This document shows positions 1-64,000 of a stretch of DNA of 64,000 nucleotides, piece after piece. The notes under the pieces are model-generated. The model ran no database searches. It saw nothing but the letters and a program-made list of their open reading frames with translations, and had not been told where the DNA came from. How positions within the stretch are numbered: the stretch's first letter is position 1; the number at the start of each line of letters is the position of its first letter. The stretch lies in the NCBI RefSeq assembly GCF_024346585.1, contig NZ_AP024523.1, positions 257,001 to 321,000 on the forward strand. The letters are read 5' to 3'. A program made the position numbers and the translations under genes. Source of the stretch: Streptococcus toyakuensis. Lineage in GTDB: Bacteria; Bacillota; Bacilli; Lactobacillales; Streptococcaceae.

Positions 1-367
1 CCAATCCGACAGAGAGTGTACGGACAATCATAGTCAAGAATAGACCAGCAACTGCAAGAGGGATAGCAACCGCTTGGGCAACACCGATACCTGTCTTAGT
101 AAAGTCGCCACCAAGAACCATGATAATGGCAGCAGCAACAGAAGCAAGAGCAGCGTCAGGAGCTACGGCAGCTCCGATGTTAGCCCAACCAAGGGCGATC
201 ATTTGAAGAGAACCACCAAGGATAATCCCTGCTTCAAGGTTACCAGTAACAAGACCGATAAGGGTACAAGCTACGATTGGTTGATGGAATTGGAACTGGT
301 CGAGGATACCTTCAAGACCTGCTAGGAAGGCTACAACGACTACTAAAACCATAGAAATAATAGACAT
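1..367 (-). CDS. manM: Mannose-family PTS, IIC subunit, N-terminal part (cut by window edge)
   Basis: This is the membrane channel subunit of the mannose/glucose PTS. About 122 residues are visible from the ATG at 365-367, and the frame stays open to base 1. The protein starts MSIISMVLVVVVAFLAG and continues with hydrophobic segments and a conserved run around LGWANIGAAVAPDAAL, which is typical of EIIC-Man (family knowledge). It lies 25 bp downstream of manL on the same strand, the usual manL-manM-manN order; manN would lie beyond the window. The truncation is only the window boundary, with no sign of damage. Confidence 0.9.
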   Translation of the reverse strand, partial: MSIISMVLVVVVAFLAGLEGILDQFQFHQPIVACTLIGLVTGNLEAGIILGGSLQMIALGWANIGAAVAPDAALASVAAAIIMVLGGDFTKTGIGVAQAVAIPLAVAGLFLTMIVRTLSVGL

Positions 368-392
368 CTTTAAAATCCTTTCATAAAATCGA

Positions 393-1382
393 TTATTGCA
401 CGTTTGCTTTGTTGATCAAGTCAAACAAATCTTTTTTCGTGTCGTTTGGTACTTTACGTACATCAAATTCAACACCAAGGTCACGCATTTTTTCAAATGT
501 AGCAACGTCTTCTTTATCCATAGACAAAACGTTGTTAACCATTGTTTTACCAGTTGAGTGAGCCATTGATCCAACATTAAGAGTTTTGATTGGCACGCCA
601 CCTTCGATAGCACGAAGGGCATCTTGAGGTGTTTCAAACAAGATAAGGGCATGTGTTTCTCCGAAGCGAGGGTCTTTTGCAACGTCGATTAGTTTTTGGA
701 TAGGAACAACGTTTGCTTTCACTTTACCTGGAGCTGCTTGTTTAATCAATTCTTTACGTAATTCGTCTTTAGCTACGTTATCTGAAGCAACGATGATACG
801 GTCTGCTTTTGAATCTGGAGTCCAAGCAGTTGCAACCTGACCGTGAAGTAAACGAGTGTCTAGACGGGCAAGGTTGATTTTGAGTTTACCGTCTCCGATG
901 ACAGTTCCTTCTGGAATAGCAGCTTGGGCAACTGGAGCAGCTGCAGCGCTTGCTACTTCCTCAACTGGGTTGAGCTCTTCTGGAAGAGCCTTGATGCCAT
1001 CTCTGGCTTCTTTAATGATATTAGCAGCGACTTTTTCTACACCTGCAGTAGCGTCCATCAGGCGCTCTGTGTAGGCTTGGATTAACATCGGTAAGTTAAG
1101 TCCTGTGATGATGGCAAACTTACGCTCAGGATTTTCTCCCATCACGCGGCTAGCTTGGTTAAATGGAGATCCACTCCAAAGGTCAGCCAAAACTAGAACC
1201 TCATCTTCTGCGTCAAATGCAGCAACAGCGTTATTAAACTTAGCGTATAGATCATCAGGACCTTCATTTGGCATAAAGGTTACAACTTGAACCTTTTCTT
1301 GTTCACCAAAGATCATAGATCCTGACTGATGAATACCCGCAGCAAATTCGCCGTGGCTCGCAATAATGATTCCGATACTCAT
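393..1382 (-). CDS. manL: Mannose-family PTS, fused IIA-IIB component
   Basis: This cytoplasmic phosphotransfer protein takes phosphate from HPr and passes it to mannose, glucose and related sugars via ManMN. It is 329 residues. The IIA domain comes first, with the phosphorylated His10 in IIIASHGEF. An Ala/Pro linker follows near residues 140-155, then the IIB domain with its active His in [13 protein letters not shown] chose the ATG at 1382 over one nine bases upstream because the AGGAGG site has proper spacing only for 1382. Its promoter region (1417-1470) holds a CiaR-type repeat and a cre-like site, so carbon and stress control are likely. Confidence 0.95.
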
Positions 1383-1416
1383 TATTGTCATTCCTCCTTT
1401 TTTGTTTTAGTTTTCG

Positions 1417-1443
1417 TTTAAGAAAACTTTAAGACTTTTTAAG
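1417..1443 (+). promoter_or_regulatory. CiaR-type direct repeat in the manL leader
   Basis: TTTAAG occurs at 1417-1422 and 1428-1433, separated by five bases. This is exactly the TTTAAG-N5-TTTAAG pattern known for CiaR. A third TTTAAG follows at 1438-1443. The repeats lie between the predicted manL start point and the manL start codon, reading opposite to manL. That position suits repression. I recall manL being listed in the pneumococcal CiaR regulon. Confidence 0.65.
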
Positions 1444-1470
1444 TATAAACCGTTTTCATCTAAAAATCAA
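1442..1470 (-). promoter_or_regulatory. manL promoter with overlapping cre-like site
   Basis: On the minus strand, TTGATT (1465-1470) and TATACT (1442-1447) are 17 bp apart. A 14/15 match to the cre consensus WTGNAANCGNWNNCW spans 1445-1459 and covers the -10. This predicts CcpA repression of manLMN. Confidence 0.6.
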
Positions 1471-1570
1471 CTATTTATCATAAAATAATTAAAAAGATTA
1501 CATCTGAAAATATTGATATATTGAGTTTTAGAGAAGTTTTTTTGAATCCTTATTAAAAAATTTAATATAA

Positions 1571-1597
1571 AAAAGTTGGAAGCGCATTCCAACTTTT
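1571..1597 (-). terminator. adhP terminator
   Basis: A perfect 11-bp stem (1571-1581 with 1587-1597) has a five-base loop and T-rich sequence on the minus strand, about 20 bp after the adhP stop. The rest of 1400-1616 holds only the manL promoter region and AT-rich sequence. Confidence 0.75.
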
Positions 1598-1616
1598 AAA
1601 ATAGGTTTTTATTAGA

Positions 1617-2636
1617 TTAGTGGGTGAAGTCGAGTACCATACGTCCTTGGATTTGACCTTTTTCCATTTCGTCGAAAATGGCTACGGCATCTTCGACTGG
1701 GCGTTTTTGAACAACTGGAACTACCAAACCTTCTGCACCGAATTGGAAGGCTTCTTCCAAGTCTTTACGAGTTCCAACAAGAGAACCGATGACTTGGATT
1801 CCATCTAGAACGGTTTTTACGATGCTGAGTTCCATCATTTCAGAAGGAAGACCAACAGCGACTACGCGACCACCGGCACGAACTGAGTCAACAGCCTGAT
1901 TGAAGGCAACTTTAGATACAGCAGTTACGACAGCTGAATGAGCTCCACCATCAGTTTTTTCCTTGATGAGTCCAGGTACATCTTCAACTTCGAGGCCGTT
2001 AATCACAATGTCAGCACCTACTTCTTTTGCAAGGGCAAGTTTGTCGTTATTGATATCAACTGCGATGACATGAGCATTGAATACTTTTTTAGCATATTGA
2101 ACAGCTAGGTTACCAAGTCCACCAGCACCGTAAAGAACAACCCATTGGCCTGGTTCAACTTTTGCTTCTTTAATAGCTTTATAGGTTGTTACACCAGCAC
2201 ATGTGATAGAAGAGGCTTGGGCTGGATCAAGTCCGTCAGGAACTTTGACAGCATAGTCTGCAGTTACGATACATTGTTCAGCCATACCACCATCTACTGA
2301 GTAGCCAGCATTTTTCACTGTACGGCAAAGGGTCTCGCGACCAGTTGTACAGTATTCGCAAGTGCCACATCCTTCAAAGAACCAAGCAACGCTGACGCGG
2401 TCGCCGACTTTAAGGCTTTTTACATCTGGGGCAATTTCCTTAACGATACCAACACCTTCATGTCCTAGAACACGGCCTGGTACTTGGCCAAAGTCACCAT
2501 GGGCAACGTGGAGGTCAGTGTGGCAAACACCACAGTATTCAATTTCTACAAGTGCTTCCCCAGTTTCAAGTGGACGGAGTACTTTTTCTTCAACAGCAAC
2601 ACCAGTGCTTTCTGGATTTACAACAACAGCTTTCAT
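1617..2636 (-). CDS. adhP: Zinc-dependent alcohol dehydrogenase
   Basis: This medium-chain dehydrogenase interconverts ethanol-type alcohols and aldehydes with NAD(H) in the cytoplasm. At 339 residues it has the family's usual length. Visible motifs are the catalytic zinc ligand Cys38 in GVCHTD, His59 in GHE, the structural zinc cysteines 90, 93, 96 and 104, and the Rossmann loop [14 protein letters not shown] near 170-183. It is a single-gene unit with its own terminator. The promoter contains a Rex-type operator, which suggests induction when NADH accumulates. The substrate range cannot be read from sequence. Confidence 0.93.
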
Positions 2637-2727
2637 AGCTATCCTCCTTGATATTAACTGAGAGCAGGAGAAACAGGACTGGATTGATTTTGTGTCAACA
2701 GAGTCGAGTGTGACGAGCTCTCTTGTA

Positions 2728-2756
2728 TTTATATGTGAAGTATATCACAAAAGAAA
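2728..2756 (-). promoter_or_regulatory. adhP promoter with Rex-type operator
   Basis: Bases 2733-2750 read ATGTGAAGTATATCACAA, matching the Rex consensus TTGTGAANNNNTTCACAA at all but two defined positions. A minus-strand -10 (TATAAA, 2728-2733) and a weak -35 (TTTCTT, 2751-2756) are 17 bp apart, so the operator fills the spacer. Rex is the NADH-sensing repressor of fermentation genes in Firmicutes. Confidence 0.6.
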
Positions 2757-2790
2757 GCCTTTTCCAAGGTTTTGGATGCAAAAAGTAGAA

Positions 2791-2817
2791 CAATCGATTA
2801 ACTGGTTAATGAGATTG
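2791..2817. repeat. Unassigned dyad upstream of adhP
   Basis: A perfect ATTAAC-TG-GTTAAT palindrome is nested in CAATC...GATTG arms. It looks like a protein-binding site rather than a terminator. I do not recognise the regulator. Confidence 0.35.
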
Positions 2818-2833
2818 TGAAAAGAACACAAAG

Positions 2834-2853
2834 ACCAGCCCGCAAGCTGGTCA
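2834..2853 (-). terminator. Likely terminator of the Cof phosphatase gene
   Basis: A 7-bp GC-rich stem (GACCAGC/GCTGGTC) has a short loop. On the minus strand it is followed by a broken T-rich run. It lies beyond the BOX element downstream of the phosphatase gene. Confidence 0.5.
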
Positions 2854-2957
2854 TACTCTTCGAAAATCAAATTCAAACCACGTCAGCTTCGCCTTGCCGT
2901 ACTCAAGTACTGCCTACGGCTAGCTTCCTAGTTTGCTCTTTGATTTTCATTGAGTAT
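2854..2957 (+). repeat. BOX element, boxA-boxC (no boxB)
   Basis: The BOX ends are recognisable: ATACTCTTCGAAAATC at the left and TTTTCATTGAGTAT at the right. The BOX-PCR primer region CGTCAGCTTCGCCTTGCCGT lies inside. It is about 104 bp and sits between the Cof gene and the hairpin at 2834. Confidence 0.85.
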
Positions 2958-2966
2958 CAGTATGGA

Positions 2967-3779
2967 CTATAAGAATAAGTCTTGCAGGGTTTTGGCAACC
3001 CCGTCTTGGTCATTTGTCAAGAAAATTTGCTCATCTGCATAGGGGAGTAGCTCTGGGTTGGCATTTTTCATTGCATAACCTTTCCCAGCAAAAGCGAGCA
3101 TTTCGGTATCATTGTGTTCGTCTCCAAAGGCAATCAAATCCTTTTTATCGCGGTTCATTACCTTGAGCAAGTAGTCCAAAGCAAAGGCCTTATTGACACC
3201 TTTTGGGGTACATTCAAGGATATTGAGCGGACCTCCCCAGGTATTGATAGACAGTTGATGCTGGTAGAAGGCGTTCATTTCTTTTGCCAAGGCATATTTG
3301 TCACTGGCTCTGGTCTGTAAAAGAATACAGTTAGGATCCTTGGTTACTAACTCAGGCTGGAATTGATCTTCAGGCTGGAAAGCTTCTACACCAAATAGTT
3401 TAGGATTGGCAATTTTTTCATTAGGATTTGTAATGTAGAATTTTTTACGATATTCTCCAGCGATAAAATCGGCTTGAATGTCCTCTGAACGTTGAACCAT
3501 GTCTAGCAGATATTTTTTGTCTACGGTTAAACACTTTTCAAAGTTCCAAACTTGGTCTGGTAAATGAGTGAGGGAGCCGTTGAAGTTAATCATAGGAGTG
3601 TCTAAGCCTAGTTCACGGTAAAAATCTTTTGACATGCGGTAAGGGCGACCTGTCGTGATAATAACCTGATGGCCTTTTTCAGCAACTTTTTTAATGGTTT
3701 TTTTGGTAAAGTCAGAAATCTGACTGTCTGAGTTGAGCAGGGTTCCATCCAGGTCAACTGCAATAATTTTCTTCGTCAT
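2967..3779 (-). CDS. Cof-type HAD-superfamily phosphatase
   Basis: This is a cytoplasmic haloacid-dehalogenase hydrolase of the Cof/IIB subfamily, acting on small phosphorylated metabolites. It has 270 residues. Motif I is DLDGTLL at residues 9-15, with Asp9 and Asp11 as nucleophile and acid/base. Motif II is ITTGRP near 41-46. The late Lys and Asp residues lie in KGVNKAFAL and FGDEHNDTEML. The start at 3779 follows GAAAGG at good spacing. The gene stands alone. Members of this family are promiscuous and the substrate is unknown. Confidence 0.85.
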   Translation of the reverse strand: MTKKIIAVDLDGTLLNSDSQISDFTKKTIKKVAEKGHQVIITTGRPYRMSKDFYRELGLDTPMINFNGSLTHLPDQVWNFEKCLTVDKKYLLDMVQRSEDIQADFIAGEYRKKFYITNPNEKIANPKLFGVEAFQPEDQFQPELVTKDPNCILLQTRASDKYALAKEMNAFYQHQLSINTWGGPLNILECTPKGVNKAFALDYLLKVMNRDKKDLIAFGDEHNDTEMLAFAGKGYAMKNANPELLPYADEQIFLTNDQDGVAKTLQDLFL

Positions 3780-3902
3780 AGGGACCTTTCTAGTGTCTTT
3801 TCAGATAAGATGTCTACTATTATAGCAGAAAGCAGGCAGAAAAGCAGATTCGAAACCAAAAAAGAAATTTCATCAAATTCTTAAATAAATCAAACAAAGA
3901 TA

Positions 3903-3931
3903 TTGAAAAAGTGAATGATAAATGATATAAT
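3903..3931 (+). promoter_or_regulatory. Promoter of the purine permease
   Basis: TTGAAA (3903-3908) and TATAAT (3926-3931) are exactly 17 bp apart, with a short leader to the ATG at 3969. The leader is too short to hold a purine riboswitch. Confidence 0.75.
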
Positions 3932-3968
3932 TCTATTATTGTTCGTAAAAATTAAAAGGAGATTGATA

Positions 3969-5387
3969 ATGGACAAATTATTTAAACTAAAAGAGAACGG
4001 TACAGACGTTCGTACAGAGGTTCTCGCTGGTTTAACAACTTTCTTTGCAATGAGCTATATTCTCTTTGTAAACCCACAAATTCTTTCGCAAACAGGAATG
4101 CCTGCTCAGGGTGTGTTCCTCGCAACGATTATCGGTGCAGTTGCTGGTACCTTGATGATGGCCTTCTATGCTAACTTGCCATATGCTCAAGCGCCAGGTA
4201 TGGGACTCAATGCCTTCTTTACCTTTACAGTTGTATTCGGACTTGGTTATTCATGGCAAGAAGCCCTAGCTATGGTCTTCATCTGTGGAATTATCTCATT
4301 GATTATTACCTTGACAAATGTTCGTAAAATGATCATTGAATCGATTCCGAATGCCCTTCGTTCAGCTATTTCAGCTGGTATCGGTGTCTTCCTTGCCTAC
4401 GTGGGAATTAAGAATGCTGGGCTTTTGAAATTCTCTATCGATCCAGGAAATTATACGGTTGCAGGAGAAGGGGCTGACAAGGCTCAAGCAGCGATTACAG
4501 CAAATGCGTCAGCGGTTCCAGGATTGGTCAGCTTTAATAATCCAGCTGTTTTGGTGGCTCTTGCAGGACTTGCCATTACGATCTTCTTTGTTATTAAAGG
4601 GATTAAAGGGGGAATTATCCTCTCTATCTTGACAACGACTGTTCTTGCTATCGCAGTTGGTTTGGTAGATTTGTCTAGTATCGATTTTGCTAATAACCAT
4701 GTTGGTGCAGCCTTTGAAGATTTGAAGACAGTCTTTGGTGCAGCTCTTGGTTCAGAAGGTTTGGGAGCTTTGATTTCAGATACAGCTCGCTTGCCTGAAA
4801 CTCTGATGGCTATTCTCGCCTTCTCATTGACAGATATTTTTGACACAATTGGTACCTTGATCGGTACAGGTGAAAAAGTTGGTATCGTAGCGACAAATGG
4901 TGAAAATCATCAATCAGCTAAGTTGGACAAGGCTCTTTACTCTGACTTAATTGGTACTTCAATTGGTGCCATCGCAGGTACTTCAAACGTAACGACTTAT
5001 GTTGAGTCTGCTGCTGGTATCGGTGCAGGTGGACGTACTGGTTTGACAGCCTTGGTCGTGGCAATCTGTTTTGCGATCTCAAGCTTCTTTAGCCCACTTC
5101 TAGCGATTGTACCAACAGCCGCTACAGCTCCAATCTTGATTATCGTTGGGATTATGATGTTGGCTAGCTTGAAAAATATCCATTGGGATGATATGTCTGA
5201 AGCGGTTCCTGCTTTCTTCACATCTATCTTTATGGGATTCAGCTACTCTATCACTCAAGGGATTGCAGTTGGTTTCTTGACTTACACTTTGACTAAGCTT
5301 GTTAAAGGTCAAGCTAAAGATGTTCATGTCATGATTTGGATTTTGGATGCCTTGTTTATCCTTAACTACATCAGTATGGCCTTATAA
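3969..5387 (+). CDS. NCS2/AzgA-family purine permease (PbuG-like)
   Basis: This polytopic membrane protein probably imports hypoxanthine, guanine or adenine with protons. From the ATG at 3969 it has 472 residues. An in-frame upstream start was rejected because AAAGGAG sits just before 3969. Visible motifs include MSYILFVNP and APGMGLNAFF near the N-terminus and SLTDIFDTIGTLIGT in the middle, which are typical of AzgA/PbuG permeases. More than ten hydrophobic segments are present. It is transcribed alone, ending at a strong terminator. Which purine base it prefers cannot be judged. Confidence 0.85.
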   Translation: MDKLFKLKENGTDVRTEVLAGLTTFFAMSYILFVNPQILSQTGMPAQGVFLATIIGAVAGTLMMAFYANLPYAQAPGMGLNAFFTFTVVFGLGYSWQEALAMVFICGIISLIITLTNVRKMIIESIPNALRSAISAGIGVFLAYVGIKNAGLLKFSIDPGNYTVAGEGADKAQAAITANASAVPGLVSFNNPAVLVALAGLAITIFFVIKGIKGGIILSILTTTVLAIAVGLVDLSSIDFANNHVGAAFEDLKTVFGAALGSEGLGALISDTARLPETLMAILAFSLTDIFDTIGTLIGTGEKVGIVATNGENHQSAKLDKALYSDLIGTSIGAIAGTSNVTTYVESAAGIGAGGRTGLTALVVAICFAISSFFSPLLAIVPTAATAPILIIVGIMMLASLKNIHWDDMSEAVPAFFTSIFMGFSYSITQGIAVGFLTYTLTKLVKGQAKDVHVMIWILDALFILNYISMAL

Positions 5388-5399
5388 TAGGATAACCCA

Positions 5400-5420
5400 G
5401 GGGGATTTTCCCCCTTTTTT
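5400..5420 (+). terminator. Terminator after the purine permease
   Basis: A GGGGG/CCCCC stem is followed directly by six T residues. Confidence 0.85.
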
Positions 5421-5439
5421 AATATAAAGGAGATGGGTG

Positions 5440-6147
5440 ATGAAAGAGAAAAATATGTGGAAAGAATTATTGAATCGTGCAGGTTGGCTGTTAATCTTTT
5501 TGCTGGCGACAATTTTATATCAGATTCCTATAGGGGTTACTGCTATTTTAACTTTAAATGCAGTACCACTGTTGCAGTCAGGACTGATAGTTGCTGGTAT
5601 TTCGATTGTAGTTTTGGCACTATTTATTTTTGGAGCTCGTAAAACGCAATTAGCAAGTTTTAATTTTTCTTTTTTTAGAGCGAAGGATTTGGCACGTTTG
5701 GGCTTGAGTTATTTAGTTATTATCGGGTCAAATATACTTGGTTCTATCTTGTTACAACTGTCAAATGAGACGACAACAAGTAACCAGTCTCAGATTAACG
5801 ATATGGTTCAGAATAGTTCTCTGATTTCCAGTTTCTTCTTACTAGCCTTGCTTGCTCCGATTTGTGAGGAAATCTTGTGCCGTGGGATTATTCCTAAAAA
5901 GATTTTCCGAGGAAAAGAGAACTTGGGATTTGTAGTCGGTACGATTGTGTTTGCTTTATTGCATCAACCAAGTAATTTACCTTCTTTATTGATTTATGGA
6001 GGTATGTCGATTGTTCTATCTTGGACGGCTTACAAGACCCAACGTTTGGAAATGTCTATCTTACTTCACATGATTGTGAATGGGGTTGCTTTCTGTTTGT
6101 TGGCTCTCGTGGTGATTTTGAGTCGGACATTAGGGATATCTGTTTAA
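5440..6147 (+). CDS. CPBP-family intramembrane glutamic protease
   Basis: This is a Rce1/Abi-type membrane protease (235 residues). The motifs that define the family are present: EEILCRG near residues 142-148, FALLH near 177-181, and a late His/Asn in LHMIVNG. Several transmembrane segments fill the chain. The ATG at 5440 follows AAAGGAGA. Relatives are linked to bacteriocin self-immunity or to processing of small peptides, but no bacteriocin gene is adjacent here, so its client is unknown. Confidence 0.82.
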   Translation: MKEKNMWKELLNRAGWLLIFLLATILYQIPIGVTAILTLNAVPLLQSGLIVAGISIVVLALFIFGARKTQLASFNFSFFRAKDLARLGLSYLVIIGSNILGSILLQLSNETTTSNQSQINDMVQNSSLISSFFLLALLAPICEEILCRGIIPKKIFRGKENLGFVVGTIVFALLHQPSNLPSLLIYGGMSIVLSWTAYKTQRLEMSILLHMIVNGVAFCLLALVVILSRTLGISV

Positions 6148-6181
6148 GATTTTTGACAATTGCTTACTTGTTTCTACTGGG

Positions 6182-6213
6182 AAAAAGATGAATGCAATCG
6201 TGTCCATCTTTTT
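6182..6213 (+). terminator. Terminator between the CPBP gene and folP
   Basis: AAAAAGATG (6182-6190) pairs with CATCTTTTT (6205-6213) and runs into more T residues. A TAAAAT -10 at 6223-6228 probably starts the fol transcript. Confidence 0.65.
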
Positions 6214-6231
6214 CTTTTTATGGTAAAATAG

Positions 6232-7221
<990 letters not shown>

Positions 7222-7222
7222 G

Positions 7223-8545
7223 ATGAAAGAATTTGAAAATAATCAGTGGATTGCTAACTACCGGACGGATCAACCGCATTTTGGCTTGGAACGAATGGTG
7301 GAACTGTTAGCTTTGCGTGGCAATCCCCATCTCAAACTCAAGGTCATCCATATTGGAGGAACCAATGGCAAGGGTTCGACCATTGCTTTTTTGAAAAATA
7401 TGCTAGAAAAGCTAGGGCTGAGAGTTGGTGTTTTCAGCTCGCCCTATCTCATTCATTACACAGATCAGATTAGCATCAATGGGGAATCTATCCCAGAAGC
7501 TAGACTAGAAGCCCTCATGGCAGACTATCAGTCTTTGTTGGAAGGGGAATCGGCTACCAATTTGCAGGGGACAACTGAGTTTGAAATAATTACAGCTATA
7601 GCCTATGATTACTTTGCCTCAGAGCAAGTAGATGTGGCTATCATAGAAGTGGGTATGGGTGGTCTTTTGGATAGTACCAATGTCTGTCAGCCCATTTTGA
7701 CAGGAATTACGACTATTGGATTGGACCATGTAGCCCTACTTGGTGACACCTTGGAAGTCATAGCAGAGCATAAAGCTGGTATTATCAAACAAGGTATTCC
7801 TTCGGTAACAGGTTGCATTGCTCCAGAAGCGCTAGCTGTGATTGACTCTATTGCAGAAGCAAAAAATGCGCCGAGAATTGCCTATGGGGCAGATTATCAA
7901 GTTAGTCATCAAAAGAGTGTGGTTACGGGTGAAGTCTTTGACTATACAAGTGTTGTCAGACAAGGTCGCTTCCAGACTGGCCTGCTTGGTTTGCACCAGA
8001 TAGAGAATGCTGGGATGGCCATAGCTTTACTTGATACTTTTTGTCAAGAAGATGGTCGAGAGCTAGCAAGCAATCACTTGCTTGCTCAAGCTTTGGAAGA
8101 AACAAGTTGGCCAGGGCGTTTGGAAATCGTGTCAAGAGATCCCTTGATGATTTTGGATGGAGCCCACAATCCCCATGCTATTAAGGCTTTATTAGCAACC
8201 TTGCAAGAACGTTTTGCAGATTATCATAAGGAAATCCTATTTACCTGTATCAAAACCAAGGCCTTGGAGGATATGTTGGACTTGCTGGGGACACTACCAG
8301 ATACCGAGCTTACCTTGACCCATTTTGACGATAGTCGGGCGACTGATGAAAGCATGCTGAAAGAGGCAGTTAGGTCTAGAAATCTCAGCTACCAAGGTTG
8401 GCAGGATTTTCTAGAGCAGAAATTGACAGATAAAAAAGAAGAGAAAAAAACAGTTAGGATTGTCACGGGTTCCTTGTATTTCTTGAGCCAAGTGAGGTCC
8501 TATCTGATGGAGAGGAAGAACGAGAATGGATACACAAAAGATTGA
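7223..8545 (+). CDS. folC: Folylpolyglutamate synthase / dihydrofolate synthase
   Basis: This cytoplasmic Mur-ligase-type enzyme (SulB in pneumococcus) adds glutamate to dihydropteroate and to folates using ATP. It has 440 residues. The P-loop GGTNGKGST is at 45-53, the Mg/folate region reads [16 protein letters not shown] near 75-90, and LDGAHNPHA marks the C-terminal ligase domain near 310. The start lies one base after the folP stop, and the 3' end overlaps folE by 20 bp, so translation is coupled in the operon. Confidence 0.95.
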
Positions 8546-9080
8546 AGCAGCTGTAAAAATGATTATCGAAGCTGTAGGAGAGGACGCTAACCGCGAGGGC
8601 TTGCAGGAAACACCTGCTCGTGTGGCTCGTATGTACCAAGAGATTTTTTCAGGTCTTGGTCAAACAGCGGAGGAACATTTGTCAAAATCCTTTGAGATTA
8701 TTGACGATAATATGGTGGTAGAAAAGGATATCTTTTTCCATACTATGTGTGAACACCACTTTCTACCATTTTATGGGAAAGCACATATTGCCTACATTCC
8801 AGATGGCCGTGTAGCAGGTTTGTCTAAGCTAGCCCGTACGGTTGAAGTTTATTCGAAAAAACCACAAATTCAAGAACGTTTGAATATCGAAGTGGCCGAC
8901 GCCTTGATGGACTATCTAGATGCTAAAGGAGCCTTTGTTGTCATTGAGGCGGAACATATGTGTATGAGCATGCGAGGTGTCAGAAAACCAGGCACTGCAA
9001 CCTTGACGACAGTAGCTCGTGGTCTATTTGAAACAGATAAGGACCTCCGAAATCAGGCTTATCGTTTAATGGGACTATAA
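8526..9080 (+). CDS. folE: GTP cyclohydrolase I
   Basis: This enzyme converts GTP to 7,8-dihydroneopterin triphosphate, the first committed step of folate synthesis (SulC). It has 184 residues. Zinc ligands Cys75 and His78 lie in HTMCEHHF, and Cys146 lies in EHMCMSMRG. It overlaps the end of folC. Its stop codon abuts a BOX element that separates it from folB/K, the last gene of the pathway cluster. Confidence 0.96.
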
Positions 9081-9194
9081 TACTCTTCGAAAATCAAATT
9101 CAAACCACGTCAGCTTCCATCTGCAACCTCAAAACAGTGTTTTGAGCAGCCTGCGGCTAGCTTCCTAGTTTGCACTTTGATTTTCATTGAGTAT
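9081..9194 (+). repeat. BOX element inside the fol operon
   Basis: This BOX copy has a shortened boxA, a boxB remnant (CAAAACAGTGTTTTGAG) and boxC ending TTTTCATTGAGTAT. It begins at the base after the folE stop codon. Confidence 0.85.
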
Positions 9195-9200
9195 AAAAAG

Positions 9201-9222
9201 AATCCGCTTTGGGCGGATTTTT
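9201..9222 (+). terminator. Terminator-like hairpin between folE and folB/K
   Basis: AATCCGC (9201-9207) pairs with GCGGATT (9213-9219), followed by a T run. It lies between the BOX copy and the folB/K ribosome binding site. It may lower expression of the last gene. Confidence 0.6.
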
Positions 9223-9238
9223 CTAGAAAGGACAAGTT

Positions 9239-10051
9239 ATGGATCAACTGCAGATTAAGGATTTGGAAATTTTTGCCTATCATGGTCTTTTTCCTAGTGA
9301 GAAGGAATTGGGGCAGAAGTTTGTCGTTTCAGCCATCCTTTCCTATGATATGACCAAGGCGGCTACAGACTTGGATTTAACGGCTTCTGTCCATTATGGA
9401 GAATTGTGTCAGCAGTGGACGACTTGGTTTCAGGAAACAACTGAGGACTTGATTGAAACGGTAGCCTATAAGCTGGTAGAACGTACCTTTGATGCTTATC
9501 CTCTTGTCCAAGAAATTAAGCTGGAACTCAAAAAACCTTGGGCGCCAGTGCATTTGCCACTAGATACTTGCTCAGTAATCATTCATCGCCGCAAACAGCG
9601 AGCCTTTATCGCCCTAGGAAGTAATATGGGGGATAAGCAAGCCAATTTGGAACAAGCTATTGAGAAAATGCGAGCTCGAGGTATCCATATTCTCAAAGAG
9701 TCCAGTGTCTTGACGACGGAGCCTTGGGGTGGTGTTGAGCAGGATAGCTTTGCTAATCAAGTGGTTGAGGTGGAAACCTGGCTACCAGCCCCAGTGCTAT
9801 TAGAGACCTTGTTAGCCATTGAGTCAGAGATGGGACGGGTGAGAGAAGTGCATTGGGGACCTCGTTTGATTGATTTGGACTTGCTCTTTGTGGAGGATCA
9901 GATACTTTATACGGACAACCTCATCTTGCCTCATCCTTATATAGCAGAACGCCTTTTTGTTCTTGAATCACTTCAAGAAATAGCGCCTCATTTTATCCAT
10001 CCTACATTAAATCAACCTATCCGCAACTTGTATGATGCTTTGAAAAAATAG
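9239..10051 (+). CDS. folK: Bifunctional dihydroneopterin aldolase / HPPK (SulD)
   Basis: One polypeptide carries out the two steps before DHPS. The N-terminal FolB domain (about residues 1-118, starting [15 protein letters not shown]) cleaves dihydroneopterin. The C-terminal FolK domain (about 122-270) has ALGSNMGD at 125-132 and [12 protein letters not shown] near 214-225, and transfers pyrophosphate from ATP to the pterin. The fusion at 270 residues is the known streptococcal form. AAAGGA precedes the ATG. It is separated from folE by a BOX and a hairpin, so it may be expressed below folP-C-E. Confidence 0.95.
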
Positions 10052-10097
10052 AAAAACTCTAGTTTTCAGTCGTTTGTAACTGAAGGCTAGAGTTTTT
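10052..10097. terminator. Bidirectional terminator between folB/K and DUF960
   Basis: AAAAACTCTAG (10052-10062) pairs with CTAGAGTTTTT (10087-10097), and an inner stem formed by TTCAGT/ACTGAA extends it. Both outer ends are A/T runs, so it serves both converging genes. It overlaps the stop codon of the DUF960 gene. Confidence 0.85.
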
Positions 10098-10413
10098 AAA
10101 ATAGGTCATTTTCTTCTGGGAGGAGGATAGTTTCTCTACCATCCATGTCTAAAACAAGTACTCTTGGCGGATAAAGAGGGTCAAAAGGATGGTTAAAATC
10201 AAAATCAATGGCTGTAGGGAGGTGTTGACTTGAGAAGTGGAAGGTAATTTTTCCTTGGTTATTGAGCAATTGAAACTCAAGTTCTTCTTCCAATTCAAAG
10301 ACATTTTTTAAGAAGTGGTCGATGATATACCAAAAAGAGTCAATAACGTCATCAGGCAAGCTGGTAACAATGCCAAAACTAGCCGATCGCATGTGGGTAT
10401 TGGTAAAAGCCAT
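10096..10413 (-). CDS. DUF960 family protein
   Basis: This small soluble protein (105 residues) starts MAFTNTHMRSASFGIV and contains the family's FWYIIDHFLKNVFELEEEL stretch. The start at 10413 is preferred over one 36 bases upstream because a GGGGG ribosome site sits before it. It has an acidic C-terminus. DUF960 is conserved in streptococci and lactococci, with no established function that I know of. It is convergent with folB/K and divergent from ccpA. Confidence 0.7.
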   Translation of the reverse strand: MAFTNTHMRSASFGIVTSLPDDVIDSFWYIIDHFLKNVFELEEELEFQLLNNQGKITFHFSSQHLPTAIDFDFNHPFDPLYPPRVLVLDMDGRETILLPEENDLF

Positions 10414-10535
10414 ATTTCTACCCCCTTTCTTTCCCTTATCATACAGCAAATAGGATTAAAAATCAAGAAAAGGTGATTTTTTCTTCATAAACATAGCTTC
10501 CTATGAAATTTTTTCAAATAATCTTCAAAAAACGC

Positions 10536-10564
10536 TTGAAAGTGTTTACAAATAGTGATAAAAT
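10536..10564 (+). promoter_or_regulatory. ccpA promoter with cre-like site
   Basis: TTGAAA (10536-10541) and TAAAAT (10559-10564) are 17 bp apart. Bases 10536-10550 match the cre consensus at 14 of 15 positions and cover the -35, consistent with autoregulation by CcpA. The 85-nt leader also contains TCATACC...GGTATGA arms (about 10595-10630), whose role I cannot assign. Confidence 0.65.
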
Positions 10565-10648
10565 GGAATAAGTGGAATCATGAAAATGAAATTTTCATAC
10601 CGTCTCTTTTTTGGAGTCTCGTGAGGTATGATATAGAAAGGAAATGGA

Positions 10649-11659
10649 ATGAATACAGACGATACAGTAACGATTTATGATGTCGCCCGTGAAGCAGGAG
10701 TTTCAATGGCGACGGTTAGCCGTGTAGTCAACGGCAATAAGAATGTAAAAGAGAATACTCGTAAAAAAGTACTTGAGGTGATTGATCGTTTGGATTACCG
10801 TCCAAATGCTGTGGCGCGTGGTCTTGCAAGTAAAAAGACAACCACTGTCGGTGTGGTGATCCCAAATATTACCAATGGTTATTTCTCAACGCTTGCCAAA
10901 GGAATTGATGATATCGCTGAAATGTACAAGTACAATATTGTCCTTGCTAATAGTGATGAGGACGATGACAAGGAAGTTTCAGTTGTCAATACACTATTTT
11001 CTAAGCAAGTGGATGGTATCATCTTTATGGGCTACCACTTGACTGAAAAAATTCGTTCAGAGTTTTCTCGTTCTCGAACACCAGTTGTTCTTGCAGGAAC
11101 AGTAGATGTGGAGTACCAACTTCCAAGTGTTAATATTGACTACAAACAAGCAACGATTGATGCAGTGACCTACCTTGCTAAAGAAAATGAGCGCATTGCT
11201 TTCGTTAGCGGTCCATTAGTGGATGACATCAATGGTAAGGTTCGTTTGGTTGGCTACAAGGAAGCCTTGAAAAAAGCAGGGATTTCTTATAGCGAAGGAT
11301 TGGTATTTGAGTCTAAATACACTTATGAAGATGGCTATGCCTTGGCAGAACGCTTGATTTCATCAAACGCAACTGCAGCAGTTGTAACAGGTGATGAATT
11401 GGCAGCAGGTGTCTTGAACGGCCTTGCTGATAAGGGTGTGTCAGTACCAGAAGAATTTGAAATCATTACTAGTGATGATTCACAAGTCTCACGCTTTACC
11501 CGTCCAAACTTGACCACTATTGCCCAACCTCTTTATGACCTTGGCGCCATTAGTATGCGTATGTTGACTAAGATTATGCACAAGGAAGAGTTGGAAGAAC
11601 GTGAAGTTCTCTTACCTCATGGTTTGACAGAACGTCGCTCAACACGAAAACGTAAATAG
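10649..11659 (+). CDS. ccpA: Catabolite control protein A
   Basis: This is the LacI/GalR-family master regulator of carbon catabolite control; with HPr-Ser-P it binds cre sites. It has 336 residues. The DNA-binding domain opens with VTIYDVAREAGVSMATVSR (about 7-25), and a hinge helix near PNAVARGLASKK is followed by the periplasmic-binding-protein-like effector domain. The ATG follows AAAGGAAA. It is a single gene between two terminators. Candidate target sites in this window precede manL, ccpA itself, pflA and treP. Confidence 0.96.
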   Translation: MNTDDTVTIYDVAREAGVSMATVSRVVNGNKNVKENTRKKVLEVIDRLDYRPNAVARGLASKKTTTVGVVIPNITNGYFSTLAKGIDDIAEMYKYNIVLANSDEDDDKEVSVVNTLFSKQVDGIIFMGYHLTEKIRSEFSRSRTPVVLAGTVDVEYQLPSVNIDYKQATIDAVTYLAKENERIAFVSGPLVDDINGKVRLVGYKEALKKAGISYSEGLVFESKYTYEDGYALAERLISSNATAAVVTGDELAAGVLNGLADKGVSVPEEFEIITSDDSQVSRFTRPNLTTIAQPLYDLGAISMRMLTKIMHKEELEEREVLLPHGLTERRSTRKRK

Positions 11660-11661
11660 AA

Positions 11662-11694
11662 AAAATCAGGGAATCGTGCAGATTTCCTGATTTT
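11662..11694. terminator. Bidirectional terminator ccpA / ansA
   Basis: AAAATCAGG pairs with CCTGATTTT around a loop, with A and T runs outside, between the converging ccpA and ansA genes. Confidence 0.75.
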
Positions 11695-11712
11695 GCTTTC
11701 TGGAGAAGAGAC

Positions 11713-12675
11713 TTACCCTTCCATATAGTCTTTCAAAGCCTGTCCTGTTAGTCCGGCATTGAGGGCAATGAGGAGTTTCAAGCGGGCTTTTTGGGCATTG
11801 AGTTCTTTAACAAAGAAGACACCTGCCTTTTGCAACTGCACGCCCCCACCTTGGTAGGCATAAACAGGTTCTGCAATACCGTTAAAGCATCGTGAAACAA
11901 GGGCGACTGGGATTCCTTGTTGCAGAAGGCTTTCTAATTTTTGAGCCGTTTCTTTGGGAACATTACCAGCCCCGAAGGCTTGGATAATCAAACCGTCCAA
12001 TTGTTCCAAATCCAGCATATCAATCAGCTCATCTGTCATACCAGCATAAGCCGAGATGATAGGGACCAATCCTTGTATGTGATCAAGGTCAAAGCGAACA
12101 CGAGGTTCAGCTGTTTTGAAGTAGAGGATTTCCCGCTTCGTAATCAGACCAAGTGGCCCATGTGTTGGGGTCTGGAAGGTGCCGACGTTGGTCGTATGTG
12201 TTTTGGTGACATATTTGGCAGCATGGATTTCATCGTTCATAACGACCAAAACTCCTTTGTCAGCAGCCTTGTCATCGCTAGCCACCCGTAAAGCACTCAG
12301 ATAGTTATAAACACCGTCACTGCCGAGTTCATTGGAGCTACGCATGGCTCCTGTTAGAACGATGGGGATATGGGGAACTTCCATGGTATCAAGGAAATAG
12401 GCTGTTTCTTCCAAAGTATCGGTTCCGTGTGTGATTACCACTCCATCGTAGTTATCTGCTTCCTCTTTGATTTTTTTGTAGAGGGCCAGCATATGCTTGG
12501 GCTTGATATGGGGGCTTGGCAGGTTAAAAAAGTCCAAGGCGTGGACTTGGATTCCTTCGAGGGGATTGGACACATGGTTCATGGGATTATCTGAACTCGT
12601 CACAACAGCGCCAGAAGCATCGGCCTGCATGGAAATAGTCCCACCTGTATGTAAAACAAGGATTTTCTTAGGCAT
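11713..12675 (-). CDS. ansA: Type I L-asparaginase
   Basis: This cytoplasmic enzyme hydrolyses asparagine to aspartate and ammonia. It has 320 residues. The nucleophilic Thr is Thr10 or Thr13 in LHTGGTISM. The second active motif THGTDTLEETAY starts at residue 82. No signal peptide is visible, which supports the cytoplasmic type I form. It is divergently transcribed from the HAD/MazG-like gene, with only 65 bp between the start codons. Confidence 0.92.
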   Translation of the reverse strand: MPKKILVLHTGGTISMQADASGAVVTSSDNPMNHVSNPLEGIQVHALDFFNLPSPHIKPKHMLALYKKIKEEADNYDGVVITHGTDTLEETAYFLDTMEVPHIPIVLTGAMRSSNELGSDGVYNYLSALRVASDDKAADKGVLVVMNDEIHAAKYVTKTHTTNVGTFQTPTHGPLGLITKREILYFKTAEPRVRFDLDHIQGLVPIISAYAGMTDELIDMLDLEQLDGLIIQAFGAGNVPKETAQKLESLLQQGIPVALVSRCFNGIAEPVYAYQGGGVQLQKAGVFFVKELNAQKARLKLLIALNAGLTGQALKDYMEG

Positions 12676-12699
12676 GATTTACTCACTCTTTCTGAAATG

Positions 12700-12708
12700 T
12701 GGTATAAT
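12700..12708 (+). promoter_or_regulatory. Extended -10 of the HAD/MazG-like gene
   Basis: TGGTATAAT lies 32 bp before the ATG, with AGGGGAGA as the ribosome site between them. Confidence 0.6.
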
Positions 12709-12740
12709 CATTGTATCACAAAAGGGGAGATTGGGATAGG

Positions 12741-14132
12741 ATGGAAGTCAAAGCTGTTTTTTTTGATATCGATGGAACCTTGGTCAACGATCGCAAGAGT
12801 GTTTTGAAATCCACTAAGGACGCGATTAAGATTGTCAAAGAACAAGGGGTACTAGTCGGCGTAGCGACAGGGCGAGGACCTTTTTTTGTTAAGGAATTGA
12901 TGGACGATTTGGATCTGGATTTTGCGGTAACCTACAATGGCCAGTATATCTTTACTAAAGACAGAGTCTTGTTCACGAGCCCAATTTCCAAGTTACATTT
13001 GCGCCATCTCATTACGTATGCTAAAAAAGAGGGCAAGGAGATTGCCCTAGGGACTAAGGATGCCATGTTAGGTTCCAAAATCATGTCTTTTGGTCTGGGA
13101 ACTTTTTCCCAACGAATCAGTCGCTTCGTTCCCTCTGTTTTAACTCGGACAGTGAGTCAGTCTTTTAATCGAATGGTCAGCAAGGTTGTTCCCCAAAAGG
13201 AAGAAGACCTGCTTCATCTGATGAATCAGCCTATCTACCAAGTTTTGATGCTGATGACGCCAGAAGAGTCTGAGAAGGCGGCAGCTGATTTTGAAGACTT
13301 GAAATTGACACGTAGCAATCCTTTTGCAGCGGATGTTATCAATCAAGGAAACTCTAAATTGGAAGGCATTAGACGAGTTGGGAAAGAATATGGTTTTGAT
13401 CTTAACCAAGTCATGGCCTTTGGTGACTCAGATAACGACCTAGAAATGCTGGCGGGTGTCGGTATGTCGGTCGCTATGGGAAATGGTAGTAGCAGTGTCA
13501 AGGAAGTTGCCAAGCACATTACCACTAGCAATCAACAAGACGGAATCCACAAGGCCTTGGAACATTTTGGTGTTCTGGCCTCAGAAAAAGTCTTTGTCAG
13601 CCGTGACTATCATTTCAATAAGGTCAAGACCTTCCATCACATGATGGATGAACGGACCCAAGAAGAACCTCGAGCTTGGGATTTAGAAGGTGCAACCCAT
13701 AGGGCTGGCTTTAAAATAGAAGAATTGGTGGAGTTTGTTCGAGCTGCTAGTCCTTCTGAAGAGGATTTTGGTCAAGCTGTATCGCAACTTCATCAAGCTC
13801 TTGATAAGGCAGCAGATAAAGTAGCCAAGAAGACACCTGCTCAGCAAGATTTGATAGGGCAAGTGGATGCCTTGATTGACACACTTTACTTCACCTACGG
13901 TAGTTTTGTCTTGATGGGGGTGGACCCAGAACGTATTTTTGACATTGTCCATCAGGCTAATATGGGGAAAATTTTTCCAGATGGCAAGGCTCATTTTGAT
14001 CCAGTGACCCACAAAATCTTAAAACCAGATGATTGGGAAGAAAAATATGCCCCAGAACCTGCTATTAAAAAGGAACTGCAGCGTCAGCTCAAGGCTTACG
14101 AACGCCATAAAGAGAGAAATAATACTCAATGA
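12741..14132 (+). CDS. Cof-type HAD phosphatase fused to a MazG-like domain
   Basis: This is a two-domain cytoplasmic protein of 463 residues. Residues 1 to about 265 form a Cof/HAD hydrolase, with FFDIDGTLV at the start and FGDSDNDLEML near 235. The C-terminal part, from about 290, begins FHHMMDERTQEEPRAW and contains the helical EELVEFVRAA and TLYFTYGSFVLMG segments, which resemble an all-alpha NTP pyrophosphohydrolase (MazG/PRA-PH type). Such a fusion suggests nucleotide or metabolite clean-up (inference). The start was taken at 12741, not the frame opening at 12711. The final codons ACT CAA TGA are supplied by a BOX element. Confidence 0.82.
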   Translation: MEVKAVFFDIDGTLVNDRKSVLKSTKDAIKIVKEQGVLVGVATGRGPFFVKELMDDLDLDFAVTYNGQYIFTKDRVLFTSPISKLHLRHLITYAKKEGKEIALGTKDAMLGSKIMSFGLGTFSQRISRFVPSVLTRTVSQSFNRMVSKVVPQKEEDLLHLMNQPIYQVLMLMTPEESEKAAADFEDLKLTRSNPFAADVINQGNSKLEGIRRVGKEYGFDLNQVMAFGDSDNDLEMLAGVGMSVAMGNGSSSVKEVAKHITTSNQQDGIHKALEHFGVLASEKVFVSRDYHFNKVKTFHHMMDERTQEEPRAWDLEGATHRAGFKIEELVEFVRAASPSEEDFGQAVSQLHQALDKAADKVAKKTPAQQDLIGQVDALIDTLYFTYGSFVLMGVDPERIFDIVHQANMGKIFPDGKAHFDPVTHKILKPDDWEEKYAPEPAIKKELQRQLKAYERHKERNNTQ

Positions 14133-14280
14133 AAATCAAAGAGCAAACTAGGAAACTAGCCGCAGGCTGCTCAAAACACTGCTTTGAGGTTGTAGATAAG
14201 ACTGACGAAGTCAGCTCAAAACATGTTTTTGAGGTTGCAGATGGAAGTTGACGTGGTTTGAAGAGATTTTCGAAGAGTAT
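14122..14280 (-). repeat. BOX element, reverse orientation, overlapping a stop codon
   Basis: This copy reads boxC-boxB-boxA on the plus strand. It starts ATACTCAATGAAAATCAAAG and ends TTTTCGAAGAGTAT. Its first bases encode the last two residues and the stop codon of the upstream HAD/MazG-like gene. Confidence 0.85.
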
Positions 14281-14292
14281 AAATAGTAAACA

Positions 14293-14320
14293 AAAAGGAG
14301 CTAGGGGCTCCTTTTCTTCG
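14293..14320 (-). terminator. Terminator of the universal stress gene
   Basis: AAAAGGAGC (14293-14301) pairs with GCTCCTTTT (14307-14315). It is probably used in both directions. Confidence 0.7.
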
Positions 14321-14323
14321 TGA

Positions 14324-14776
14324 TTACAAAGTTTTTTCTTGTTCTCTCACAACCAGCAAATCGACCTTAGCATGGCGGAGAATGTATTCAGATGAAGAAC
14401 CGACCAAGAGGCGTTCAAAGGCGTTGAGACCAGTTGCGCCAACGAGGATGAGGTCCACTTCTTCAGCATCGGGAATAGTACGTGCCAGTAGGGTCTTTGG
14501 ATTTCCCATTTCAATGACGATATGAACATCTGCCACACCAGCATCTTTAGCACGCTTTTCGTACTCTTTCATCAGACTTTCAGCGTCGACTTGGAGTTGT
14601 TCGTAAACTTCAGCATCAAAGGTGGATACGCTTTGGAGAGCGCGTGTGTCAATGACATGGGCGATGGTGAGTTTAGCGTTGTTTCGTAGAGCAGAATGAA
14701 CTCCCTTGATAAAAGCCAAGTCCGCTTCCTTAGAACCATCGATTGCGACCATAATATTTTGGTAACGTTGTGCCAT
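14324..14776 (-). CDS. Universal stress protein (UspA family)
   Basis: This cytoplasmic Usp-fold protein has 150 residues. It opens with MVAIDGSKEADLAF and carries the ATP-binding pattern GATGLNAFERLLVGSSSEY near its C-terminus, so it is probably the nucleotide-binding type. The start at 14776 is set by AGGAGG; an upstream in-frame start was rejected. It is a single-gene unit with a strong terminator. The stress it responds to is not evident. Confidence 0.88.
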   Translation of the reverse strand: MAQRYQNIMVAIDGSKEADLAFIKGVHSALRNNAKLTIAHVIDTRALQSVSTFDAEVYEQLQVDAESLMKEYEKRAKDAGVADVHIVIEMGNPKTLLARTIPDAEEVDLILVGATGLNAFERLLVGSSSEYILRHAKVDLLVVREQEKTL

Positions 14777-14936
14777 AATGAAACCTCCTGAAATTTTCTT
14801 ACTATTATTGTAAACCTTTTCACTATAGAAGTAAAGCAAAAAAAGTATTTTTCAAAAGAATGTTAGTGCTTAAAATCTATATAATATATGATAAAATAAA
14901 AGAAAGGATAGCAGGAAACAAGTGAAGGGAGGGAGA

Positions 14937-15230
14937 ATGATGAAAAACTCTTTTCAAAAATCAAATTTCCTTTATTATGGAATTATCCTAGTTTCAGTCT
15001 TGGTAGAAGTGATTATGATCTGGCAATTAGAGAGTCTGGTACCGTTTCTTTATCCAGGGTTTATCGGATTTTTAGTCTTTCATGTACTCTACCATCTAAT
15101 TTTATTCCTGGTTGCAAAACGAAGTGGGCGTTGGGATTACTTGACGATATGGGGGCTTTTCCTCATGTTCAATCTTCTTTATGACTCCTTTTTAGGCTTG
15201 CTTTTTCTAGGTTTATCTTTTGGTATGTGA
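14937..15230 (+). CDS. Small membrane protein, function unknown
   Basis: This protein has 97 residues, or 96 if the adjacent ATG at 14940 is used; an AGGGAGGG ribosome site precedes both. At least three hydrophobic segments are visible (YYGIILVSVLVEVIMIW, FIGFLVFHVLYHLILFLV, LTIWGLFLMFNLLYDSF), separated by a short basic loop KRSGRW. I recognise no family motif. It stands between the universal stress gene and the aminotransferase and has its own terminator. Confidence 0.65.
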   Translation: MMKNSFQKSNFLYYGIILVSVLVEVIMIWQLESLVPFLYPGFIGFLVFHVLYHLILFLVAKRSGRWDYLTIWGLFLMFNLLYDSFLGLLFLGLSFGM

Positions 15231-15268
15231 TCTGTCTTTGGCAAAATTCCTGCTATTTCCCCTGTCTT

Positions 15269-15293
15269 GACCTCGCTTTTAGTGAGGTTTTTC
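15269..15293 (+). terminator. Terminator after the small membrane protein gene
   Basis: ACCTC/GAGGT stem with a nine-base loop and TTTTTC tail. Confidence 0.6.
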
Positions 15294-15386
15294 TTCTGTA
15301 GGATTTTAGTAACACATTTCAGTAAACTTGTCGCATTGTCTTTCTAGTGGTATAATGTTACTATCTCGATGAATTGAGGAAACAAG

Positions 15387-16601
15387 ATGAAAGAATATAA
15401 CAAGTCTAGTAAGTTAGAGCATGTTGCTTATGATATCCGTGGTCCTGTTTTGGAAGAAGCCATGCGGATGCGAGCAAACGGAGAAAAGATTTTACGTCTG
15501 AATACAGGAAATCCAGCAGAATTTGGCTTTACAGCGCCAGACGAGGTCATTCATGACTTGATTATGAATGCGCGTGATAGTGAAGGGTATTCTGACTCAA
15601 AAGGGATTTTCTCAGCCCGTAAGGCCATCATGCAGTATTGCCAATTGAAGAAATTCCCAAATGTAGATATTGATGATATTTACCTTGGAAATGGTGTCAG
15701 TGAGCTGATTGTCATGTCCATGCAGGGGCTTTTGGACAATGGGGATGAGGTCTTAGTGCCAATGCCAGACTATCCTCTATGGACGGCCGCTGTCAGTCTA
15801 GCTGGAGGAAATGCTGTTCACTATATCTGTGATGAAGCTGCAGAATGGTACCCAGATATTGACGATATCAAGTCAAAAATCACTTCCAACACCAAGGCAA
15901 TCGTCCTTATCAATCCAAACAACCCAACTGGAGCCCTTTATCCTAAGGAACTCTTGTTGGAGATTATTGAGACTGCCCGTCAAAACGATTTGATTATCTT
16001 TGCGGATGAAATCTATGACCGTATGGTCATGGATGGACATGTGCATACGCCTGTGGCGAGCTTGGCACCAGATGTCTTCTGTGTTAGCATGAATGGTCTG
16101 TCAAAATCCCATCGTATCGCTGGTTTCCGTGTGGGTTGGATGGTCTTGTCTGGACCTAAGACACATGTTAAGGGCTATATCGAAGGACTCAATATGCTGT
16201 CCAATATGCGCCTTTGCTCTAACGTTTTGGCCCAACAGGTCGTACAAACTTCCTTGGGTGGTCACCAATCAGTTGATGAATTGCTCCTTCCTGGTGGACG
16301 AATTTACGAGCAAAGAAATTTCATTTACAATGCTATCCAAGAGATTCCAGGTTTATCTGCTGTTAAACCCAAGGCTGGACTCTATATCTTCCCTAAAATC
16401 GACCGCAATATGTACCGCATCGATGATGATGAGCAGTTTGTCCTTGATTTCTTGAAGCAGGAAAAGGTTCTCTTGGTTCATGGTCGAGGCTTTAACTGGC
16501 AGGAACCAGACCACTTCCGTATCGTTTACCTTCCTCGTGTTGATGAACTAGCCCAAATCCAAGAAAAAATGACTCGTTTCTTGAAACAGTATCGTAGATA
16601 G
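15387..16601 (+). CDS. Class I aminotransferase, AlaT/AlaA type
   Basis: This PLP-dependent enzyme (404 residues) probably interconverts pyruvate and alanine with glutamate. PLP is expected on Lys240 in MNGLSKSHRIAGFRVGW. Supporting motifs are NPNNPTG at 176-182 and ADEIYD at 206-211, and the N-terminus LEHVAYDIRGPVLEEA matches the AlaA group. It is close to the rpmH promoter but is probably monocistronic. The alanine specificity is a family inference. Confidence 0.85.
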   Translation: MKEYNKSSKLEHVAYDIRGPVLEEAMRMRANGEKILRLNTGNPAEFGFTAPDEVIHDLIMNARDSEGYSDSKGIFSARKAIMQYCQLKKFPNVDIDDIYLGNGVSELIVMSMQGLLDNGDEVLVPMPDYPLWTAAVSLAGGNAVHYICDEAAEWYPDIDDIKSKITSNTKAIVLINPNNPTGALYPKELLLEIIETARQNDLIIFADEIYDRMVMDGHVHTPVASLAPDVFCVSMNGLSKSHRIAGFRVGWMVLSGPKTHVKGYIEGLNMLSNMRLCSNVLAQQVVQTSLGGHQSVDELLLPGGRIYEQRNFIYNAIQEIPGLSAVKPKAGLYIFPKIDRNMYRIDDDEQFVLDFLKQEKVLLVHGRGFNWQEPDHFRIVYLPRVDELAQIQEKMTRFLKQYRR

Positions 16602-16642
16602 GGCTTACATTCGAAAAAGCTGGAAACATTTGCCTAGAGCTA

Positions 16643-16671
16643 TTGACAAAAGTGAAAGAATCAGATAGAAT
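16643..16671 (+). promoter_or_regulatory. rpmH promoter
   Basis: TTGACA (16643-16648) and TAGAAT (16666-16671) are 17 bp apart. The 70-nt leader contains a GTTTAG...CTAAAC hairpin (about 16683-16715) before GAGGAGGT. Confidence 0.8.
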
Positions 16672-16745
16672 AGTAAAGTATGTTTAGTAACTGATCACTT
16701 TATAGCCGGCTAAACGAATACAAAATCTATGAGGAGGTATTCATC

Positions 16746-16880
16746 GTGAAACGTACTTATCAACCAAGTAAACTTCGTCGTGCGCGCAAACACGGATTCC
16801 GTAACCGTATGTCAACTAAAAACGGTCGTCGCGTATTGGCAGCTCGTCGTCGTAAAGGACGCAAAGTTTTGGCTGCATAA
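16746..16880 (+). CDS. rpmH: 50S ribosomal protein L34
   Basis: This 44-residue, very basic protein starts with GTG and reads [20 protein letters not shown] at its N-terminus, the invariant L34 pattern. It ends GRKVLAA. The strong GAGGAGGT ribosome site at 16731-16738 fixes the start. L34 is part of the large ribosomal subunit. In many bacteria rpmH sits next to rnpA-yidC near the origin; here it is isolated, as in pneumococcus, while yidC lies at 40.4 kb. Confidence 0.97.
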
Positions 16881-16897
16881 ACCAAACGAACTATAAC

Positions 16898-16937
16898 AAA
16901 AATCAGTAGGAACTCGAGTCTACTGATTTTTATTTTT
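16898..16937 (+). terminator. rpmH terminator
   Basis: A 12-bp stem, AAAAATCAGTAG (16898-16909) with CTACTGATTTTT (16920-16931), is followed by more T residues. Confidence 0.85.
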
Positions 16938-17016
16938 GTAAAAAAGTTAAAAAGGCTTTATATTTTTGCTCAAATAGTGTATAATATTTCACATACTGTA
17001 AAAATGGAGAATAATC

Positions 17017-18981
17017 ATGAAGAAATCAAAAGTTATGCTTTTTGGAGCTATGGCTTTGACAGCAGGTCTAGCTCTAGCGGCATGTGGGTCTTCCCAATCA
17101 AGTAATGCAGACAAGACTTACTCTTATATCTTTGTTAGCAACCCAGATACCTTGGATTATATTACCTCTACACGAGACTCAACATCTAGTATCACAACCA
17201 ACTTGATTGATGGGTTGTTGGAAAATGACCAGTATGGTAATCTCATCCCATCTATGGCTGAGTCATGGACAGTGTCAAAAGATGGTTTGACCTACACTTA
17301 TAAAATCCGTCAGGGGGCTAAATGGTACACTTCTGAAGGAGAAGAGTATGCAGATGTAACGGCTCATGACTTTGTGACTGGTCTCAAGTATGCGGCTGAT
17401 AAAAAGGCTGAAAACTTGTACTTGGTACAAGACTCTATCAAGGGTCTAGCAGACTATGTTGAAGGGAGAACATCTGATTTTGGAACTGTTGGTGTTAAGG
17501 CAGTGGATGATTACACACTACAATACACCCTCATCCAACCTGAAACTTATTGGAACTCTAAAACAACAGCAAGTATTCTTAGTCCTGTAAATGAAGCCTT
17601 CTTGAAGTCTAAGGGAGATGACTTTGGAAGTGTGACACCATCAAGTATCTTGTCAAATGGTCCTTACTTGTTTAAGTCCTTCACATCCAAATCTTTGATT
17701 GAATTTGATAAAAATCCTAATTACTGGGATAAGGACAATGTTAAAATCGAGAAAGTGAAGCTCTCTTTCTTTGACGGATCTGACCAAGATAGCATTGCTA
17801 GAGGTTTCTTGGATGGTAACTATACAGATGGTCGTATCTTCCCAACAAGTTCAGTCTTTGCTGAGCTTAAGAAGGGAAATGAGGACAAGATTACCTATAC
17901 ACCACAAAACTCAGTTACTTTCTATTATCTTTTCAACGTCAATCGTCAAAGCTACAAGCAGACTATGAAACAGTCTGATAAGGAAAAGACAGATTCACGC
18001 GCAGCCATGCAAAATAAAGATTTCCGTCAGGCTATCAACTTTGCCTTTGACCGTCATGCTTATGCAGCGCAGACAAATGGTGAAGATGGAGCAGACCGTA
18101 TCTTGCGTAACACGGTTACACCAAGTAACTTTGTCCAAGTTGGTGATAAGAACTTTGGTGACATTGTCAATGAAAAAATTGTCAACTACGGTAAAGATTG
18201 GGCAAATATTAACCTAAACGATGGTAAGCAAGCCTTCTTGAACCCTGACAAGGCCAAAGAGAAATTTGCGAAGGCCAAAGAAAGCCTGCAAGCACAGGGA
18301 GTAACCTTCCCAATTCATTTGGATATGCCAGTTGACCAGACTGCTAAGTTGGATGTGCAACAGGCTGGATCTTTCAAACAAACAGTGGAAGAAACCCTTG
18401 GTAAGGAGAATGTGGTTATCGATGTTATCCAACTTTCTCCGGATGAAAAAGACCAGGCAACTTACTTTGCAGATACAGCAGAACAAAAAGACTACGATAT
18501 CGACATCTCAGGATGGGGAGGAGACTACTCAGATCCTAAGACTTACCTAGCGATCCTTGATCCAGAGACAGGCTCTCAGTTGAAAAACATGGGCTTGTCT
18601 GAAGGAAAAGACAAGGAAGTCAAGGACAAGATTGGTCTTGCTGACTACAAGAAACTCTTGGATCAGGCTGATGCGGAAATCACAGATACTCAAGCTCGCT
18701 ATGAAAAATATGCTGAAGCCCAAGCTTGGTTGACAGATAGTGCCCTCTTCCTACCAGTTCAAAGTGGTGGAGCTAACCCAATCTTCCGTAAGACTGTACC
18801 GTTTACAGGACCATTCTCATTCGTTGGTCATAAGGGAAATGCGGACAACTACAAATATGTTGAATTGCAAAAAGAGCCAGTCACTGCTAAACAGTACCAA
18901 GAACTCTATGAAAAATGGCTGAAAGAAAAAGCTGAGTCAAATAAAAAAGCTCAGGAAGATTTAGCTAACCACATTCAATGA
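17017..18981 (+). CDS. Ami/Ali-type oligopeptide-binding lipoprotein (orphan)
   Basis: This extracellular peptide receptor has 654 residues. The lipoprotein signal ends in the lipobox LALAACG, with the lipid-modified Cys near residue 23. The SBP_bac_5 fold is marked by DTLDYITSTRDSTSS, DGLTYTYKIRQGAKW and NKDFRQAINFAFDR. It is clearly homologous to AmiA at 51090 and to pneumococcal AliA/AliB, which dock on the AmiCDEF permease. No permease genes adjoin it, so it probably shares that transporter. Which Ali paralog it corresponds to cannot be settled by eye. A BOX and a terminator follow. Confidence 0.9.
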   Translation: MKKSKVMLFGAMALTAGLALAACGSSQSSNADKTYSYIFVSNPDTLDYITSTRDSTSSITTNLIDGLLENDQYGNLIPSMAESWTVSKDGLTYTYKIRQGAKWYTSEGEEYADVTAHDFVTGLKYAADKKAENLYLVQDSIKGLADYVEGRTSDFGTVGVKAVDDYTLQYTLIQPETYWNSKTTASILSPVNEAFLKSKGDDFGSVTPSSILSNGPYLFKSFTSKSLIEFDKNPNYWDKDNVKIEKVKLSFFDGSDQDSIARGFLDGNYTDGRIFPTSSVFAELKKGNEDKITYTPQNSVTFYYLFNVNRQSYKQTMKQSDKEKTDSRAAMQNKDFRQAINFAFDRHAYAAQTNGEDGADRILRNTVTPSNFVQVGDKNFGDIVNEKIVNYGKDWANINLNDGKQAFLNPDKAKEKFAKAKESLQAQGVTFPIHLDMPVDQTAKLDVQQAGSFKQTVEETLGKENVVIDVIQLSPDEKDQATYFADTAEQKDYDIDISGWGGDYSDPKTYLAILDPETGSQLKNMGLSEGKDKEVKDKIGLADYKKLLDQADAEITDTQARYEKYAEAQAWLTDSALFLPVQSGGANPIFRKTVPFTGPFSFVGHKGNADNYKYVELQKEPVTAKQYQELYEKWLKEKAESNKKAQEDLANHIQ

Positions 18982-19006
18982 TATTCCTAGTCATGCTTTT
19001 CAGTTA

Positions 19007-19202
19007 ATACTCTTCGAAAATCTCTTCAAACCACGTCAGCGTTGCCTTACCGTATATATGGTTACTGACTTCGTCAGTTCTATCTGCAACCTCAAAACAG
19101 TGTTTTGAGCTGACTTCGTCAGTTTCATCTACGACCTCAAAGCAGTGCTTTGAGCAGCCTGCGGCTAGCTTCCTAGTTTGCTCTTTGATTTTCATTGAGT
19201 AT
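19007..19202 (+). repeat. BOX element, boxA-boxB-boxB-boxC
   Basis: This is the longest BOX in the window. Two boxB units of about 45 bp, each with TGACTTCGTCAGT and a CAAAACAGTGTTTTG-type palindrome, lie between boxA and boxC. A short open frame on the minus strand is only an artefact of the repeat. Confidence 0.9.
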
Positions 19203-19223
19203 AAGCATAGTGACTGGATTCAG

Positions 19224-19267
19224 AAAAAGGCCTTACCAGACGCTTATTGGTTCTGGTAGGGCCTTTT
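19224..19267. terminator. Bidirectional terminator, Ali-like gene / kimA
   Basis: AAAAGGCCTTACCAGA pairs with TCTGGTAGGGCCTTTT, with a one-base offset and an 11-base loop, between the converging genes. Confidence 0.8.
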
Positions 19268-19269
19268 CT

Positions 19270-21114
19270 TTATTCTTTTAAGTGATAAGAGTAGCTAGCG
19301 ACAACGACGTCTTGGTGCCAACGAAGAGCATATTTGAGTTTGAGACTCATCTGATTGTGCAGGATATTTTGCCAAGGTTTATTAGGGATAAACTGGGGGA
19401 CGAGGACAGTGACTGTATAGTTCTTTTTCTGAGCTTCCTCGGAAATCCGTTTGACATACTTGACAGTAGGGGTGATGATGTCGCGGTAGCTGGTCTTGAT
19501 GTTTTTTAGAGTAATGGTTGGGAAGTAATCGGCAAATTCTTGGAGAATTTCTTGATCTTTTTCTGCGGTTTCCTTGGTAGAAATATGCATGGCTAGGACT
19601 TCGTCACCGATACTTTGAGCGTAGTTAATGGCTCCGACGCTGACTCGGGTGACATTTCCTACTAGGACCAGAACCAGATTGCCATCGTAAGTACGTTTTT
19701 CGATTCCTTCATAGAGTCGCAGTTGTTGGGCTACTTTTTGGTAATGACTGTGAATTGCCAAGAAGAGTAGGGTGAGTACGAGAATAATCGGGAAGAAAGG
19801 CCAGATATCACTGAGACGGAAAAAGAGCAGGATTAGCACAATGGCGTAGCAAATGATTGCCCCGATGATATTAGCAAGAGCAGGTTTTAAGAAATTTACC
19901 CCTTTTTCTTTTTTCCAATGGCGAATCATCCCAGTCTGAGAAAGGGCAAAGGGAACGAAGACCCCGATAGTATAAAGGGGAATCAAACGTTCGGTATTGC
20001 CATTAAAAATGAGAAGAAGAATCATAGCCCCAAATGCCAGAGTTAAAATTCCATTAGAGTAGCCTAGGCGATCTCCTTTTTCCATAAAGAGATGGGGCAT
20101 GTATTTGTTTTTAGCCATATTGTAAGCCAGCATAGGGAAGGCCGAAAAGCCAGTATTTGCAGCTACGGCCAAAATCAAGGCTGTGGAGAATTGGAAGATA
20201 TAATAGCCAAGGTGACCTAAGAAGGAATTACCAAGGATGCCTTGAGCCATCTGTGAAAGAATAGTTTCTCCGTGTTGAGGCATAATCCCCATCCAGTAGT
20301 TTAGGAAGGTAATGCCTGCAAAAAGAAAACCTAAAATCAAGGCCATGATGGTCAAGGTCTGAGCGGCATTCTTTTCTTTCGGAGCCTTGAAAAAGGGAAC
20401 GGCATTTGAAATAGCTTCAACTCCTGTCAGAGAGGCAGAGCCGCTGGTAAAGGCTCTTAGAATGAGAACGATAGACAGGCTCGGAGCAGCATGCCCAATA
20501 GGTGAAGTTGCCTGATAGCTGAGAGACCCTGTCATTAGTTGAAAGATTCCGTAGAGCAAGAGAAAGACAGTACTGATGATAAAGAGATAGACAGGAATCA
20601 TCAGTGAACTGGCAGATTCTTTTAAGCCCCGTAAATTCAAGAGCATAAGCAAGCAAACTAGAAAAATGGAAATGTGGAGGTTGTAAGGGTGTAGAGCAGG
20701 GAGAGCTGCTGTGATAGCATCGGCTCCAGATGCAACAGATACCGCTACGGTCAGCATGTAGTCAACTAGCAGACTACCTCCAGCGATTAAGCCAAGTTCG
20801 GGAGATAGATTTTCTCGAGTAACCATATAGGCCCCTCCCCCTTGAGGGTAGGCATGGATGATTTGACGGTAGGAGACGGTCAGGCTAGATAGGAGCAGGA
20901 GGACAAAGAGGCCGATAGGAAGGCTCCACCATATCGCAAGAGGAGAGAGACTAGCCAAGACGAGGACTACTTGCTCAGGCCCATAGGCAATGGAAGATAG
21001 AGCGTCGCTTGACAACATGGCCAAGGCCTGCATTTTTCCCAGCAGACCTCCCTCGCCTTCTGTTAAGGATTTAAGAGGACGACCGATAAAAGTCTGTTTT
21101 AATTTTGTAAACAT
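19270..21114 (-). CDS. KimA-like potassium importer (APC superfamily)
   Basis: This membrane transporter has 614 residues from the ATG at 21114, preceded by AAAGGAAA; an upstream TTG start was rejected. The N-terminal IGRPLKSLTEGEGG, then ALAMLSSDALSSIAYGPEQ, YPQGGGAYMVTRENL and GVEAISNAVPFFKAP match B. subtilis KimA, a proton-driven K+ importer. The C-terminal cytoplasmic domain ends ILHNQMSLKLKYALRWHQD, as in KimA. Older annotation would say amino acid permease. c-di-AMP controls KimA in Bacillus; no such riboswitch fits in the 157-bp gap to tatD. Confidence 0.8.
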   Translation of the reverse strand: MFTKLKQTFIGRPLKSLTEGEGGLLGKMQALAMLSSDALSSIAYGPEQVVLVLASLSPLAIWWSLPIGLFVLLLLSSLTVSYRQIIHAYPQGGGAYMVTRENLSPELGLIAGGSLLVDYMLTVAVSVASGADAITAALPALHPYNLHISIFLVCLLMLLNLRGLKESASSLMIPVYLFIISTVFLLLYGIFQLMTGSLSYQATSPIGHAAPSLSIVLILRAFTSGSASLTGVEAISNAVPFFKAPKEKNAAQTLTIMALILGFLFAGITFLNYWMGIMPQHGETILSQMAQGILGNSFLGHLGYYIFQFSTALILAVAANTGFSAFPMLAYNMAKNKYMPHLFMEKGDRLGYSNGILTLAFGAMILLLIFNGNTERLIPLYTIGVFVPFALSQTGMIRHWKKEKGVNFLKPALANIIGAIICYAIVLILLFFRLSDIWPFFPIILVLTLLFLAIHSHYQKVAQQLRLYEGIEKRTYDGNLVLVLVGNVTRVSVGAINYAQSIGDEVLAMHISTKETAEKDQEILQEFADYFPTITLKNIKTSYRDIITPTVKYVKRISEEAQKKNYTVTVLVPQFIPNKPWQNILHNQMSLKLKYALRWHQDVVVASYSYHLKE

Positions 21115-21271
21115 GGTATTTTCCTTTTCTGAAAATTTCAATAAGTGCTATTATACTGCTTTGGGAAAATAGCGTCAAGAGAGGACGATGGATTTTAGAA
21201 TATTTTGTACAGATGAGGAGAGAGGTCAGTTTTTTTGCTATAATAGTAGATAGAAAACGAGGTTAGAAGAG

Positions 21272-22045
21272 ATGATTTTTGATACACATACACACTTGAA
21301 TGTAGAAGAATTTGCAGGTCGTGAGGCAGAAGAAATTACCTTGGCTGCTGAGATGGGTGTGACACAGATGAATATTGTTGGTTTTGATAAACCGACGATT
21401 GAGCGTGCTTTGGAGTTGGTGGATGAGTACGACCAACTCTACGCGACTATTGGTTGGCATCCGACAGAAGCGGGGACTTACACGGAGGAGATTGAAGCCT
21501 ACTTGCTTGATAAGCTCAAGCATCCAAAGGTAGTTGCCTTGGGTGAGATTGGTTTGGATTACCATTGGATGACAGCGCCAAAAGAGGTGCAGGAGCAGGT
21601 TTTTCGCCGTCAGATTCAGTTATCTAAGGACTTGGATTTGCCTTTTGTAGTTCATACCCGTGATGCGTTGGAAGATACCTATGAGATTATCAAGAGCGAG
21701 GGCGTTGGTCCTCGAGGTGGTATCATGCATTCATTTTCAGGGACGCTTGAGTGGGCAGAGAAGTTTGTCGAGCTTGGTATGACCATTTCCTTCTCAGGAG
21801 TGGTGACTTTCAAGAAGGCAACTGACATCCAAGAAGCAGCTAAAGAGTTACCTTTGGACAAGATTTTGGTGGAAACGGATGCTCCCTACTTGGCTCCTGT
21901 TCCTAAACGTGGTCGTGAAAATAAAACAGCCTACACTCGCTATGTAGTGGACTTTATCGCTGACTTGCGTGGCATGACGGCAGAAGAGCTAGCGGCGGTA
22001 ACAACTGCAAATGCGGAGCGAATTTTTGGATTGGATAGCAAATAA
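21272..22045 (+). CDS. tatD: TatD-family metal-dependent DNase
   Basis: This cytoplasmic hydrolase has 257 residues. The amidohydrolase-type metal ligands are visible: FDTHTHLN at 3-10, GEIGLDYH near 90-97, VVHTRDA, IMHSFSG and VETDAPYL near 203-210. The stop codon overlaps the rnmV start by one base (TAATG), the conserved tatD-rnmV pairing. Confidence 0.93.
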   Translation: MIFDTHTHLNVEEFAGREAEEITLAAEMGVTQMNIVGFDKPTIERALELVDEYDQLYATIGWHPTEAGTYTEEIEAYLLDKLKHPKVVALGEIGLDYHWMTAPKEVQEQVFRRQIQLSKDLDLPFVVHTRDALEDTYEIIKSEGVGPRGGIMHSFSGTLEWAEKFVELGMTISFSGVVTFKKATDIQEAAKELPLDKILVETDAPYLAPVPKRGRENKTAYTRYVVDFIADLRGMTAEELAAVTTANAERIFGLDSK

Positions 22046-22605
22046 TGAAAGAAAAAATTTCTCAAGTTATCGTGGTCGAAGGGCGCGATGATACGGCCAA
22101 TCTCAAACGTTACTTCGATGTAGAGACCTATGAGACCCGAGGTTCTGCCATCAATGATCAGGATATAGAGCGGATTCAGCGCTTGCACCAACGTCATGGA
22201 GTCATTGTCTTTACAGACCCAGATTTTAATGGGGAGCGGATTCGGCGCATGATCATGACGGCCATTCCAACGGTTCAGCATGCCTTCCTCAAACGAGATG
22301 AAGCTGTTCCCAAGTCCAAAACCAAGGGGCGTTCTCTGGGAATTGAGCATGCCAGCTATGAAGATTTGAAAACGGCTCTAGCTCAGGTGACAGAACAATT
22401 TGAACATGAGAGTCAGTTTGACATCAGTCGTAGCGACTTGATTCGCCTTGGTTTTCTAGCAGGGTCAGACAGCCGTAAGCGCAGAGAATATCTAGGAGAG
22501 GCTCTCCGAATCGGCTATTCCAACGGCAAGCAACTCCTCAAACGCCTAGAGTTGTTTGGGGTCACCTTGGCGGAAGTGGAAGAAGCTATGAAATCTTATG
22601 AGTAG
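22045..22605 (+). CDS. rnmV: Ribonuclease M5
   Basis: This Toprim-domain enzyme (186 residues) matures the 3' and 5' ends of 5S rRNA. The Toprim signatures VVEGRDD (9-15) and FTDPDFNGERIRR are clear, and the chain length is normal. It is translationally coupled to tatD. In many Firmicutes rsmA follows directly; here the bacteriocin locus lies between rnmV and rsmA. Confidence 0.93.
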   Translation: MKEKISQVIVVEGRDDTANLKRYFDVETYETRGSAINDQDIERIQRLHQRHGVIVFTDPDFNGERIRRMIMTAIPTVQHAFLKRDEAVPKSKTKGRSLGIEHASYEDLKTALAQVTEQFEHESQFDISRSDLIRLGFLAGSDSRKRREYLGEALRIGYSNGKQLLKRLELFGVTLAEVEEAMKSYE

Positions 22606-22676
22606 GAAAGATGTAGCCGTTACAATTTTTTAAGTTTCACAGTATTTTTCGAAGCAGGTAGAAGAGGAGGCGTCTA

Positions 22677-23588
22677 ATGTTAATTGGTCAAAAAATTAAA
22701 GAGATTCGGATAGAAAAAGGAATTAGTCGTCCAGATTTTTGTGGAGATGAGCAAGAACTGACAGTTCGTCAACTGTCGCGAATTGAAAGTGGAGCTTCGC
22801 AACCAAGTTTGCCCAAGTTAGACTATATTGCTCGCCGGCTAGGAGTTCCAGCTTATAGCCTTATGCCGGATTTTTCAGCTCTTCCTCCTGCTTATTTAGA
22901 ATTGAAATACCAAATTTTACGTGAACCAATCTATGGTAAAGAAGAGGAGTATGATAAGAAGGAAGCGTGTTTGGAAGAGATAGAGGATTTATTTTATGAG
23001 CAACTTCCTAATGAGGAAAAAATATGGTTTGAAGCTACTAGAGCAACGATAGATGTTATTCGAAGCGGACGACCAGAATATGGGGAAACCGTACTGGACG
23101 ATTATTTTAAAACAATTTATGATAAGGAATTGTTTTTGATAAATGAATTAGAAGTTATCAACTTATATTTTGCTATAGTGCTTACAAAGATAAAACAAGG
23201 TCAAAATCAGATTGAAGAAATTAACAGAATTCATTCGTTTTTAGTTCGTTTGACAAATCATGTAGAATTAATTGCACCAGAATATCTGTTTGCTTTAAGT
23301 AACACTTTGTTTTCGGGTCTAGCCTGTTTGGATAATTTGTCGTCTTATGATTCACTCGGAGCTTATATCTTTAGCCTTAATCATATAATGGAAAAAACAC
23401 AAGATTTTCAGAAGAAACCAATTATATTAATGTTGGAGTGGAAATTATCTCTAATAATAAACAATGATTATGTTTCTGCCGAACAGTTCTATCAGAAATC
23501 GAAGCTATTTGCTGATATAATAGAAAATTCTTATTTAGTTACTATGTTGGAGAAACAATGGCAAGAAGATTTAAAAAAATATTTATAA
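22677..23588 (+). CDS. ComR/PlcR-type (RRNPP) peptide-sensing transcriptional regulator
   Basis: This is a cytoplasmic regulator of 303 residues, the length of ComR. An N-terminal XRE helix-turn-helix (about 5-60) contains ELTVRQLSRIESGASQPSL and YIARRLG. From memory this aligns closely with the S. thermophilus ComR DNA-binding domain. The rest is alpha-helical, as in the TPR peptide-binding domain, and ends with a ComR-like helix around SAEQFYQKSKLFADIIENS. The start follows AGAGGAGG. A terminator follows, then a ComR-type palindrome and a Trp-Trp peptide gene, which together point to pheromone control of the bacteriocin genes downstream. PlcR is the other label such proteins receive. Confidence 0.82.
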   Translation: MLIGQKIKEIRIEKGISRPDFCGDEQELTVRQLSRIESGASQPSLPKLDYIARRLGVPAYSLMPDFSALPPAYLELKYQILREPIYGKEEEYDKKEACLEEIEDLFYEQLPNEEKIWFEATRATIDVIRSGRPEYGETVLDDYFKTIYDKELFLINELEVINLYFAIVLTKIKQGQNQIEEINRIHSFLVRLTNHVELIAPEYLFALSNTLFSGLACLDNLSSYDSLGAYIFSLNHIMEKTQDFQKKPIILMLEWKLSLIINNDYVSAEQFYQKSKLFADIIENSYLVTMLEKQWQEDLKKYL

Positions 23589-23634
23589 ACATAGTGAATC
23601 AGTGACAAAAATGTCCTTGTTCTAGTATTGAAAT

Positions 23635-23667
23635 AGTTCTAAAGTTCGTCTTTAGGACTGTTTTTTA
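23635..23667 (+). terminator. Terminator of the ComR-like regulator gene
   Basis: AGTTCTAAAG (23635-23644) pairs with CTTTAGGACT (23650-23659), followed by a G and six T residues. Confidence 0.8.
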
Positions 23668-23704
23668 TATATAAGCTAAAAATGACACGAAATGGTTCTA
23701 TTTT

Positions 23705-23749
23705 AAGGACATTGATGTCCTTTGAGTTTATTTAAGAATAATTTATAAT
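23705..23749 (+). promoter_or_regulatory. ComR-type box and promoter of the Trp-Trp peptide gene
   Basis: Bases 23705-23722 read AAGGACATTGATGTCCTT, a perfect palindrome with the GACATNNATGTC core known for ComR boxes. A T-rich spacer leads to TATAAT at 23744-23749; the -35 is poor (TTGAGT). The palindrome is centred about 42 bp before the expected start point, which suits an activator. Confidence 0.7.
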
Positions 23750-23777
23750 TAATAAAAATGTGAAAGGAGATTACAGT

Positions 23778-23825
23778 ATGAACTTTTTTAGTTTATTTTA
23801 TTTAGTTACTTGGTGGTTTAAATAA
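23778..23825 (+). CDS. Putative ComS/XIP-like pheromone precursor (15 aa)
   Basis: The frame encodes MNFFSLFYLVTWWFK and stops at TAA. AGGAG at 23765-23769 stands eight bases before the ATG, stronger than many genes here. The hydrophobic N-terminal part and the Trp-Trp followed by exactly two residues mirror the ComS peptides of S. mutans (GLDWWSL end) and S. pyogenes (VDWWRL end). By analogy the mature signal would be the last seven or eight residues, imported by Ami and bound by the regulator at 22677. The gene is too short for standard callers. The function is inference from motif plus context. Confidence 0.7.
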   Translation: MNFFSLFYLVTWWFK

Positions 23826-23921
23826 AATTTAGTTATGTCTACTTAGTCTCAAAAAATTTATTCATAACATATAATAAATACAACTTGATAGACTAAATTA
23901 GAAAAATAAGGAGAGGATACC

Positions 23922-23972
23922 ATGAGGTGTTGCTTTGAAAAGGTCTATGATCCAGGACTTAGTTTTACTTGA
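23922..23972 (+). CDS. Possible second small peptide gene (16 aa)
   Basis: The frame encodes MRCCFEKVYDPGLSFT, with AAGGAGAGG about six bases upstream of the ATG. A TATAAT at 23870-23875 could serve it, although no good -35 is seen. I know no matching peptide. It could be a genuine small protein, a leader, or the remnant of a longer gene. The surrounding sequence from 23826 to 24034 is very AT-rich and otherwise contains only a repeated TATAATAAATA (23870 and 23990), probably two -10 regions. Confidence 0.35.
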   Translation: MRCCFEKVYDPGLSFT

Positions 23973-24034
23973 ATAGAAAATGGACAATATATAATAAATA
24001 TTTATGATAAAATAAAAAATAGAGGAGTATCAAT

Positions 24035-24331
24035 ATGAAACAAACAGTTAAAAAATTAGCCCTTGTAGCGAGCATTGCAGCAACATTAGGTGGAAGTGTA
24101 GCAGTAGTATCGGCCGCGGTTAAGTATCCAGATGGTGGTGTCTGGACGTATGGTTCAGGTGACGGAGGTGCTTACTCAAACTACTATCACTCTTCAGAAT
24201 ATCATAGCTCAACAGTTGTTAGTAGAAAAACTGGTTCATCTGATAAGGGATATGCTGGTGCTGGAGGGACTTCTCGTGCATGGATTCGTACTTCTTGGGG
24301 AGAGAAAGTTGCATTCTACTATAATGTTTAG
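24035..24331 (+). CDS. Lactococcin 972-family bacteriocin precursor
   Basis: This secreted antimicrobial precursor has 98 residues. A Sec signal peptide (basic MKQTVKK, hydrophobic core, VSA cleavage near residue 27) leaves a mature part of about 71 residues. The mature part begins with KYPDGGVWTYG and contains AYSNYYHSSEYHSSTVV and a C-terminal KVAFYYN, the hallmarks of lactococcin 972. Members bind lipid II and block septum formation (family knowledge). AGAGGAG precedes the ATG. Pneumococcal relatives have been called streptococcins. The membrane protein and ATPase downstream are its usual partners. Confidence 0.9.
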   Translation: MKQTVKKLALVASIAATLGGSVAVVSAAVKYPDGGVWTYGSGDGGAYSNYYHSSEYHSSTVVSRKTGSSDKGYAGAGGTSRAWIRTSWGEKVAFYYNV

Positions 24332-24358
24332 AATGGTATAGCCCTATTGTTTAGCTTT

Positions 24359-24389
24359 ACTTGGTCACCTTCTCACTAAGTGACCAAGT
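24359..24389 (+). terminator. Hairpin between bacteriocin and transporter genes
   Basis: A perfect 10-bp stem, ACTTGGTCAC with GTGACCAAGT, has an 11-base loop. Only five T residues follow after AAC, so it may act as a partial terminator or mRNA-stabilising hairpin. Confidence 0.55.
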
Positions 24390-24407
24390 AACTTTTTGGA
24401 GGAAATG

Positions 24408-26438
24408 ATGAAACGTTTATTTATTTTGATTTCAATGGTATTGGTATCGCTTTATATGGTGATAACTTCCGTTGACCATCGAGAAGAGATTTTATTTGGT
24501 AACTATCCTTCTGTTGATGTGACAGGAATGGTGATAAATCAACCAGTAGCTAGTCGCGAAGAGGTGACAGAGGCTTTGAGTCACTTGGCGGTAGAGCATA
24601 ATAGTCTCATCGCCCGTCGGATTGTTGAGCCAAATGAAGCTGGAGAAACACGCTTTATCTATGCCACTTATGGTGAGGGAGAGCTTCCAGAAGGTCTGAC
24701 CATTTCCTCCAAGGAGAGTTCAGAAACGAGTGATTTATTAGGGTCTTACTTGATTGTGTCAGGAAGTTTGGATGGAGTGAGTTTACAGACCACCTTGAAA
24801 GAACTTGGTTATCAAGGCTTTGTTTCGAATGGAGAAGATCCATTTTCGATAGTCTTATTATTGGCGGCCACCCCTATGGGGCTACTGAGTCTAGCTATTT
24901 TTCTGCTGACCTTTATGAGTCTGACCCTGATTTATCGGATCAAGTCCCTTCGTCAAGCAGGGATTCGCTTAATAGCTGGTGAGAGCTTGTTTGGAGTGGC
25001 TCTCAGACCAGTGTTAGAAGATGTGAGACAGCTTATCTGCTCAGTGCTGGTATCCAGTCTTTTGGGATTGGGGATTCTCTGGTATCAAGGTGCCTTGTTT
25101 ATGGCAACGGTACAACTGGTCATCATTGGTCTTTTGCTTTATGGATTGGCCTTGGTAGGGATTTCTACCTTATTAAGTATCGTGTATCTACTTGGTTTAC
25201 AAGAAAATAGTCTGGTGGATCTATTGAAAGGGAAACTCCCTCTCAAACGTATGATGACATTGATGATGGTGGGGCAACTCTTGGCCGTGCTGGTGGTCGG
25301 CTCGAGTGCGACTGCTCTCCTACCCCACTACCGTGAAATGCAGGAAATGGAGAGAGCTAGCGATAAATGGAGCCAGTCCTCAGACCGTTACCGTCTATCC
25401 TTTGGTTGGTCTAGTGCATTTGCCGATGAAGAAGGAATGCGTAAGGATAATCGTGAGTGGCAGACATTTACTGAAGAACGGTTAGCCAATACAGACTCTT
25501 TTTATATTATGAGCAATGTTGACAATTTCTCAGATGGAGCAGAAGTGGACCTAGATGGCAATCGTCTCAATGACTACACACCGTCAGGGAATGTCATCTA
25601 TGTCTCACCGCGCTATCTGATAGAAGAAAAGATTACCGTTTCTTCAGAGTTTATGGATAAGATGCAAAACTTGTCTGAGGGAGAGTTTGGGCTGATCTTG
25701 CCTGAGAGCTTGCGAGAGCAGTCTGCCTACTATCAAGGATTATTTACAGATTACCTGCAAAACTTTTCATCTGAAAGTGTAGAAGTGACGAGTCAGAAAC
25801 ACTACCTCCCACAGGTAACGCTAGCTTTTACAGAAACAGGACAGGAACGCTTCCTCTATAACGATGGGTACAAGACGACACGCCAGTACCTAAAAGATCC
25901 GATTATTGTAGTTTTAACGCCGCAAGCGACTGGAACAAGACCTGTTGCAGGGATGTTATGGGGAACTACGGCTAATAGTGCCTTGAAATTAGATCAATAT
26001 CAAGACAGCATCACAGCTCTAAAAGAGCAAGGTCTGTATCACAAGGTCTCTTATTTGGTAAAAAGCCAGCTATTTTTTGCCAAGGTACTAAATGACAAAC
26101 GGATGGAGTTCTACTCTCTCCTTATTGGGACTATTTTGACTCTATCTACGGCTATCTTGTTATTTGATTCCATGAATCTTCTCTATTTTGAGCAGTTTAG
26201 ACGGGAGATCATGATTAAACGTCTTTCTGGTATGACAATCTATGAGCTTCATGGCAAGTACTTACTGGCGCAAGGAGGAGTTCTCTTACTTGGGCTAATC
26301 CTATCTAGTGTTTTGACAGGAGATAGCTTGATTAGCGCTCTAGTTGTAGCTTTATTTACTCTTAACGCCCTCTTGATTTTAGTAAGGCAGGATAAAAAGG
26401 AAGAAGCTGGTAGCATGGCAGTATTGAAAGGAAAATAA
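24408..26438 (+). CDS. Bacteriocin-associated integral membrane protein
   Basis: This large membrane protein (676 residues) is of the type paired with lactococcin 972 systems. One hydrophobic segment at the N-terminus (LFILISMVLVSLYMVIT) is followed by an extracytoplasmic domain, a membrane block from about 145 to 300, a second long soluble domain (about 310-560), and C-terminal membrane segments in an FtsX-like arrangement. The start at 24408 gives the best spacing from GGAGG. With the ATPase two bases downstream it forms an ABC transporter for export or self-immunity; which of the two is not settled. Confidence 0.82.
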   Translation: MKRLFILISMVLVSLYMVITSVDHREEILFGNYPSVDVTGMVINQPVASREEVTEALSHLAVEHNSLIARRIVEPNEAGETRFIYATYGEGELPEGLTISSKESSETSDLLGSYLIVSGSLDGVSLQTTLKELGYQGFVSNGEDPFSIVLLLAATPMGLLSLAIFLLTFMSLTLIYRIKSLRQAGIRLIAGESLFGVALRPVLEDVRQLICSVLVSSLLGLGILWYQGALFMATVQLVIIGLLLYGLALVGISTLLSIVYLLGLQENSLVDLLKGKLPLKRMMTLMMVGQLLAVLVVGSSATALLPHYREMQEMERASDKWSQSSDRYRLSFGWSSAFADEEGMRKDNREWQTFTEERLANTDSFYIMSNVDNFSDGAEVDLDGNRLNDYTPSGNVIYVSPRYLIEEKITVSSEFMDKMQNLSEGEFGLILPESLREQSAYYQGLFTDYLQNFSSESVEVTSQKHYLPQVTLAFTETGQERFLYNDGYKTTRQYLKDPIIVVLTPQATGTRPVAGMLWGTTANSALKLDQYQDSITALKEQGLYHKVSYLVKSQLFFAKVLNDKRMEFYSLLIGTILTLSTAILLFDSMNLLYFEQFRREIMIKRLSGMTIYELHGKYLLAQGGVLLLGLILSSVLTGDSLISALVVALFTLNALLILVRQDKKEEAGSMAVLKGK

Positions 26439-26439
26439 G

Positions 26440-27081
26440 ATGATTGATATTCAAGAATTGGAAAAGAAGTTTAATGACCGCGCGATTTTCTCTGGTTTAA
26501 ATCTCAAGTTGGAGAAGGGCAAGGTTTATGCCTTAATCGGAAAGAGTGGAAGCGGAAAGACGACTTTGCTTAATATCTTAGGAAAGCTAGAAAAGATAGA
26601 TGGTGGAAGGGTTCTCTATCAGGGGAAAGATTTAAAAACCATTCCCACTCGTGAGTATTTTCGAGACCAGATGGGCTATCTCTTTCAAAATTTTGGACTC
26701 TTAGAAAACCAATCAATCAAAGAGAATTTGGATTTGGGCTTTGTTGGTCAAAAAATTTCAAAAGTAGAACGTTTGGAAAGGCAAGTGGAGGCTTTAGAAA
26801 AGGTTAATCTAGGGTATTTGGATCTAGAACAAAAAATTTATACTTTATCTGGGGGAGAGGCCCAACGAGTTGCCCTTGCGAAGACTATTTTGAAAAATCC
26901 ACCCTTGATTTTGGCAGATGAACCAACAGCAGCTCTTGATCCTGAAAATTCAGAGGAGGTTATGAATCTCTTGGTGGGATTGAAAGATGAAAATCGAATG
27001 ATCATCATTGCGACCCATAATCCCCTAGTCTGGAATAAGGCTGATGAAATCATTGATATGAGGGAGCTTGCTCATGTGTGA
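26440..27081 (+). CDS. Bacteriocin ABC transporter, ATP-binding protein
   Basis: This MacB/LolD-type ATPase (213 residues) powers the preceding membrane protein. Walker A is IGKSGSGKTT near 33-42, the Q-loop is YLFQNFG, the signature is LSGGEAQRVALAK, and Walker B is LILADEPTAALDP. The start is one base after the upstream stop, and the last bases overlap the next gene, so the cluster is one transcript. The family is the lactococcin 972 ABC subunit by context. Confidence 0.9.
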   Translation: MIDIQELEKKFNDRAIFSGLNLKLEKGKVYALIGKSGSGKTTLLNILGKLEKIDGGRVLYQGKDLKTIPTREYFRDQMGYLFQNFGLLENQSIKENLDLGFVGQKISKVERLERQVEALEKVNLGYLDLEQKIYTLSGGEAQRVALAKTILKNPPLILADEPTAALDPENSEEVMNLLVGLKDENRMIIIATHNPLVWNKADEIIDMRELAHV

Positions 27082-27382
27082 AAAAATCCGTATTCGCAGG
27101 GTATCTGATTATCCTAGTGCCAGAGGTGGTTTAGAAGATATTCTCATCATGGAAAATATGACCAATCATCTCCTTTTGGTTCAAATCCGAGTGAATGGCT
27201 ATTTGCTTGATTTTGCTAGCATTGAAGGGCAAAGGCAAAAGCATTATCGTTTGAAAAATTTACCTCAAACGGTTGAACTGACAGTGGATGATGTGGAGGA
27301 GGATGTAGATTTGACCCTACCCGAAAATCGAAGTTATCAAGAAGCTGATTTTTTCGAACGTATGTTTCGCGAGAAGCGCTAA
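27074..27382 (+). CDS. Small hypothetical protein in the bacteriocin operon
   Basis: This acidic soluble protein has 102 residues from the ATG at 27074, overlapping the ATPase gene by eight bases, with AGGGAG as ribosome site. No signal peptide or membrane segment is seen. The central part (HLLLVQIRVNGYLLDFASIE) and the acidic VDDVEEDVDLTLPE stretch suggest a beta-rich domain. I recognise no family. Its position just before the operon terminator suggests an immunity or accessory role (inference only). Confidence 0.6.
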   Translation: MCEKIRIRRVSDYPSARGGLEDILIMENMTNHLLLVQIRVNGYLLDFASIEGQRQKHYRLKNLPQTVELTVDDVEEDVDLTLPENRSYQEADFFERMFREKR

Positions 27383-27406
27383 GTCCCCCTTTAAAGATTT
27401 CCAAGA

Positions 27407-27438
27407 CTATCTTTCTTCACGAGGAAAGATAGTTTTTT
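27407..27438 (+). terminator. Terminator of the bacteriocin operon
   Basis: CTATCTTTC (27407-27415) pairs with GAAAGATAG (27424-27432), followed by six T residues. Confidence 0.85.
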
Positions 27439-27512
27439 GGTATGATTTTCACCCCCAAAATACAAGGGGAATGTGTTACAATAGTAGTAACAGATAATAG
27501 AAAAGAGAATAG

Positions 27513-28385
27513 ATGAGAATTGCAGATTATAGCGTGACCAAGGCAGTGCTGGAGCGTCACGGTTTTACCTTTAAAAAGTCTTTCGGGCAAAATTTCTTGA
27601 CGGATACTAATATCCTTCAAAAAATTGTGGATACGGCTGAAATTGATGACCAGGTCAATGTTATTGAAATCGGGCCAGGGATTGGTGCCTTGACAGAATT
27701 TTTGGCTGAGCGTGCAGCTCAAGTCATGGCCTTTGAGATTGACCACCGTTTGGTACCGATTTTGGCAGATACTCTTCGTGATTTTGACAATGTAACAGTG
27801 GTTAACGAGGACATTCTCAAAGTTGATTTGGCGCAACATATCCAGAATTTCAAAAATCCTGACCTGCCAATCAAGGTAGTAGCTAACTTGCCTTACTATA
27901 TCACGACGCCTATTCTTATGCACTTGATCGAAAGTGGCATTCCTTTTAGTGAGTTTGTGGTCATGATGCAAAAAGAAGTGGCGGATCGCATTTCAGCCCA
28001 ACCTAACACCAAGGCTTACGGTAGCTTGTCGATTGCGGTTCAGTACTACATGACAGCCAAGGTTGCCTTTATCGTGCCGCGTACAGTCTTTGTGCCAGCG
28101 CCAAATGTGGATTCAGCTATTTTGAAAATGGTGCGTCGTCCAGAGCCAGCCGTAGCAGTGGAAGACGAGAACTTCTTCTTTAAGGTTTCCAAGGCTAGTT
28201 TCACCCATCGCCGTAAGACCTTGTGGAACAACTTGACGGGCTACTTTGGCAAGACTGAAGAAGTCAAGGATAAATTGACCAAGGCCTTGGATCAAGCGGG
28301 CTTGTCACCAAGTGTGCGTGGGGAAGCTCTCAGCTTGGCAGAATTCGCCAGTCTAGCAGATGCACTTAAAGGGCAAGGACTCTAA
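27513..28385 (+). CDS. rsmA: 16S rRNA dimethyladenosine transferase (KsgA)
   Basis: This SAM-dependent enzyme dimethylates two adjacent adenosines near the 3' end of 16S rRNA. It has 290 residues. Visible are [11 protein letters not shown] near 20-30, the SAM loop [15 protein letters not shown], and the catalytic [10 protein letters not shown] near 124-133. It is followed one base later by rsgA, so both ribosome-biogenesis genes are probably co-transcribed. Confidence 0.96.
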
Positions 28386-28386
28386 G

Positions 28387-29265
28387 ATGCAGGGACAAAT
28401 CATTAAAGCCTTGGCAGGTTTCTACTATGTGGAGAGTGAGGGTCAGGTTTATCAGACACGCGCGCGTGGGAATTTCCGTAAAAAAGGCCATACACCTTAC
28501 GTTGGGGATTGGGTAGATTTCTCTGCCGAGGAAAATTCAGAAGGTTATATCCTCAAAATTCACGAACGGAAAAACAGCTTGGTCCGTCCGCCCATTGTCA
28601 ATATTGACCAAGCTGTAGTAATCATGTCAGTCAAGGAACCTGATTTTAACAGCAATTTGCTGGATCGTTTCTTGGTTCTTTTGGAGCACAAGGACATCCA
28701 TCCCATCGTTTATATTTCCAAAATGGACCTACTGGAAGATAGAGGGGAACTGGATTTTTACCAACAGACCTATGGTGATATCGGCTATGACTTTGTGACC
28801 AGTAAAGAAGAACTTTTGCCCTTGTTAACAGGCAAGGTTACAGTCTTTATGGGGCAGACAGGTGTTGGGAAGTCAACTCTTCTCAATAAAATCGCACCAG
28901 ACCTCAATCTTGAAACAGGAGAAATTTCAGACAGTCTGGGTCGCGGGCGCCACACTACTCGAGCAGTTAGTTTTTATAATCTCAATGGAGGTAAAATCGC
29001 CGACACACCAGGTTTTTCATCCTTGGACTATGAAGTGTCAACGGCGGAAGACCTCAATCAGGCCTTTCCAGAGATTGCTAGTGTCAGCCGAAACTGCAAA
29101 TTCCGCACTTGTACCCATACCCATGAGCCGTCCTGTGCAGTGAAGCCGGCAGTAGAAGAGGGTATCATTGCGTCCTTCCGTTTTGACAACTACCTGCAAT
29201 TCCTCAGTGAGATTGAAAATCGCAGAGAAACCTATAAAAAAGTCAGCAAAAAAATTCCAAAATAA
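28387..29265 (+). CDS. rsgA: Ribosome small subunit-dependent GTPase A
   Basis: This circularly permuted GTPase (292 residues) helps late 30S maturation. An N-terminal OB-fold comes first. The G motifs appear in permuted order: G4 SKMD, then G1 GQTGVGKST, then G3 DTPG. The zinc finger cysteines lie in [14 protein letters not shown] near 240-253. The start at 28387 was chosen over an in-frame codon inside rsmA. The order rsmA-rsgA-rpe-thiN is the usual streptococcal cluster. Confidence 0.95.
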
Positions 29266-29275
29266 GGAGAAACCT

Positions 29276-29932
29276 ATGTCTCAATACAAGATTGCTCCGT
29301 CAATTCTGGCAGCAGATTATGCCAACTTTGAGCGTGAAATCAAACGTCTAGAAGCAACTGGTGCAGAATATGCCCATATCGATATCATGGATGGTCACTT
29401 TGTACCACAAATCAGTTTTGGTGCAGGTGTGGTCGAAGCTCTTCGACCTCATAGCAAGATGGTCTTTGACTGCCACTTGATGGTAGCTAATCCAGAGCAT
29501 CATTTAGAAGACTTTGCGCGTGCGGGAGCGGATATCATCAGCATCCATGTGGAAGCAACGCCCCATATTCATGGTGCCCTCCAAAAAATTCGTTCACTCG
29601 GTGTTAAGCCTTCAGTCGTTATCAATCCTGGCACACCAGTTGAAGCCGTCAAGCACGTACTTTATCTAGTTGACCAAGTTTTAGTCATGACGGTTAATCC
29701 AGGTTTTGGTGGGCAAGCCTTTCTACCAGAGACCATGGATAAAGTCCGTGAGTTGGTTGCTTTTCGTGATGAAAAAGGCTTGAACTTTGAAATCGAAGTG
29801 GATGGCGGGATTGATGATCAAACTATTGCCCAAGCCAAAGAAGCTGGTGCGACCGTTTTTGTAGCAGGTTCCTATGTCTTTAAGGGAGATGTCAATGAGC
29901 GAGTACAAACTCTCAGAAAACAACTGGACTAA
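29276..29932 (+). CDS. rpe: Ribulose-phosphate 3-epimerase
   Basis: This TIM-barrel enzyme (218 residues) interconverts ribulose-5-phosphate and xylulose-5-phosphate in the pentose phosphate pathway. Motifs are APSILAADYANF near 7-18, HIDIMDGHFVPQISFG, MTVNPGFGGQAF and EVDGGI. AAGGAG precedes the ATG at 29276. The 3' end overlaps thiN by 38 bp, indicating translational coupling. Confidence 0.96.
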   Translation: MSQYKIAPSILAADYANFEREIKRLEATGAEYAHIDIMDGHFVPQISFGAGVVEALRPHSKMVFDCHLMVANPEHHLEDFARAGADIISIHVEATPHIHGALQKIRSLGVKPSVVINPGTPVEAVKHVLYLVDQVLVMTVNPGFGGQAFLPETMDKVRELVAFRDEKGLNFEIEVDGGIDDQTIAQAKEAGATVFVAGSYVFKGDVNERVQTLRKQLD

Positions 29933-30557
29933 GGTTGCCGTTTTTGCAGGCGGAGACCGTGGTCATTATCGGACGGACTTTGATTGCTTTGTTGGTGTGG
30001 ATCGGGGCTCGCTCTGGGTCTTGGAAGAAAACCTTCCTCTTGCTCTAGCGGTTGGAGATTTTGATTCTGTCACTGCAGAAGAGCGACAGGTGATTCAAAA
30101 AAGTGCCCAACATTTTGTCCAAGCCCGACCAGAAAAGGATGATACCGATTTGGAACTGGCTCTCTTGACCATCTTTAAGAACAATCCTCAGGCTCAGGTC
30201 ACTATTTTCGGTGCCTTGGGTGGTCGTATTGACCATATGTTGGCCAATGTCTTTCTGCCTAGCAATCCCAAGTTGGCACCATATATGCGTCAAATAGAAA
30301 TTGAGGATGGGCAAAATTTGATTGCCTATTGTCCAGAAGGGACCAGTCAGCTAGAACCCCGTTTAGACTACGACTATCTAGCCTTTATGCCAGTTCGGGA
30401 TAGCCAGCTTACCATTCTCGGAGTCAAGTATGAGTTGACAGAGGAGAATTTTTTCTTTAAAAAAGTGTACGCTTCTAACGAATATATAGATAGGGAAGTG
30501 TTGGTGACTTGCCCAGATGGCTATGTGGTCGTGCTGCATAGTAAGGACAGGAGGTAG
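29895..30557 (+). CDS. thiN: Thiamine pyrophosphokinase
   Basis: This enzyme transfers pyrophosphate from ATP to thiamine, making the active cofactor. It has 220 residues. Characteristic motifs are VGVDRGS, LAVGDFDSV, RPEKDDTDLELAL and FGALGGRIDHMLAN. The ATG at 29895 follows AAGGGAGAT inside the end of rpe; a slightly earlier codon was rejected. It runs into rmuC with one base between. Confidence 0.93.
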   Translation: MSEYKLSENNWTKVAVFAGGDRGHYRTDFDCFVGVDRGSLWVLEENLPLALAVGDFDSVTAEERQVIQKSAQHFVQARPEKDDTDLELALLTIFKNNPQAQVTIFGALGGRIDHMLANVFLPSNPKLAPYMRQIEIEDGQNLIAYCPEGTSQLEPRLDYDYLAFMPVRDSQLTILGVKYELTEENFFFKKVYASNEYIDREVLVTCPDGYVVVLHSKDRR

Positions 30558-30558
30558 G

Positions 30559-31815
30559 ATGGAAAGTTTACTTGTTCTATTATTGATTGCCAACCTAGCT
30601 GGCCTCTTTCTGATTTGGCAAAGGCAGGATAAACAGGAGAAACACTTAAGCAAGAACTTGGAGGATCAGGCAGATCATTTGTCAGACCAGTTGGATTACC
30701 GTTTTGAACAAGCCAGACAAGCCAGCCAGTTAGATCAAAAAGATTTGGAAGTGGCTGTCAGTGACCGTTTGCAAGAAGTGCGAATGGAATTGCACCAAGG
30801 CTTAACTCAGGTCCGTCAAGAAATGACTGAGAATCTCCTCCAAACCAGGGATAAGACTGACCAACGTCTCCAAGCCTTGCAGGAATCAAATGAGCAACGT
30901 TTGGAACAAATGCGCCAAACCGTCGAGGAAAAACTAGAAAAGACCTTGCAGACACGCTTGCAAGCCTCCTTTGAGACAGTTTCCAAACAACTGGAGTCAG
31001 TCAATCGTGGCCTTGGAGAAATGCAGACAGTTGCCCGTGATGTCGGCGCCCTCAACAAGGTTCTCTCAGGAACCAAGACGCGAGGAATTCTGGGCGAATT
31101 GCAACTGGGGCAGATTATTGAAGATATCATGACACCTGCCCAGTACGAACGAGAATACGCAACGGTTGAAAACTCTAGTGAACGAGTGGAGTATGCCATC
31201 AAGTTACCCGGACAAGGCGACCAGGAATACGTCTACTTACCGATTGACTCCAAGTTTCCACTGGCAGATTATTACCGCTTAGAAGAAGCCTATGAAGCAG
31301 GTGACAAGGACGAAATCGAACGCTGTCGTAAGTCGCTCCTAGCCAGCGTCAAGCGCTTTGCCAAGGATATCACGAGCAAGTACCTAGCACCGCCTCGGAC
31401 GACCAATTTTGGAGTTTTGTTTGTTCCGACAGAAGGTCTCTACTCAGAAATTGTACGCAATCCGGTCTTCTTTGATGATTTGAGACGGGAGGAGCAGATT
31501 ATTGTTGCAGGTCCAAGTACCCTGTCAGCTCTCCTCAATTCCCTATCAGTTGGCTTCAAAACTCTCAATATCCAAAAGAGTGCCGACCATATCAGTAAGA
31601 TTCTTGCCAGCGTCAAGACTGAATTTGGCAAGTTTGGTGGTATTCTGGTCAAGGCACAAAAACATCTCCAACATGCCTCTGGCAATATTGATGAATTATT
31701 AAACCGTCGTACCACAGCTATCGAGCGGACGCTCCGTCACATTGAGTTGTCAGAAGGTGAGCCTGCGCTTGATTTACTCCATTTCCAAGAAAATGAGGAA
31801 GAATATGAAGATTAG
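30559..31815 (+). CDS. rmuC: RmuC-family DNA recombination protein
   Basis: This protein has 418 residues. A single N-terminal hydrophobic segment (LLVLLLIANLAGLFLIW) is followed by a long Gln/Glu-rich coiled coil (about 25-160) and the RmuC nuclease-like domain from about 170, including TRGILGELQLGQIIED and YVYLPIDSKFPLADY. Escherichia coli RmuC limits inversions at short repeats. The start at 30559 has AGGAGG upstream. It overlaps yhaM by 11 bp. Confidence 0.92.
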   Translation: MESLLVLLLIANLAGLFLIWQRQDKQEKHLSKNLEDQADHLSDQLDYRFEQARQASQLDQKDLEVAVSDRLQEVRMELHQGLTQVRQEMTENLLQTRDKTDQRLQALQESNEQRLEQMRQTVEEKLEKTLQTRLQASFETVSKQLESVNRGLGEMQTVARDVGALNKVLSGTKTRGILGELQLGQIIEDIMTPAQYEREYATVENSSERVEYAIKLPGQGDQEYVYLPIDSKFPLADYYRLEEAYEAGDKDEIERCRKSLLASVKRFAKDITSKYLAPPRTTNFGVLFVPTEGLYSEIVRNPVFFDDLRREEQIIVAGPSTLSALLNSLSVGFKTLNIQKSADHISKILASVKTEFGKFGGILVKAQKHLQHASGNIDELLNRRTTAIERTLRHIELSEGEPALDLLHFQENEEEYED

Positions 31816-32746
31816 TCACATGAAAAAAGATGAGCTGTTTGAAGGCTTTTACCTAATCAAGTCAGCTGACCTGAGGCAAACTCGAGCTGGGAAAAACTAC
31901 CTAGCCTTTACCTTCCAAGATGATAGTGGCGAGATTGAAGGAAAACTCTGGGATGCTCAACCTCATAACGTTGAGGCCTATACTGCTGGTAAGGTTGTCC
32001 ACATGAAAGGACGCCGAGAAGTTTATAACAACACCCCTCAAGTCAATCAAATTACCCTTCGCCTGCCTCAACCTGGCGAACCCAATGATCCAGCTGATTT
32101 CAAGGTCAAGTCACCAGTTGATGTCAAGGAAATCCGTGACTACATGTCGCAAATGATTTTTAAAATTGAAAATTCTGTCTGGCAACGAATTGTTCGAAAG
32201 CTCTACACCAAGTATGATAAGGAATTTTACTCCTATCCAGCTGCCAAGACCAACCATCATGCCTTTGAAACAGGTTTGGCCTATCATACTGCGACCATGG
32301 TGCGCTTGGCAGATGCTATTAGCGAAGTCTATCCTCAACTCAATAAGAGTCTGCTCTATGCTGGGATTATGTTGCATGACTTGGCTAAAGTCATTGAGTT
32401 GACGGGGCCTGACCAGACCGAGTACACGGTTAGAGGCAATCTTCTTGGGCATATTGCTTTGATAGATAGTGAAATTACTAAGACAGTGATGGAACTCGGT
32501 ATCGATGATACCAAGGAAGAAGTCGTTCTGCTTCGTCACGTTATCCTCAGTCACCACGGCTTACTTGAGTATGGAAGCCCAGTCCGTCCACGCATTATGG
32601 AAGCAGAGATTATCCATATGATTGACAATCTGGATGCAAGCATGATGATGATGTCAACAGCTTTGGCTTTGGTGGATAAGGGAGAGATGACCAATAAAAT
32701 TTTCGCTATGGACAATCGTTCCTTCTATAAACCAGATTTAGATTAA
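31805..32746 (+). CDS. yhaM: 3'-5' exoribonuclease YhaM (Cbf1-type)
   Basis: This cytoplasmic exonuclease has 313 residues. An N-terminal OB-fold nucleic-acid-binding domain (about 10-95, with AFTFQDDSGEIEGKLWD) is followed by an HD domain with metal-binding HHAFETGLAYH and MLHDLAK. Streptococcal YhaM trims RNA 3' ends by a few bases. The start at 31805 overlaps the end of rmuC. A terminator and the purR promoter follow. Confidence 0.9.
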   Translation: MKISHMKKDELFEGFYLIKSADLRQTRAGKNYLAFTFQDDSGEIEGKLWDAQPHNVEAYTAGKVVHMKGRREVYNNTPQVNQITLRLPQPGEPNDPADFKVKSPVDVKEIRDYMSQMIFKIENSVWQRIVRKLYTKYDKEFYSYPAAKTNHHAFETGLAYHTATMVRLADAISEVYPQLNKSLLYAGIMLHDLAKVIELTGPDQTEYTVRGNLLGHIALIDSEITKTVMELGIDDTKEEVVLLRHVILSHHGLLEYGSPVRPRIMEAEIIHMIDNLDASMMMMSTALALVDKGEMTNKIFAMDNRSFYKPDLD

Positions 32747-32758
32747 TAATTTAAGAAA

Positions 32759-32795
32759 AATGAGCATTTTTTAGGATAAGAATGTTCGTTTTTTT
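32759..32795 (+). terminator. yhaM terminator
   Basis: AATGAGCATT (32759-32768) pairs with AATGTTCGTT (32781-32790), with G-U pairs, and a T run follows. The purR extended -10 TGGTATAAT is at 32805-32813. Confidence 0.65.
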
Positions 32796-32851
32796 ATGTG
32801 AATATGGTATAATAGATAAAATATCAAAATTAAATGAAGTAGGAAATAGAA

Positions 32852-33679
32852 ATGAAATTAAGAAGAAGTGATCGGATGGTTGTCATTTCCAACTATTTGA
32901 TTAATAATCCTTATAAACTAACTAGTCTCAATACTTTTGCTGAAAAGTATGAATCTGCTAAATCATCCATCTCAGAAGATATCGTCATTATCAAACGTGC
33001 CTTTGAGGAGATCGAAATCGGTCATATCCAAACAGTAACTGGTGCTGGCGGAGGTGTCATTTTTACACCATCAATCTCAAGTCATGATGCCAAGGAAATG
33101 GTCGAGGACTTGTGTGCCAAGTTGTCAGAAAGTGATCGTATCTTGCCAGGTGGCTATATCTACCTGTCTGATTTGCTCAGCACACCAGCTATTTTGAAAA
33201 ATATTGGTCGCATTATTGCCAAGAGCTTTATGGACCAAAAAATTGATGCGGTTATGACAGTAGCGACTAAGGGTGTTCCACTTGCAAATGCAGTTGCCAA
33301 TGTCCTCAATGTTCCTTTTGTTATTGTGCGCCGTGACCTGAAAATTACCGAAGGTTCAACTGTCAGCGTCAACTATGTATCCGGTTCAAGTGGTGACCGC
33401 ATTGAGAAAATGTTCCTTTCAAAACGTAGTCTCAAGGCAGGCAGCCGTGTCTTGATTGTGGATGACTTCTTGAAAGGCGGAGGAACTGTCAACGGGATGA
33501 TCAGTCTCTTGCGTGAGTTTGATTCAGAATTGGCAGGTGTAGCGGTCTTTGCGGATAATGCTCAAGAAGAACGCGAAAAGCAGTTTGACTACAAGTCACT
33601 CTTGAAGGTAACCAATATTGATGTCAAGAATCAAACCATCGATGTTGAGGTTGGCAATATCTTTGACGAAGATAAATAA
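32852..33679 (+). CDS. purR: Pur operon repressor
   Basis: This PRPP-responsive regulator has 275 residues. A winged-helix DNA-binding domain (1 to about 75) precedes a phosphoribosyltransferase-like domain with the PRPP loop VLIVDDFLKGGGTVNGM near 200-216. In lactococci and streptococci PurR activates or represses purine genes according to PRPP. It has its own extended -10 promoter and terminator. PurBox sites were not found upstream of the purine permease in this window. Confidence 0.93.
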   Translation: MKLRRSDRMVVISNYLINNPYKLTSLNTFAEKYESAKSSISEDIVIIKRAFEEIEIGHIQTVTGAGGGVIFTPSISSHDAKEMVEDLCAKLSESDRILPGGYIYLSDLLSTPAILKNIGRIIAKSFMDQKIDAVMTVATKGVPLANAVANVLNVPFVIVRRDLKITEGSTVSVNYVSGSSGDRIEKMFLSKRSLKAGSRVLIVDDFLKGGGTVNGMISLLREFDSELAGVAVFADNAQEEREKQFDYKSLLKVTNIDVKNQTIDVEVGNIFDEDK

Positions 33680-33690
33680 GAGATAGAACT

Positions 33691-33722
33691 AAAGGTTGGA
33701 ACGATTGTCCCAGCCTTTCTTT
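33691..33722 (+). terminator. purR terminator
   Basis: AAAGGTTGG pairs with CCAGCCTTT around a ten-base loop, followed by a short T-rich tail. Confidence 0.6.
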
Positions 33723-33745
33723 GCAAATAGAATAGAAGGAAACTT

Positions 33746-34996
33746 ATGAAAACACCATTTATCAATAAAGAAGACTTAGAAAAGATTGTTGCCGAGTTCC
33801 CGACTCCCTTTCACTTGTATGATGAGAAGGGAATTCGTGAAAAGGCAAGAGCCGTCAACCAAGCCTTTTCGTGGAACAAGGGCTTTAAGGAATATTTTGC
33901 AGTTAAGGCTACTCCAACTCCAGCTATTTTGAAAATTCTCCAAGAGGAAGGTTGCGGTGTGGACTGCTCTAGTTATGTGGAGCTTTTGATGAGCCATAAA
34001 CTGGATTTTCCAGGTTCTGAGATCATGTTCTCTTCAAACAACACGCCAGATAAGGAATATGCCTATGCGCGTGAATTGGGTGCGACCATTAACTTGGATG
34101 CCTTTGAAGATATTGAACATCTAGAGCGTGCAGCAGGTATTCCAGAAATCATCTCATGTCGTTACAATCCTGGAGGAGTTTTTGAACTGGGAACAGATAT
34201 TATGGACAATCCTGGAGAAGCCAAGTTTGGTATGACCAAGGACCAGCTCTTTGAAGCTTTTGCCATCTTGAAGGAAAAAGGAGCCAAGACTTTTGGGATT
34301 CACTCCTTCCTAGCGTCCAATACTGTGACCCATCTCTATTATCCAGAGTTGGCCCGTCAGCTTTTTGAATTGGCTGTTGAAATCAAGGAAAAGTTGGGCA
34401 TTTCGCTAGACTTTATCAATCTTTCTGGTGGTATTGGTGTCAATTATCGTCCAGACCAGGAGCCAAATGATATTGCCTTGATCGGTGAGGGAGTTCGTAA
34501 GGTGTATGAAGAAGTCCTTATGCCAGCAGGTCTTGGTCAGGTTAAGATTTTCACCGAATTGGGTCGTTTTATGTTAGCTCCTCACGGTGCTTTGGTCACA
34601 AGAGTTACCCATAAGAAGAAAACCTACCGTACCTATCTAGGCGTGGATGCATCAGCAGTCAACCTCATGCGTCCAGCTATGTACGGAGCTTACCATCATA
34701 TTACTAACGTGACCCATCCAGATGGACCAGCTGAAGTGGTAGATGTGGTTGGTTCACTCTGTGAAAACAATGATAAATTTGCAGTGAATCGCGAACTGCC
34801 TCATACAGAAATCGGTGATTTGCTGGTCATTCATGATACAGGTGCTCACGGTTTTTCAATGGGCTACCAGTACAACGCCAAACTTCGTTCTGCGGAAATC
34901 CTCTATACCGAAGAAGGTAAAGCCCGTCAAATCCGCCGTGCAGAGCGCCCTGAGGACTACTTTGCAACCTTGTATGGCTTTGATTTTGAAGAATAA
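33746..34996 (+). CDS. lysA: Diaminopimelate decarboxylase
   Basis: This PLP enzyme (416 residues) of the alanine-racemase/Orn-Dap decarboxylase fold makes lysine from meso-diaminopimelate. The PLP lysine is Lys54 in YFAVKATPTP. The glycine-rich LSGGIGVNY and the active-site CENNDKF near residue 345 fit LysA. Carboxynorspermidine decarboxylase is a related alternative, but the CENNDKF motif and length favour LysA. It is a single gene between purR and pflA. Confidence 0.82.
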   Translation: MKTPFINKEDLEKIVAEFPTPFHLYDEKGIREKARAVNQAFSWNKGFKEYFAVKATPTPAILKILQEEGCGVDCSSYVELLMSHKLDFPGSEIMFSSNNTPDKEYAYARELGATINLDAFEDIEHLERAAGIPEIISCRYNPGGVFELGTDIMDNPGEAKFGMTKDQLFEAFAILKEKGAKTFGIHSFLASNTVTHLYYPELARQLFELAVEIKEKLGISLDFINLSGGIGVNYRPDQEPNDIALIGEGVRKVYEEVLMPAGLGQVKIFTELGRFMLAPHGALVTRVTHKKKTYRTYLGVDASAVNLMRPAMYGAYHHITNVTHPDGPAEVVDVVGSLCENNDKFAVNRELPHTEIGDLLVIHDTGAHGFSMGYQYNAKLRSAEILYTEEGKARQIRRAERPEDYFATLYGFDFEE

Positions 34997-35081
34997 AATG
35001 ATAAGTAATTGAAAATGAAATTGAAAAACAGATTGCTTTCTAAAAAATAGGCAAAAATCTTGTTTTTCCTTCAAGTCGTGA

Positions 35082-35108
35082 TATAATAAAACTATAAAAC
35101 GTTTTCAA
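35082..35108 (+). promoter_or_regulatory. pflA promoter with cre-like site
   Basis: TATAAT is at 35082-35087. Bases 35094-35108 (ATAAAACGTTTTCAA), read on the minus strand, match cre at 14 of 15 positions and lie over the start point. Confidence 0.5.
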
Positions 35109-35121
35109 GGAAGGTAACGAT

Positions 35122-35916
35122 ATGTCTGAAGAAACAATTGATTATGGACAAGTGACAGGAATGGTGCATTCGACAGAAAGCTTTGGGTCAGTAGATGGCC
35201 CTGGTATTCGCTTTATTGTCTTTTTGCAGGGCTGTCACATGCGTTGCCAGTATTGCCACAACCCTGACACTTGGGCTATGGAGTCCAATAAATCACGTGA
35301 ACGGACGGTAGATGATGTCTTAGCAGAGGCCTTGCGCTACCGCGGTTTCTGGGGGAATAAGGGTGGGATTACAGTCAGTGGGGGAGAAGCCCTCTTGCAG
35401 ATTGATTTCTTGATTGCCCTCTTTACCAAGGCCAAAGAACACGGAATCCACTGTACCTTGGATACCTGTGCCCTTCCTTTCCGTAATAAACCACGTTACC
35501 TTGAGAAGTTTGACAAACTCATGGCTGTCACTGACTTGGTTCTTTTGGATATCAAGGAAATCAACGAAGCACAGCATAAGATTGTTACTAGTCAAACCAA
35601 TAAAAATATCTTGGCTTGTGCTCAGTATCTATCAGATATTGGAAAACCTGTCTGGATTCGCCACGTGCTAGTTCCAGGTTTGACAGACAGAGATGATGAC
35701 TTGATTGAACTTGGTAAGTTCGTTAAGACCCTCAAAAATGTGGATAAGTTTGAAATTCTACCTTATCACACCATGGGTGAGTTCAAGTGGCGTGAACTGG
35801 GAATTCCATATTCCCTCGAAGGGGTTAAACCACCAACAGCAGATCGCGTCAAGAACGCTAAAAAACTCATGGATACCGAAAGTTATCAAGACTATATGAA
35901 ACGTGTACATGGATAA
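35122..35916 (+). CDS. pflA: Pyruvate formate-lyase activating enzyme
   Basis: This radical SAM protein (264 residues) puts the glycyl radical on pyruvate formate-lyase, allowing mixed-acid fermentation without oxygen. The [4Fe-4S] cysteines are Cys38, Cys42 and Cys45 in GCHMRCQYC. GGITVSGGEALLQ follows as the SAM-binding GGE motif. Pfl itself is not in the window. The cre-like site at the start point suggests CcpA control. Confidence 0.94.
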   Translation: MSEETIDYGQVTGMVHSTESFGSVDGPGIRFIVFLQGCHMRCQYCHNPDTWAMESNKSRERTVDDVLAEALRYRGFWGNKGGITVSGGEALLQIDFLIALFTKAKEHGIHCTLDTCALPFRNKPRYLEKFDKLMAVTDLVLLDIKEINEAQHKIVTSQTNKNILACAQYLSDIGKPVWIRHVLVPGLTDRDDDLIELGKFVKTLKNVDKFEILPYHTMGEFKWRELGIPYSLEGVKPPTADRVKNAKKLMDTESYQDYMKRVHG

Positions 35917-35921
35917 AAAAG

Positions 35922-35949
35922 AAGCCTGATGGAAACATCGGGCTTTTAA
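35922..35949 (+). terminator. pflA terminator
   Basis: AAGCCTGATG pairs with CATCGGGCTT around a GAAA tetraloop, with a T run. Confidence 0.85.
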
Positions 35950-35988
35950 TTTTACACAAATATATATAATTAAATAAAACAAAATTTT

Positions 35989-36092
35989 ATACTCTTCGAA
36001 AATCTCTTCAAACTACGTCAGCGTCGCCTTACCGTACTCAAGTACAGCTTGCGGCTAGCTTCCTAGTTTGCTCTTTGATTTTCATTGAGTAT
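35989..36092 (+). repeat. BOX element, boxA-boxC
   Basis: About 104 bp with both BOX ends and no boxB. It lies at the left edge of the accessory ABC/two-component module, with a -10-like AT-rich stretch following to 36189. Confidence 0.88.
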
Positions 36093-36189
36093 TAAATCTT
36101 TTGACTCTTGAAATTCTGAAAAAAATCCGAAAATGAATATGTAAGATATAGTTACTTTTAGAAATATTAAATAGAATAGGAGAACATCT

Positions 36190-36900
36190 ATGGAACAAAG
36201 TATTACCATTAAAAATTTATGTAAGTCATATGGCCAAACTCAAATTTTAAAAGATATTTCTTTTGAAGCAAAAGCAGGTAGAGTGACTGCTTTCCTAGGT
36301 CCAAATGGAGCTGGAAAAAGTTCAACCTTACGTATTTTATTAGGATTAGACAAAGCAACATCTGGTCTTACCAAAATTGGAGATCAAACTTATAAGGAAT
36401 TAAAATTTCCTTTAAAGACTGTAGGAGCTTCATTTGACAGTGTAGGTGCTCCTGATGATCGGACTGTTTATCAACATTTGAAAATAGTTGCTGCTAGTAA
36501 TGGGATATCCAGTCAGCGAATTGAACAAGTCTTGGATATGGTGGATATTAGCCATAAGAAAAAATCTAAAATTGGAAAATTATCATTAGGAGAAGGACAA
36601 CGCTTGGGAATTGCAACAGCTCTATTAGGAAATCCTCAATATCTGATATTGGATGAACCGACTAATGGGTTGGATCCAAGAGGAATTCGGTGGTTTAGAG
36701 AGTTTATAAAAAAACAAGCTCAAGAAGGAAAGACAGTCTTGATATCATCTCATATATTATCGGAAGTGGAAGCAGTAACAGATGATGTAGTTATCATAAA
36801 TAAAGGAAAAGTTCTTATAAAAGGCACTTTACAAGAAGTGATGAAAAATCTTTCCTCACTAGAAGAAGTCTTCTTTAATTTAACAGAGGGAGGAAAGTGA
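36190..36900 (+). CDS. ABC transporter ATP-binding protein (immunity/efflux type)
   Basis: This ATPase (236 residues) belongs to the BcrA/LanF-like group. Walker A is GPNGAGKSS near 37-45. The Q-loop region reads VGASFDSVGAPDDRTVYQHL, with Asp where Gln is usual. The signature is LSLGEGQRLGIA and Walker B is LILDEPTNGLDP. It heads a three-gene ABC-2 operon with two permeases, the layout of lantibiotic or bacitracin resistance exporters. The AT-rich codons differ from the flanking pflA and yidC. The substrate is unknown. Confidence 0.85.
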   Translation: MEQSITIKNLCKSYGQTQILKDISFEAKAGRVTAFLGPNGAGKSSTLRILLGLDKATSGLTKIGDQTYKELKFPLKTVGASFDSVGAPDDRTVYQHLKIVAASNGISSQRIEQVLDMVDISHKKKSKIGKLSLGEGQRLGIATALLGNPQYLILDEPTNGLDPRGIRWFREFIKKQAQEGKTVLISSHILSEVEAVTDDVVIINKGKVLIKGTLQEVMKNLSSLEEVFFNLTEGGK

Positions 36901-36901
36901 C

Positions 36902-37687
36902 ATGGCACTTATTTACTCTCTTCATTCTGAAATATTGAAATTATTTTATAAAAGAGCTACTCATATTGTACTATTCTTGATACTCGTATTTCAAACATTT
37001 TTAGCAAATATTGGTGCTTCTCAAATTGTTTCAGTTGGTATCCATGCTACACCAGAGACAAATCCAGAATTAGCAGAAGCTATACCTCCTATTGAATTTT
37101 TAGGTTTTGATGTCACTTTATTTGGTGTTTTTATTATGATTATCCTAGGCTCAATTTACGGAGCCGAGGAGTATAAATGCTCTGCTATTCGTACAAGCAT
37201 CCTCTCTATTAAAAATCGAAGTACTTTCCTAGTTTCAAAAACATTAGTTTGGCTTGTATTTTCTTTTTTCATTTCCTTTCTATCAATATTCCTTACGATT
37301 AACATGACACATTATGTTTTAGGACAAGATGGCTTACTTCTTTTTTCACTAAATGGGAGAGTTTGGTTCTATATATTTTTAGCCAGTATAGCTTGGACTT
37401 TGTTGGGACTGCTGGCCTATATTATGGCTTTGACATTTAAAACAGCCATTGTTCCTCTATTATTTTTGCTTCCTCAAGTCTACAATTTAGGAACATTCTT
37501 AGCAAACTATATATCGGTTGCAAAATTTCTTCCAGTTGCATTGGGGCAAGGGTTGATTGCTACATCTCCTCAAATTTTAGAATATAATAGTTTACAAAAT
37601 ATTTTATTGTTACTTTGTTGGAACTTCTCATTCTTGTCTTTAGCAATTTACCGCTTACTTAAGTCAGATATTGGAGGAGGTGAATAA
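36902..37687 (+). CDS. ABC-2 type permease, first subunit
   Basis: This membrane protein has 261 residues and about six hydrophobic segments. The N-terminal SLHSEILKLFYKRATHIVL is typical of LanE/LanG-like permeases. A soluble loop with HATPETNPELAEAIPP follows the first membrane segment. It starts one base after the ATPase stop. No family-specific motif reveals the substrate. Confidence 0.78.
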   Translation: MALIYSLHSEILKLFYKRATHIVLFLILVFQTFLANIGASQIVSVGIHATPETNPELAEAIPPIEFLGFDVTLFGVFIMIILGSIYGAEEYKCSAIRTSILSIKNRSTFLVSKTLVWLVFSFFISFLSIFLTINMTHYVLGQDGLLLFSLNGRVWFYIFLASIAWTLLGLLAYIMALTFKTAIVPLLFLLPQVYNLGTFLANYISVAKFLPVALGQGLIATSPQILEYNSLQNILLLLCWNFSFLSLAIYRLLKSDIGGGE

Positions 37688-37688
37688 G

Positions 37689-38408
37689 TTGAAAGAGCAA
37701 CTTAAAAGTGAGTATCTCAAGTTTATTATGAATCCTTGGCACTGGTTGATTATAGGTGCTCTATTACTGTGTATTCCGGCGATGGTTATTTTTTTAAATA
37801 ATAAGCCAGACCAGTTGACCCTACAGTTTGTTTTGGAACAGCTACTGCAAAGTCTCTATTTAGGACAGGCAGGTTTCGTTAGTCTAGCGGTTCTATTTAT
37901 AGGTCAAGAATTTACAGGTTCTAGCCTTCGTACCAGTTTTCTTACATGTCCAAACCGTTTGAAATTTATAATATCTAAACTAGCTATTCTATTATGTATG
38001 GAAATTGTATTATTGGTCGCTGTAATATCATTATGTATACTAATCGCCCAAGGATACTACAATATTAATCTTTTGAGTAATATTAAACATGTTCTAACAA
38101 TCCTATTTCCAGCTTGTATTTCTATTCTAACCTTCGCTCTTTTAAGTGGTATTTTTGTATTTATTTCCCAGTCTTTTATCTTAATTTTGGGAATCAGTTT
38201 ATCCCTTTTATTGGGGTTGGGACAAATGTTATTACAATTCAGTTCTTTTTTTAGAAATTTACCATTACTGGCTAGTATGAATTGTTTTTATACCTATCCA
38301 TTGTCTCTTTATTATCCAGTGTGGCAAGGCTTAGGGATACAAATAGTTTGGTTATTAATTGTTTTTCTATTTGCTACATTGATACTTATAGGAAAAAATG
38401 TACGCTAA
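37689..38408 (+). CDS. ABC-2 type permease, second subunit
   Basis: This membrane protein has 239 residues from the TTG at 37689. I chose it because GGAGG at 37676-37680 has the right spacing, whereas the earlier TTG and GTG codons lie within that ribosome site. It opens KEQLKSEYLKFIMNPWHW, followed by about six membrane segments. With the preceding permease it forms the heterodimeric channel. The stop codon overlaps the terminator stem. Confidence 0.75.
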   Translation: MKEQLKSEYLKFIMNPWHWLIIGALLLCIPAMVIFLNNKPDQLTLQFVLEQLLQSLYLGQAGFVSLAVLFIGQEFTGSSLRTSFLTCPNRLKFIISKLAILLCMEIVLLVAVISLCILIAQGYYNINLLSNIKHVLTILFPACISILTFALLSGIFVFISQSFILILGISLSLLLGLGQMLLQFSSFFRNLPLLASMNCFYTYPLSLYYPVWQGLGIQIVWLLIVFLFATLILIGKNVR

Positions 38409-38450
38409 AGACAGGGGATATCCTGTCTTTTTCTCAGTTAGTGCTATAAT
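38407..38450 (+). promoter_or_regulatory. Terminator of the ABC operon and promoter of the two-component genes
   Basis: AAAGACAGG (38407-38415) pairs with CCTGTCTTT (38422-38430) plus T residues. The extended -10 TGCTATAAT follows at 38442-38450. The two operons are therefore separate transcripts. Confidence 0.75.
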
Positions 38451-38469
38451 ATAGTTAGGAGGGTGAGTT

Positions 38470-39156
38470 ATGGCTTATAAAATTTTGGTTGTAGATGATG
38501 ATCTTGCTATTCTTCGCCTAATAAAAAAAGTACTAGAATATGAAAAATATGAAGTAGTCATACGAAATAAGATAGAAGAGATTGATCTTTGTGATTTTAC
38601 AGGCTTTGACTTGATTCTATTAGATATTATGATGCCTGTTAGTGGTTTAGAGATCTGTCAGATGATTCGCGAACAGATAACTGTTCCTATCTGTTTTATA
38701 ACTGCTAAGGATATGGATGAAGATTTAGTAGCTGGAATTAATGCAGGTGCTGATGATTATATTATGAAGCCCTTTAGTATGCAAGAATTGTTAGCACGTG
38801 TTAAAATGCACTTACGTCGTGAAGAACGGATTAAAGGAAATGTTCATCAAATAAAGATTGGGAAGTTTATACTATATACGGATAGTAAGGAACTGTTTGT
38901 AAACGATGATAAGATTGCTCTGACAAGGAGGGAATTTGACATAGTGAATCTTTTGGCAAGCAACGCAAGTAAAATATATTCTATTGAGGAAATTTATAAT
39001 TATCTATATCCACAAAGTTCCGAAGCTCTTTTACGTTCGGTTTCAGAGTACATTTATCAAATTCGTCAAAAGCTGAAACCTTATCAATTAAATCCAATTA
39101 AAACCTTGTACGGTGGAGGATATCAATGGGTAGAATCAAAAGTTTTAGACAATTAA
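38470..39156 (+). CDS. OmpR-family response regulator
   Basis: This regulator has 228 residues. The receiver domain shows acidic Asp10/Asp11, the phosphorylated Asp52 in LILLDIMMP and Lys100 in MKPF. The winged-helix effector domain follows (about 128-226) with LTRREFDIVNLLAS. It is similar to regulators of nisin/subtilin-type systems. Its 3' end overlaps the kinase gene by 31 bp. It probably controls the ABC transporter upstream. Confidence 0.9.
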   Translation: MAYKILVVDDDLAILRLIKKVLEYEKYEVVIRNKIEEIDLCDFTGFDLILLDIMMPVSGLEICQMIREQITVPICFITAKDMDEDLVAGINAGADDYIMKPFSMQELLARVKMHLRREERIKGNVHQIKIGKFILYTDSKELFVNDDKIALTRREFDIVNLLASNASKIYSIEEIYNYLYPQSSEALLRSVSEYIYQIRQKLKPYQLNPIKTLYGGGYQWVESKVLDN

Positions 39157-40214
39157 TTCGAGAAACCTGTTGGAGAATTATTTGGCAATTTAGTCTTGGC
39201 TTACTAATGGCCTATCTTATTCCCTTAGCTTCAGTATCTATACAAATAAATGAAGATGGGAAACCTTTAAACAATAGTGGTGTTCTATCAATCTTTTTTA
39301 ATGTGTCATCATGGATATATATTTGTGTTTTATTGATTATTCTAATAAGTTATCACATTGGAAAATTGTTGAAAAAACTGAGTTATGAAATGACTTTGAT
39401 TTATGAAAATAGTATATGGTTAGAGCGGGAATGTACAGAAAGATTAACGGTTAAAGAATTTCGTGAGACAGGAAATCGGATTATTGTGATGCAAGATAGA
39501 ATTCGACAATTAATAGTTGATGAGAAACAGCAAAAAGAAGATTTGATGTTTCAGGTTTCAGCAGCTTCTCATGATTTAAAAACTCCCTTAACCATTATTA
39601 GGGGAAATGTAGAATTTTTGCAGGCGATAACTGAAAACGACCAATCTCAAGAATGCTTAGCAGATATAGAAAGAGCTAGTCAACAGTTACTAGATTATTT
39701 CAATCAATTGATTCACTATTCTAAAACCTATTATGATGATGAGACAGGTTGGACGGAATATTCCTCTTCAGATTTTATCAATGAATTAGAGAAAGAAGTC
39801 TCTTTTTTGATAAAAGGTCAGATGAAGTTTTCTTTTGAACAAAATGTGAAAGGAACTGAAAACTATTATATAAATCCATCTCTTCTGATTCGTGCAATAC
39901 AAAATATTTTAACAAATGCTTTGGAGTATGCAGATAAACAGAATCCTAAAATTAACATTAGGGTAGAGCAAGAGGGGAAAGAATTGAAAATAAGTATATG
40001 GAATAATGGCTCTGAATTTCCAGAAGAAGTTTTAAATAATTTTGGGAAGCTCTTTTATCGTATGGATAAAGCTAGATCGGTTAAAGAGCAACATTATGGT
40101 ATTGGACTTAGTTTTGTATGTAGAGTTGCAAAACTACACAAAGGCCGAGTTGAGCTTAGAAATAGAGACGAGGGAGCAGAAGTTTTAATAACTGTGAATT
40201 GTATTAAATCATAG
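39126..40214 (+). CDS. Sensor histidine kinase
   Basis: This membrane kinase has 362 residues. Two transmembrane segments (about 20-39 and 60-79) flank a very short outer loop of some 20 residues, as in kinases that sense within or at the membrane. The H-box has His149 in AASHDLKTPL; the ATPase domain has NILTNALEYA and HYGIGLSF. The partner regulator overlaps its start. A kinase with a minimal sensor loop beside an ABC-2 transporter fits antimicrobial-peptide sensing (inference). Confidence 0.9.
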   Translation: MGRIKSFRQLIRETCWRIIWQFSLGLLMAYLIPLASVSIQINEDGKPLNNSGVLSIFFNVSSWIYICVLLIILISYHIGKLLKKLSYEMTLIYENSIWLERECTERLTVKEFRETGNRIIVMQDRIRQLIVDEKQQKEDLMFQVSAASHDLKTPLTIIRGNVEFLQAITENDQSQECLADIERASQQLLDYFNQLIHYSKTYYDDETGWTEYSSSDFINELEKEVSFLIKGQMKFSFEQNVKGTENYYINPSLLIRAIQNILTNALEYADKQNPKINIRVEQEGKELKISIWNNGSEFPEEVLNNFGKLFYRMDKARSVKEQHYGIGLSFVCRVAKLHKGRVELRNRDEGAEVLITVNCIKS

Positions 40215-40310
40215 TGATTTACTTGTTAATTTATGATTGAATCGTTTTTATATGTGAGCTTTTAAACTATTTAACATTTTCGACTAGTATAAGATGTAAC
40301 AGTAGATAAT

Positions 40311-40366
40311 AAAAACGAATGATGATATCTAGTTGATGAAAACTATTTATCATTCATTCGTTTTTT
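40311..40366. terminator. Bidirectional terminator at the right edge of the module
   Basis: AAAAACGAATGA (40311-40322) pairs with TCATTCGTTTTTT (40354-40366) around a longer loop, between the kinase gene and the converging yidC. Confidence 0.7.
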
Positions 40367-40390
40367 AATTATTGGATAATATACGCAGCT

Positions 40391-41317
40391 TTATCTCGAA
40401 CGTTGTTTTCCAGCGTTGCGATTTTTGTGTTTTTTCTTGCTTGTGATAGCAGTTGGTTGTTCAGGAGTAACGTCTTTTCGTCCACTTGGTGTAGAGAAAG
40501 CACGTGCTTTTGGTGGGTTCTTGGCTAGTTCTTCACGGACTTTTTTGCGAAGTTTTGGACGAACGATATAGTTGACGATAAACTGTTGGAGAATCATCAT
40601 GAAACCACCGACAACCCAGTAAAGTGTAACACTAGCTGGTGAGAAGAGGGAGAAGACGACAATCATGAGTGGGCTCATGTAAATCATTTTCTTGATTTGT
40701 TCTCTTTGCATTTCATCTTCTACTCCGTGAAGTGAAAGGAGCGATTGAAGATAGTAAAGGACACCAGCACAGGCAACCAAAATCATACTTGGAGAACCTA
40801 GAGGAATGCCTAAGTAGCTTGCTTGAGCAACCCCTTCAGTATGCTGGGCAGCAAAGTAGATAGCAGAGAAGAAAGGCATTTGAAGGAGGATAGGGAAACA
40901 TCCTACGCCACCAAACATGCTGATGCCGTGCTCTTTTTGAGCGGCAAAGAGAGCTTGTTGGGCTTCTAGTTTTTCTTCTTGAGTGGTTGCTTCTTTGAGA
41001 CGTGTTTGGTGTGGCTCAAGGACGTGCTTGAGGGCGTTCATCTTTTCAGAGTGAAGCGTTGCTTTCCATGATTGGTAGATACCAAGTGGCAAGATAATCA
41101 AGCGCACGATAATGGTTACGATAATGATAGCGACACCGAAGCCTAGACCTTTATCAGTAGCGAAGTACTTGATAGCTTCTCCCATCGGAGCACCCAAGAA
41201 ATCCCAAACGGGACCAATTGGCTTACCTGTTGCTTTATCAATCTGAACGCAACCAGTCAAGACTAGCAACATAGCCACTCCCATAGCTGAGAGTGCAAAA
41301 CGTTTAATAGATTTCAC
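40391..41317 (-). CDS. yidC: Membrane protein insertase YidC (lipoprotein form)
   Basis: This insertase (308 residues) places proteins in the membrane, alone or with SecYEG. A lipoprotein signal ends LVLTGCVQ, with Cys at 23, as in Gram-positive YidC1/SpoIIIJ. Five membrane segments and the conserved Arg in IIVRLIILPLGIYQSW are present, and SMFGGVGCFPILLQMPFF is the family signature. The basic tail (KKKHKNRNAGKQRSR) probably contacts the ribosome. It is co-oriented with acyP, 77 bp downstream of that gene. Confidence 0.95.
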   Translation of the reverse strand: MKSIKRFALSAMGVAMLLVLTGCVQIDKATGKPIGPVWDFLGAPMGEAIKYFATDKGLGFGVAIIIVTIIVRLIILPLGIYQSWKATLHSEKMNALKHVLEPHQTRLKEATTQEEKLEAQQALFAAQKEHGISMFGGVGCFPILLQMPFFSAIYFAAQHTEGVAQASYLGIPLGSPSMILVACAGVLYYLQSLLSLHGVEDEMQREQIKKMIYMSPLMIVVFSLFSPASVTLYWVVGGFMMILQQFIVNYIVRPKLRKKVREELAKNPPKARAFSTPSGRKDVTPEQPTAITSKKKHKNRNAGKQRSR

Positions 41318-41394
41318 TGTTTTTATTCCTTCTTTAAAAATTATACCTTTCTATTCTACTGTTTTTTTACAAAATATACAATAGTTCTAGAGAC

Positions 41395-41673
41395 CTAATT
41401 TGCGATTTTAAAGTCAGGGTAAGGAGGAAAGTTGCTCAGTTGGACATCTAAGTAGCTGACTTTTGAAAAAGGTGTCGGTCCTTTTCGGATTTCTTGGATA
41501 AATTTCGCCATGATAGCAGATGAGTCTGCTTGGGCTAAGATCTCCACTGTGCCATCGTCATTATTCCAGACACGACCTGTGATGCCACCAATTTCAAGTG
41601 CCAGGCTGTAAACACCCCAACGAAAGCCGACTCCCTGTACCCTGCCTTGGGCAATCATTCTAACCTTTTGCAT
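41395..41673 (-). CDS. Acylphosphatase
   Basis: This small enzyme (92 residues) hydrolyses acyl phosphates. The signature AQGRVQGVGFRWGVYSLA (about 8-25) includes the catalytic Arg, and a second motif, GRVWNNDDGTVEI, contains the conserved Asn. It is divergent from the SpoU-type methyltransferase, with only 33 bp between start codons. Confidence 0.92.
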   Translation of the reverse strand: MQKVRMIAQGRVQGVGFRWGVYSLALEIGGITGRVWNNDDGTVEILAQADSSAIMAKFIQEIRKGPTPFSKVSYLDVQLSNFPPYPDFKIAN

Positions 41674-41691
41674 ACCAAACCCCTTTGATTG

Positions 41692-41700
41692 TGTTATAAT
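41692..41700 (+). promoter_or_regulatory. Extended -10 directly before the methyltransferase ATG
   Basis: TGTTATAAT ends six bases before the ATG at 41707. Transcription would start at or within a base or two of the ATG, and no ribosome binding site is present, so the mRNA is probably leaderless. Confidence 0.6.
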
Positions 41701-41706
41701 ATTTCT

Positions 41707-42447
41707 ATGACTATTATAACCTCAAAAGCCAATTCTGTGGTAAAAAATGCCAAGAAATTACACCAAAAAAAATACCGCAAGTCTGCCTATTTGATTGAAG
41801 GATGGCACTTGTTTGAAGAAGCTGTTCAAGCTGGAGTGACGATTGAGAAGATTTTTGCCCTAGAAACTTACCGAGATCAGTTAGCTGCTTTTCTGCAAAC
41901 TGTCTGGGTGTCAGAGGATATTTTGCTAGATTTGGCAGATTCTCAGACTCCACAGGGAATTGTTGCCGTGGTTCAAAAAGAAGAAGTAGGGCAGTCTGAT
42001 TTGAGTCAAGGCAAGTTCTTGTTTTTGGAAGATGTGCAAGATCCTGGTAATGTGGGAACTATCATTCGGACTGCGGATGCAGCAGGCTTTACAGGAGTGA
42101 TTGTTTCAGATAAGTCGGCAGACATCTACAGTCTCAAGACCCTACGTTCTATGCAAGGCAGTCATTTTCATCTGCCTATTTATCGGATGTCGAGCCAAGC
42201 GCTTCTCGAGGAAGCTAAAAAGGCAGGTATCCCTGTGCTGGCAACCACTATTTCCAAGAATTCTAAAGATTATCGTGACTTGCCTCATTTAGATCAGTTT
42301 ATCTTGGTTATGGGAAATGAGGGGCAAGGAATTAGTCCCCTCATGGCTGAAAATGCGGATCAGTTGGTCCACATTAGCATGAAGGGTCAGGCAGAGAGTC
42401 TCAATGTTGCCGTTGCAGCCGGTATTTTAATTTTCCATTTAAGCTAA
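41707..42447 (+). CDS. TrmH/SpoU-family RNA 2'-O-methyltransferase
   Basis: This SPOUT-class enzyme (246 residues) methylates ribose in rRNA or tRNA. An N-terminal substrate-binding domain (KKLHQKKYRKSAYLIEGWHLFEEA region) precedes the knot domain with LEDVQDPGNVGTIIRTADAAGF, ILVMGNEGQGIS and ISMKGQAESLNVAVAAGI. The start at 41707 lacks a Shine-Dalgarno, consistent with a leaderless mRNA. The exact RNA target cannot be read from the sequence. Confidence 0.9.
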   Translation: MTIITSKANSVVKNAKKLHQKKYRKSAYLIEGWHLFEEAVQAGVTIEKIFALETYRDQLAAFLQTVWVSEDILLDLADSQTPQGIVAVVQKEEVGQSDLSQGKFLFLEDVQDPGNVGTIIRTADAAGFTGVIVSDKSADIYSLKTLRSMQGSHFHLPIYRMSSQALLEEAKKAGIPVLATTISKNSKDYRDLPHLDQFILVMGNEGQGISPLMAENADQLVHISMKGQAESLNVAVAAGILIFHLS

Positions 42448-42501
42448 TTTTAACTTTCTTTGTTATAATCAAGGAAAGATGTTCATAGAAAAGGAGAAAA
42501 G

Positions 42502-43185
42502 ATGAATCACACTATTATTCACGACCGCGCAGGTCTCAATCAATTTTATGCTAAGGTTTATGCCTTTGTTGGTCTGGGGATTGGACTATCTGCTTTGGTA
42601 TCAGGCCTTATGTTGACGGTCTTTCAGTCTCAGTTAGTTTACTTTTTGATGCAGGGACGCCTCTGGTTGACCATTGCTACTTTTGCGGAATTGGCCTTGG
42701 TTTTCGTTGCCAGCAGTATGGCCTTAAAGAATAGTCCAGCTGCTCTTCCAGTATTTTTACTTTACTCCGTTTTAAACGGCTTTACCCTCAGTTTTGTGGT
42801 GGCCTTCTATACTCCGGGTACAGTTTTATCCGCCTTTGTGTCGAGCGCCCTTCTCTTCTTTGTCATGGCGGCAGTTGGTATCTTCACCAAGAAAGATTTG
42901 AGTGGCCTTGGTCGGGCTATGATGGCGGCGCTTATCGGTTTGCTGATTGCTATGGTAGTCAATATTTTCTTGGCTAGCGGTTTCTTTGATTATATGATTA
43001 GTGTAGCCATGGTCTTGGTCTTCTCTGGTCTGATTGCTTGGGACAACCAAAGAATTCGTCTCACTTATGAACAATCACAAGGCCGTGTAGCGACAGGTTG
43101 GGTTGTGTCAATGGCTCTCAGTATCTATCTTGATTTTATCAATCTCTTCCTAAGTATTTTACGTATCTTCGGTCGTAATGACTAG
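42502..43185 (+). CDS. BAX inhibitor-1/YccA family membrane protein
   Basis: This integral membrane protein has 227 residues with about seven transmembrane segments and a TMBIM-type C-terminal region (SGLIAWDNQRIRLTYEQ, then LDFINLFLSILRIFGRND). Bacterial homologues such as YetJ are pH-dependent calcium leak channels (family knowledge). AAAGGAG precedes the ATG. It is a single gene ending at a strong terminator. Confidence 0.88.
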   Translation: MNHTIIHDRAGLNQFYAKVYAFVGLGIGLSALVSGLMLTVFQSQLVYFLMQGRLWLTIATFAELALVFVASSMALKNSPAALPVFLLYSVLNGFTLSFVVAFYTPGTVLSAFVSSALLFFVMAAVGIFTKKDLSGLGRAMMAALIGLLIAMVVNIFLASGFFDYMISVAMVLVFSGLIAWDNQRIRLTYEQSQGRVATGWVVSMALSIYLDFINLFLSILRIFGRND

Positions 43186-43197
43186 AAGGTACCTAAC

Positions 43198-43228
43198 ATC
43201 AGTGTTCGAAGGAGCACTGATTTTTTTA
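43198..43228 (+). terminator. Terminator after the BI-1 gene
   Basis: ATCAGTG pairs with CACTGAT, followed by seven T residues. Confidence 0.85.
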
Positions 43229-43296
43229 AAATTTCTCTTTCCTTTTCTTGAAAATAGGTGTATAATGCTTTTAATTAATTTTTTGAGGAGTAGCCT

Positions 43297-44289
43297 ATGA
43301 AGAAAAGTTTTATTCATCAACAAGAAGAAATTTCCTTTGTTAAAAACACTTTTACCCAGTATTTGAAAGATAAGTTAGAAGTTATCGAAGTTCAAGGTCC
43401 TATCTTGAGCAGGGTCGGTGACGGGATGCAGGACAACTTATCAGGTGTGGAGAATGCCGTATCGGTCAAGGTTCTCCAAATCCCTGATGCTACTTATGAA
43501 GTGGTGCACTCCCTTGCTAAATGGAAACGCCATACTTTGGCTCGTTTTGGTTTCGGTGAGGGAGAAGGTCTCTTCGTCCACATGAAGGCCCTTCGTCCAG
43601 ACGAAGATTCGCTGGATGCGACTCACTCTGTTTATGTTGACCAGTGGGACTGGGAGAAGGTTATCCCAAATGGTAAACGTAATATCGCTTATCTAAAAGA
43701 AACAGTTGAGAAGATTTACAAGGCTATTCGCCTTACTGAGCTAGCTGTTGAAGCCCGCTATGACATCGAATCAATCTTGCCAAAACAAATCACTTTTATC
43801 CACACAGAAGAGTTGGTAGAACGCTACCCAGACTTGACACCAAAAGAGCGTGAAAATGCTATCTGTAAAGAATTTGGTGCTGTTTTCTTGATTGGTATCG
43901 GTGGTGAATTACCAGACGGTAAACCGCACGATGGACGTGCACCAGACTACGATGACTGGACGAGCGAATCTGAAAATGGTTACAAGGGTCTGAATGGCGA
44001 TATTCTTGTTTGGAATGAGTCTCTGGGGGGAGCCTTTGAGTTGTCTTCTATGGGGATCCGTGTAGATGAAGAAACGCTTCGTCGTCAGGTTGCCATTACA
44101 GGTGATGAAGACCGCTTGGAATTGGAATGGCACAAGGCTTTGTTGAATGGTCTATTCCCATTGACAATCGGTGGAGGAATTGGACAATCTCGGATGGCCA
44201 TGTTCCTTCTTCGCAAGAAACATATTGGGGAAGTGCAAACAAGTGTTTGGCCTCAAGAAGTCCGCGATACTTACGAAAATATTTTGTAG
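43297..44289 (+). CDS. asnA: Aspartate-ammonia ligase
   Basis: This ATP-dependent asparagine synthetase uses ammonia. It has 330 residues and resembles class II aminoacyl-tRNA synthetases. Motifs are [11 protein letters not shown] near the N-terminus, [16 protein letters not shown], and [23 protein letters not shown] ATP-binding sequence near 290. Together with ansA at 11.7 kb the strain can both make and break asparagine. Confidence 0.95.
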
Positions 44290-44294
44290 AGAAT

Positions 44295-44315
44295 CGAACC
44301 GCAAGGTTCGGTTTT
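44295..44315 (+). terminator. asnA terminator
   Basis: CGAACC pairs with GGTTCG around GCAA, followed by GTTTTC. Confidence 0.65.
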
Positions 44316-44337
44316 CTTTCTCTTTTCGCCCATAATT

Positions 44338-44346
44338 TGGTATAAT
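44338..44346 (+). promoter_or_regulatory. Extended -10 directly before rsmD
   Basis: TGGTATAAT ends seven bases before the rsmD ATG. No Shine-Dalgarno lies between (AAACGGT), so the mRNA is probably leaderless. Confidence 0.6.
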
Positions 44347-44353
44347 AAACGGT

Positions 44354-44893
44354 ATGAAAATCGTATCAGGAATCTATGGGGGACGTCCCCTCAAGACATT
44401 AGAAGGCAAGACGACAAGACCTACTTCGGATAAGGTTAGGGGAGCCATTTTTAACATGATTGGTCCCTACTTTGAAGGTGGACGAGTCTTGGACCTTTAT
44501 GCAGGTAGTGGTGGTTTATCTATTGAGGCAGTCTCGCGTGGCATGTCCAGCGCTGTTTTGGTGGAGCGAGACCGTAAGGCTCAGACCATCGTGGCTGAAA
44601 ATATTCAGATGACCAAGGAAGTTGGAAAATTTCAACTCCTCAAGATGGATGCAGAAAGGGCATTGGAACAGGTATCTGGGGAATTTGACCTCATTTTCTT
44701 AGACCCTCCTTATGCCAAGGAACAAATCGTAGCAGATATTGAAAAAATGGCTGAGAGAGAGCTTTTTTCTGAAGATGTCATGGTCGTGTGTGAGACGGAT
44801 AAGGCCGTTGAACTTCCAGAAGAAATTGCCTGCCTGGGTATCTGGAAGGAAAAGATTTATGGAATTAGTAAGGTGACAGTCTATGTCAGATAA
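44354..44893 (+). CDS. rsmD: 16S rRNA (guanine966-N2)-methyltransferase
   Basis: This SAM-dependent enzyme (179 residues) methylates one guanine in 16S rRNA. Motifs are [20 protein letters not shown] near 9-28, the SAM loop [14 protein letters not shown] and the catalytic FLDPPYAK. It overlaps coaD by 11 bp, the conserved rsmD-coaD-sepM order. The start at 44354 is fixed by homology to the normal [10 protein letters not shown] opening and lacks a ribosome binding site. Confidence 0.94.
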
Positions 44894-45371
44894 GATTGGC
44901 TTATTCACAGGCTCATTTGATCCGATGACAAATGGGCATCTGGATATCGTTGAACGGGCGAGCAGACTTTTTGATAAGCTCTATGTCGGAATTTTTTTCA
45001 ATCCCCACAAACAGGGATTTCTCCCTCTTGAAAATCGTAAACGGGGGTTAGAAAAGGCTGTGAAACATTTGGGAAATGTTAAAGTCGTGTCTTCTCATGA
45101 TGAATTGGTGGTTGACGTTGCAAAAAGACTGGGGGCTACTTCCCTAGTGCGAGGCTTGAGAAATGCTTCGGATTTGCAATATGAAGCCAGTTTTGATTAC
45201 TACAACCATCAGTTGTCTCCTGATATAGAGACCATTTATTTACATAGTCGACCTGAACATCTCTATTTCAGTTCATCCGGTGTTAGAGAGCTTTTGAAGT
45301 TTGGTCAGGATATTGCCTGCTATGTTCCTGATAGTATTTTGGAGGAAATAAGAAATGAAAAAAAAGATTAG
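44883..45371 (+). CDS. coaD: Phosphopantetheine adenylyltransferase
   Basis: This enzyme makes dephospho-CoA from 4'-phosphopantetheine and ATP. It has 162 residues. The nucleotidyltransferase motif [15 protein letters not shown] begins near residue 8, and [13 protein letters not shown] and FSSSGVREL complete the active site. The gene overlaps rsmD upstream and sepM downstream, so all three are translated from one message. Confidence 0.96.
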
Positions 45372-46392
45372 ATGGCCCTTATATGTCATTGCGGCCTTAA
45401 TTGTGACTTTCTTGGCATTTGTAGTGCCCTTGCCCTATTATATAGAGGTTCCAGGTGGTTCGGAAGATATTCGCCAAGTCCTTAAAGTCAATGACACAGA
45501 AGATAAGGAAGCTGGTGCCTATCAATTCGTTACGGTTGGTGTCCAGCACGCTACTTTAGCCCATATGATTTATGCTTGGTTGACGCCTTTTACAGATATT
45601 CGTAGTGCCCAAGAGACTACAGGTGGCTCTTCTGATGTTGAATTTATGCGGATCAATCAATTCTACATGCAAACATCGCAAAATATGGCTAAGTATCAAG
45701 GGCTAAAAACAGCTGGTAAGGATATTGAACTAAAATATCTTGGGGTTTATGTTTTGACTGTGACGGATAATTCGACCTTTAAAGGGATTCTCAACATCTC
45801 TGATACGGTCACAGCAGTCAATGATCAAACCTTTGACAGTTCCAAAGACTTGATTGATTACGTCAATTCTCAAAAACTAGGGGACTCCGTCAAGGTGACC
45901 TATGAAGAGGATGGGCAAACCAAGTCTGCAGAAGGTAAGATTATCACCTTGGAAAATGGCAAAAATGGGATTGGAATCGGTTTGATTGACCGTACGGAAG
46001 TGACCAGTGATGTCCCAATTCGCTTTTCAACAGCTGGTATTGGTGGCCCAAGTGCTGGTCTCATGTTTAGTCTAGCTATCTATACTCAAATAGCGGACCC
46101 TGGCCTTCGTAATGGCCGCATTGTTGCCGGTACCGGAACTATTGACCGTGATGGTAATGTGGGGGATATTGGAGGTATTGATAAGAAAGTTGTAGCTTCG
46201 GCTAGAGAAGGTGCTGCTATTTTCTTTGCCCCTGATAACCCTGTTAGTGAAGAAGAACAAAAAGCGCATCCGGATGCGAAAAACAACTACCAAACAGCCC
46301 TAGAAGCAGCCAAAACAATCAAGACTGATATGAAAATCGTGCCAGTTAAAACCCTACAAGATGCAATTGATTACTTGAAAAACAATCCCTAG
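45355..46392 (+). CDS. sepM: SepM-type membrane protease with PDZ domain
   Basis: This cell-surface serine protease has 345 residues. One N-terminal membrane anchor (about 7-27) is followed by a PDZ-like domain (about 125-205) and a Lon-type catalytic domain with Ser233 in GGPSAGLMF and Lys278 in [10 protein letters not shown]. In S. mutans SepM trims the competence pheromone CSP at the cell surface. It is translationally coupled to coaD, overlapping by 17 bp. Confidence 0.92.
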
Positions 46393-46434
46393 ATTTTAAG
46401 TGAAGTTTCCAAACTAGCGCACAAACAGAGAAGA

Positions 46435-46443
46435 TGGTATAAT
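46435..46443 (+). promoter_or_regulatory. Extended -10 directly before the DUF1146 gene
   Basis: TGGTATAAT ends six bases before the ATG at 46450; the intervening AGTCAA has no ribosome binding site. Probably leaderless. Confidence 0.6.
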
Positions 46444-46449
46444 AGTCAA

Positions 46450-46680
46450 ATGGTTCAATTATTATTCACTCTAAGTAGTCACATGCTCTTTATTTATGTG
46501 AGTTTTTACCTTTTAAAGGATCTTGTTAGATGGGAAAAGGTTTTAAAAGTGACAGCTGAGAATACAAGAAAAGTCCGTTTGTTGATAGCTCTTTTCAGCA
46601 TTGTAATGGGCTACATCATGAGTTCTTTCTTTATCAGCCTGTATCAGTTGTGGCAAGAAGCGCTTAGAGGATTATTATAA
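46450..46680 (+). CDS. DUF1146 (YwzB-like) small membrane protein
   Basis: This protein has 76 residues and two membrane segments, around [19 protein letters not shown] and [21 protein letters not shown], separated by a basic loop containing LVRWEKVL. That layout, and its place directly before murA, match the YwzB/DUF1146 family of Firmicutes. Its function is unknown. It is probably read through into murA, 23 bp downstream. Confidence 0.8.
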
Positions 46681-46703
46681 AATCAAGAGTAAAGGAAATA
46701 AGC

Positions 46704-47973
46704 ATGGAAAAAATTGTGGTTCAAGGTGGCGATAATCGTCTGGTAGGAAGTGTTACGATCGAAGGAGCAAAGAATGCAGTCTTACCATTGTTGGCAGCGA
46801 CTATTCTAGCAAGTGAAGGAAAGACCGTCTTGCAGAATGTTCCTATTTTGTCAGATGTTTTCACTATGAATCAGGTGGTTCGTGGTTTGAATGCCAAGGT
46901 AGATTTTGATGAGGAGACTCATCTTGTCGAGGTGGACGCGACTGGCGATATCACTGAGGAAGCTCCTTACAAGTATGTCAGCAAGATGCGTGCATCTATC
47001 GTTGTCTTGGGACCAATCCTTGCCCGTGTAGGTCATGCCAAGGTATCCATGCCAGGTGGTTGTACGATTGGTAGCCGCCCTATTGATCTGCATTTGAAAG
47101 GTCTAGAAGCTATGGGGGCTAAGATTAGTCAGACAGCTGGTTATATCGAAGCCAAGGCAGAACGATTGCATGGCGCTCATATCTATATGGACTTTCCAAG
47201 TGTTGATGCAACGCAGAACTTGATGATGGCAGCGACTCTAGCTGATGGGGTAACAGTGATTGAAAATGCTGCGCGTGAGCCTGAGATTGTGGACCTAGCT
47301 ATTCTCCTCAATGAAATGGGAGCCAAGGTCAAAGGGGCTGGTACAGAGACCATTACCATTACCGGTGTTGAGAAACTTCATGGTACGACTCATAATGTAG
47401 TCCAAGACCGTATCGAAGCAGGAACCTTTATGGTAGCTGCTGCCATGACTGGTGGTGATGTCTTGATTCGAGACGCTGTCTGGGAGCACAACCGTCCCTT
47501 GATTGCCAAGTTGCTTGAAATGGGAGTGGAAGTGACAGAGGAGACTGAAGGAATTCGAGTTCGCTCTCAACTAGAAAATCTAAAAGCTGTTCATGTGAAA
47601 ACCTTGCCCCACCCAGGATTTCCAACAGATATGCAGGCCCAATTTACAGCCTTGATGACCGTCGCAAAAGGGGAATCAACTATGGTGGAGACAGTTTTCG
47701 AAAATCGTTTCCAACATCTAGAAGAAATGCGTCGCATGGGCTTGCACTCTGAGATTATCCGTGATACAGCTCGTATTGTTGGTGGACAGCCTTTGCAGGG
47801 AGCAGAAGTTCTTTCAACTGACCTTCGTGCCAGTGCTGCCTTGATTTTGACAGGTTTGGTAGCACAAGGAGAAACTGTAGTTGGTAAATTGGTTCACTTG
47901 GATAGAGGTTACTACCGTTTCCATGAGAAGTTGGCGCAGCTAGGCGCTAAGATTCAGCGGATTGAGGCAAGTG

Positions 47974-47987
<14 letters not shown>
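46704..47987 (+). CDS. murA: UDP-N-acetylglucosamine 1-carboxyvinyltransferase
   Basis: This enzyme performs the first committed step of peptidoglycan synthesis: PEP plus UDP-GlcNAc. It has 427 residues. Substrate-binding Lys23-Asn24 lie in EGAKNAVLP, and the reactive loop Cys120 in [11 protein letters not shown] is the residue fosfomycin attacks. Streptococci have two copies; the neighbours epuA and the DUF1146 gene indicate the MurA1 type. It overlaps epuA by 14 bp. Confidence 0.95.
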
Positions 47988-49031
<1,044 letters not shown>

Positions 49032-49042
49032 AATACAAAATA

Positions 49043-49080
49043 AACTCCTATGTCACTTGTGGATGTAGGGGTTCTTTTTT
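49043..49080 (+). terminator. endA terminator
   Basis: AACTCCTA pairs with TAGGGGTT, followed by C and six T residues. An extended -10 TGATATAAT for the next gene is at 49145-49153. Confidence 0.7.
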
Positions 49081-49185
49081 GGACAATTTAAGTAGAACTA
49101 GAATAGACACTGAGAAAAAATAATATGTACTGGACTATATTTTGTGATATAATAGACGGTAAGATACTATTTTAGGAGAAGAACT

Positions 49186-50517
49186 ATGGAAGACCCAAGT
49201 AGTCAGAATTTGTTGCTACAATTTGTTTTATTGTTTATCTTGACGGTGTTAAATGCCTTTTTCTCAGCCACAGAAATGGCCATGGTGTCACTAAATCGTG
49301 CGCGGGTTGAACAAAAGGCAGAAGAAGGAGATAGACGCTATATCCGTCTGCTGAAGGTACTAGAAAATCCTAACCACTTTTTATCAACCATTCAAGTAGG
49401 GATTACCCTGATTACAATCTTATCAGGGGCGAGTTTGGCAGAAACTCTGGGACGAGAAATTGCATCTTGGCTTGGAAATGGCGAAACAGCTTATGCCGTA
49501 GCAAGTTTTCTATCTTTAGCATTTTTGACTTATATTTCCATCGTTTTTGGGGAATTGTACCCTAAGAGAATCGCTCTTAATCTAAAGGATGCCTTGGCGA
49601 TTCGTACAGCGCCAGTTATCATTGGGCTGGGGAAACTAGTTAGTCCCTTTGTTTGGCTCTTATCTGCATCTACCAATCTCTTGAGTCGCTTGACTCCGAT
49701 GACCTTTGACGATGCTGACGAAAAAATGACCCGTGATGAAATTGAGTACATGCTGACCAATAGTGAAGAAACACTAGATGCTGACGAAATTGAGATGTTA
49801 CAAGGGATTTTTTCACTGGACGAATTAATGGCCAGAGAAGTCATGGTTCCTCGAACGGATGCCTTCATGGTCGATATTCAGGATGATAGTCAAACCATCA
49901 TCCAAAGTATTTTAAAACAAAATTATTCTCGTATCCCTGTCTATGATGGGGATAAGGACAATGTGATTGGGATCATTCACACCAAGAGTCTCCTTAAGGC
50001 GGGCTTTGTGGACGGTTTTGACAATATTGTTTGGAAGAAAATCTTACAAGATCCACTTTTTGTTCCTGAAACTATTTTTGTGGATGACTTGTTAAAAGAA
50101 TTGCGCAATACCCAAAGACAAATGGCAATCTTGCTAGATGAATACGGTGGGATGGCTGGTTTGGTGACCCTGGAAGACCTCTTAGAGGAAATCGTTGGGG
50201 AAATCGATGACGAAACAGATAAGGCTGAAATCGAAGTTCATAAAATTGGAGAAGATACTTATATCGTTCAAGGTACCATGAATCTCAATGATTTCAATGA
50301 CTACTTTGATGTTGAACTGGAAAGTGATGACGTTGATACCATCGCTGGTTATTATTTGACAGGAGTTGGGACCATTCCAACGACTGAGAAACTCAGCTAT
50401 GAATTGGTCAGCCAAAACAAACAGCTTATCCTAACCAATGATAAAGTGAAAAATGGACGTGTTACCAAAGTAAAAGTCCAGATCACAGAATTTGAAATAG
50501 AAGAAGAAACAGAGTAA
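49186..50517 (+). CDS. HlyC/CorC family CBS-domain membrane protein
   Basis: This protein has 443 residues. An N-terminal DUF21/CNNM membrane domain (about 10-200, with FFSATEMAMVSLNRARVE) precedes two CBS domains (about 215-340; MVPRTDAFMVDI and LDEYGGMAGLVTLEDLLEEIVG) and a CorC/HlyC C-terminal domain. Relatives act in magnesium or cobalt efflux; the old haemolysin label is unlikely. It has its own extended -10 promoter and terminator. Confidence 0.88.
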   Translation: MEDPSSQNLLLQFVLLFILTVLNAFFSATEMAMVSLNRARVEQKAEEGDRRYIRLLKVLENPNHFLSTIQVGITLITILSGASLAETLGREIASWLGNGETAYAVASFLSLAFLTYISIVFGELYPKRIALNLKDALAIRTAPVIIGLGKLVSPFVWLLSASTNLLSRLTPMTFDDADEKMTRDEIEYMLTNSEETLDADEIEMLQGIFSLDELMAREVMVPRTDAFMVDIQDDSQTIIQSILKQNYSRIPVYDGDKDNVIGIIHTKSLLKAGFVDGFDNIVWKKILQDPLFVPETIFVDDLLKELRNTQRQMAILLDEYGGMAGLVTLEDLLEEIVGEIDDETDKAEIEVHKIGEDTYIVQGTMNLNDFNDYFDVELESDDVDTIAGYYLTGVGTIPTTEKLSYELVSQNKQLILTNDKVKNGRVTKVKVQITEFEIEEETE

Positions 50518-50524
50518 ACTAGAG

Positions 50525-50556
50525 GCTTTTGTCACCAGGTGTGACGAAGCTTTTTT
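50525..50556 (+). terminator. Terminator after the CBS-domain gene
   Basis: GCTTTTGTCAC pairs with GTGACGAAGC (one bulge), followed by six T residues. The stretch 50557-50650 shows no feature. Confidence 0.75.
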
Positions 50557-50650
50557 CAGTTGATTTCGAAAGGGAATTGTGTCCTCGAAAAAACTCAGCT
50601 CCAAACTTGCTCCAAAAGTTCTTTAAATCTATCCTTTAATTATTTGAAGA

Positions 50651-50680
50651 AAAAGAAAAAAGCCCTTTAAATTGGGCTTT
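50651..50680 (-). terminator. tRNA-Cys terminator
   Basis: AAAGCCC (50659-50665) pairs with GGGCTTT (50674-50680), with a long T-rich tail on the minus strand. Confidence 0.8.
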
Positions 50681-50715
50681 CTATTCATTTGCAACTTGAT
50701 AAATCAAGTTATAGA

Positions 50716-50786
50716 AGGCGGTAGACGGATTTGAACCGACGATCAAGCTTTTGCAGAGCCGTGCCTTACCACTTGGCTATACCGCC
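50716..50786 (-). tRNA. tRNA-Cys (GCA)
   Basis: The minus-strand product is 71 nt and starts GGCGGTATAGCCAAGTGG. The acceptor stem GGCGGTA/TACCGCC closes, the anticodon loop reads CTGCAAA with GCA as anticodon, and the T arm is CGGTTCAAATCCG. The discriminator base is U, as expected for cysteine. CCA is not encoded. It stands alone with a consensus promoter and terminator. Confidence 0.96.
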
Positions 50787-50798
50787 ATAACTCTTACT

Positions 50799-50827
50799 AT
50801 TATACCTTGAAAATTTCTCTACGTCAA
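50799..50827 (-). promoter_or_regulatory. tRNA-Cys promoter
   Basis: On the minus strand TTGACG (50822-50827) and TATAAT (50799-50804) are 17 bp apart, just upstream of the tRNA. Confidence 0.85.
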
Positions 50828-51022
50828 TAGTTTCTTAATCAAAAAAATAGTTTACAAAAATGAGTTTTATGTCTATAAATAAAAATGTAAGGAAAGTATG
50901 AATTTAAAGGTTTTTAGGTAGCTATTTAGAGTAACTTTTTCATGAAATGAGATGAAAAAGTGAAAAAACTTGACAAATAAAATTTTTTTGGTAGAAATAC
51001 GCCTAAATATTCTGAAAATTCG

Positions 51023-51051
51023 TTTACTTTTTAGAAGATATATGTTATAAT
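51023..51051 (+). promoter_or_regulatory. amiA promoter
   Basis: TTTACT (51023-51028) and an extended -10 TGTTATAAT (51043-51051) with 17-bp spacing lie 38 bp before amiA. The AT-rich stretch 50828-51022 has nothing else I can assign. Confidence 0.7.
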
Positions 51052-51089
51052 TTCCAATATGCTAAAATTTTTCAATAGGAGTTACAAAC

Positions 51090-53069
51090 ATGAAAAAAAG
51101 TAGAGTATTTGTTGCAGCAGGAATTGCTTTATTAGCAACAGGTGTGTTAGTTGCTTGTGGAAATTCGAAATCATCTGATTCGACAGCTCCAAAAGCCTAC
51201 GGCTATGTTTATTCAGCTGATCCAGAAACATTGGACTATCTTATCTCTGGAAAACAGAGTACGAAAGTGGCTACTTCAAACGGAATCGATGGCCTCTTTA
51301 CAAATGACAAATATGGGAACTTGACTCCTGCGGTTGCAGAAGACTGGTCTGTATCAAAAGATGGATTGACTTATACCTACAAAATTCGTAAAGGTGTAAA
51401 ATGGATGACATCTGATGGCGAAGAATATGCTGAAGTGACTGCTAAAGATTTCGTGAATGGATTGAAACATGCGGCAGATAAAAAATCAGAAGCGCTTTAC
51501 CTAGCTGAAACTTCTGTTAAGGGTCTATCTGACTATTTGACAGGTAATTCAAAAGATTTCTCTACAGTAGGTATTAAAGCGGTTGATGATTATACTCTTG
51601 AGTATACTTTGAATCAACCAGAACCATACTGGAATTCTAAGATGGCTTACTCAATTTTCTGGCCGTTAAACGAAGAATTTGAAAAATCAAAAGGTTCTGA
51701 TTTTGCTAAAGCAACAGATCCTACATCCTTACTTTATAACGGACCTTTCTTGCTTAAAGGTTTGACTGCTAAATCTTCTATCGAATTTGCTAAGAATGAG
51801 CAGTACTGGGATAAAGAGAATGTTCATTTAGATACAGTCACACTTGCATACTTTGATGGTTCAGACCAAGAATCACTTGAACGTAATTTTACAAGTGGAG
51901 CTTATAGTTTTGCTCGTCTTTACCCAACAAGTTCAAACTTCTCAAAAGTAGAGGAGTCATACAAGGATAATATTTTCTACACTCCATCAGGAGCTGGTGT
52001 CGGAGGTTTAGGTGTAAATATCGATCGTCAAAATTACAAATATACCTCTAAAACAACAGATGATGAGAAAACATCTACTAAGAAAGCTCTTCTTAACAAA
52101 GACTTCCGCCAAGCCTTGAACTTTGCCTTTGATCGTACAGCTTATTCTGCTCAAGTTAACGGTAAAGAAGGTGCTCCTCTAGCAGTTCGTAACCTATTTG
52201 TGAAACCGGACTTTGTTTCTGCAGGTGAAAAAACTTTCGGTGACTTGGTTGCTGAAAAAGTTACGACTTATGGAGACGAGTGGAAAAATGTAAACTTTGC
52301 TGATGGTCAAGACGGTCTCTTTAATGCTGACAAAGCTAAAGCAGAATTTGCTAAAGCTAAAACTGCTCTGGAAGCAGAAGGTGTGAAATTCCCTATCCAT
52401 TTGGATGTTCCAGTAGACCAAACGTCTAAAAACTATATTGCACGTATTCAGTCGTTCAAACAATCAGTTGAAAAAGTTTTAGGCGAAGCAAATGTTGTCG
52501 TCGATATTCAACAAATTTCTAAAGATGAATTCTTTAATGTGACTTATTATGCTGCTAATGCGGCGGCTGAGGATTGGGATCTTTCAGGTGCTGTTGGATG
52601 GAATCCTGACTATGAAGATCCATCAACTTATCTTGACATCCTTAAATCAACTAATAGTGAGCAAACGAAAACTTATATGGGCTATGATGACCCATCAAAT
52701 GCAGCTACAGCAAAAGTTGGTATGAAAGATTACGATAAATTGCTTGATGAAGCTGGAAAAGAAACAAGTGATCTTAACAAGCGTTATGAAAAATATGCTG
52801 CTGCTCAAGCTTGGTTGACAGACAGCTCACTCTTCTTACCAGCTATGTCTTCTAGTGGTGCTGCACCATTTATTTCTCGTGTTGTACCATTCTCAGCTTC
52901 TTATAGCCAATCTGGAGATAAAGCTTCAGATGTCTACTTCAAATATGTTCAGTTACAAGATAAGGTTGTAACAAAGGCTGATTATGAACAAGCTCGTGAG
53001 AAATGGCTCAAAGAGAAAAAAGAATCAAACGAAAAAGTTCAAAAAGAATTGACTAAACACGTTAAATAA
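51090..53069 (+). CDS. amiA: Oligopeptide-binding lipoprotein AmiA
   Basis: This receptor of the Ami oligopeptide permease has 659 residues. The lipobox is GVLVACG with Cys23. DPETLDYLISGKQST and LNKDFRQALNFAFDR are typical of the AmiA/AliA/AliB group. It delivers extracellular peptides, including pheromones, to AmiCDEF. It differs from the pneumococcal AmiA I remember at many positions, one reason to doubt S. pneumoniae as host. A strong hairpin separates it from amiC, which allows excess receptor to be made. Confidence 0.95.
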   Translation: MKKSRVFVAAGIALLATGVLVACGNSKSSDSTAPKAYGYVYSADPETLDYLISGKQSTKVATSNGIDGLFTNDKYGNLTPAVAEDWSVSKDGLTYTYKIRKGVKWMTSDGEEYAEVTAKDFVNGLKHAADKKSEALYLAETSVKGLSDYLTGNSKDFSTVGIKAVDDYTLEYTLNQPEPYWNSKMAYSIFWPLNEEFEKSKGSDFAKATDPTSLLYNGPFLLKGLTAKSSIEFAKNEQYWDKENVHLDTVTLAYFDGSDQESLERNFTSGAYSFARLYPTSSNFSKVEESYKDNIFYTPSGAGVGGLGVNIDRQNYKYTSKTTDDEKTSTKKALLNKDFRQALNFAFDRTAYSAQVNGKEGAPLAVRNLFVKPDFVSAGEKTFGDLVAEKVTTYGDEWKNVNFADGQDGLFNADKAKAEFAKAKTALEAEGVKFPIHLDVPVDQTSKNYIARIQSFKQSVEKVLGEANVVVDIQQISKDEFFNVTYYAANAAAEDWDLSGAVGWNPDYEDPSTYLDILKSTNSEQTKTYMGYDDPSNAATAKVGMKDYDKLLDEAGKETSDLNKRYEKYAAAQAWLTDSSLFLPAMSSSGAAPFISRVVPFSASYSQSGDKASDVYFKYVQLQDKVVTKADYEQAREKWLKEKKESNEKVQKELTKHVK

Positions 53070-53078
53070 ATAACTCTC

Positions 53079-53114
53079 AAGAGAACTTTCTCTCCATGAG
53101 GAGAAGGTTCTTTT
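53079..53114 (+). terminator. Intercistronic hairpin amiA / amiC
   Basis: AAGAGAACTTTCTCC (53079-53095 region) pairs with GGAGAAGGTTCTTTT. Only four T residues end the stem, so partial termination is likely, giving more amiA than amiCDEF message. Confidence 0.7.
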
Positions 53115-53135
53115 GGGATTTAAAAAGGAAACGAT

Positions 53136-54632
53136 ATGAAGAAATATATTTTTATGCGTGTCTTGCGTTCATTGTTGTCTATTTTCTTGGTGACAACTTT
53201 AACCTACACGATTATCTATACGATGGTACCTCGTAAATTGATTTTTAAACAGGATACCAACTATAATAAGATTGCAACTACTCCAGATAAACGAGATAAC
53301 TATGAAAATACTGTTTATGAGCGTATGGGCTATATCGAGTATTACGATACCAAGGAGCTGCAAGAAAAAGCTAGTAAATTAGACTCATCGGTAACAGTTG
53401 ATGCTAATGATAGCAATAAAGCGATTTATGAAAAATACATTAATCAATTAGGTAATGGTTGGACACTAGGTGTATTTTCAGAGAGTGGTCAGTTCTATGC
53501 TACGCGTGAAATTCCAATTTTTGAACGTGTTTTCAAATTCTATGCTAACTTGCTTGATATTGATCATACAAACAAGATACAAGACCCTGAAAATCCAAAC
53601 TTAGAACGCTATCTTCGCTTTGAAAATGACCCTGCTATTGGATGGTCGTTGGTTGGTTCAGGTACAAAACATAAGTATCTGTTGTATTTTAACAACCAAT
53701 TCCCATTTGTACACCAAAACTTTGTGAATGTTAATTTAGGTGATTCTTACCCAACTTATGCAAACACTCCCGTACTTCAAGTCATTACACAAGGTCAAGG
53801 ACAAACAAAGACTGGACAAGTTCAATTCCCTACTGGTAAGAAGACTTCATCTGTAGATATTTACTCACGTACTTATAAATCACCTAGTCAGGCAGACGCT
53901 CGTGAGGTAGCCAACTATGGTAAAAATGATCCGTATACAGCTACAGAGAGCAACTATCAGTATCCATCAATGATTGCAAGCTCTGCTGTTGCTGGATTAA
54001 TTGGTTTGATTATTTCGTATGCTATTGCAATCCCTCTTGGGTCTGCTATGGCTCGCCACAAGAATACTTGGATTGATAGCTTCTCGACAGGTGCTTTGAC
54101 CTTCTTGCTTGCTCTTCCAACGATTGCTTTGGTTTATATTGTTCGTTTGATTGGATCATCTATTGGTCTTCCAGATTCGTTCCCTATCTTGGGTGCTGGA
54201 GATTGGCGTTCTTATGTCTTGCCAGCAGTTATTCTAGGGTTGCTAGGAGCACCAAGTACAGCTATCTGGATTCGTCGTTACATGATTGATTTGCAATCTC
54301 AAGACTTCGTTCGTTTTGCTCGTGCCAAAGGTTTGTCTGAAAAAGAAATTTCAAACAAACATATCTTTAAAAACGCAATGGTTCCTTTGGTTTCAGGTAT
54401 TCCTGGTGCCGTTATCGGAGTTATCGGTGGTGCAACTCTTACTGAAACAGTCTTCGCCTTCCCAGGTATGGGTAAAATGTTGATTGACTCTGTAAAAGCA
54501 TCTAATAACTCTATGGTCGTAGGTCTTGTCTTCATCTTTACATGTATTTCTATCTTCTCACTTCTTTTGGGAGATATTTGGATGACTATTATTGACCCAC
54601 GTATTAAATTGACTGAGAAAGGAGGCAAATAA
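53136..54632 (+). CDS. amiC: Oligopeptide permease subunit AmiC
   Basis: This permease has 498 residues. A first membrane segment (about 9-30) is followed by a large external domain (about 35-275), unusual for OppB proteins but normal for AmiC. The binding-protein-dependent permease core with five segments and the EAA loop ([16 protein letters not shown]) comes last. Its last base is the first base of the amiD ATG. Confidence 0.95.
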
Positions 54633-55558
54633 TGTCTACAATCGATAAAGAAAAATTTCAGTTCGTAAAACGTGACGATTTTGCCTCTGAAGCCATTGAT
54701 GCGCCAGCCTATTCATACTGGGGCTCAGTGTTTAGACAATTTATGAAGAAGAAATCAACTGTAGTCATGTTGGGAATCTTGGTAGCTATCATTTTGATGA
54801 GTTTCATCTACCCAATGTTTTCTAAGTTTGATTTCAATGATGTCAGCAAAGTAAACGACTTTAGTGCTCGTTATATCAAGCCAAATGCTGAGCATTGGTT
54901 CGGTACAGACAGTAACGGTAAATCTCTCTTTGACGGTGTCTGGTTCGGAGCTCGTAACTCTATCCTCATTTCTGTGATTGCGACAGTGATTAACTTGGTT
55001 ATCGGTGTTTTTGTCGGTGGTATTTGGGGAATTTCAAAATCAGTTGACCGTGTGATGATGGAAGTTTATAATGTCATCTCAAACATCCCATCTCTTTTGA
55101 TTGTCATTGTCTTGACTTACTCAATCGGAGCTGGATTCTGGAATCTGATTTTTGCTATGAGTGTGACTACTTGGATTGGTATTGCTTACTCAATTCGTAT
55201 TCAGATCATGCGTTATCGTGACTTGGAGTATAACCTTGCTTCACGTACACTTGGAACACCAACCTTTAAGATTGTTGTAAAAAACATTATGCCACAATTG
55301 GTATCTGTTATCGTTACGACGACATCTCAAATGCTTCCAGCCTTTATCTCATACGAAGCTTTCCTTTCATTCTTTGGACTTGGATTGCCGATTACAGTTC
55401 CAAGTTTAGGTCGTTTGATTTCAGATTACTCTCAGAACGTAACGACAAATGCATACCTCTTCTGGATTCCATTGACAACTCTTGTCTTGGTATCCTTATC
55501 CCTTTTCGTAGTTGGTCAAAACTTAGCGGATGCTAGTGATCCACGTACACATAGATAG
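54632..55558 (+). CDS. amiD: Oligopeptide permease subunit AmiD
   Basis: This second channel subunit has 308 residues. It starts in the TAATG overlap with amiC. The N-terminal cytoplasmic part contains [15 protein letters not shown], then a membrane segment, an external loop with [19 protein letters not shown] (OppC signature), and the permease core with the EAA loop ([11 protein letters not shown]). It pairs with AmiC to form the peptide pore. Confidence 0.95.
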
Positions 55559-55566
55559 GAGTAGAA

Positions 55567-56634
55567 ATGACAAAAGAAAAAAATGTAATTTTGACTGCTC
55601 GCGATATTGTCGTGGAATTTGACGTTCGTGACAAAGTATTGACAGCCATTCGCGGCGTTTCCCTTGAACTAGTTGAAGGAGAAGTATTAGCCTTGGTAGG
55701 TGAGTCAGGATCAGGAAAATCTGTTTTGACAAAGACTTTCACAGGTATGCTTGAAGAAAATGGTCGCATTGCCCAAGGTGGCATTGACTACCGTGGTCAA
55801 GATTTGACAGCTTTATCTTCTCACAAGGATTGGGAACAAATTCGTGGCGCTAAGATTGCGACTATCTTCCAAGATCCAATGACTAGTTTGGACCCAATTA
55901 AAACAATTGGTAGTCAGATTACAGAAGTTATTGTAAAACACCAAGGAAAAACAGCTAAAGAAGCGAAAGAATTGGCCATTGACTACATGAATAAGGTTGG
56001 GATTCCAGATGCAGATAGACGTTTTGATGAATACCCATTCCAATATTCTGGAGGAATGCGTCAACGTATCGTTATTGCGATTGCTCTTGCCTGCCGACCT
56101 GATGTCTTGATTTGTGATGAGCCAACGACTGCCTTGGATGTGACCATCCAAGCTCAGATTATTGATTTGTTGAAATCTTTACAAAACGAGTACCATTTCA
56201 CAACAATCTTTATCACCCACGACCTTGGTGTGGTGGCAAGTATTGCAGATAAGGTAGCGGTTATGTATGCAGGAGAAATCGTTGAGTATGGAACTGTTGA
56301 GGAAGTCTTCTATGACCCTCGCCATCCATATACATGGAGTCTCTTGTCTAGCTTGCCTCAGCTTGCTGATGATAAAGGGGATCTTTACTCAATCCCAGGA
56401 ACACCTCCGTCACTTTATACTGACCTGAAAGGGGATGCCTTTGCCTTGCGTTCTGACTATGCAATGCAAATTGACTTCGAACAAAAAGCTCCTCAATTCT
56501 CAGTATCAGAGACACATTGGGCTAAAACTTGGCTACTTCATGAGGATGCTCCAAAAGTAGAAAAACCAGCTGTGATTGCAAATCTTCATGATAAGATTCG
56601 TGAAAAAATGGGATTTGCCCATCTGGCTGACTAG
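55567..56634 (+). CDS. amiE: Oligopeptide transporter ATPase AmiE
   Basis: This OppD-type ATPase has 355 residues. Walker A is GESGSGKSV near 43-51, the Q-loop is [11 protein letters not shown], the signature is [15 protein letters not shown], and Walker B is [13 protein letters not shown]. The C-terminal oligopeptide-transporter region ([15 protein letters not shown]) lacks the Fe-S cysteines seen in some OppD proteins. It works as a heterodimer with AmiF. Confidence 0.95.
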
Positions 56635-56644
56635 GAGGAAGGAA

Positions 56645-57571
56645 ATGTCTGAAAAATTAGTAGAAATCAAAGATTTAGAAATTTCCTTCGGTGAAGGAAG
56701 TAAGAAGTTTGTCGCAGTTAAAAATGCTAACTTCTTTATCAACAAGGGAGAAACTTTCTCGCTTGTAGGTGAGTCAGGTAGTGGGAAAACAACTATTGGT
56801 CGTGCCATCATCGGTCTTAATGATACAAGTAATGGGGATATCATTTTTGATGGTCAAAAGATTAATGGTAAGAAATCGCGTGAACAAGCTGCAGAATTGA
56901 TTCGTCGTATCCAGATGATTTTTCAAGATCCTGCCGCAAGTTTGAATGAACGTGCGACTGTTGATTATATTATTTCTGAAGGTCTTTACAATCATCATCT
57001 GTTCAAGGATGAAGAAGAACGTAAAGAGAAAGTTAAAAATATTATCCGTGAAGTGGGGCTTCTTGCTGAGCACTTGACTCGTTACCCTCATGAATTCTCA
57101 GGTGGTCAACGTCAACGTATCGGTATTGCCCGTGCCTTGGTCATGCAACCAGACTTTGTTATTGCGGATGAGCCCATTTCAGCCTTGGACGTTTCTGTGC
57201 GTGCTCAAGTCTTGAACTTGCTCAAAAAATTCCAAAAAGAACTTGGTTTGACCTATCTCTTCATCGCCCATGACTTGTCTGTCGTTCGCTTTATTTCAGA
57301 TCGTATCGCAGTTATTTACAAGGGTGTTATTGTAGAGGTTGCAGAAACAGAAGAATTGTTTAACAATCCAATTCATCCATATACTCAAGCCTTGCTTTCA
57401 GCGGTACCAATCCCAGATCCAATCTTGGAACGTAAGAAGGTCTTGAAGGTTTACGACCCAAGTCAACACGACTATGAGACTGATAAGCCATCTATGGTAG
57501 AAATCCGTCCAGGTCACTATGTTTGGGCTAACCAAGCCGAATTAGCGCGTTACCAACAAGGGTTAAACTAA
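56645..57571 (+). CDS. amiF: Oligopeptide transporter ATPase AmiF
   Basis: This OppF-type ATPase has 308 residues from the ATG at 56645, preceded by AGGAGGAAGG; an in-frame start inside amiE was rejected. Walker A is GESGSGKTT, the signature is [15 protein letters not shown], and Walker B is [13 protein letters not shown]. It ends the ami operon, followed by a hairpin with a T run. Confidence 0.95.
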
Positions 57572-57580
57572 TAATGGTTT

Positions 57581-57625
57581 TATAATTTCCATATCAATTT
57601 TTATGGGAATTATAAACCTTTTTTT
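57581..57625 (+). terminator. ami operon terminator
   Basis: TATAATTTCCATA (57581-57593) pairs with TATGGGAATTATA (57602-57614), then AACC and seven T residues. Confidence 0.75.
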
Positions 57626-57702
57626 GTTGGACTGATTTGAAAAAATCTTTGAAAGTATCCTGAAAGAATTTTCGAAAAATTTTAAAAAATTCTGAAATAT
57701 TC

Positions 57703-57731
57703 TTGACAGCTGATGAAAAAGGTGGTAAGAT
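57703..57731 (+). promoter_or_regulatory. Promoter of the leader/ABC transporter operon
   Basis: TTGACA (57703-57708) and TAAGAT (57726-57731) are 17 bp apart. The gene begins 400 bp later, so the transcript has a long leader. Confidence 0.75.
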
Positions 57732-57763
57732 AGGAAACATCAAAAAAGAAAGCAGAAAAAGAA

Positions 57764-57823
57764 ATGAATAAGAAACAAGCTGCAACGATGAATCAAAACT
57801 TTTACTTTAGCTACTTTAGATAG
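57764..57823 (+). CDS. Putative aromatic-rich leader peptide (19 aa)
   Basis: The frame encodes MNKKQAATMNQNFYFSYFR and a TAG stop. Six of its last seven residues before the final Arg are Phe, Tyr or Ser (FYFSYF): four Phe codons when all are counted across the tail with Tyr codons between, and no Trp. It begins about 26 bases after the predicted transcript start and ends at the edge of a set of alternative hairpins. The ribosome site is weak. Its likely role is attenuation in response to Phe/Tyr supply (inference). Confidence 0.55.
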   Translation: MNKKQAATMNQNFYFSYFR

Positions 57824-58000
57824 TGTTTGTAGACATGTCACCATGGATGCAAACAGTTCAAGCAATTTGTTTGTATCTATGTGGCTAAGATTTTTGATTG
57901 TGGTCCATATAGATGAATATCTAAATGGACTAGCTAAGTTGTAACTTGTTAGATTATTTCAAGCATCCGTTTAGGTATTATCTAGGCGGTTTTTTGTTTT
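57821..58000 (+). promoter_or_regulatory. Transcription attenuator with alternative hairpins
   Basis: TGTTTGTA (57824-57831) can pair with TGCAAACA (57848-57855), which can instead pair with TGTTTGTA (57868-57875). TCTATGTGG (57876-57884) can pair with CCATATAGA (57905-57913), which can instead pair within a 12-bp stem formed by 57903-57914 and 57919-57930. An intrinsic terminator follows: CCGTTTAG (57967-57974) with CTAGGCGG (57982-57989) and a T run. No T-box sequence is present. Confidence 0.6.
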
Positions 58001-58105
58001 ATACTCTTCGAAAATCAAATTCAAACCACGTCAACGTCGCCTTGCCGTACTCAAGTACAGCCTGCGGCTAGTTTCCTAGTTTGCTCTTTGATTTTCATTG
58101 AGTAT
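58001..58105 (+). repeat. BOX element, boxA-boxC
   Basis: Both BOX ends are intact with no boxB. It sits between the attenuator terminator and the first ABC gene, so it lengthens the mRNA leader. Confidence 0.88.
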
Positions 58106-58131
58106 TATCTTTTCTGAGAAGGAGTTTCATT

Positions 58132-59109
58132 ATGAAAGTTGTTCGAAAATTACTAGCACCCCTCTTGGTAGTGGGAATTCTCTTGACCTCTCTGATCAGT
58201 TTGCATCAGTTGAAGGCAGATAAGAAAAAAGATGTGTTTCGTATCGGTATTTCGCAATTTATTACCCACCAGTCCTTAGACGCTACTAGAGAAGGGTTTG
58301 TGGATGAGCTAGCCAAGCAAGGCTATGTTGAGGGGAAAAATATCGAGATTGATTTGCAAAATGCACAGGGAGAACAACGAAATCTAAAAACGATTTCCCA
58401 GCAACTAGCAGAATCTAGTGATGTCGTTCTAGCTATCGCAACGCCTTCTGCTCAGAGCTTGGCCAATACAACACAAACGACACCTGTTATCTTTTCAGCG
58501 GTAACAGATCCTGTCAGTGCCAAGTTGGTTGAGTCAAGAGAGCATCCTGGGGGCAATGTAACTGGGACAAGCGATCAGTCATCAGATGCCATTTCAACCC
58601 AAATCAATTTGATAAAGAAAGTGTTGCCAAAAGCTAAAACAATTGGAATTCTTTATACTCAGAGTGAGCCAAACTCAGTTGTCCAAAAGGATGAAGCTAA
58701 GCGTCTTCTGGAAGAAAAAGGCTTTACCGTTGTTGAAAAAACAATCTTGGACAGTAACAACGTCAAGGCGGCTGCAGAAAGCTTGATGGCAGAGGTGGAT
58801 ATGGTTTTTGTACCAACGGATAATATCATTTCATCAACCATGGAAACAGTCAAGCAGGTTTCTATTAAACACAAGGTTCCAGTATTCGGTGGTTCAACAG
58901 AAATGGTTGCGGTTGGTGGCTTGTATAACTACGGAACCAATTATGAAGAATTGGGACGTCAGACAGCAAGAATGCTGGTTCGTGTCTTAAAAGGTGAGAA
59001 GCCAGAAAATATAGCAGTTGAGTTGCCTGAAAAACTGGAATTACATACAAATCAAGAAATGGCAGATGCATTGGGAATTGATATTAGTAAGTTAGAAGGC
59101 AAGGAATAA
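58132..59109 (+). CDS. TrpX-type ABC transporter substrate-binding protein
   Basis: This extracytoplasmic binding protein has 325 residues and an ABC_sub_bind fold, marked by VFRIGISQFITHQSLD, IATPSAQSLANTT, VIFSAVTDPVSAKLV and GGNVTGTSD. The N-terminal hydrophobic segment (about 8-25) has no lipobox Cys, unlike most Gram-positive binding proteins, so it is anchored uncleaved or released. The operon continues with a permease and an ATPase. The aromatic-rich leader peptide upstream suggests an aromatic amino acid or related substrate (inference). Confidence 0.82.
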   Translation: MKVVRKLLAPLLVVGILLTSLISLHQLKADKKKDVFRIGISQFITHQSLDATREGFVDELAKQGYVEGKNIEIDLQNAQGEQRNLKTISQQLAESSDVVLAIATPSAQSLANTTQTTPVIFSAVTDPVSAKLVESREHPGGNVTGTSDQSSDAISTQINLIKKVLPKAKTIGILYTQSEPNSVVQKDEAKRLLEEKGFTVVEKTILDSNNVKAAAESLMAEVDMVFVPTDNIISSTMETVKQVSIKHKVPVFGGSTEMVAVGGLYNYGTNYEELGRQTARMLVRVLKGEKPENIAVELPEKLELHTNQEMADALGIDISKLEGKE

Positions 59110-59120
59110 GGAGGTTTAAG

Positions 59121-60014
59121 ATGAATTTTGTATTATCTAGTTTATCAGAAGGTTTATTGTGGTCGATTATGGCGATTGGGGTTTACTTGACTTTCCGTAT
59201 TTTGGATATTGCGGATATGACTGCTGAAGGTGCCTTTCCACTTGGGGCGGCTGTCGTCGTATCTCAGATACAGGCAGGGATAAATCCTTGGATTGCGACC
59301 TTACTTGCTTTGCTGGCAGGTATGGTAGCAGGTCTTGTATCAGGAATGCTCCATACCAAGATGAAAATTCCAGCTCTCTTGACAGGGATTGTGACCTTGA
59401 CAGGGCTTTATTCCATCAATATTAAAATCATGGGAAGTGTGCCTAATCTTTCCTTGGGAGATTCTTCAACTGTCTTTAAACAATTAGCGAGCTTGGGGAT
59501 GACAACTGAAGAAGCTGTTTTCACGCTCAGCTTGGTTTGTCTCTTACTTGTTTGTTTGGTCTTGACTCTTTTGATGAAAACGGAGATTGGCTTGGTTTTG
59601 CGTTCGACTGGGGACAATATTCCTATGAGTGAGGCTAATGGGGTCAATGTAGACACCATGAAGATTGTTGGTTATATGATTTCAAATGGTTTGATTGCCC
59701 TGTGTGGTTCCTTGTTCGCTCAAAATGATGGATTTTCAGATGTGACTTCTGGGACAGGAACCATCGTTGTTGGCTTGAGTGCAGTCATTATTGCAGAAGT
59801 ATTGATACACGACTTGACCATTGGAGGTCGCTTGTTATCCATCGGAATCGGTGCTATTGTTTACCGTTTGATTATTTTAAATATCTATGAAATTCCAAAT
59901 CTAGATCAAAATTTGGTTCGTCTCTTTAATGCAATCTTGTTAGCCTTGGTTCTATTTGCACCAGAGTTGCAAAAGAGATTAAAGATTCGTGGTTTGAAAC
60001 TGAGAAATGAATAG
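59121..60014 (+). CDS. ABC transporter permease (TrpY-type)
   Basis: This permease has 297 residues and about eight membrane segments. ADMTAEGAFPLGAAV near residue 33 and GLRSTGDN-type VLRSTGDNIPMSEANGV near 160 are characteristic of the permeases paired with PF04392 binding proteins (branched-chain-permease fold). AAGGAGG precedes the ATG. It is the middle gene of the three-gene transporter operon. Confidence 0.85.
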   Translation: MNFVLSSLSEGLLWSIMAIGVYLTFRILDIADMTAEGAFPLGAAVVVSQIQAGINPWIATLLALLAGMVAGLVSGMLHTKMKIPALLTGIVTLTGLYSINIKIMGSVPNLSLGDSSTVFKQLASLGMTTEEAVFTLSLVCLLLVCLVLTLLMKTEIGLVLRSTGDNIPMSEANGVNVDTMKIVGYMISNGLIALCGSLFAQNDGFSDVTSGTGTIVVGLSAVIIAEVLIHDLTIGGRLLSIGIGAIVYRLIILNIYEIPNLDQNLVRLFNAILLALVLFAPELQKRLKIRGLKLRNE

Positions 60015-60026
60015 GAGGAGAAAGTT

Positions 60027-60830
60027 ATGGCAAGTTTGTTAACACTTGAAAATATTCATAAAACATTTGAAGCAGGTACGGTCAATGAAAACCATGTCCT
60101 CAAAGGATTAGATTTAGAGGTTGAAGAGGGAGATTTTATCTCTGTGATTGGTGGAAATGGCGCAGGGAAATCCACTTTGATGAATATCTTGGCTGGAAAT
60201 CTATCTGTGGACGAAGGGGACCTTTTGTTGGAAGGGAAATCCATTAAAAATCTGAGTGTACGAAAGAGAGCCAAGGATATTGCCCGTGTTTTTCAAGATC
60301 CTAAGATGGGGACAGCTTCTCGTTTGACGATTGAGGAGAATATGGCTATTGCCTTGAGACGTGGGCAGAAGAGAGGACTTGGTTGGGGCGTGAAGGAGAA
60401 GGATAGAATCCAGTTCCAAGAGGCCTTAAAAGAATTGAATATCGGTCTTGAAAATCGCTTGAAAGTAGATACTCAATACCTTTCAGGAGGACAAAGACAG
60501 GCCTTGACCCTAGTCATGGCAGCCTTGGTGAAGCCTAAGCTCTTGTTATTGGATGAACACACTGCGGCCCTTGACCCGAAAACGAGTCAAATGGTGATGG
60601 ATTTGACGCAAAAGATTGTGGAGCACCATCAGTTGACTACTCTGATGATTACCCACGATATGAACCATGCGATTGAGTACGGTAATCGTCTCATTATGCT
60701 CTATCAAGGCAAGATAGTGGTTGATGTCAAAGGAGAAGAGAAAAAGCATCTGACAGTTGAAGACCTCATGCATCTCTTCCAGAAAAATAGTGGCCAAAGC
60801 CTCGTCAGTGATGAATTGGTTTTGGGATAA
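60027..60830 (+). CDS. ABC transporter ATP-binding protein (TrpZ-type)
   Basis: This ATPase has 267 residues. Walker A is GGNGAGKST near 42-50, the Q-loop is VFQDPKMG, the signature is LSGGQRQALTLVMA, and Walker B is LLLLDEHTAALDP, with His in place of the usual Pro, as is common in this subfamily. The H-loop is ITHDM. It ends the operon before a bidirectional terminator shared with treR. Confidence 0.88.
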   Translation: MASLLTLENIHKTFEAGTVNENHVLKGLDLEVEEGDFISVIGGNGAGKSTLMNILAGNLSVDEGDLLLEGKSIKNLSVRKRAKDIARVFQDPKMGTASRLTIEENMAIALRRGQKRGLGWGVKEKDRIQFQEALKELNIGLENRLKVDTQYLSGGQRQALTLVMAALVKPKLLLLDEHTAALDPKTSQMVMDLTQKIVEHHQLTTLMITHDMNHAIEYGNRLIMLYQGKIVVDVKGEEKKHLTVEDLMHLFQKNSGQSLVSDELVLG

Positions 60831-60834
60831 AGAA

Positions 60835-60864
60835 AAAGGCTGAAATCTAGTGTTTCAGTCTTTT
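60835..60864. terminator. Bidirectional terminator, ABC operon / treR
   Basis: AAAAGGCTGAAA (60835-60846) pairs with TTTCAGTCTTTT (60853-60864). It overlaps the treR stop codon. Confidence 0.8.
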
Positions 60865-61573
60865 ATTTCTTACGTTTTGCAAAATCTACAAATCTGAATT
60901 TTTCGAGTTTATGGCGGCTTTCAGTAAACTGAAACTGGCGCCCGTCTTGGAGATAGACTTTTGACTTGATTGAAACGACATAAGGGTCTTTGCCTATGTC
61001 CATGAGAATCTTGTCTCTGTCATTTGAGTGGTCAATGGTTATTTCCTTTTGAGCATAATCAATAAGGAGTTTGAGGTCGTCCTCTATATAAGAATAGATG
61101 GACTGCTCAGCAATTTGGCGAGTGATATTTGGGATTAGTTCCATATCCAGATAGTCCGTATCCAGAACGGATACCAGATCATCCACCACACGCTGGCGGA
61201 CCACCTTCCAAACCATACGAAACTCTGGGAAGCCAGTTATTAGTGAGGATTTTTTATCAATAATAATCTTGTCCAGACTGACCACGTTGGTTTTAGAGCG
61301 CAGTCTAAGTTCTTGAACTAGTTCTTGGTAGCTGGTTAGGTTGGATACAGGGAAATTGACAGTTTCTTCTTTGACGACTTGAGAACCTTGCCCTCTTATC
61401 TTTTTGATCAATCCTTCCTCTTGGAGGAGAGACAGGGCTTTTCGGACGGTATCACGGCTTACCTGATACTGGTTCATAAGGTCGTGCTCACTAGGAAGGA
61501 ACTCTCCGACAGCGTAAGTCTCGTTTTGAATGGTTTCTTGGATTTGCTTAAATAATCGTTGGTATTTCTTCAT
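60863..61573 (-). CDS. treR: Trehalose operon repressor, GntR family
   Basis: This repressor has 236 residues. An N-terminal winged helix (about 5-70, with NQYQVSRDTVRKALSLL) is followed by a UTRA effector domain that in TreR senses trehalose-6-phosphate. It is divergent from treP, and the 184-bp region between start codons carries the probable operator. Ordered treR-treP-treC, as in other streptococci. Confidence 0.92.
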   Translation of the reverse strand: MKKYQRLFKQIQETIQNETYAVGEFLPSEHDLMNQYQVSRDTVRKALSLLQEEGLIKKIRGQGSQVVKEETVNFPVSNLTSYQELVQELRLRSKTNVVSLDKIIIDKKSSLITGFPEFRMVWKVVRQRVVDDLVSVLDTDYLDMELIPNITRQIAEQSIYSYIEDDLKLLIDYAQKEITIDHSNDRDKILMDIGKDPYVVSIKSKVYLQDGRQFQFTESRHKLEKFRFVDFAKRKK

Positions 61574-61673
61574 TTTGCTTCCTTAAATGGCTTTTTAGTC
61601 TAGTTTAATGAACACCTGTATCTATTTTACCATACAAGTCCCAGAAAAATGACAAAAAAATTCTCTTTTTATG

Positions 61674-61711
61674 CCAAACAAGTTGCATACAAGTTTGGTA
61701 TCGTTTACAAT
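61674..61711 (+). promoter_or_regulatory. treP promoter with dyad and cre-like site
   Basis: TTGCAT (61683-61688) and TACAAT (61706-61711) are 17 bp apart. A dyad, CCAAAC...GTTTGG (61674-61698), covers the -35 and may be the TreR operator. Bases 61695-61709 match cre at 14 of 15 positions. Confidence 0.55.
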
Positions 61712-61757
61712 ATACTTATCAAATCAAACTTGCTTTGACAAGTATAAGGAGAATCAA

Positions 61758-63725
61758 ATGGGAAAATTTGAACAAGAAGCCAAAGATTTGCTTCAAGCAA
61801 TTGGAGGCAAAGAAAATGTGACTGCCGTAACCCACTGTGCGACACGGATGCGGTTTGTTTTAGGAGATGATAAAAAGGCTAATGTTAAGGCTATCGAGTC
61901 AATTCCAGCTGTTAAAGGAACCTTTACCAATGCAGGTCAATTTCAGGTGATTATTGGGAATGATGTGCCCATCTTTTATAATGATTTTACAGCTGTTTCA
62001 GGCATTGAGGGTGTTTCTAAAGAAGCAGCCAAGTCAGCAGCTAAGAGTAATCAAAACGTGGTCCAACGTGTCATGACCACTCTGGCGGAAATCTTTACTC
62101 CGATTATTCCAGCCTTGATTGTTGGTGGATTGATCCTCGGTTTTCGTAATGTCTTGGAAGGTGTCCATTGGTCTATGTTGGATGGTAAGACCATCACAGA
62201 AACCTCTCAGTTTTGGGCAGGTGTCAATCACTTCCTCTGGTTGCCTGGTGAAGCTATCTTCCAGTTCTTACCAGTAGGGATTACTTGGTCTGTATCTCGT
62301 AAGATGGGAACCAGCCAGATTTTAGGAATTGTGCTCGGAATCTGTTTGGTTTCTCCTCAGTTGCTTAATGCCTATGCGGTTGCTTCGACACCTGCATCAG
62401 AAATTGCAGCAAACTGGGTTTGGAATTTTGGCTATTTTACTGTTAATCGTATCGGTTACCAAGCCCAAGTTATCCCAGCCTTGCTTGCAGGTTTGAGTCT
62501 GTCTTATCTTGAAATTTTCTGGCGCAAGCATATCCCAGAAGTGATTTCTATGATTTTTGTACCTTTCTTGTCTTTAATTCCAGCCTTGATTTTGGCTCAT
62601 ACTGTTTTGGGACCAATCGGTTGGACAATCGGGCAAGGACTTTCATCAGTTGTCTTGGCAGGATTAACTGGTCCTGTTAAATGGCTCTTCGGTGCAATTT
62701 TTGGTGCCCTCTACGCTCCATTTGTCATTACAGGTCTGCACCATATGACCAATGCTATTGATACACAATTGATTGCAGATGCTGGTGGAACTGCCCTCTG
62801 GCCTATGATTGCTCTTTCTAATATTGCCCAAGGTTCGGCCGTATTTGCTTACTATTTCATGCACCGTCATGATGAGCGTGAGGCTCAGGTTTCACTTCCT
62901 GCCACTATTTCAGCCTATCTCGGTGTCACAGAACCAGCCCTCTTTGGGGTTAATGTAAAATATATTTATCCATTTGTAGCTGGAATGACTGGTTCAGCCC
63001 TTGCAGGCATGTTATCCGTTACTTTTAATGTGACTGCGGCTTCTATTGGTATCGGTGGTTTGCCAGGTATCCTCTCTATTCAACCTCAATACATGCTGCC
63101 ATTTGCAGGAACTATGCTAGTCGCTATTCTTGTTCCAATGCTCTTGACTTTCTTCTTCCGCAAGGCTGGTTTCTTTACAAAAACTGAGGATGATACAGAC
63201 TTGCAGGCAGAATTCGTTGCACAAGAAGAAGCAGAATTTGTGAGCCATGAACCAGTAGAACATACTCCAGTAGAAATTGTTAGCCCACTTGAAGGACAAG
63301 TAAAAGAACTAAGTCAAGCAACTGATCCAGTCTTTGCTTCAGGTGTCATGGGGCAAGGTCTGGTCATTGAACCAAGTCAAGGTGAGTTGACTTCTCCAGT
63401 CAATGGGACAGTTACGGTTCTTTTCCCTACCAAGCATGCCATCGGTATTGTCTCTGACGAGGGGGTGGAATTGCTCATTCACATCGGTATGGATACAGTA
63501 GGTCTGGATGGCAAAGGTTTTGAAAGTTTTGTAGCCCAAGGAGACCATGTCACAGTTGGTCAGAAACTGATTCGTTTTGATATGGATGTCATTAAGGCCG
63601 CAGGCCTGGTAACAGAAACTCCTGTTATCATCACCAACCAAGATGCTTATACAGCGACCATCACTGGAACTTATCCGACAACAATCCAAGCTGGAGAAGC
63701 TCTCATGGTCGCAACACGAATCTAA
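61758..63725 (+). CDS. treP: Trehalose-specific PTS, EIIBCA
   Basis: This membrane transporter imports and phosphorylates trehalose. It has 655 residues from the ATG at 61758, set by AAGGAG; an upstream in-frame codon was rejected. The IIB domain has the phosphorylated Cys27 in THCATRMRF. The IIC channel spans about 105-470. The C-terminal IIA domain (about 515-655) has the active His in GVELLIHIGMDTV. The full IIBCA fusion is present; Bacillus TreP lacks the IIA domain. Confidence 0.93.
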   Translation: MGKFEQEAKDLLQAIGGKENVTAVTHCATRMRFVLGDDKKANVKAIESIPAVKGTFTNAGQFQVIIGNDVPIFYNDFTAVSGIEGVSKEAAKSAAKSNQNVVQRVMTTLAEIFTPIIPALIVGGLILGFRNVLEGVHWSMLDGKTITETSQFWAGVNHFLWLPGEAIFQFLPVGITWSVSRKMGTSQILGIVLGICLVSPQLLNAYAVASTPASEIAANWVWNFGYFTVNRIGYQAQVIPALLAGLSLSYLEIFWRKHIPEVISMIFVPFLSLIPALILAHTVLGPIGWTIGQGLSSVVLAGLTGPVKWLFGAIFGALYAPFVITGLHHMTNAIDTQLIADAGGTALWPMIALSNIAQGSAVFAYYFMHRHDEREAQVSLPATISAYLGVTEPALFGVNVKYIYPFVAGMTGSALAGMLSVTFNVTAASIGIGGLPGILSIQPQYMLPFAGTMLVAILVPMLLTFFFRKAGFFTKTEDDTDLQAEFVAQEEAEFVSHEPVEHTPVEIVSPLEGQVKELSQATDPVFASGVMGQGLVIEPSQGELTSPVNGTVTVLFPTKHAIGIVSDEGVELLIHIGMDTVGLDGKGFESFVAQGDHVTVGQKLIRFDMDVIKAAGLVTETPVIITNQDAYTATITGTYPTTIQAGEALMVATRI

Positions 63726-63741
63726 TCAAAATAGCACAAAT

Positions 63742-64000
<259 letters not shown>

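Follow-up and report, generated by a model that had tools for sequence, protein, structure and literature searches.

The closest described relative of the locus analyzed here is the streptococcin B (scb) locus of S. pneumoniae, for which the available passages of a 2024 report (PMC11796350) describe the regulator ScbR, its box motif, and a spacing of n20 from this box to a tataat element. According to the same passages, the scbS gene of S. pseudopneumoniae encodes a peptide ending in GDWWHG, and this peptide activated scb reporters in pneumococcus, for which both ScbR and Ami were needed. A ComE site is given there for 466/617, and a variant of ScbR for 84/617 pneumococci, the variant being 57% identical overall and identical at 101/103 positions in the N-terminus. 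GDWWHG, the type I peptide, was also able to activate this type II variant (strain SP18BS74), so the specificity of ScbR is not strict. Pneumococcal ScbR is further described as dispensable for competence, and pneumococci with intact but silent scbBC as being killed. We found no other account of the scb circuit in the literature searched, which covered few subscription papers. The available passages of PMC9067509, in which Lcn351 is a lactococcin-972-family bacteriocin of S. suis, do not describe the circuit, nor do those of PMC5167698 and PMC13059744. What is new here is a second pheromone type at this known locus.

We analyzed a 64,000-nucleotide stretch of the Streptococcus toyakuensis genome (hereafter the window), corresponding to positions 257001-321000 of its single 2.06-Mb contig. 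Coordinates given below refer to the window unless another locus is named, and the parts of the locus from scbR to its last ORF are on the plus strand except for two palindromes, to which no strand is assigned. A protein family scan showed that the regulator-bacteriocin locus is flanked by rnmV (22045-22605; TIGR00334) and ksgA (27513-28385; TIGR00755), and the scbA-scbB-scbC cargo occupies the same site between these two genes in the S. pneumoniae-named and type I loci compared. The gene scbA (24035-24331) encodes a lactococcin-972-type bacteriocin precursor (streptococcin B; Pfam/NCBIfam family Lactococcin_972), scbB (24405-26438) a bacteriocin-associated integral membrane protein (TIGR01654), and scbC (26440-27081) an L_ocin_972_ABC ATPase (TIGR03608), that is, the precursor, membrane protein and ATPase of a lactococcin 972 cluster are all present. 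The small conserved last ORF (27074-27382), which we name scbD, is found 3' of scbC in both mitis and S. suis-like loci, and had no Pfam/NCBIfam match at E 0.001. In 5 of the 21 mitis loci compared (L005, L014, L023, L007 and L008), the place of scbA is taken by a gene whose 159-residue product has an N-terminus resembling a signal peptide, and this gene is followed in 4 of these 5 loci by a hydrophobic ORF of 52-55 codons; the one of the five copies of this protein that was scanned had no match in Pfam/NCBIfam. The scb switch seems to change cargo between mitis loci.

The regulator gene, scbR (22677-23588), encodes a protein of 303 amino acids that the first-pass annotation, made from the letters of the sequence, had called ComR-like, and family, structure and model comparisons all agree with this claim. 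The protein matches the Pfam family ComR_TPR with 194.7 bits against a cut-off of 26.5, and carries the HTH and the ComR TPR domain that define the ComR family. Solved ComR structures match it as well, the best being 5fd4 (E 2.4e-64), with five distinct sequences that are all ComR entries, and the ten best PDB matches of its structural model are ComR chains. This model was based on an alignment of 33 rows including the window protein (mean pLDDT 91), whose database proteins were kept for structure and not for trees; a model from the single sequence was poor (pLDDT 49) and was discarded. Membership in the Rgg/SHP or PlcR groups was rejected, as the sequence and structure matches are to ComR, and those to PlcR and Rgg are much weaker. 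In residues 1-103, the window ScbR is identical to three of the four type I regulators compared at 101/103 positions, and to the fourth at 102/103; the overall identity to type I is 174/299, and that of the TPR half about 38%. A database search returned an S. pneumoniae protein (P0006) 98% identical to the window regulator over 80% of its length, and the contigs with regulators 91-99% identical are from Streptococcus, including S. infantis and S. shenyangsis; on this ground, we assign the window to the mitis group. Because the overall and N-terminal identities fit the published description, and because of this 98% identical S. pneumoniae protein, the window regulator is most likely a type II ScbR, the published variant of 84/617 pneumococci, as judged from the published description of this variant. 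Outside Streptococcus, a ComR-like protein of Ligilactobacillus animalis (P0022) is 42% identical to the window regulator.

The perfect ComR-box palindrome claimed earlier for 23705-23722 was recovered there as AAGGACATTGATGTCCTT, which is palindromic except for its central TG, and a -10 element TATAAT (23744-23749) follows 20 nt further on. The box taaggacattg(a/g)tgtcctt followed by TATAAT at the published scb spacing (n20) is thus present in the window, with a T where the published box motif ends in g. With up to three mismatches, AAGGACATTGATGTCCTT has four matches in the window, a number reached by none of 100 shuffles. The core GACATNNATGTC by itself carries little information, since it occurs at two places in the same genome versus four for a reversed control pattern. 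Its second place is between two ORFs, about 22 nt from the 3' end of one and about 340 nt ahead of the next, within a longer inverted repeat, and TATAAT is absent within 400 nt downstream on either strand. The box and TATAAT at fixed spacing, on the other hand, were found in 21 of 284 genomes of the genus and the control pattern in none; 19 of these 21 genomes have the pattern at scb-type loci, the two exceptions having it before an unrelated long ORF (G200) and between a ComR-like gene and ABC genes (G232). In the host genome, the pattern occurs once, at scb. The ComE repeat pattern of other scb promoters had no match in the 520 nt after scbR, a stretch that includes the interval from the ComR box to scbA. 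Direct ComE control of the window copy was rejected on this ground, and this copy is thus unlikely to be driven directly by competence. Another, imperfect ComR-like palindrome, GACAAAAATGTC (23604-23615), is located 15 nt after the scbR stop codon, ahead of a terminator-like hairpin (23630-23664), and a perfect palindrome is found at its position in the S. suis-like loci examined. At L107, which has a competence-type ComR pair, the box immediately behind the regulator is followed by a WW mini-gene, so that GACAAAAATGTC may be an old promoter. Between scbS and scbA no terminator-like hairpin was found, an RNA element in this leader was rejected because its fold is no better than those of shuffles (z 0.42), and Rfam returned no family at threshold in 22000-28000.

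The XIP peptides of the competence ComRS systems in S. mutans and S. pyogenes carry WW two residues from the C-terminus. The first-pass annotation had pointed to a 15-codon gene at 23778, preceded by a -10 element and a ribosome site, whose product ends in TWWFK, and we could confirm both the gene and the peptide end. The gene, scbS (23778-23825), starts with an ATG at 23778, has the ribosome-binding site AAGGAG at 23764-23769 downstream of TATAAT, and encodes MNFFSLFYLVTWWFK, likely a pheromone precursor; it is a short gene behind the box with WW near the C-terminus of its product. Among the 727 ATG mini-ORFs of 10-35 codons on both strands of the window, 19 have a Shine-Dalgarno match, and scbS is the sole one of these with WW in the last six residues. 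When the sequence 23589-24034 was shuffled 20,000 times, a WW mini-ORF arose in 30 shuffles, and one with a Shine-Dalgarno match too in only 2. The mini-gene protein is identical in 5 of the 8 loci with a type II regulator, with one synonymous base change. TWWFK is likely the missing signal of type II ScbR. The host genome has nine matches to PF00496, the oligopeptide-binding-protein family. We found no publication on TWWFK, FLVTWW or GWWIK peptides in the literature searched, where few subscription papers were covered, and SFGDWWHG was found in PMC11796350 only. The circuit itself has already been described, as scbR/scbS, streptococcin B; only the peptide, of which the first-pass annotation knew no description, was not found in print. 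A second mini-ORF, MRCCFEKVYDPGLSFT (23922-23972; MRCCFEKVYDP in relatives), follows 3' of scbS with its own ribosome site and the pattern MRC[CI]FEKVY.P, and is lengthened in the window by an altered stop codon. Its DNA pattern (up to one mismatch) was found in 13 of 284 genomes, always at an scb-type locus. The copies at the S. suis-like loci L099 and L100 are frameshifted, so this conserved stretch may act as DNA or RNA and not encode a protein.

We compared 21 mitis loci, 8 of type II and 13 of type I, leaving out one that has a 156-residue regulator fragment (L024/G129). An scbS gene is present in seven of them, ending in TWWFK in five, all type II, and in GDWWHG in two, both type I; this pairing alone is weak, as 5:0 versus 0:2 is one arrangement in 21 by chance. 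Seven of the 14 loci without scbS carry the ComE repeat, which is thus seen at 7/21 loci and never alongside scbS, and seven have neither. The core of the box is intact in 5/7 loci with scbS and in 9/14 without it, hence the palindrome core is independent of the mini-gene. The first-pass annotation expected otherwise intact relatives to retain the mini-gene, which is true for five of the eight type II loci and not for the other three. In one of these three (L004), the mini-gene was lost by a deletion that also removed scbA; in the other two (L007 and L008), the regulator is frameshifted, the ComE repeat replaces the mini-gene, and scbA-scbC were not found. One further locus (L027, in G090) has the TWWFK gene and an intact regulator, but a base change in its box, GATGCC for GATGTC.

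We also examined 11 S. suis-like loci, giving 32 loci together with those of the mitis group. In 5 of the 11, the regulator is 62-63% identical to that in the window, and the peptide is MFGYFKILDISGWWIKRG, ending in WWIKRG. The peptide ends in GDWWKGR at one other locus, a class resting on this one peptide, and in VWWTI or VWWTF at two; at one locus the mini-gene continues into bacteriocin sequence (GDIWW), and one locus is without a mini-gene. Tandem receptor pairs are found in 4 of the 11 loci, and in one genome (G259; L105/L106) the receptor next to a WWIKRG peptide belongs to another class, and its gene is divided between two contigs. Altogether, a peptide is present in 17 of the 32 loci, and its class fits the nearest receptor in 15 of these 17, which is consistent but does not amount to a strong test, since the S. 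suis-like classes rest on few examples. The two misfits are L100, whose peptide matches the more distant member of a tandem receptor pair, and G259, where the receptor is broken and of another class. When peptide similarity was compared with TPR similarity over six classes, including the awkward L100, the result was not significant, with 95/720 permutations as high, and for the HTH half 207/720 permutations were as high. One genome carrying scb (G228) has another ComR-like regulator, about 40% identical, and after base 5361 of this locus (L111) a palindrome, a promoter-like stretch and an ORF of 13 codons, MLVLVVAIFWIYK, lie between the regulator and ABC transporter genes; this is a possible further ComRS-like circuit. 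At four more loci (L108, L109, L110 and L112, in G160, G101, G228 and G108, respectively), a different ABC transporter gene is preceded by ComR-like regulators, whose stop codon is followed by a ComR-like box and which form a tandem pair at two of the four loci.

L016, a type I locus with a ScbA 100% identical to that of the window, was compared with the window in 75-base bins. The HTH half of scbR is 95-100% identical and the TPR half 40-63%; the 150 bp of boxes and terminator are 88-93% identical, the scbS module 35-53%, and the sequence beyond it 91-100%. The TPR half and the scbS module are two divergent islands within otherwise near-identical DNA. A similar island layout, with more scatter, is seen between S. 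suis-like loci of different type. Phylogenetic trees of the HTH halves reflect species, and those of the TPR halves reflect type, placing the window with the S. suis WWIKRG type. Approximately unbiased (AU) tests on the TPR half rejected a mitis clade (p 1.1e-4) and an S. suis clade (p 9e-5), and the test on the HTH half rejected a clade of the window plus the WWIKRG type (p 1.2e-4). These topology tests used 30 sequences. L007 was in the first trees and was taken out of the tests because its frameshifted tail is noise; also out were L003, L008, L013, L014, L015, L017, L020, L023, L051, L100a, L109, L110 and L112, mostly close relatives of included rows. Our reading of these results is that old receptor-pheromone types may have been kept in two species groups, with recombination near residue 103 homogenizing the DNA-binding half; alternatively, both islands may have been transferred between the species groups long ago. 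As far as these few loci indicate, the contrast between the HTH half, which follows species, and the TPR half, which joins the window to the S. suis WWIKRG type, makes scb a probable pherotype locus whose types are common to several species.

In S. thermophilus ComR, according to the available passages of PMC5131891, K100 binds the carboxylate of the peptide, N208 forms the pocket floor, and T90 and R92 both matter. In our alignment, K100 and Y91 correspond to K95 and Y86 of the window ScbR, and T90 and R92 are replaced by Ile and Gly, respectively; the K100 position is Gln in the VWW class. N208 corresponds to N209 of the window ScbR; the WWIKRG type shares this Asn with the window type, and all remaining types in the alignment have Asp there. 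Among the scb-type classes, WW peptides of Asp receptors have an Asp directly or one residue before WW, and peptides of Asn receptors are without it, suggesting that this pocket-floor position might set specificity. The more distant Asp receptor of L111 does not fit the pattern, as its candidate peptide has neither WW nor an acid.

Taken together, we consider it highly probable that the window harbors an scb locus with a second receptor-pheromone type, in which the predicted product of scbS signals through ScbR type II to scbS itself and scbA-scbB-scbC. In this model, low-level expression of scbS would yield a precursor that leaves the cell and is processed to roughly its last six residues (VTWWFK). 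An oligopeptide importer would bring this peptide back into the cell, where its binding would lead ScbR to dimerise, occupy the box and switch on scbS as well as scbA-scbB-scbC. The dependence on ScbR and Ami has been shown for the ortholog (PMC11796350, available passages); we infer that ScbR type II has TWWFK as its cognate signal, that the precursor is exported and trimmed, and that the feedback is positive. The first-pass interpretation of the locus as a ComRS-like bacteriocin switch is supported, the orthologous pneumococcal circuit being ScbR- and Ami-dependent by the reporter assays in the available passages of PMC11796350. The circuit might instead work without type specificity, any neighbour's WW peptide driving any ScbR and the type differences being drift, as could be argued from the response of the published type II variant to GDWWHG (PMC11796350, same passages) and from the non-significant class-level matrix test. 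We regard this as unlikely, because the divergence is confined to the TPR half and the scbS module, with 88-93% identity between them and 88-100% around them, a similar layout recurs between S. suis-like loci, and the TPR types group across species with the pairing kept in 15 of the 17 peptide-bearing loci.

The mini-gene could also be a decaying or chance ORF, with scb otherwise controlled, by a regulator listening to neighbours only or from a second promoter at scbA. Its absence from 14 of the 21 mitis loci, 9 of which retain the box core, would fit this, as would a promoter-like pair at 23981-24008, though such pairs are no commoner than in shuffles. This explanation appears very improbable, given that the mini-gene exceeds chance in shuffles, encodes an identical peptide in five loci with one synonymous change, and has a ribosome site as well as the place and architecture of the published scbS. 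It is hardly credible that the regulator, for all its resemblance to the competence ComR family, mainly drives competence (comX) and not the bacteriocin: pneumococcal ScbR is not needed for competence (PMC11796350, available passages), and a comC-family gene is present in the host genome. A main role as competence ComRS was rejected, as the box-promoter pattern occurs only at scb (comX itself was not located). Within 3756-5966 of L116, the comC-family gene (PF03047) is followed by comD-like and comE-like ORFs, which by their position are presumably comD and comE. Because the comE-like gene reads as two overlapping pieces of 212 and 45 codons in different frames, ComCDE competence may be off in the host, or a base may have been misread.

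A second pheromone type at scb would offer a likely partner for the ScbR variant of 84/617 pneumococci, for which the test given in the available passages of PMC11796350 used the other type's peptide only. It also provides a clean natural experiment on a change of receptor specificity, as the peptide-binding half and the signal gene differ and the DNA-binding half stays, in a layout that is similar in two distant streptococcal groups. Receptor-signal types that are mostly matched across distant streptococci would let cells tell kin from rivals, and the killing of pneumococci with silent scbBC suggests why the types might matter, if immunity came only with the matching signal. Tentatively, scb might even be a mating-type-like locus of kin recognition, its types being under balancing selection across the mitis and S. 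suis groups and recombination keeping the DNA-binding half and the backbone uniform within species. A neighbour of another type with the same bacteriocin and immunity genes would then die, since immunity would need the matching pheromone and its immunity genes would be silent, and pheromone type alone would decide survival.

Compared with known systems, the window locus resembles, by description, ScuR/SarF of S. salivarius, ComR-family sensors that uncouple bacteriocin production from competence, and these act in a species that also has a competence ComR (PMC6703854, available passages). The competence ComRS system has a similar ComR fold and box but drives comX (PMC5131902, available passages), whereas the box in the window stands before a bacteriocin operon. 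Several receptor-pheromone types within one species are likewise described for S. suis competence pherotypes, at a competence locus (PMC4072589, available passages); the S. suis-like scb-type loci lie apart from competence-type ComR genes in genomes with both, and their peptides differ from that of the one competence-type locus examined (L107). The closest system remains ScbR/ScbS (SIP) of S. pneumoniae and S. pseudopneumoniae, which, as far as its available passages go, shares with the window the gene order, the ComR-type regulator, the box and its spacing, the WW mini-gene, and scbABC. The window differs from it in that the ComE repeat of the SP9-type promoter was not found, and in its peptide, which is MFGFIMFLTYFSFGDWWHG there and MNFFSLFYLVTWWFK in the window.
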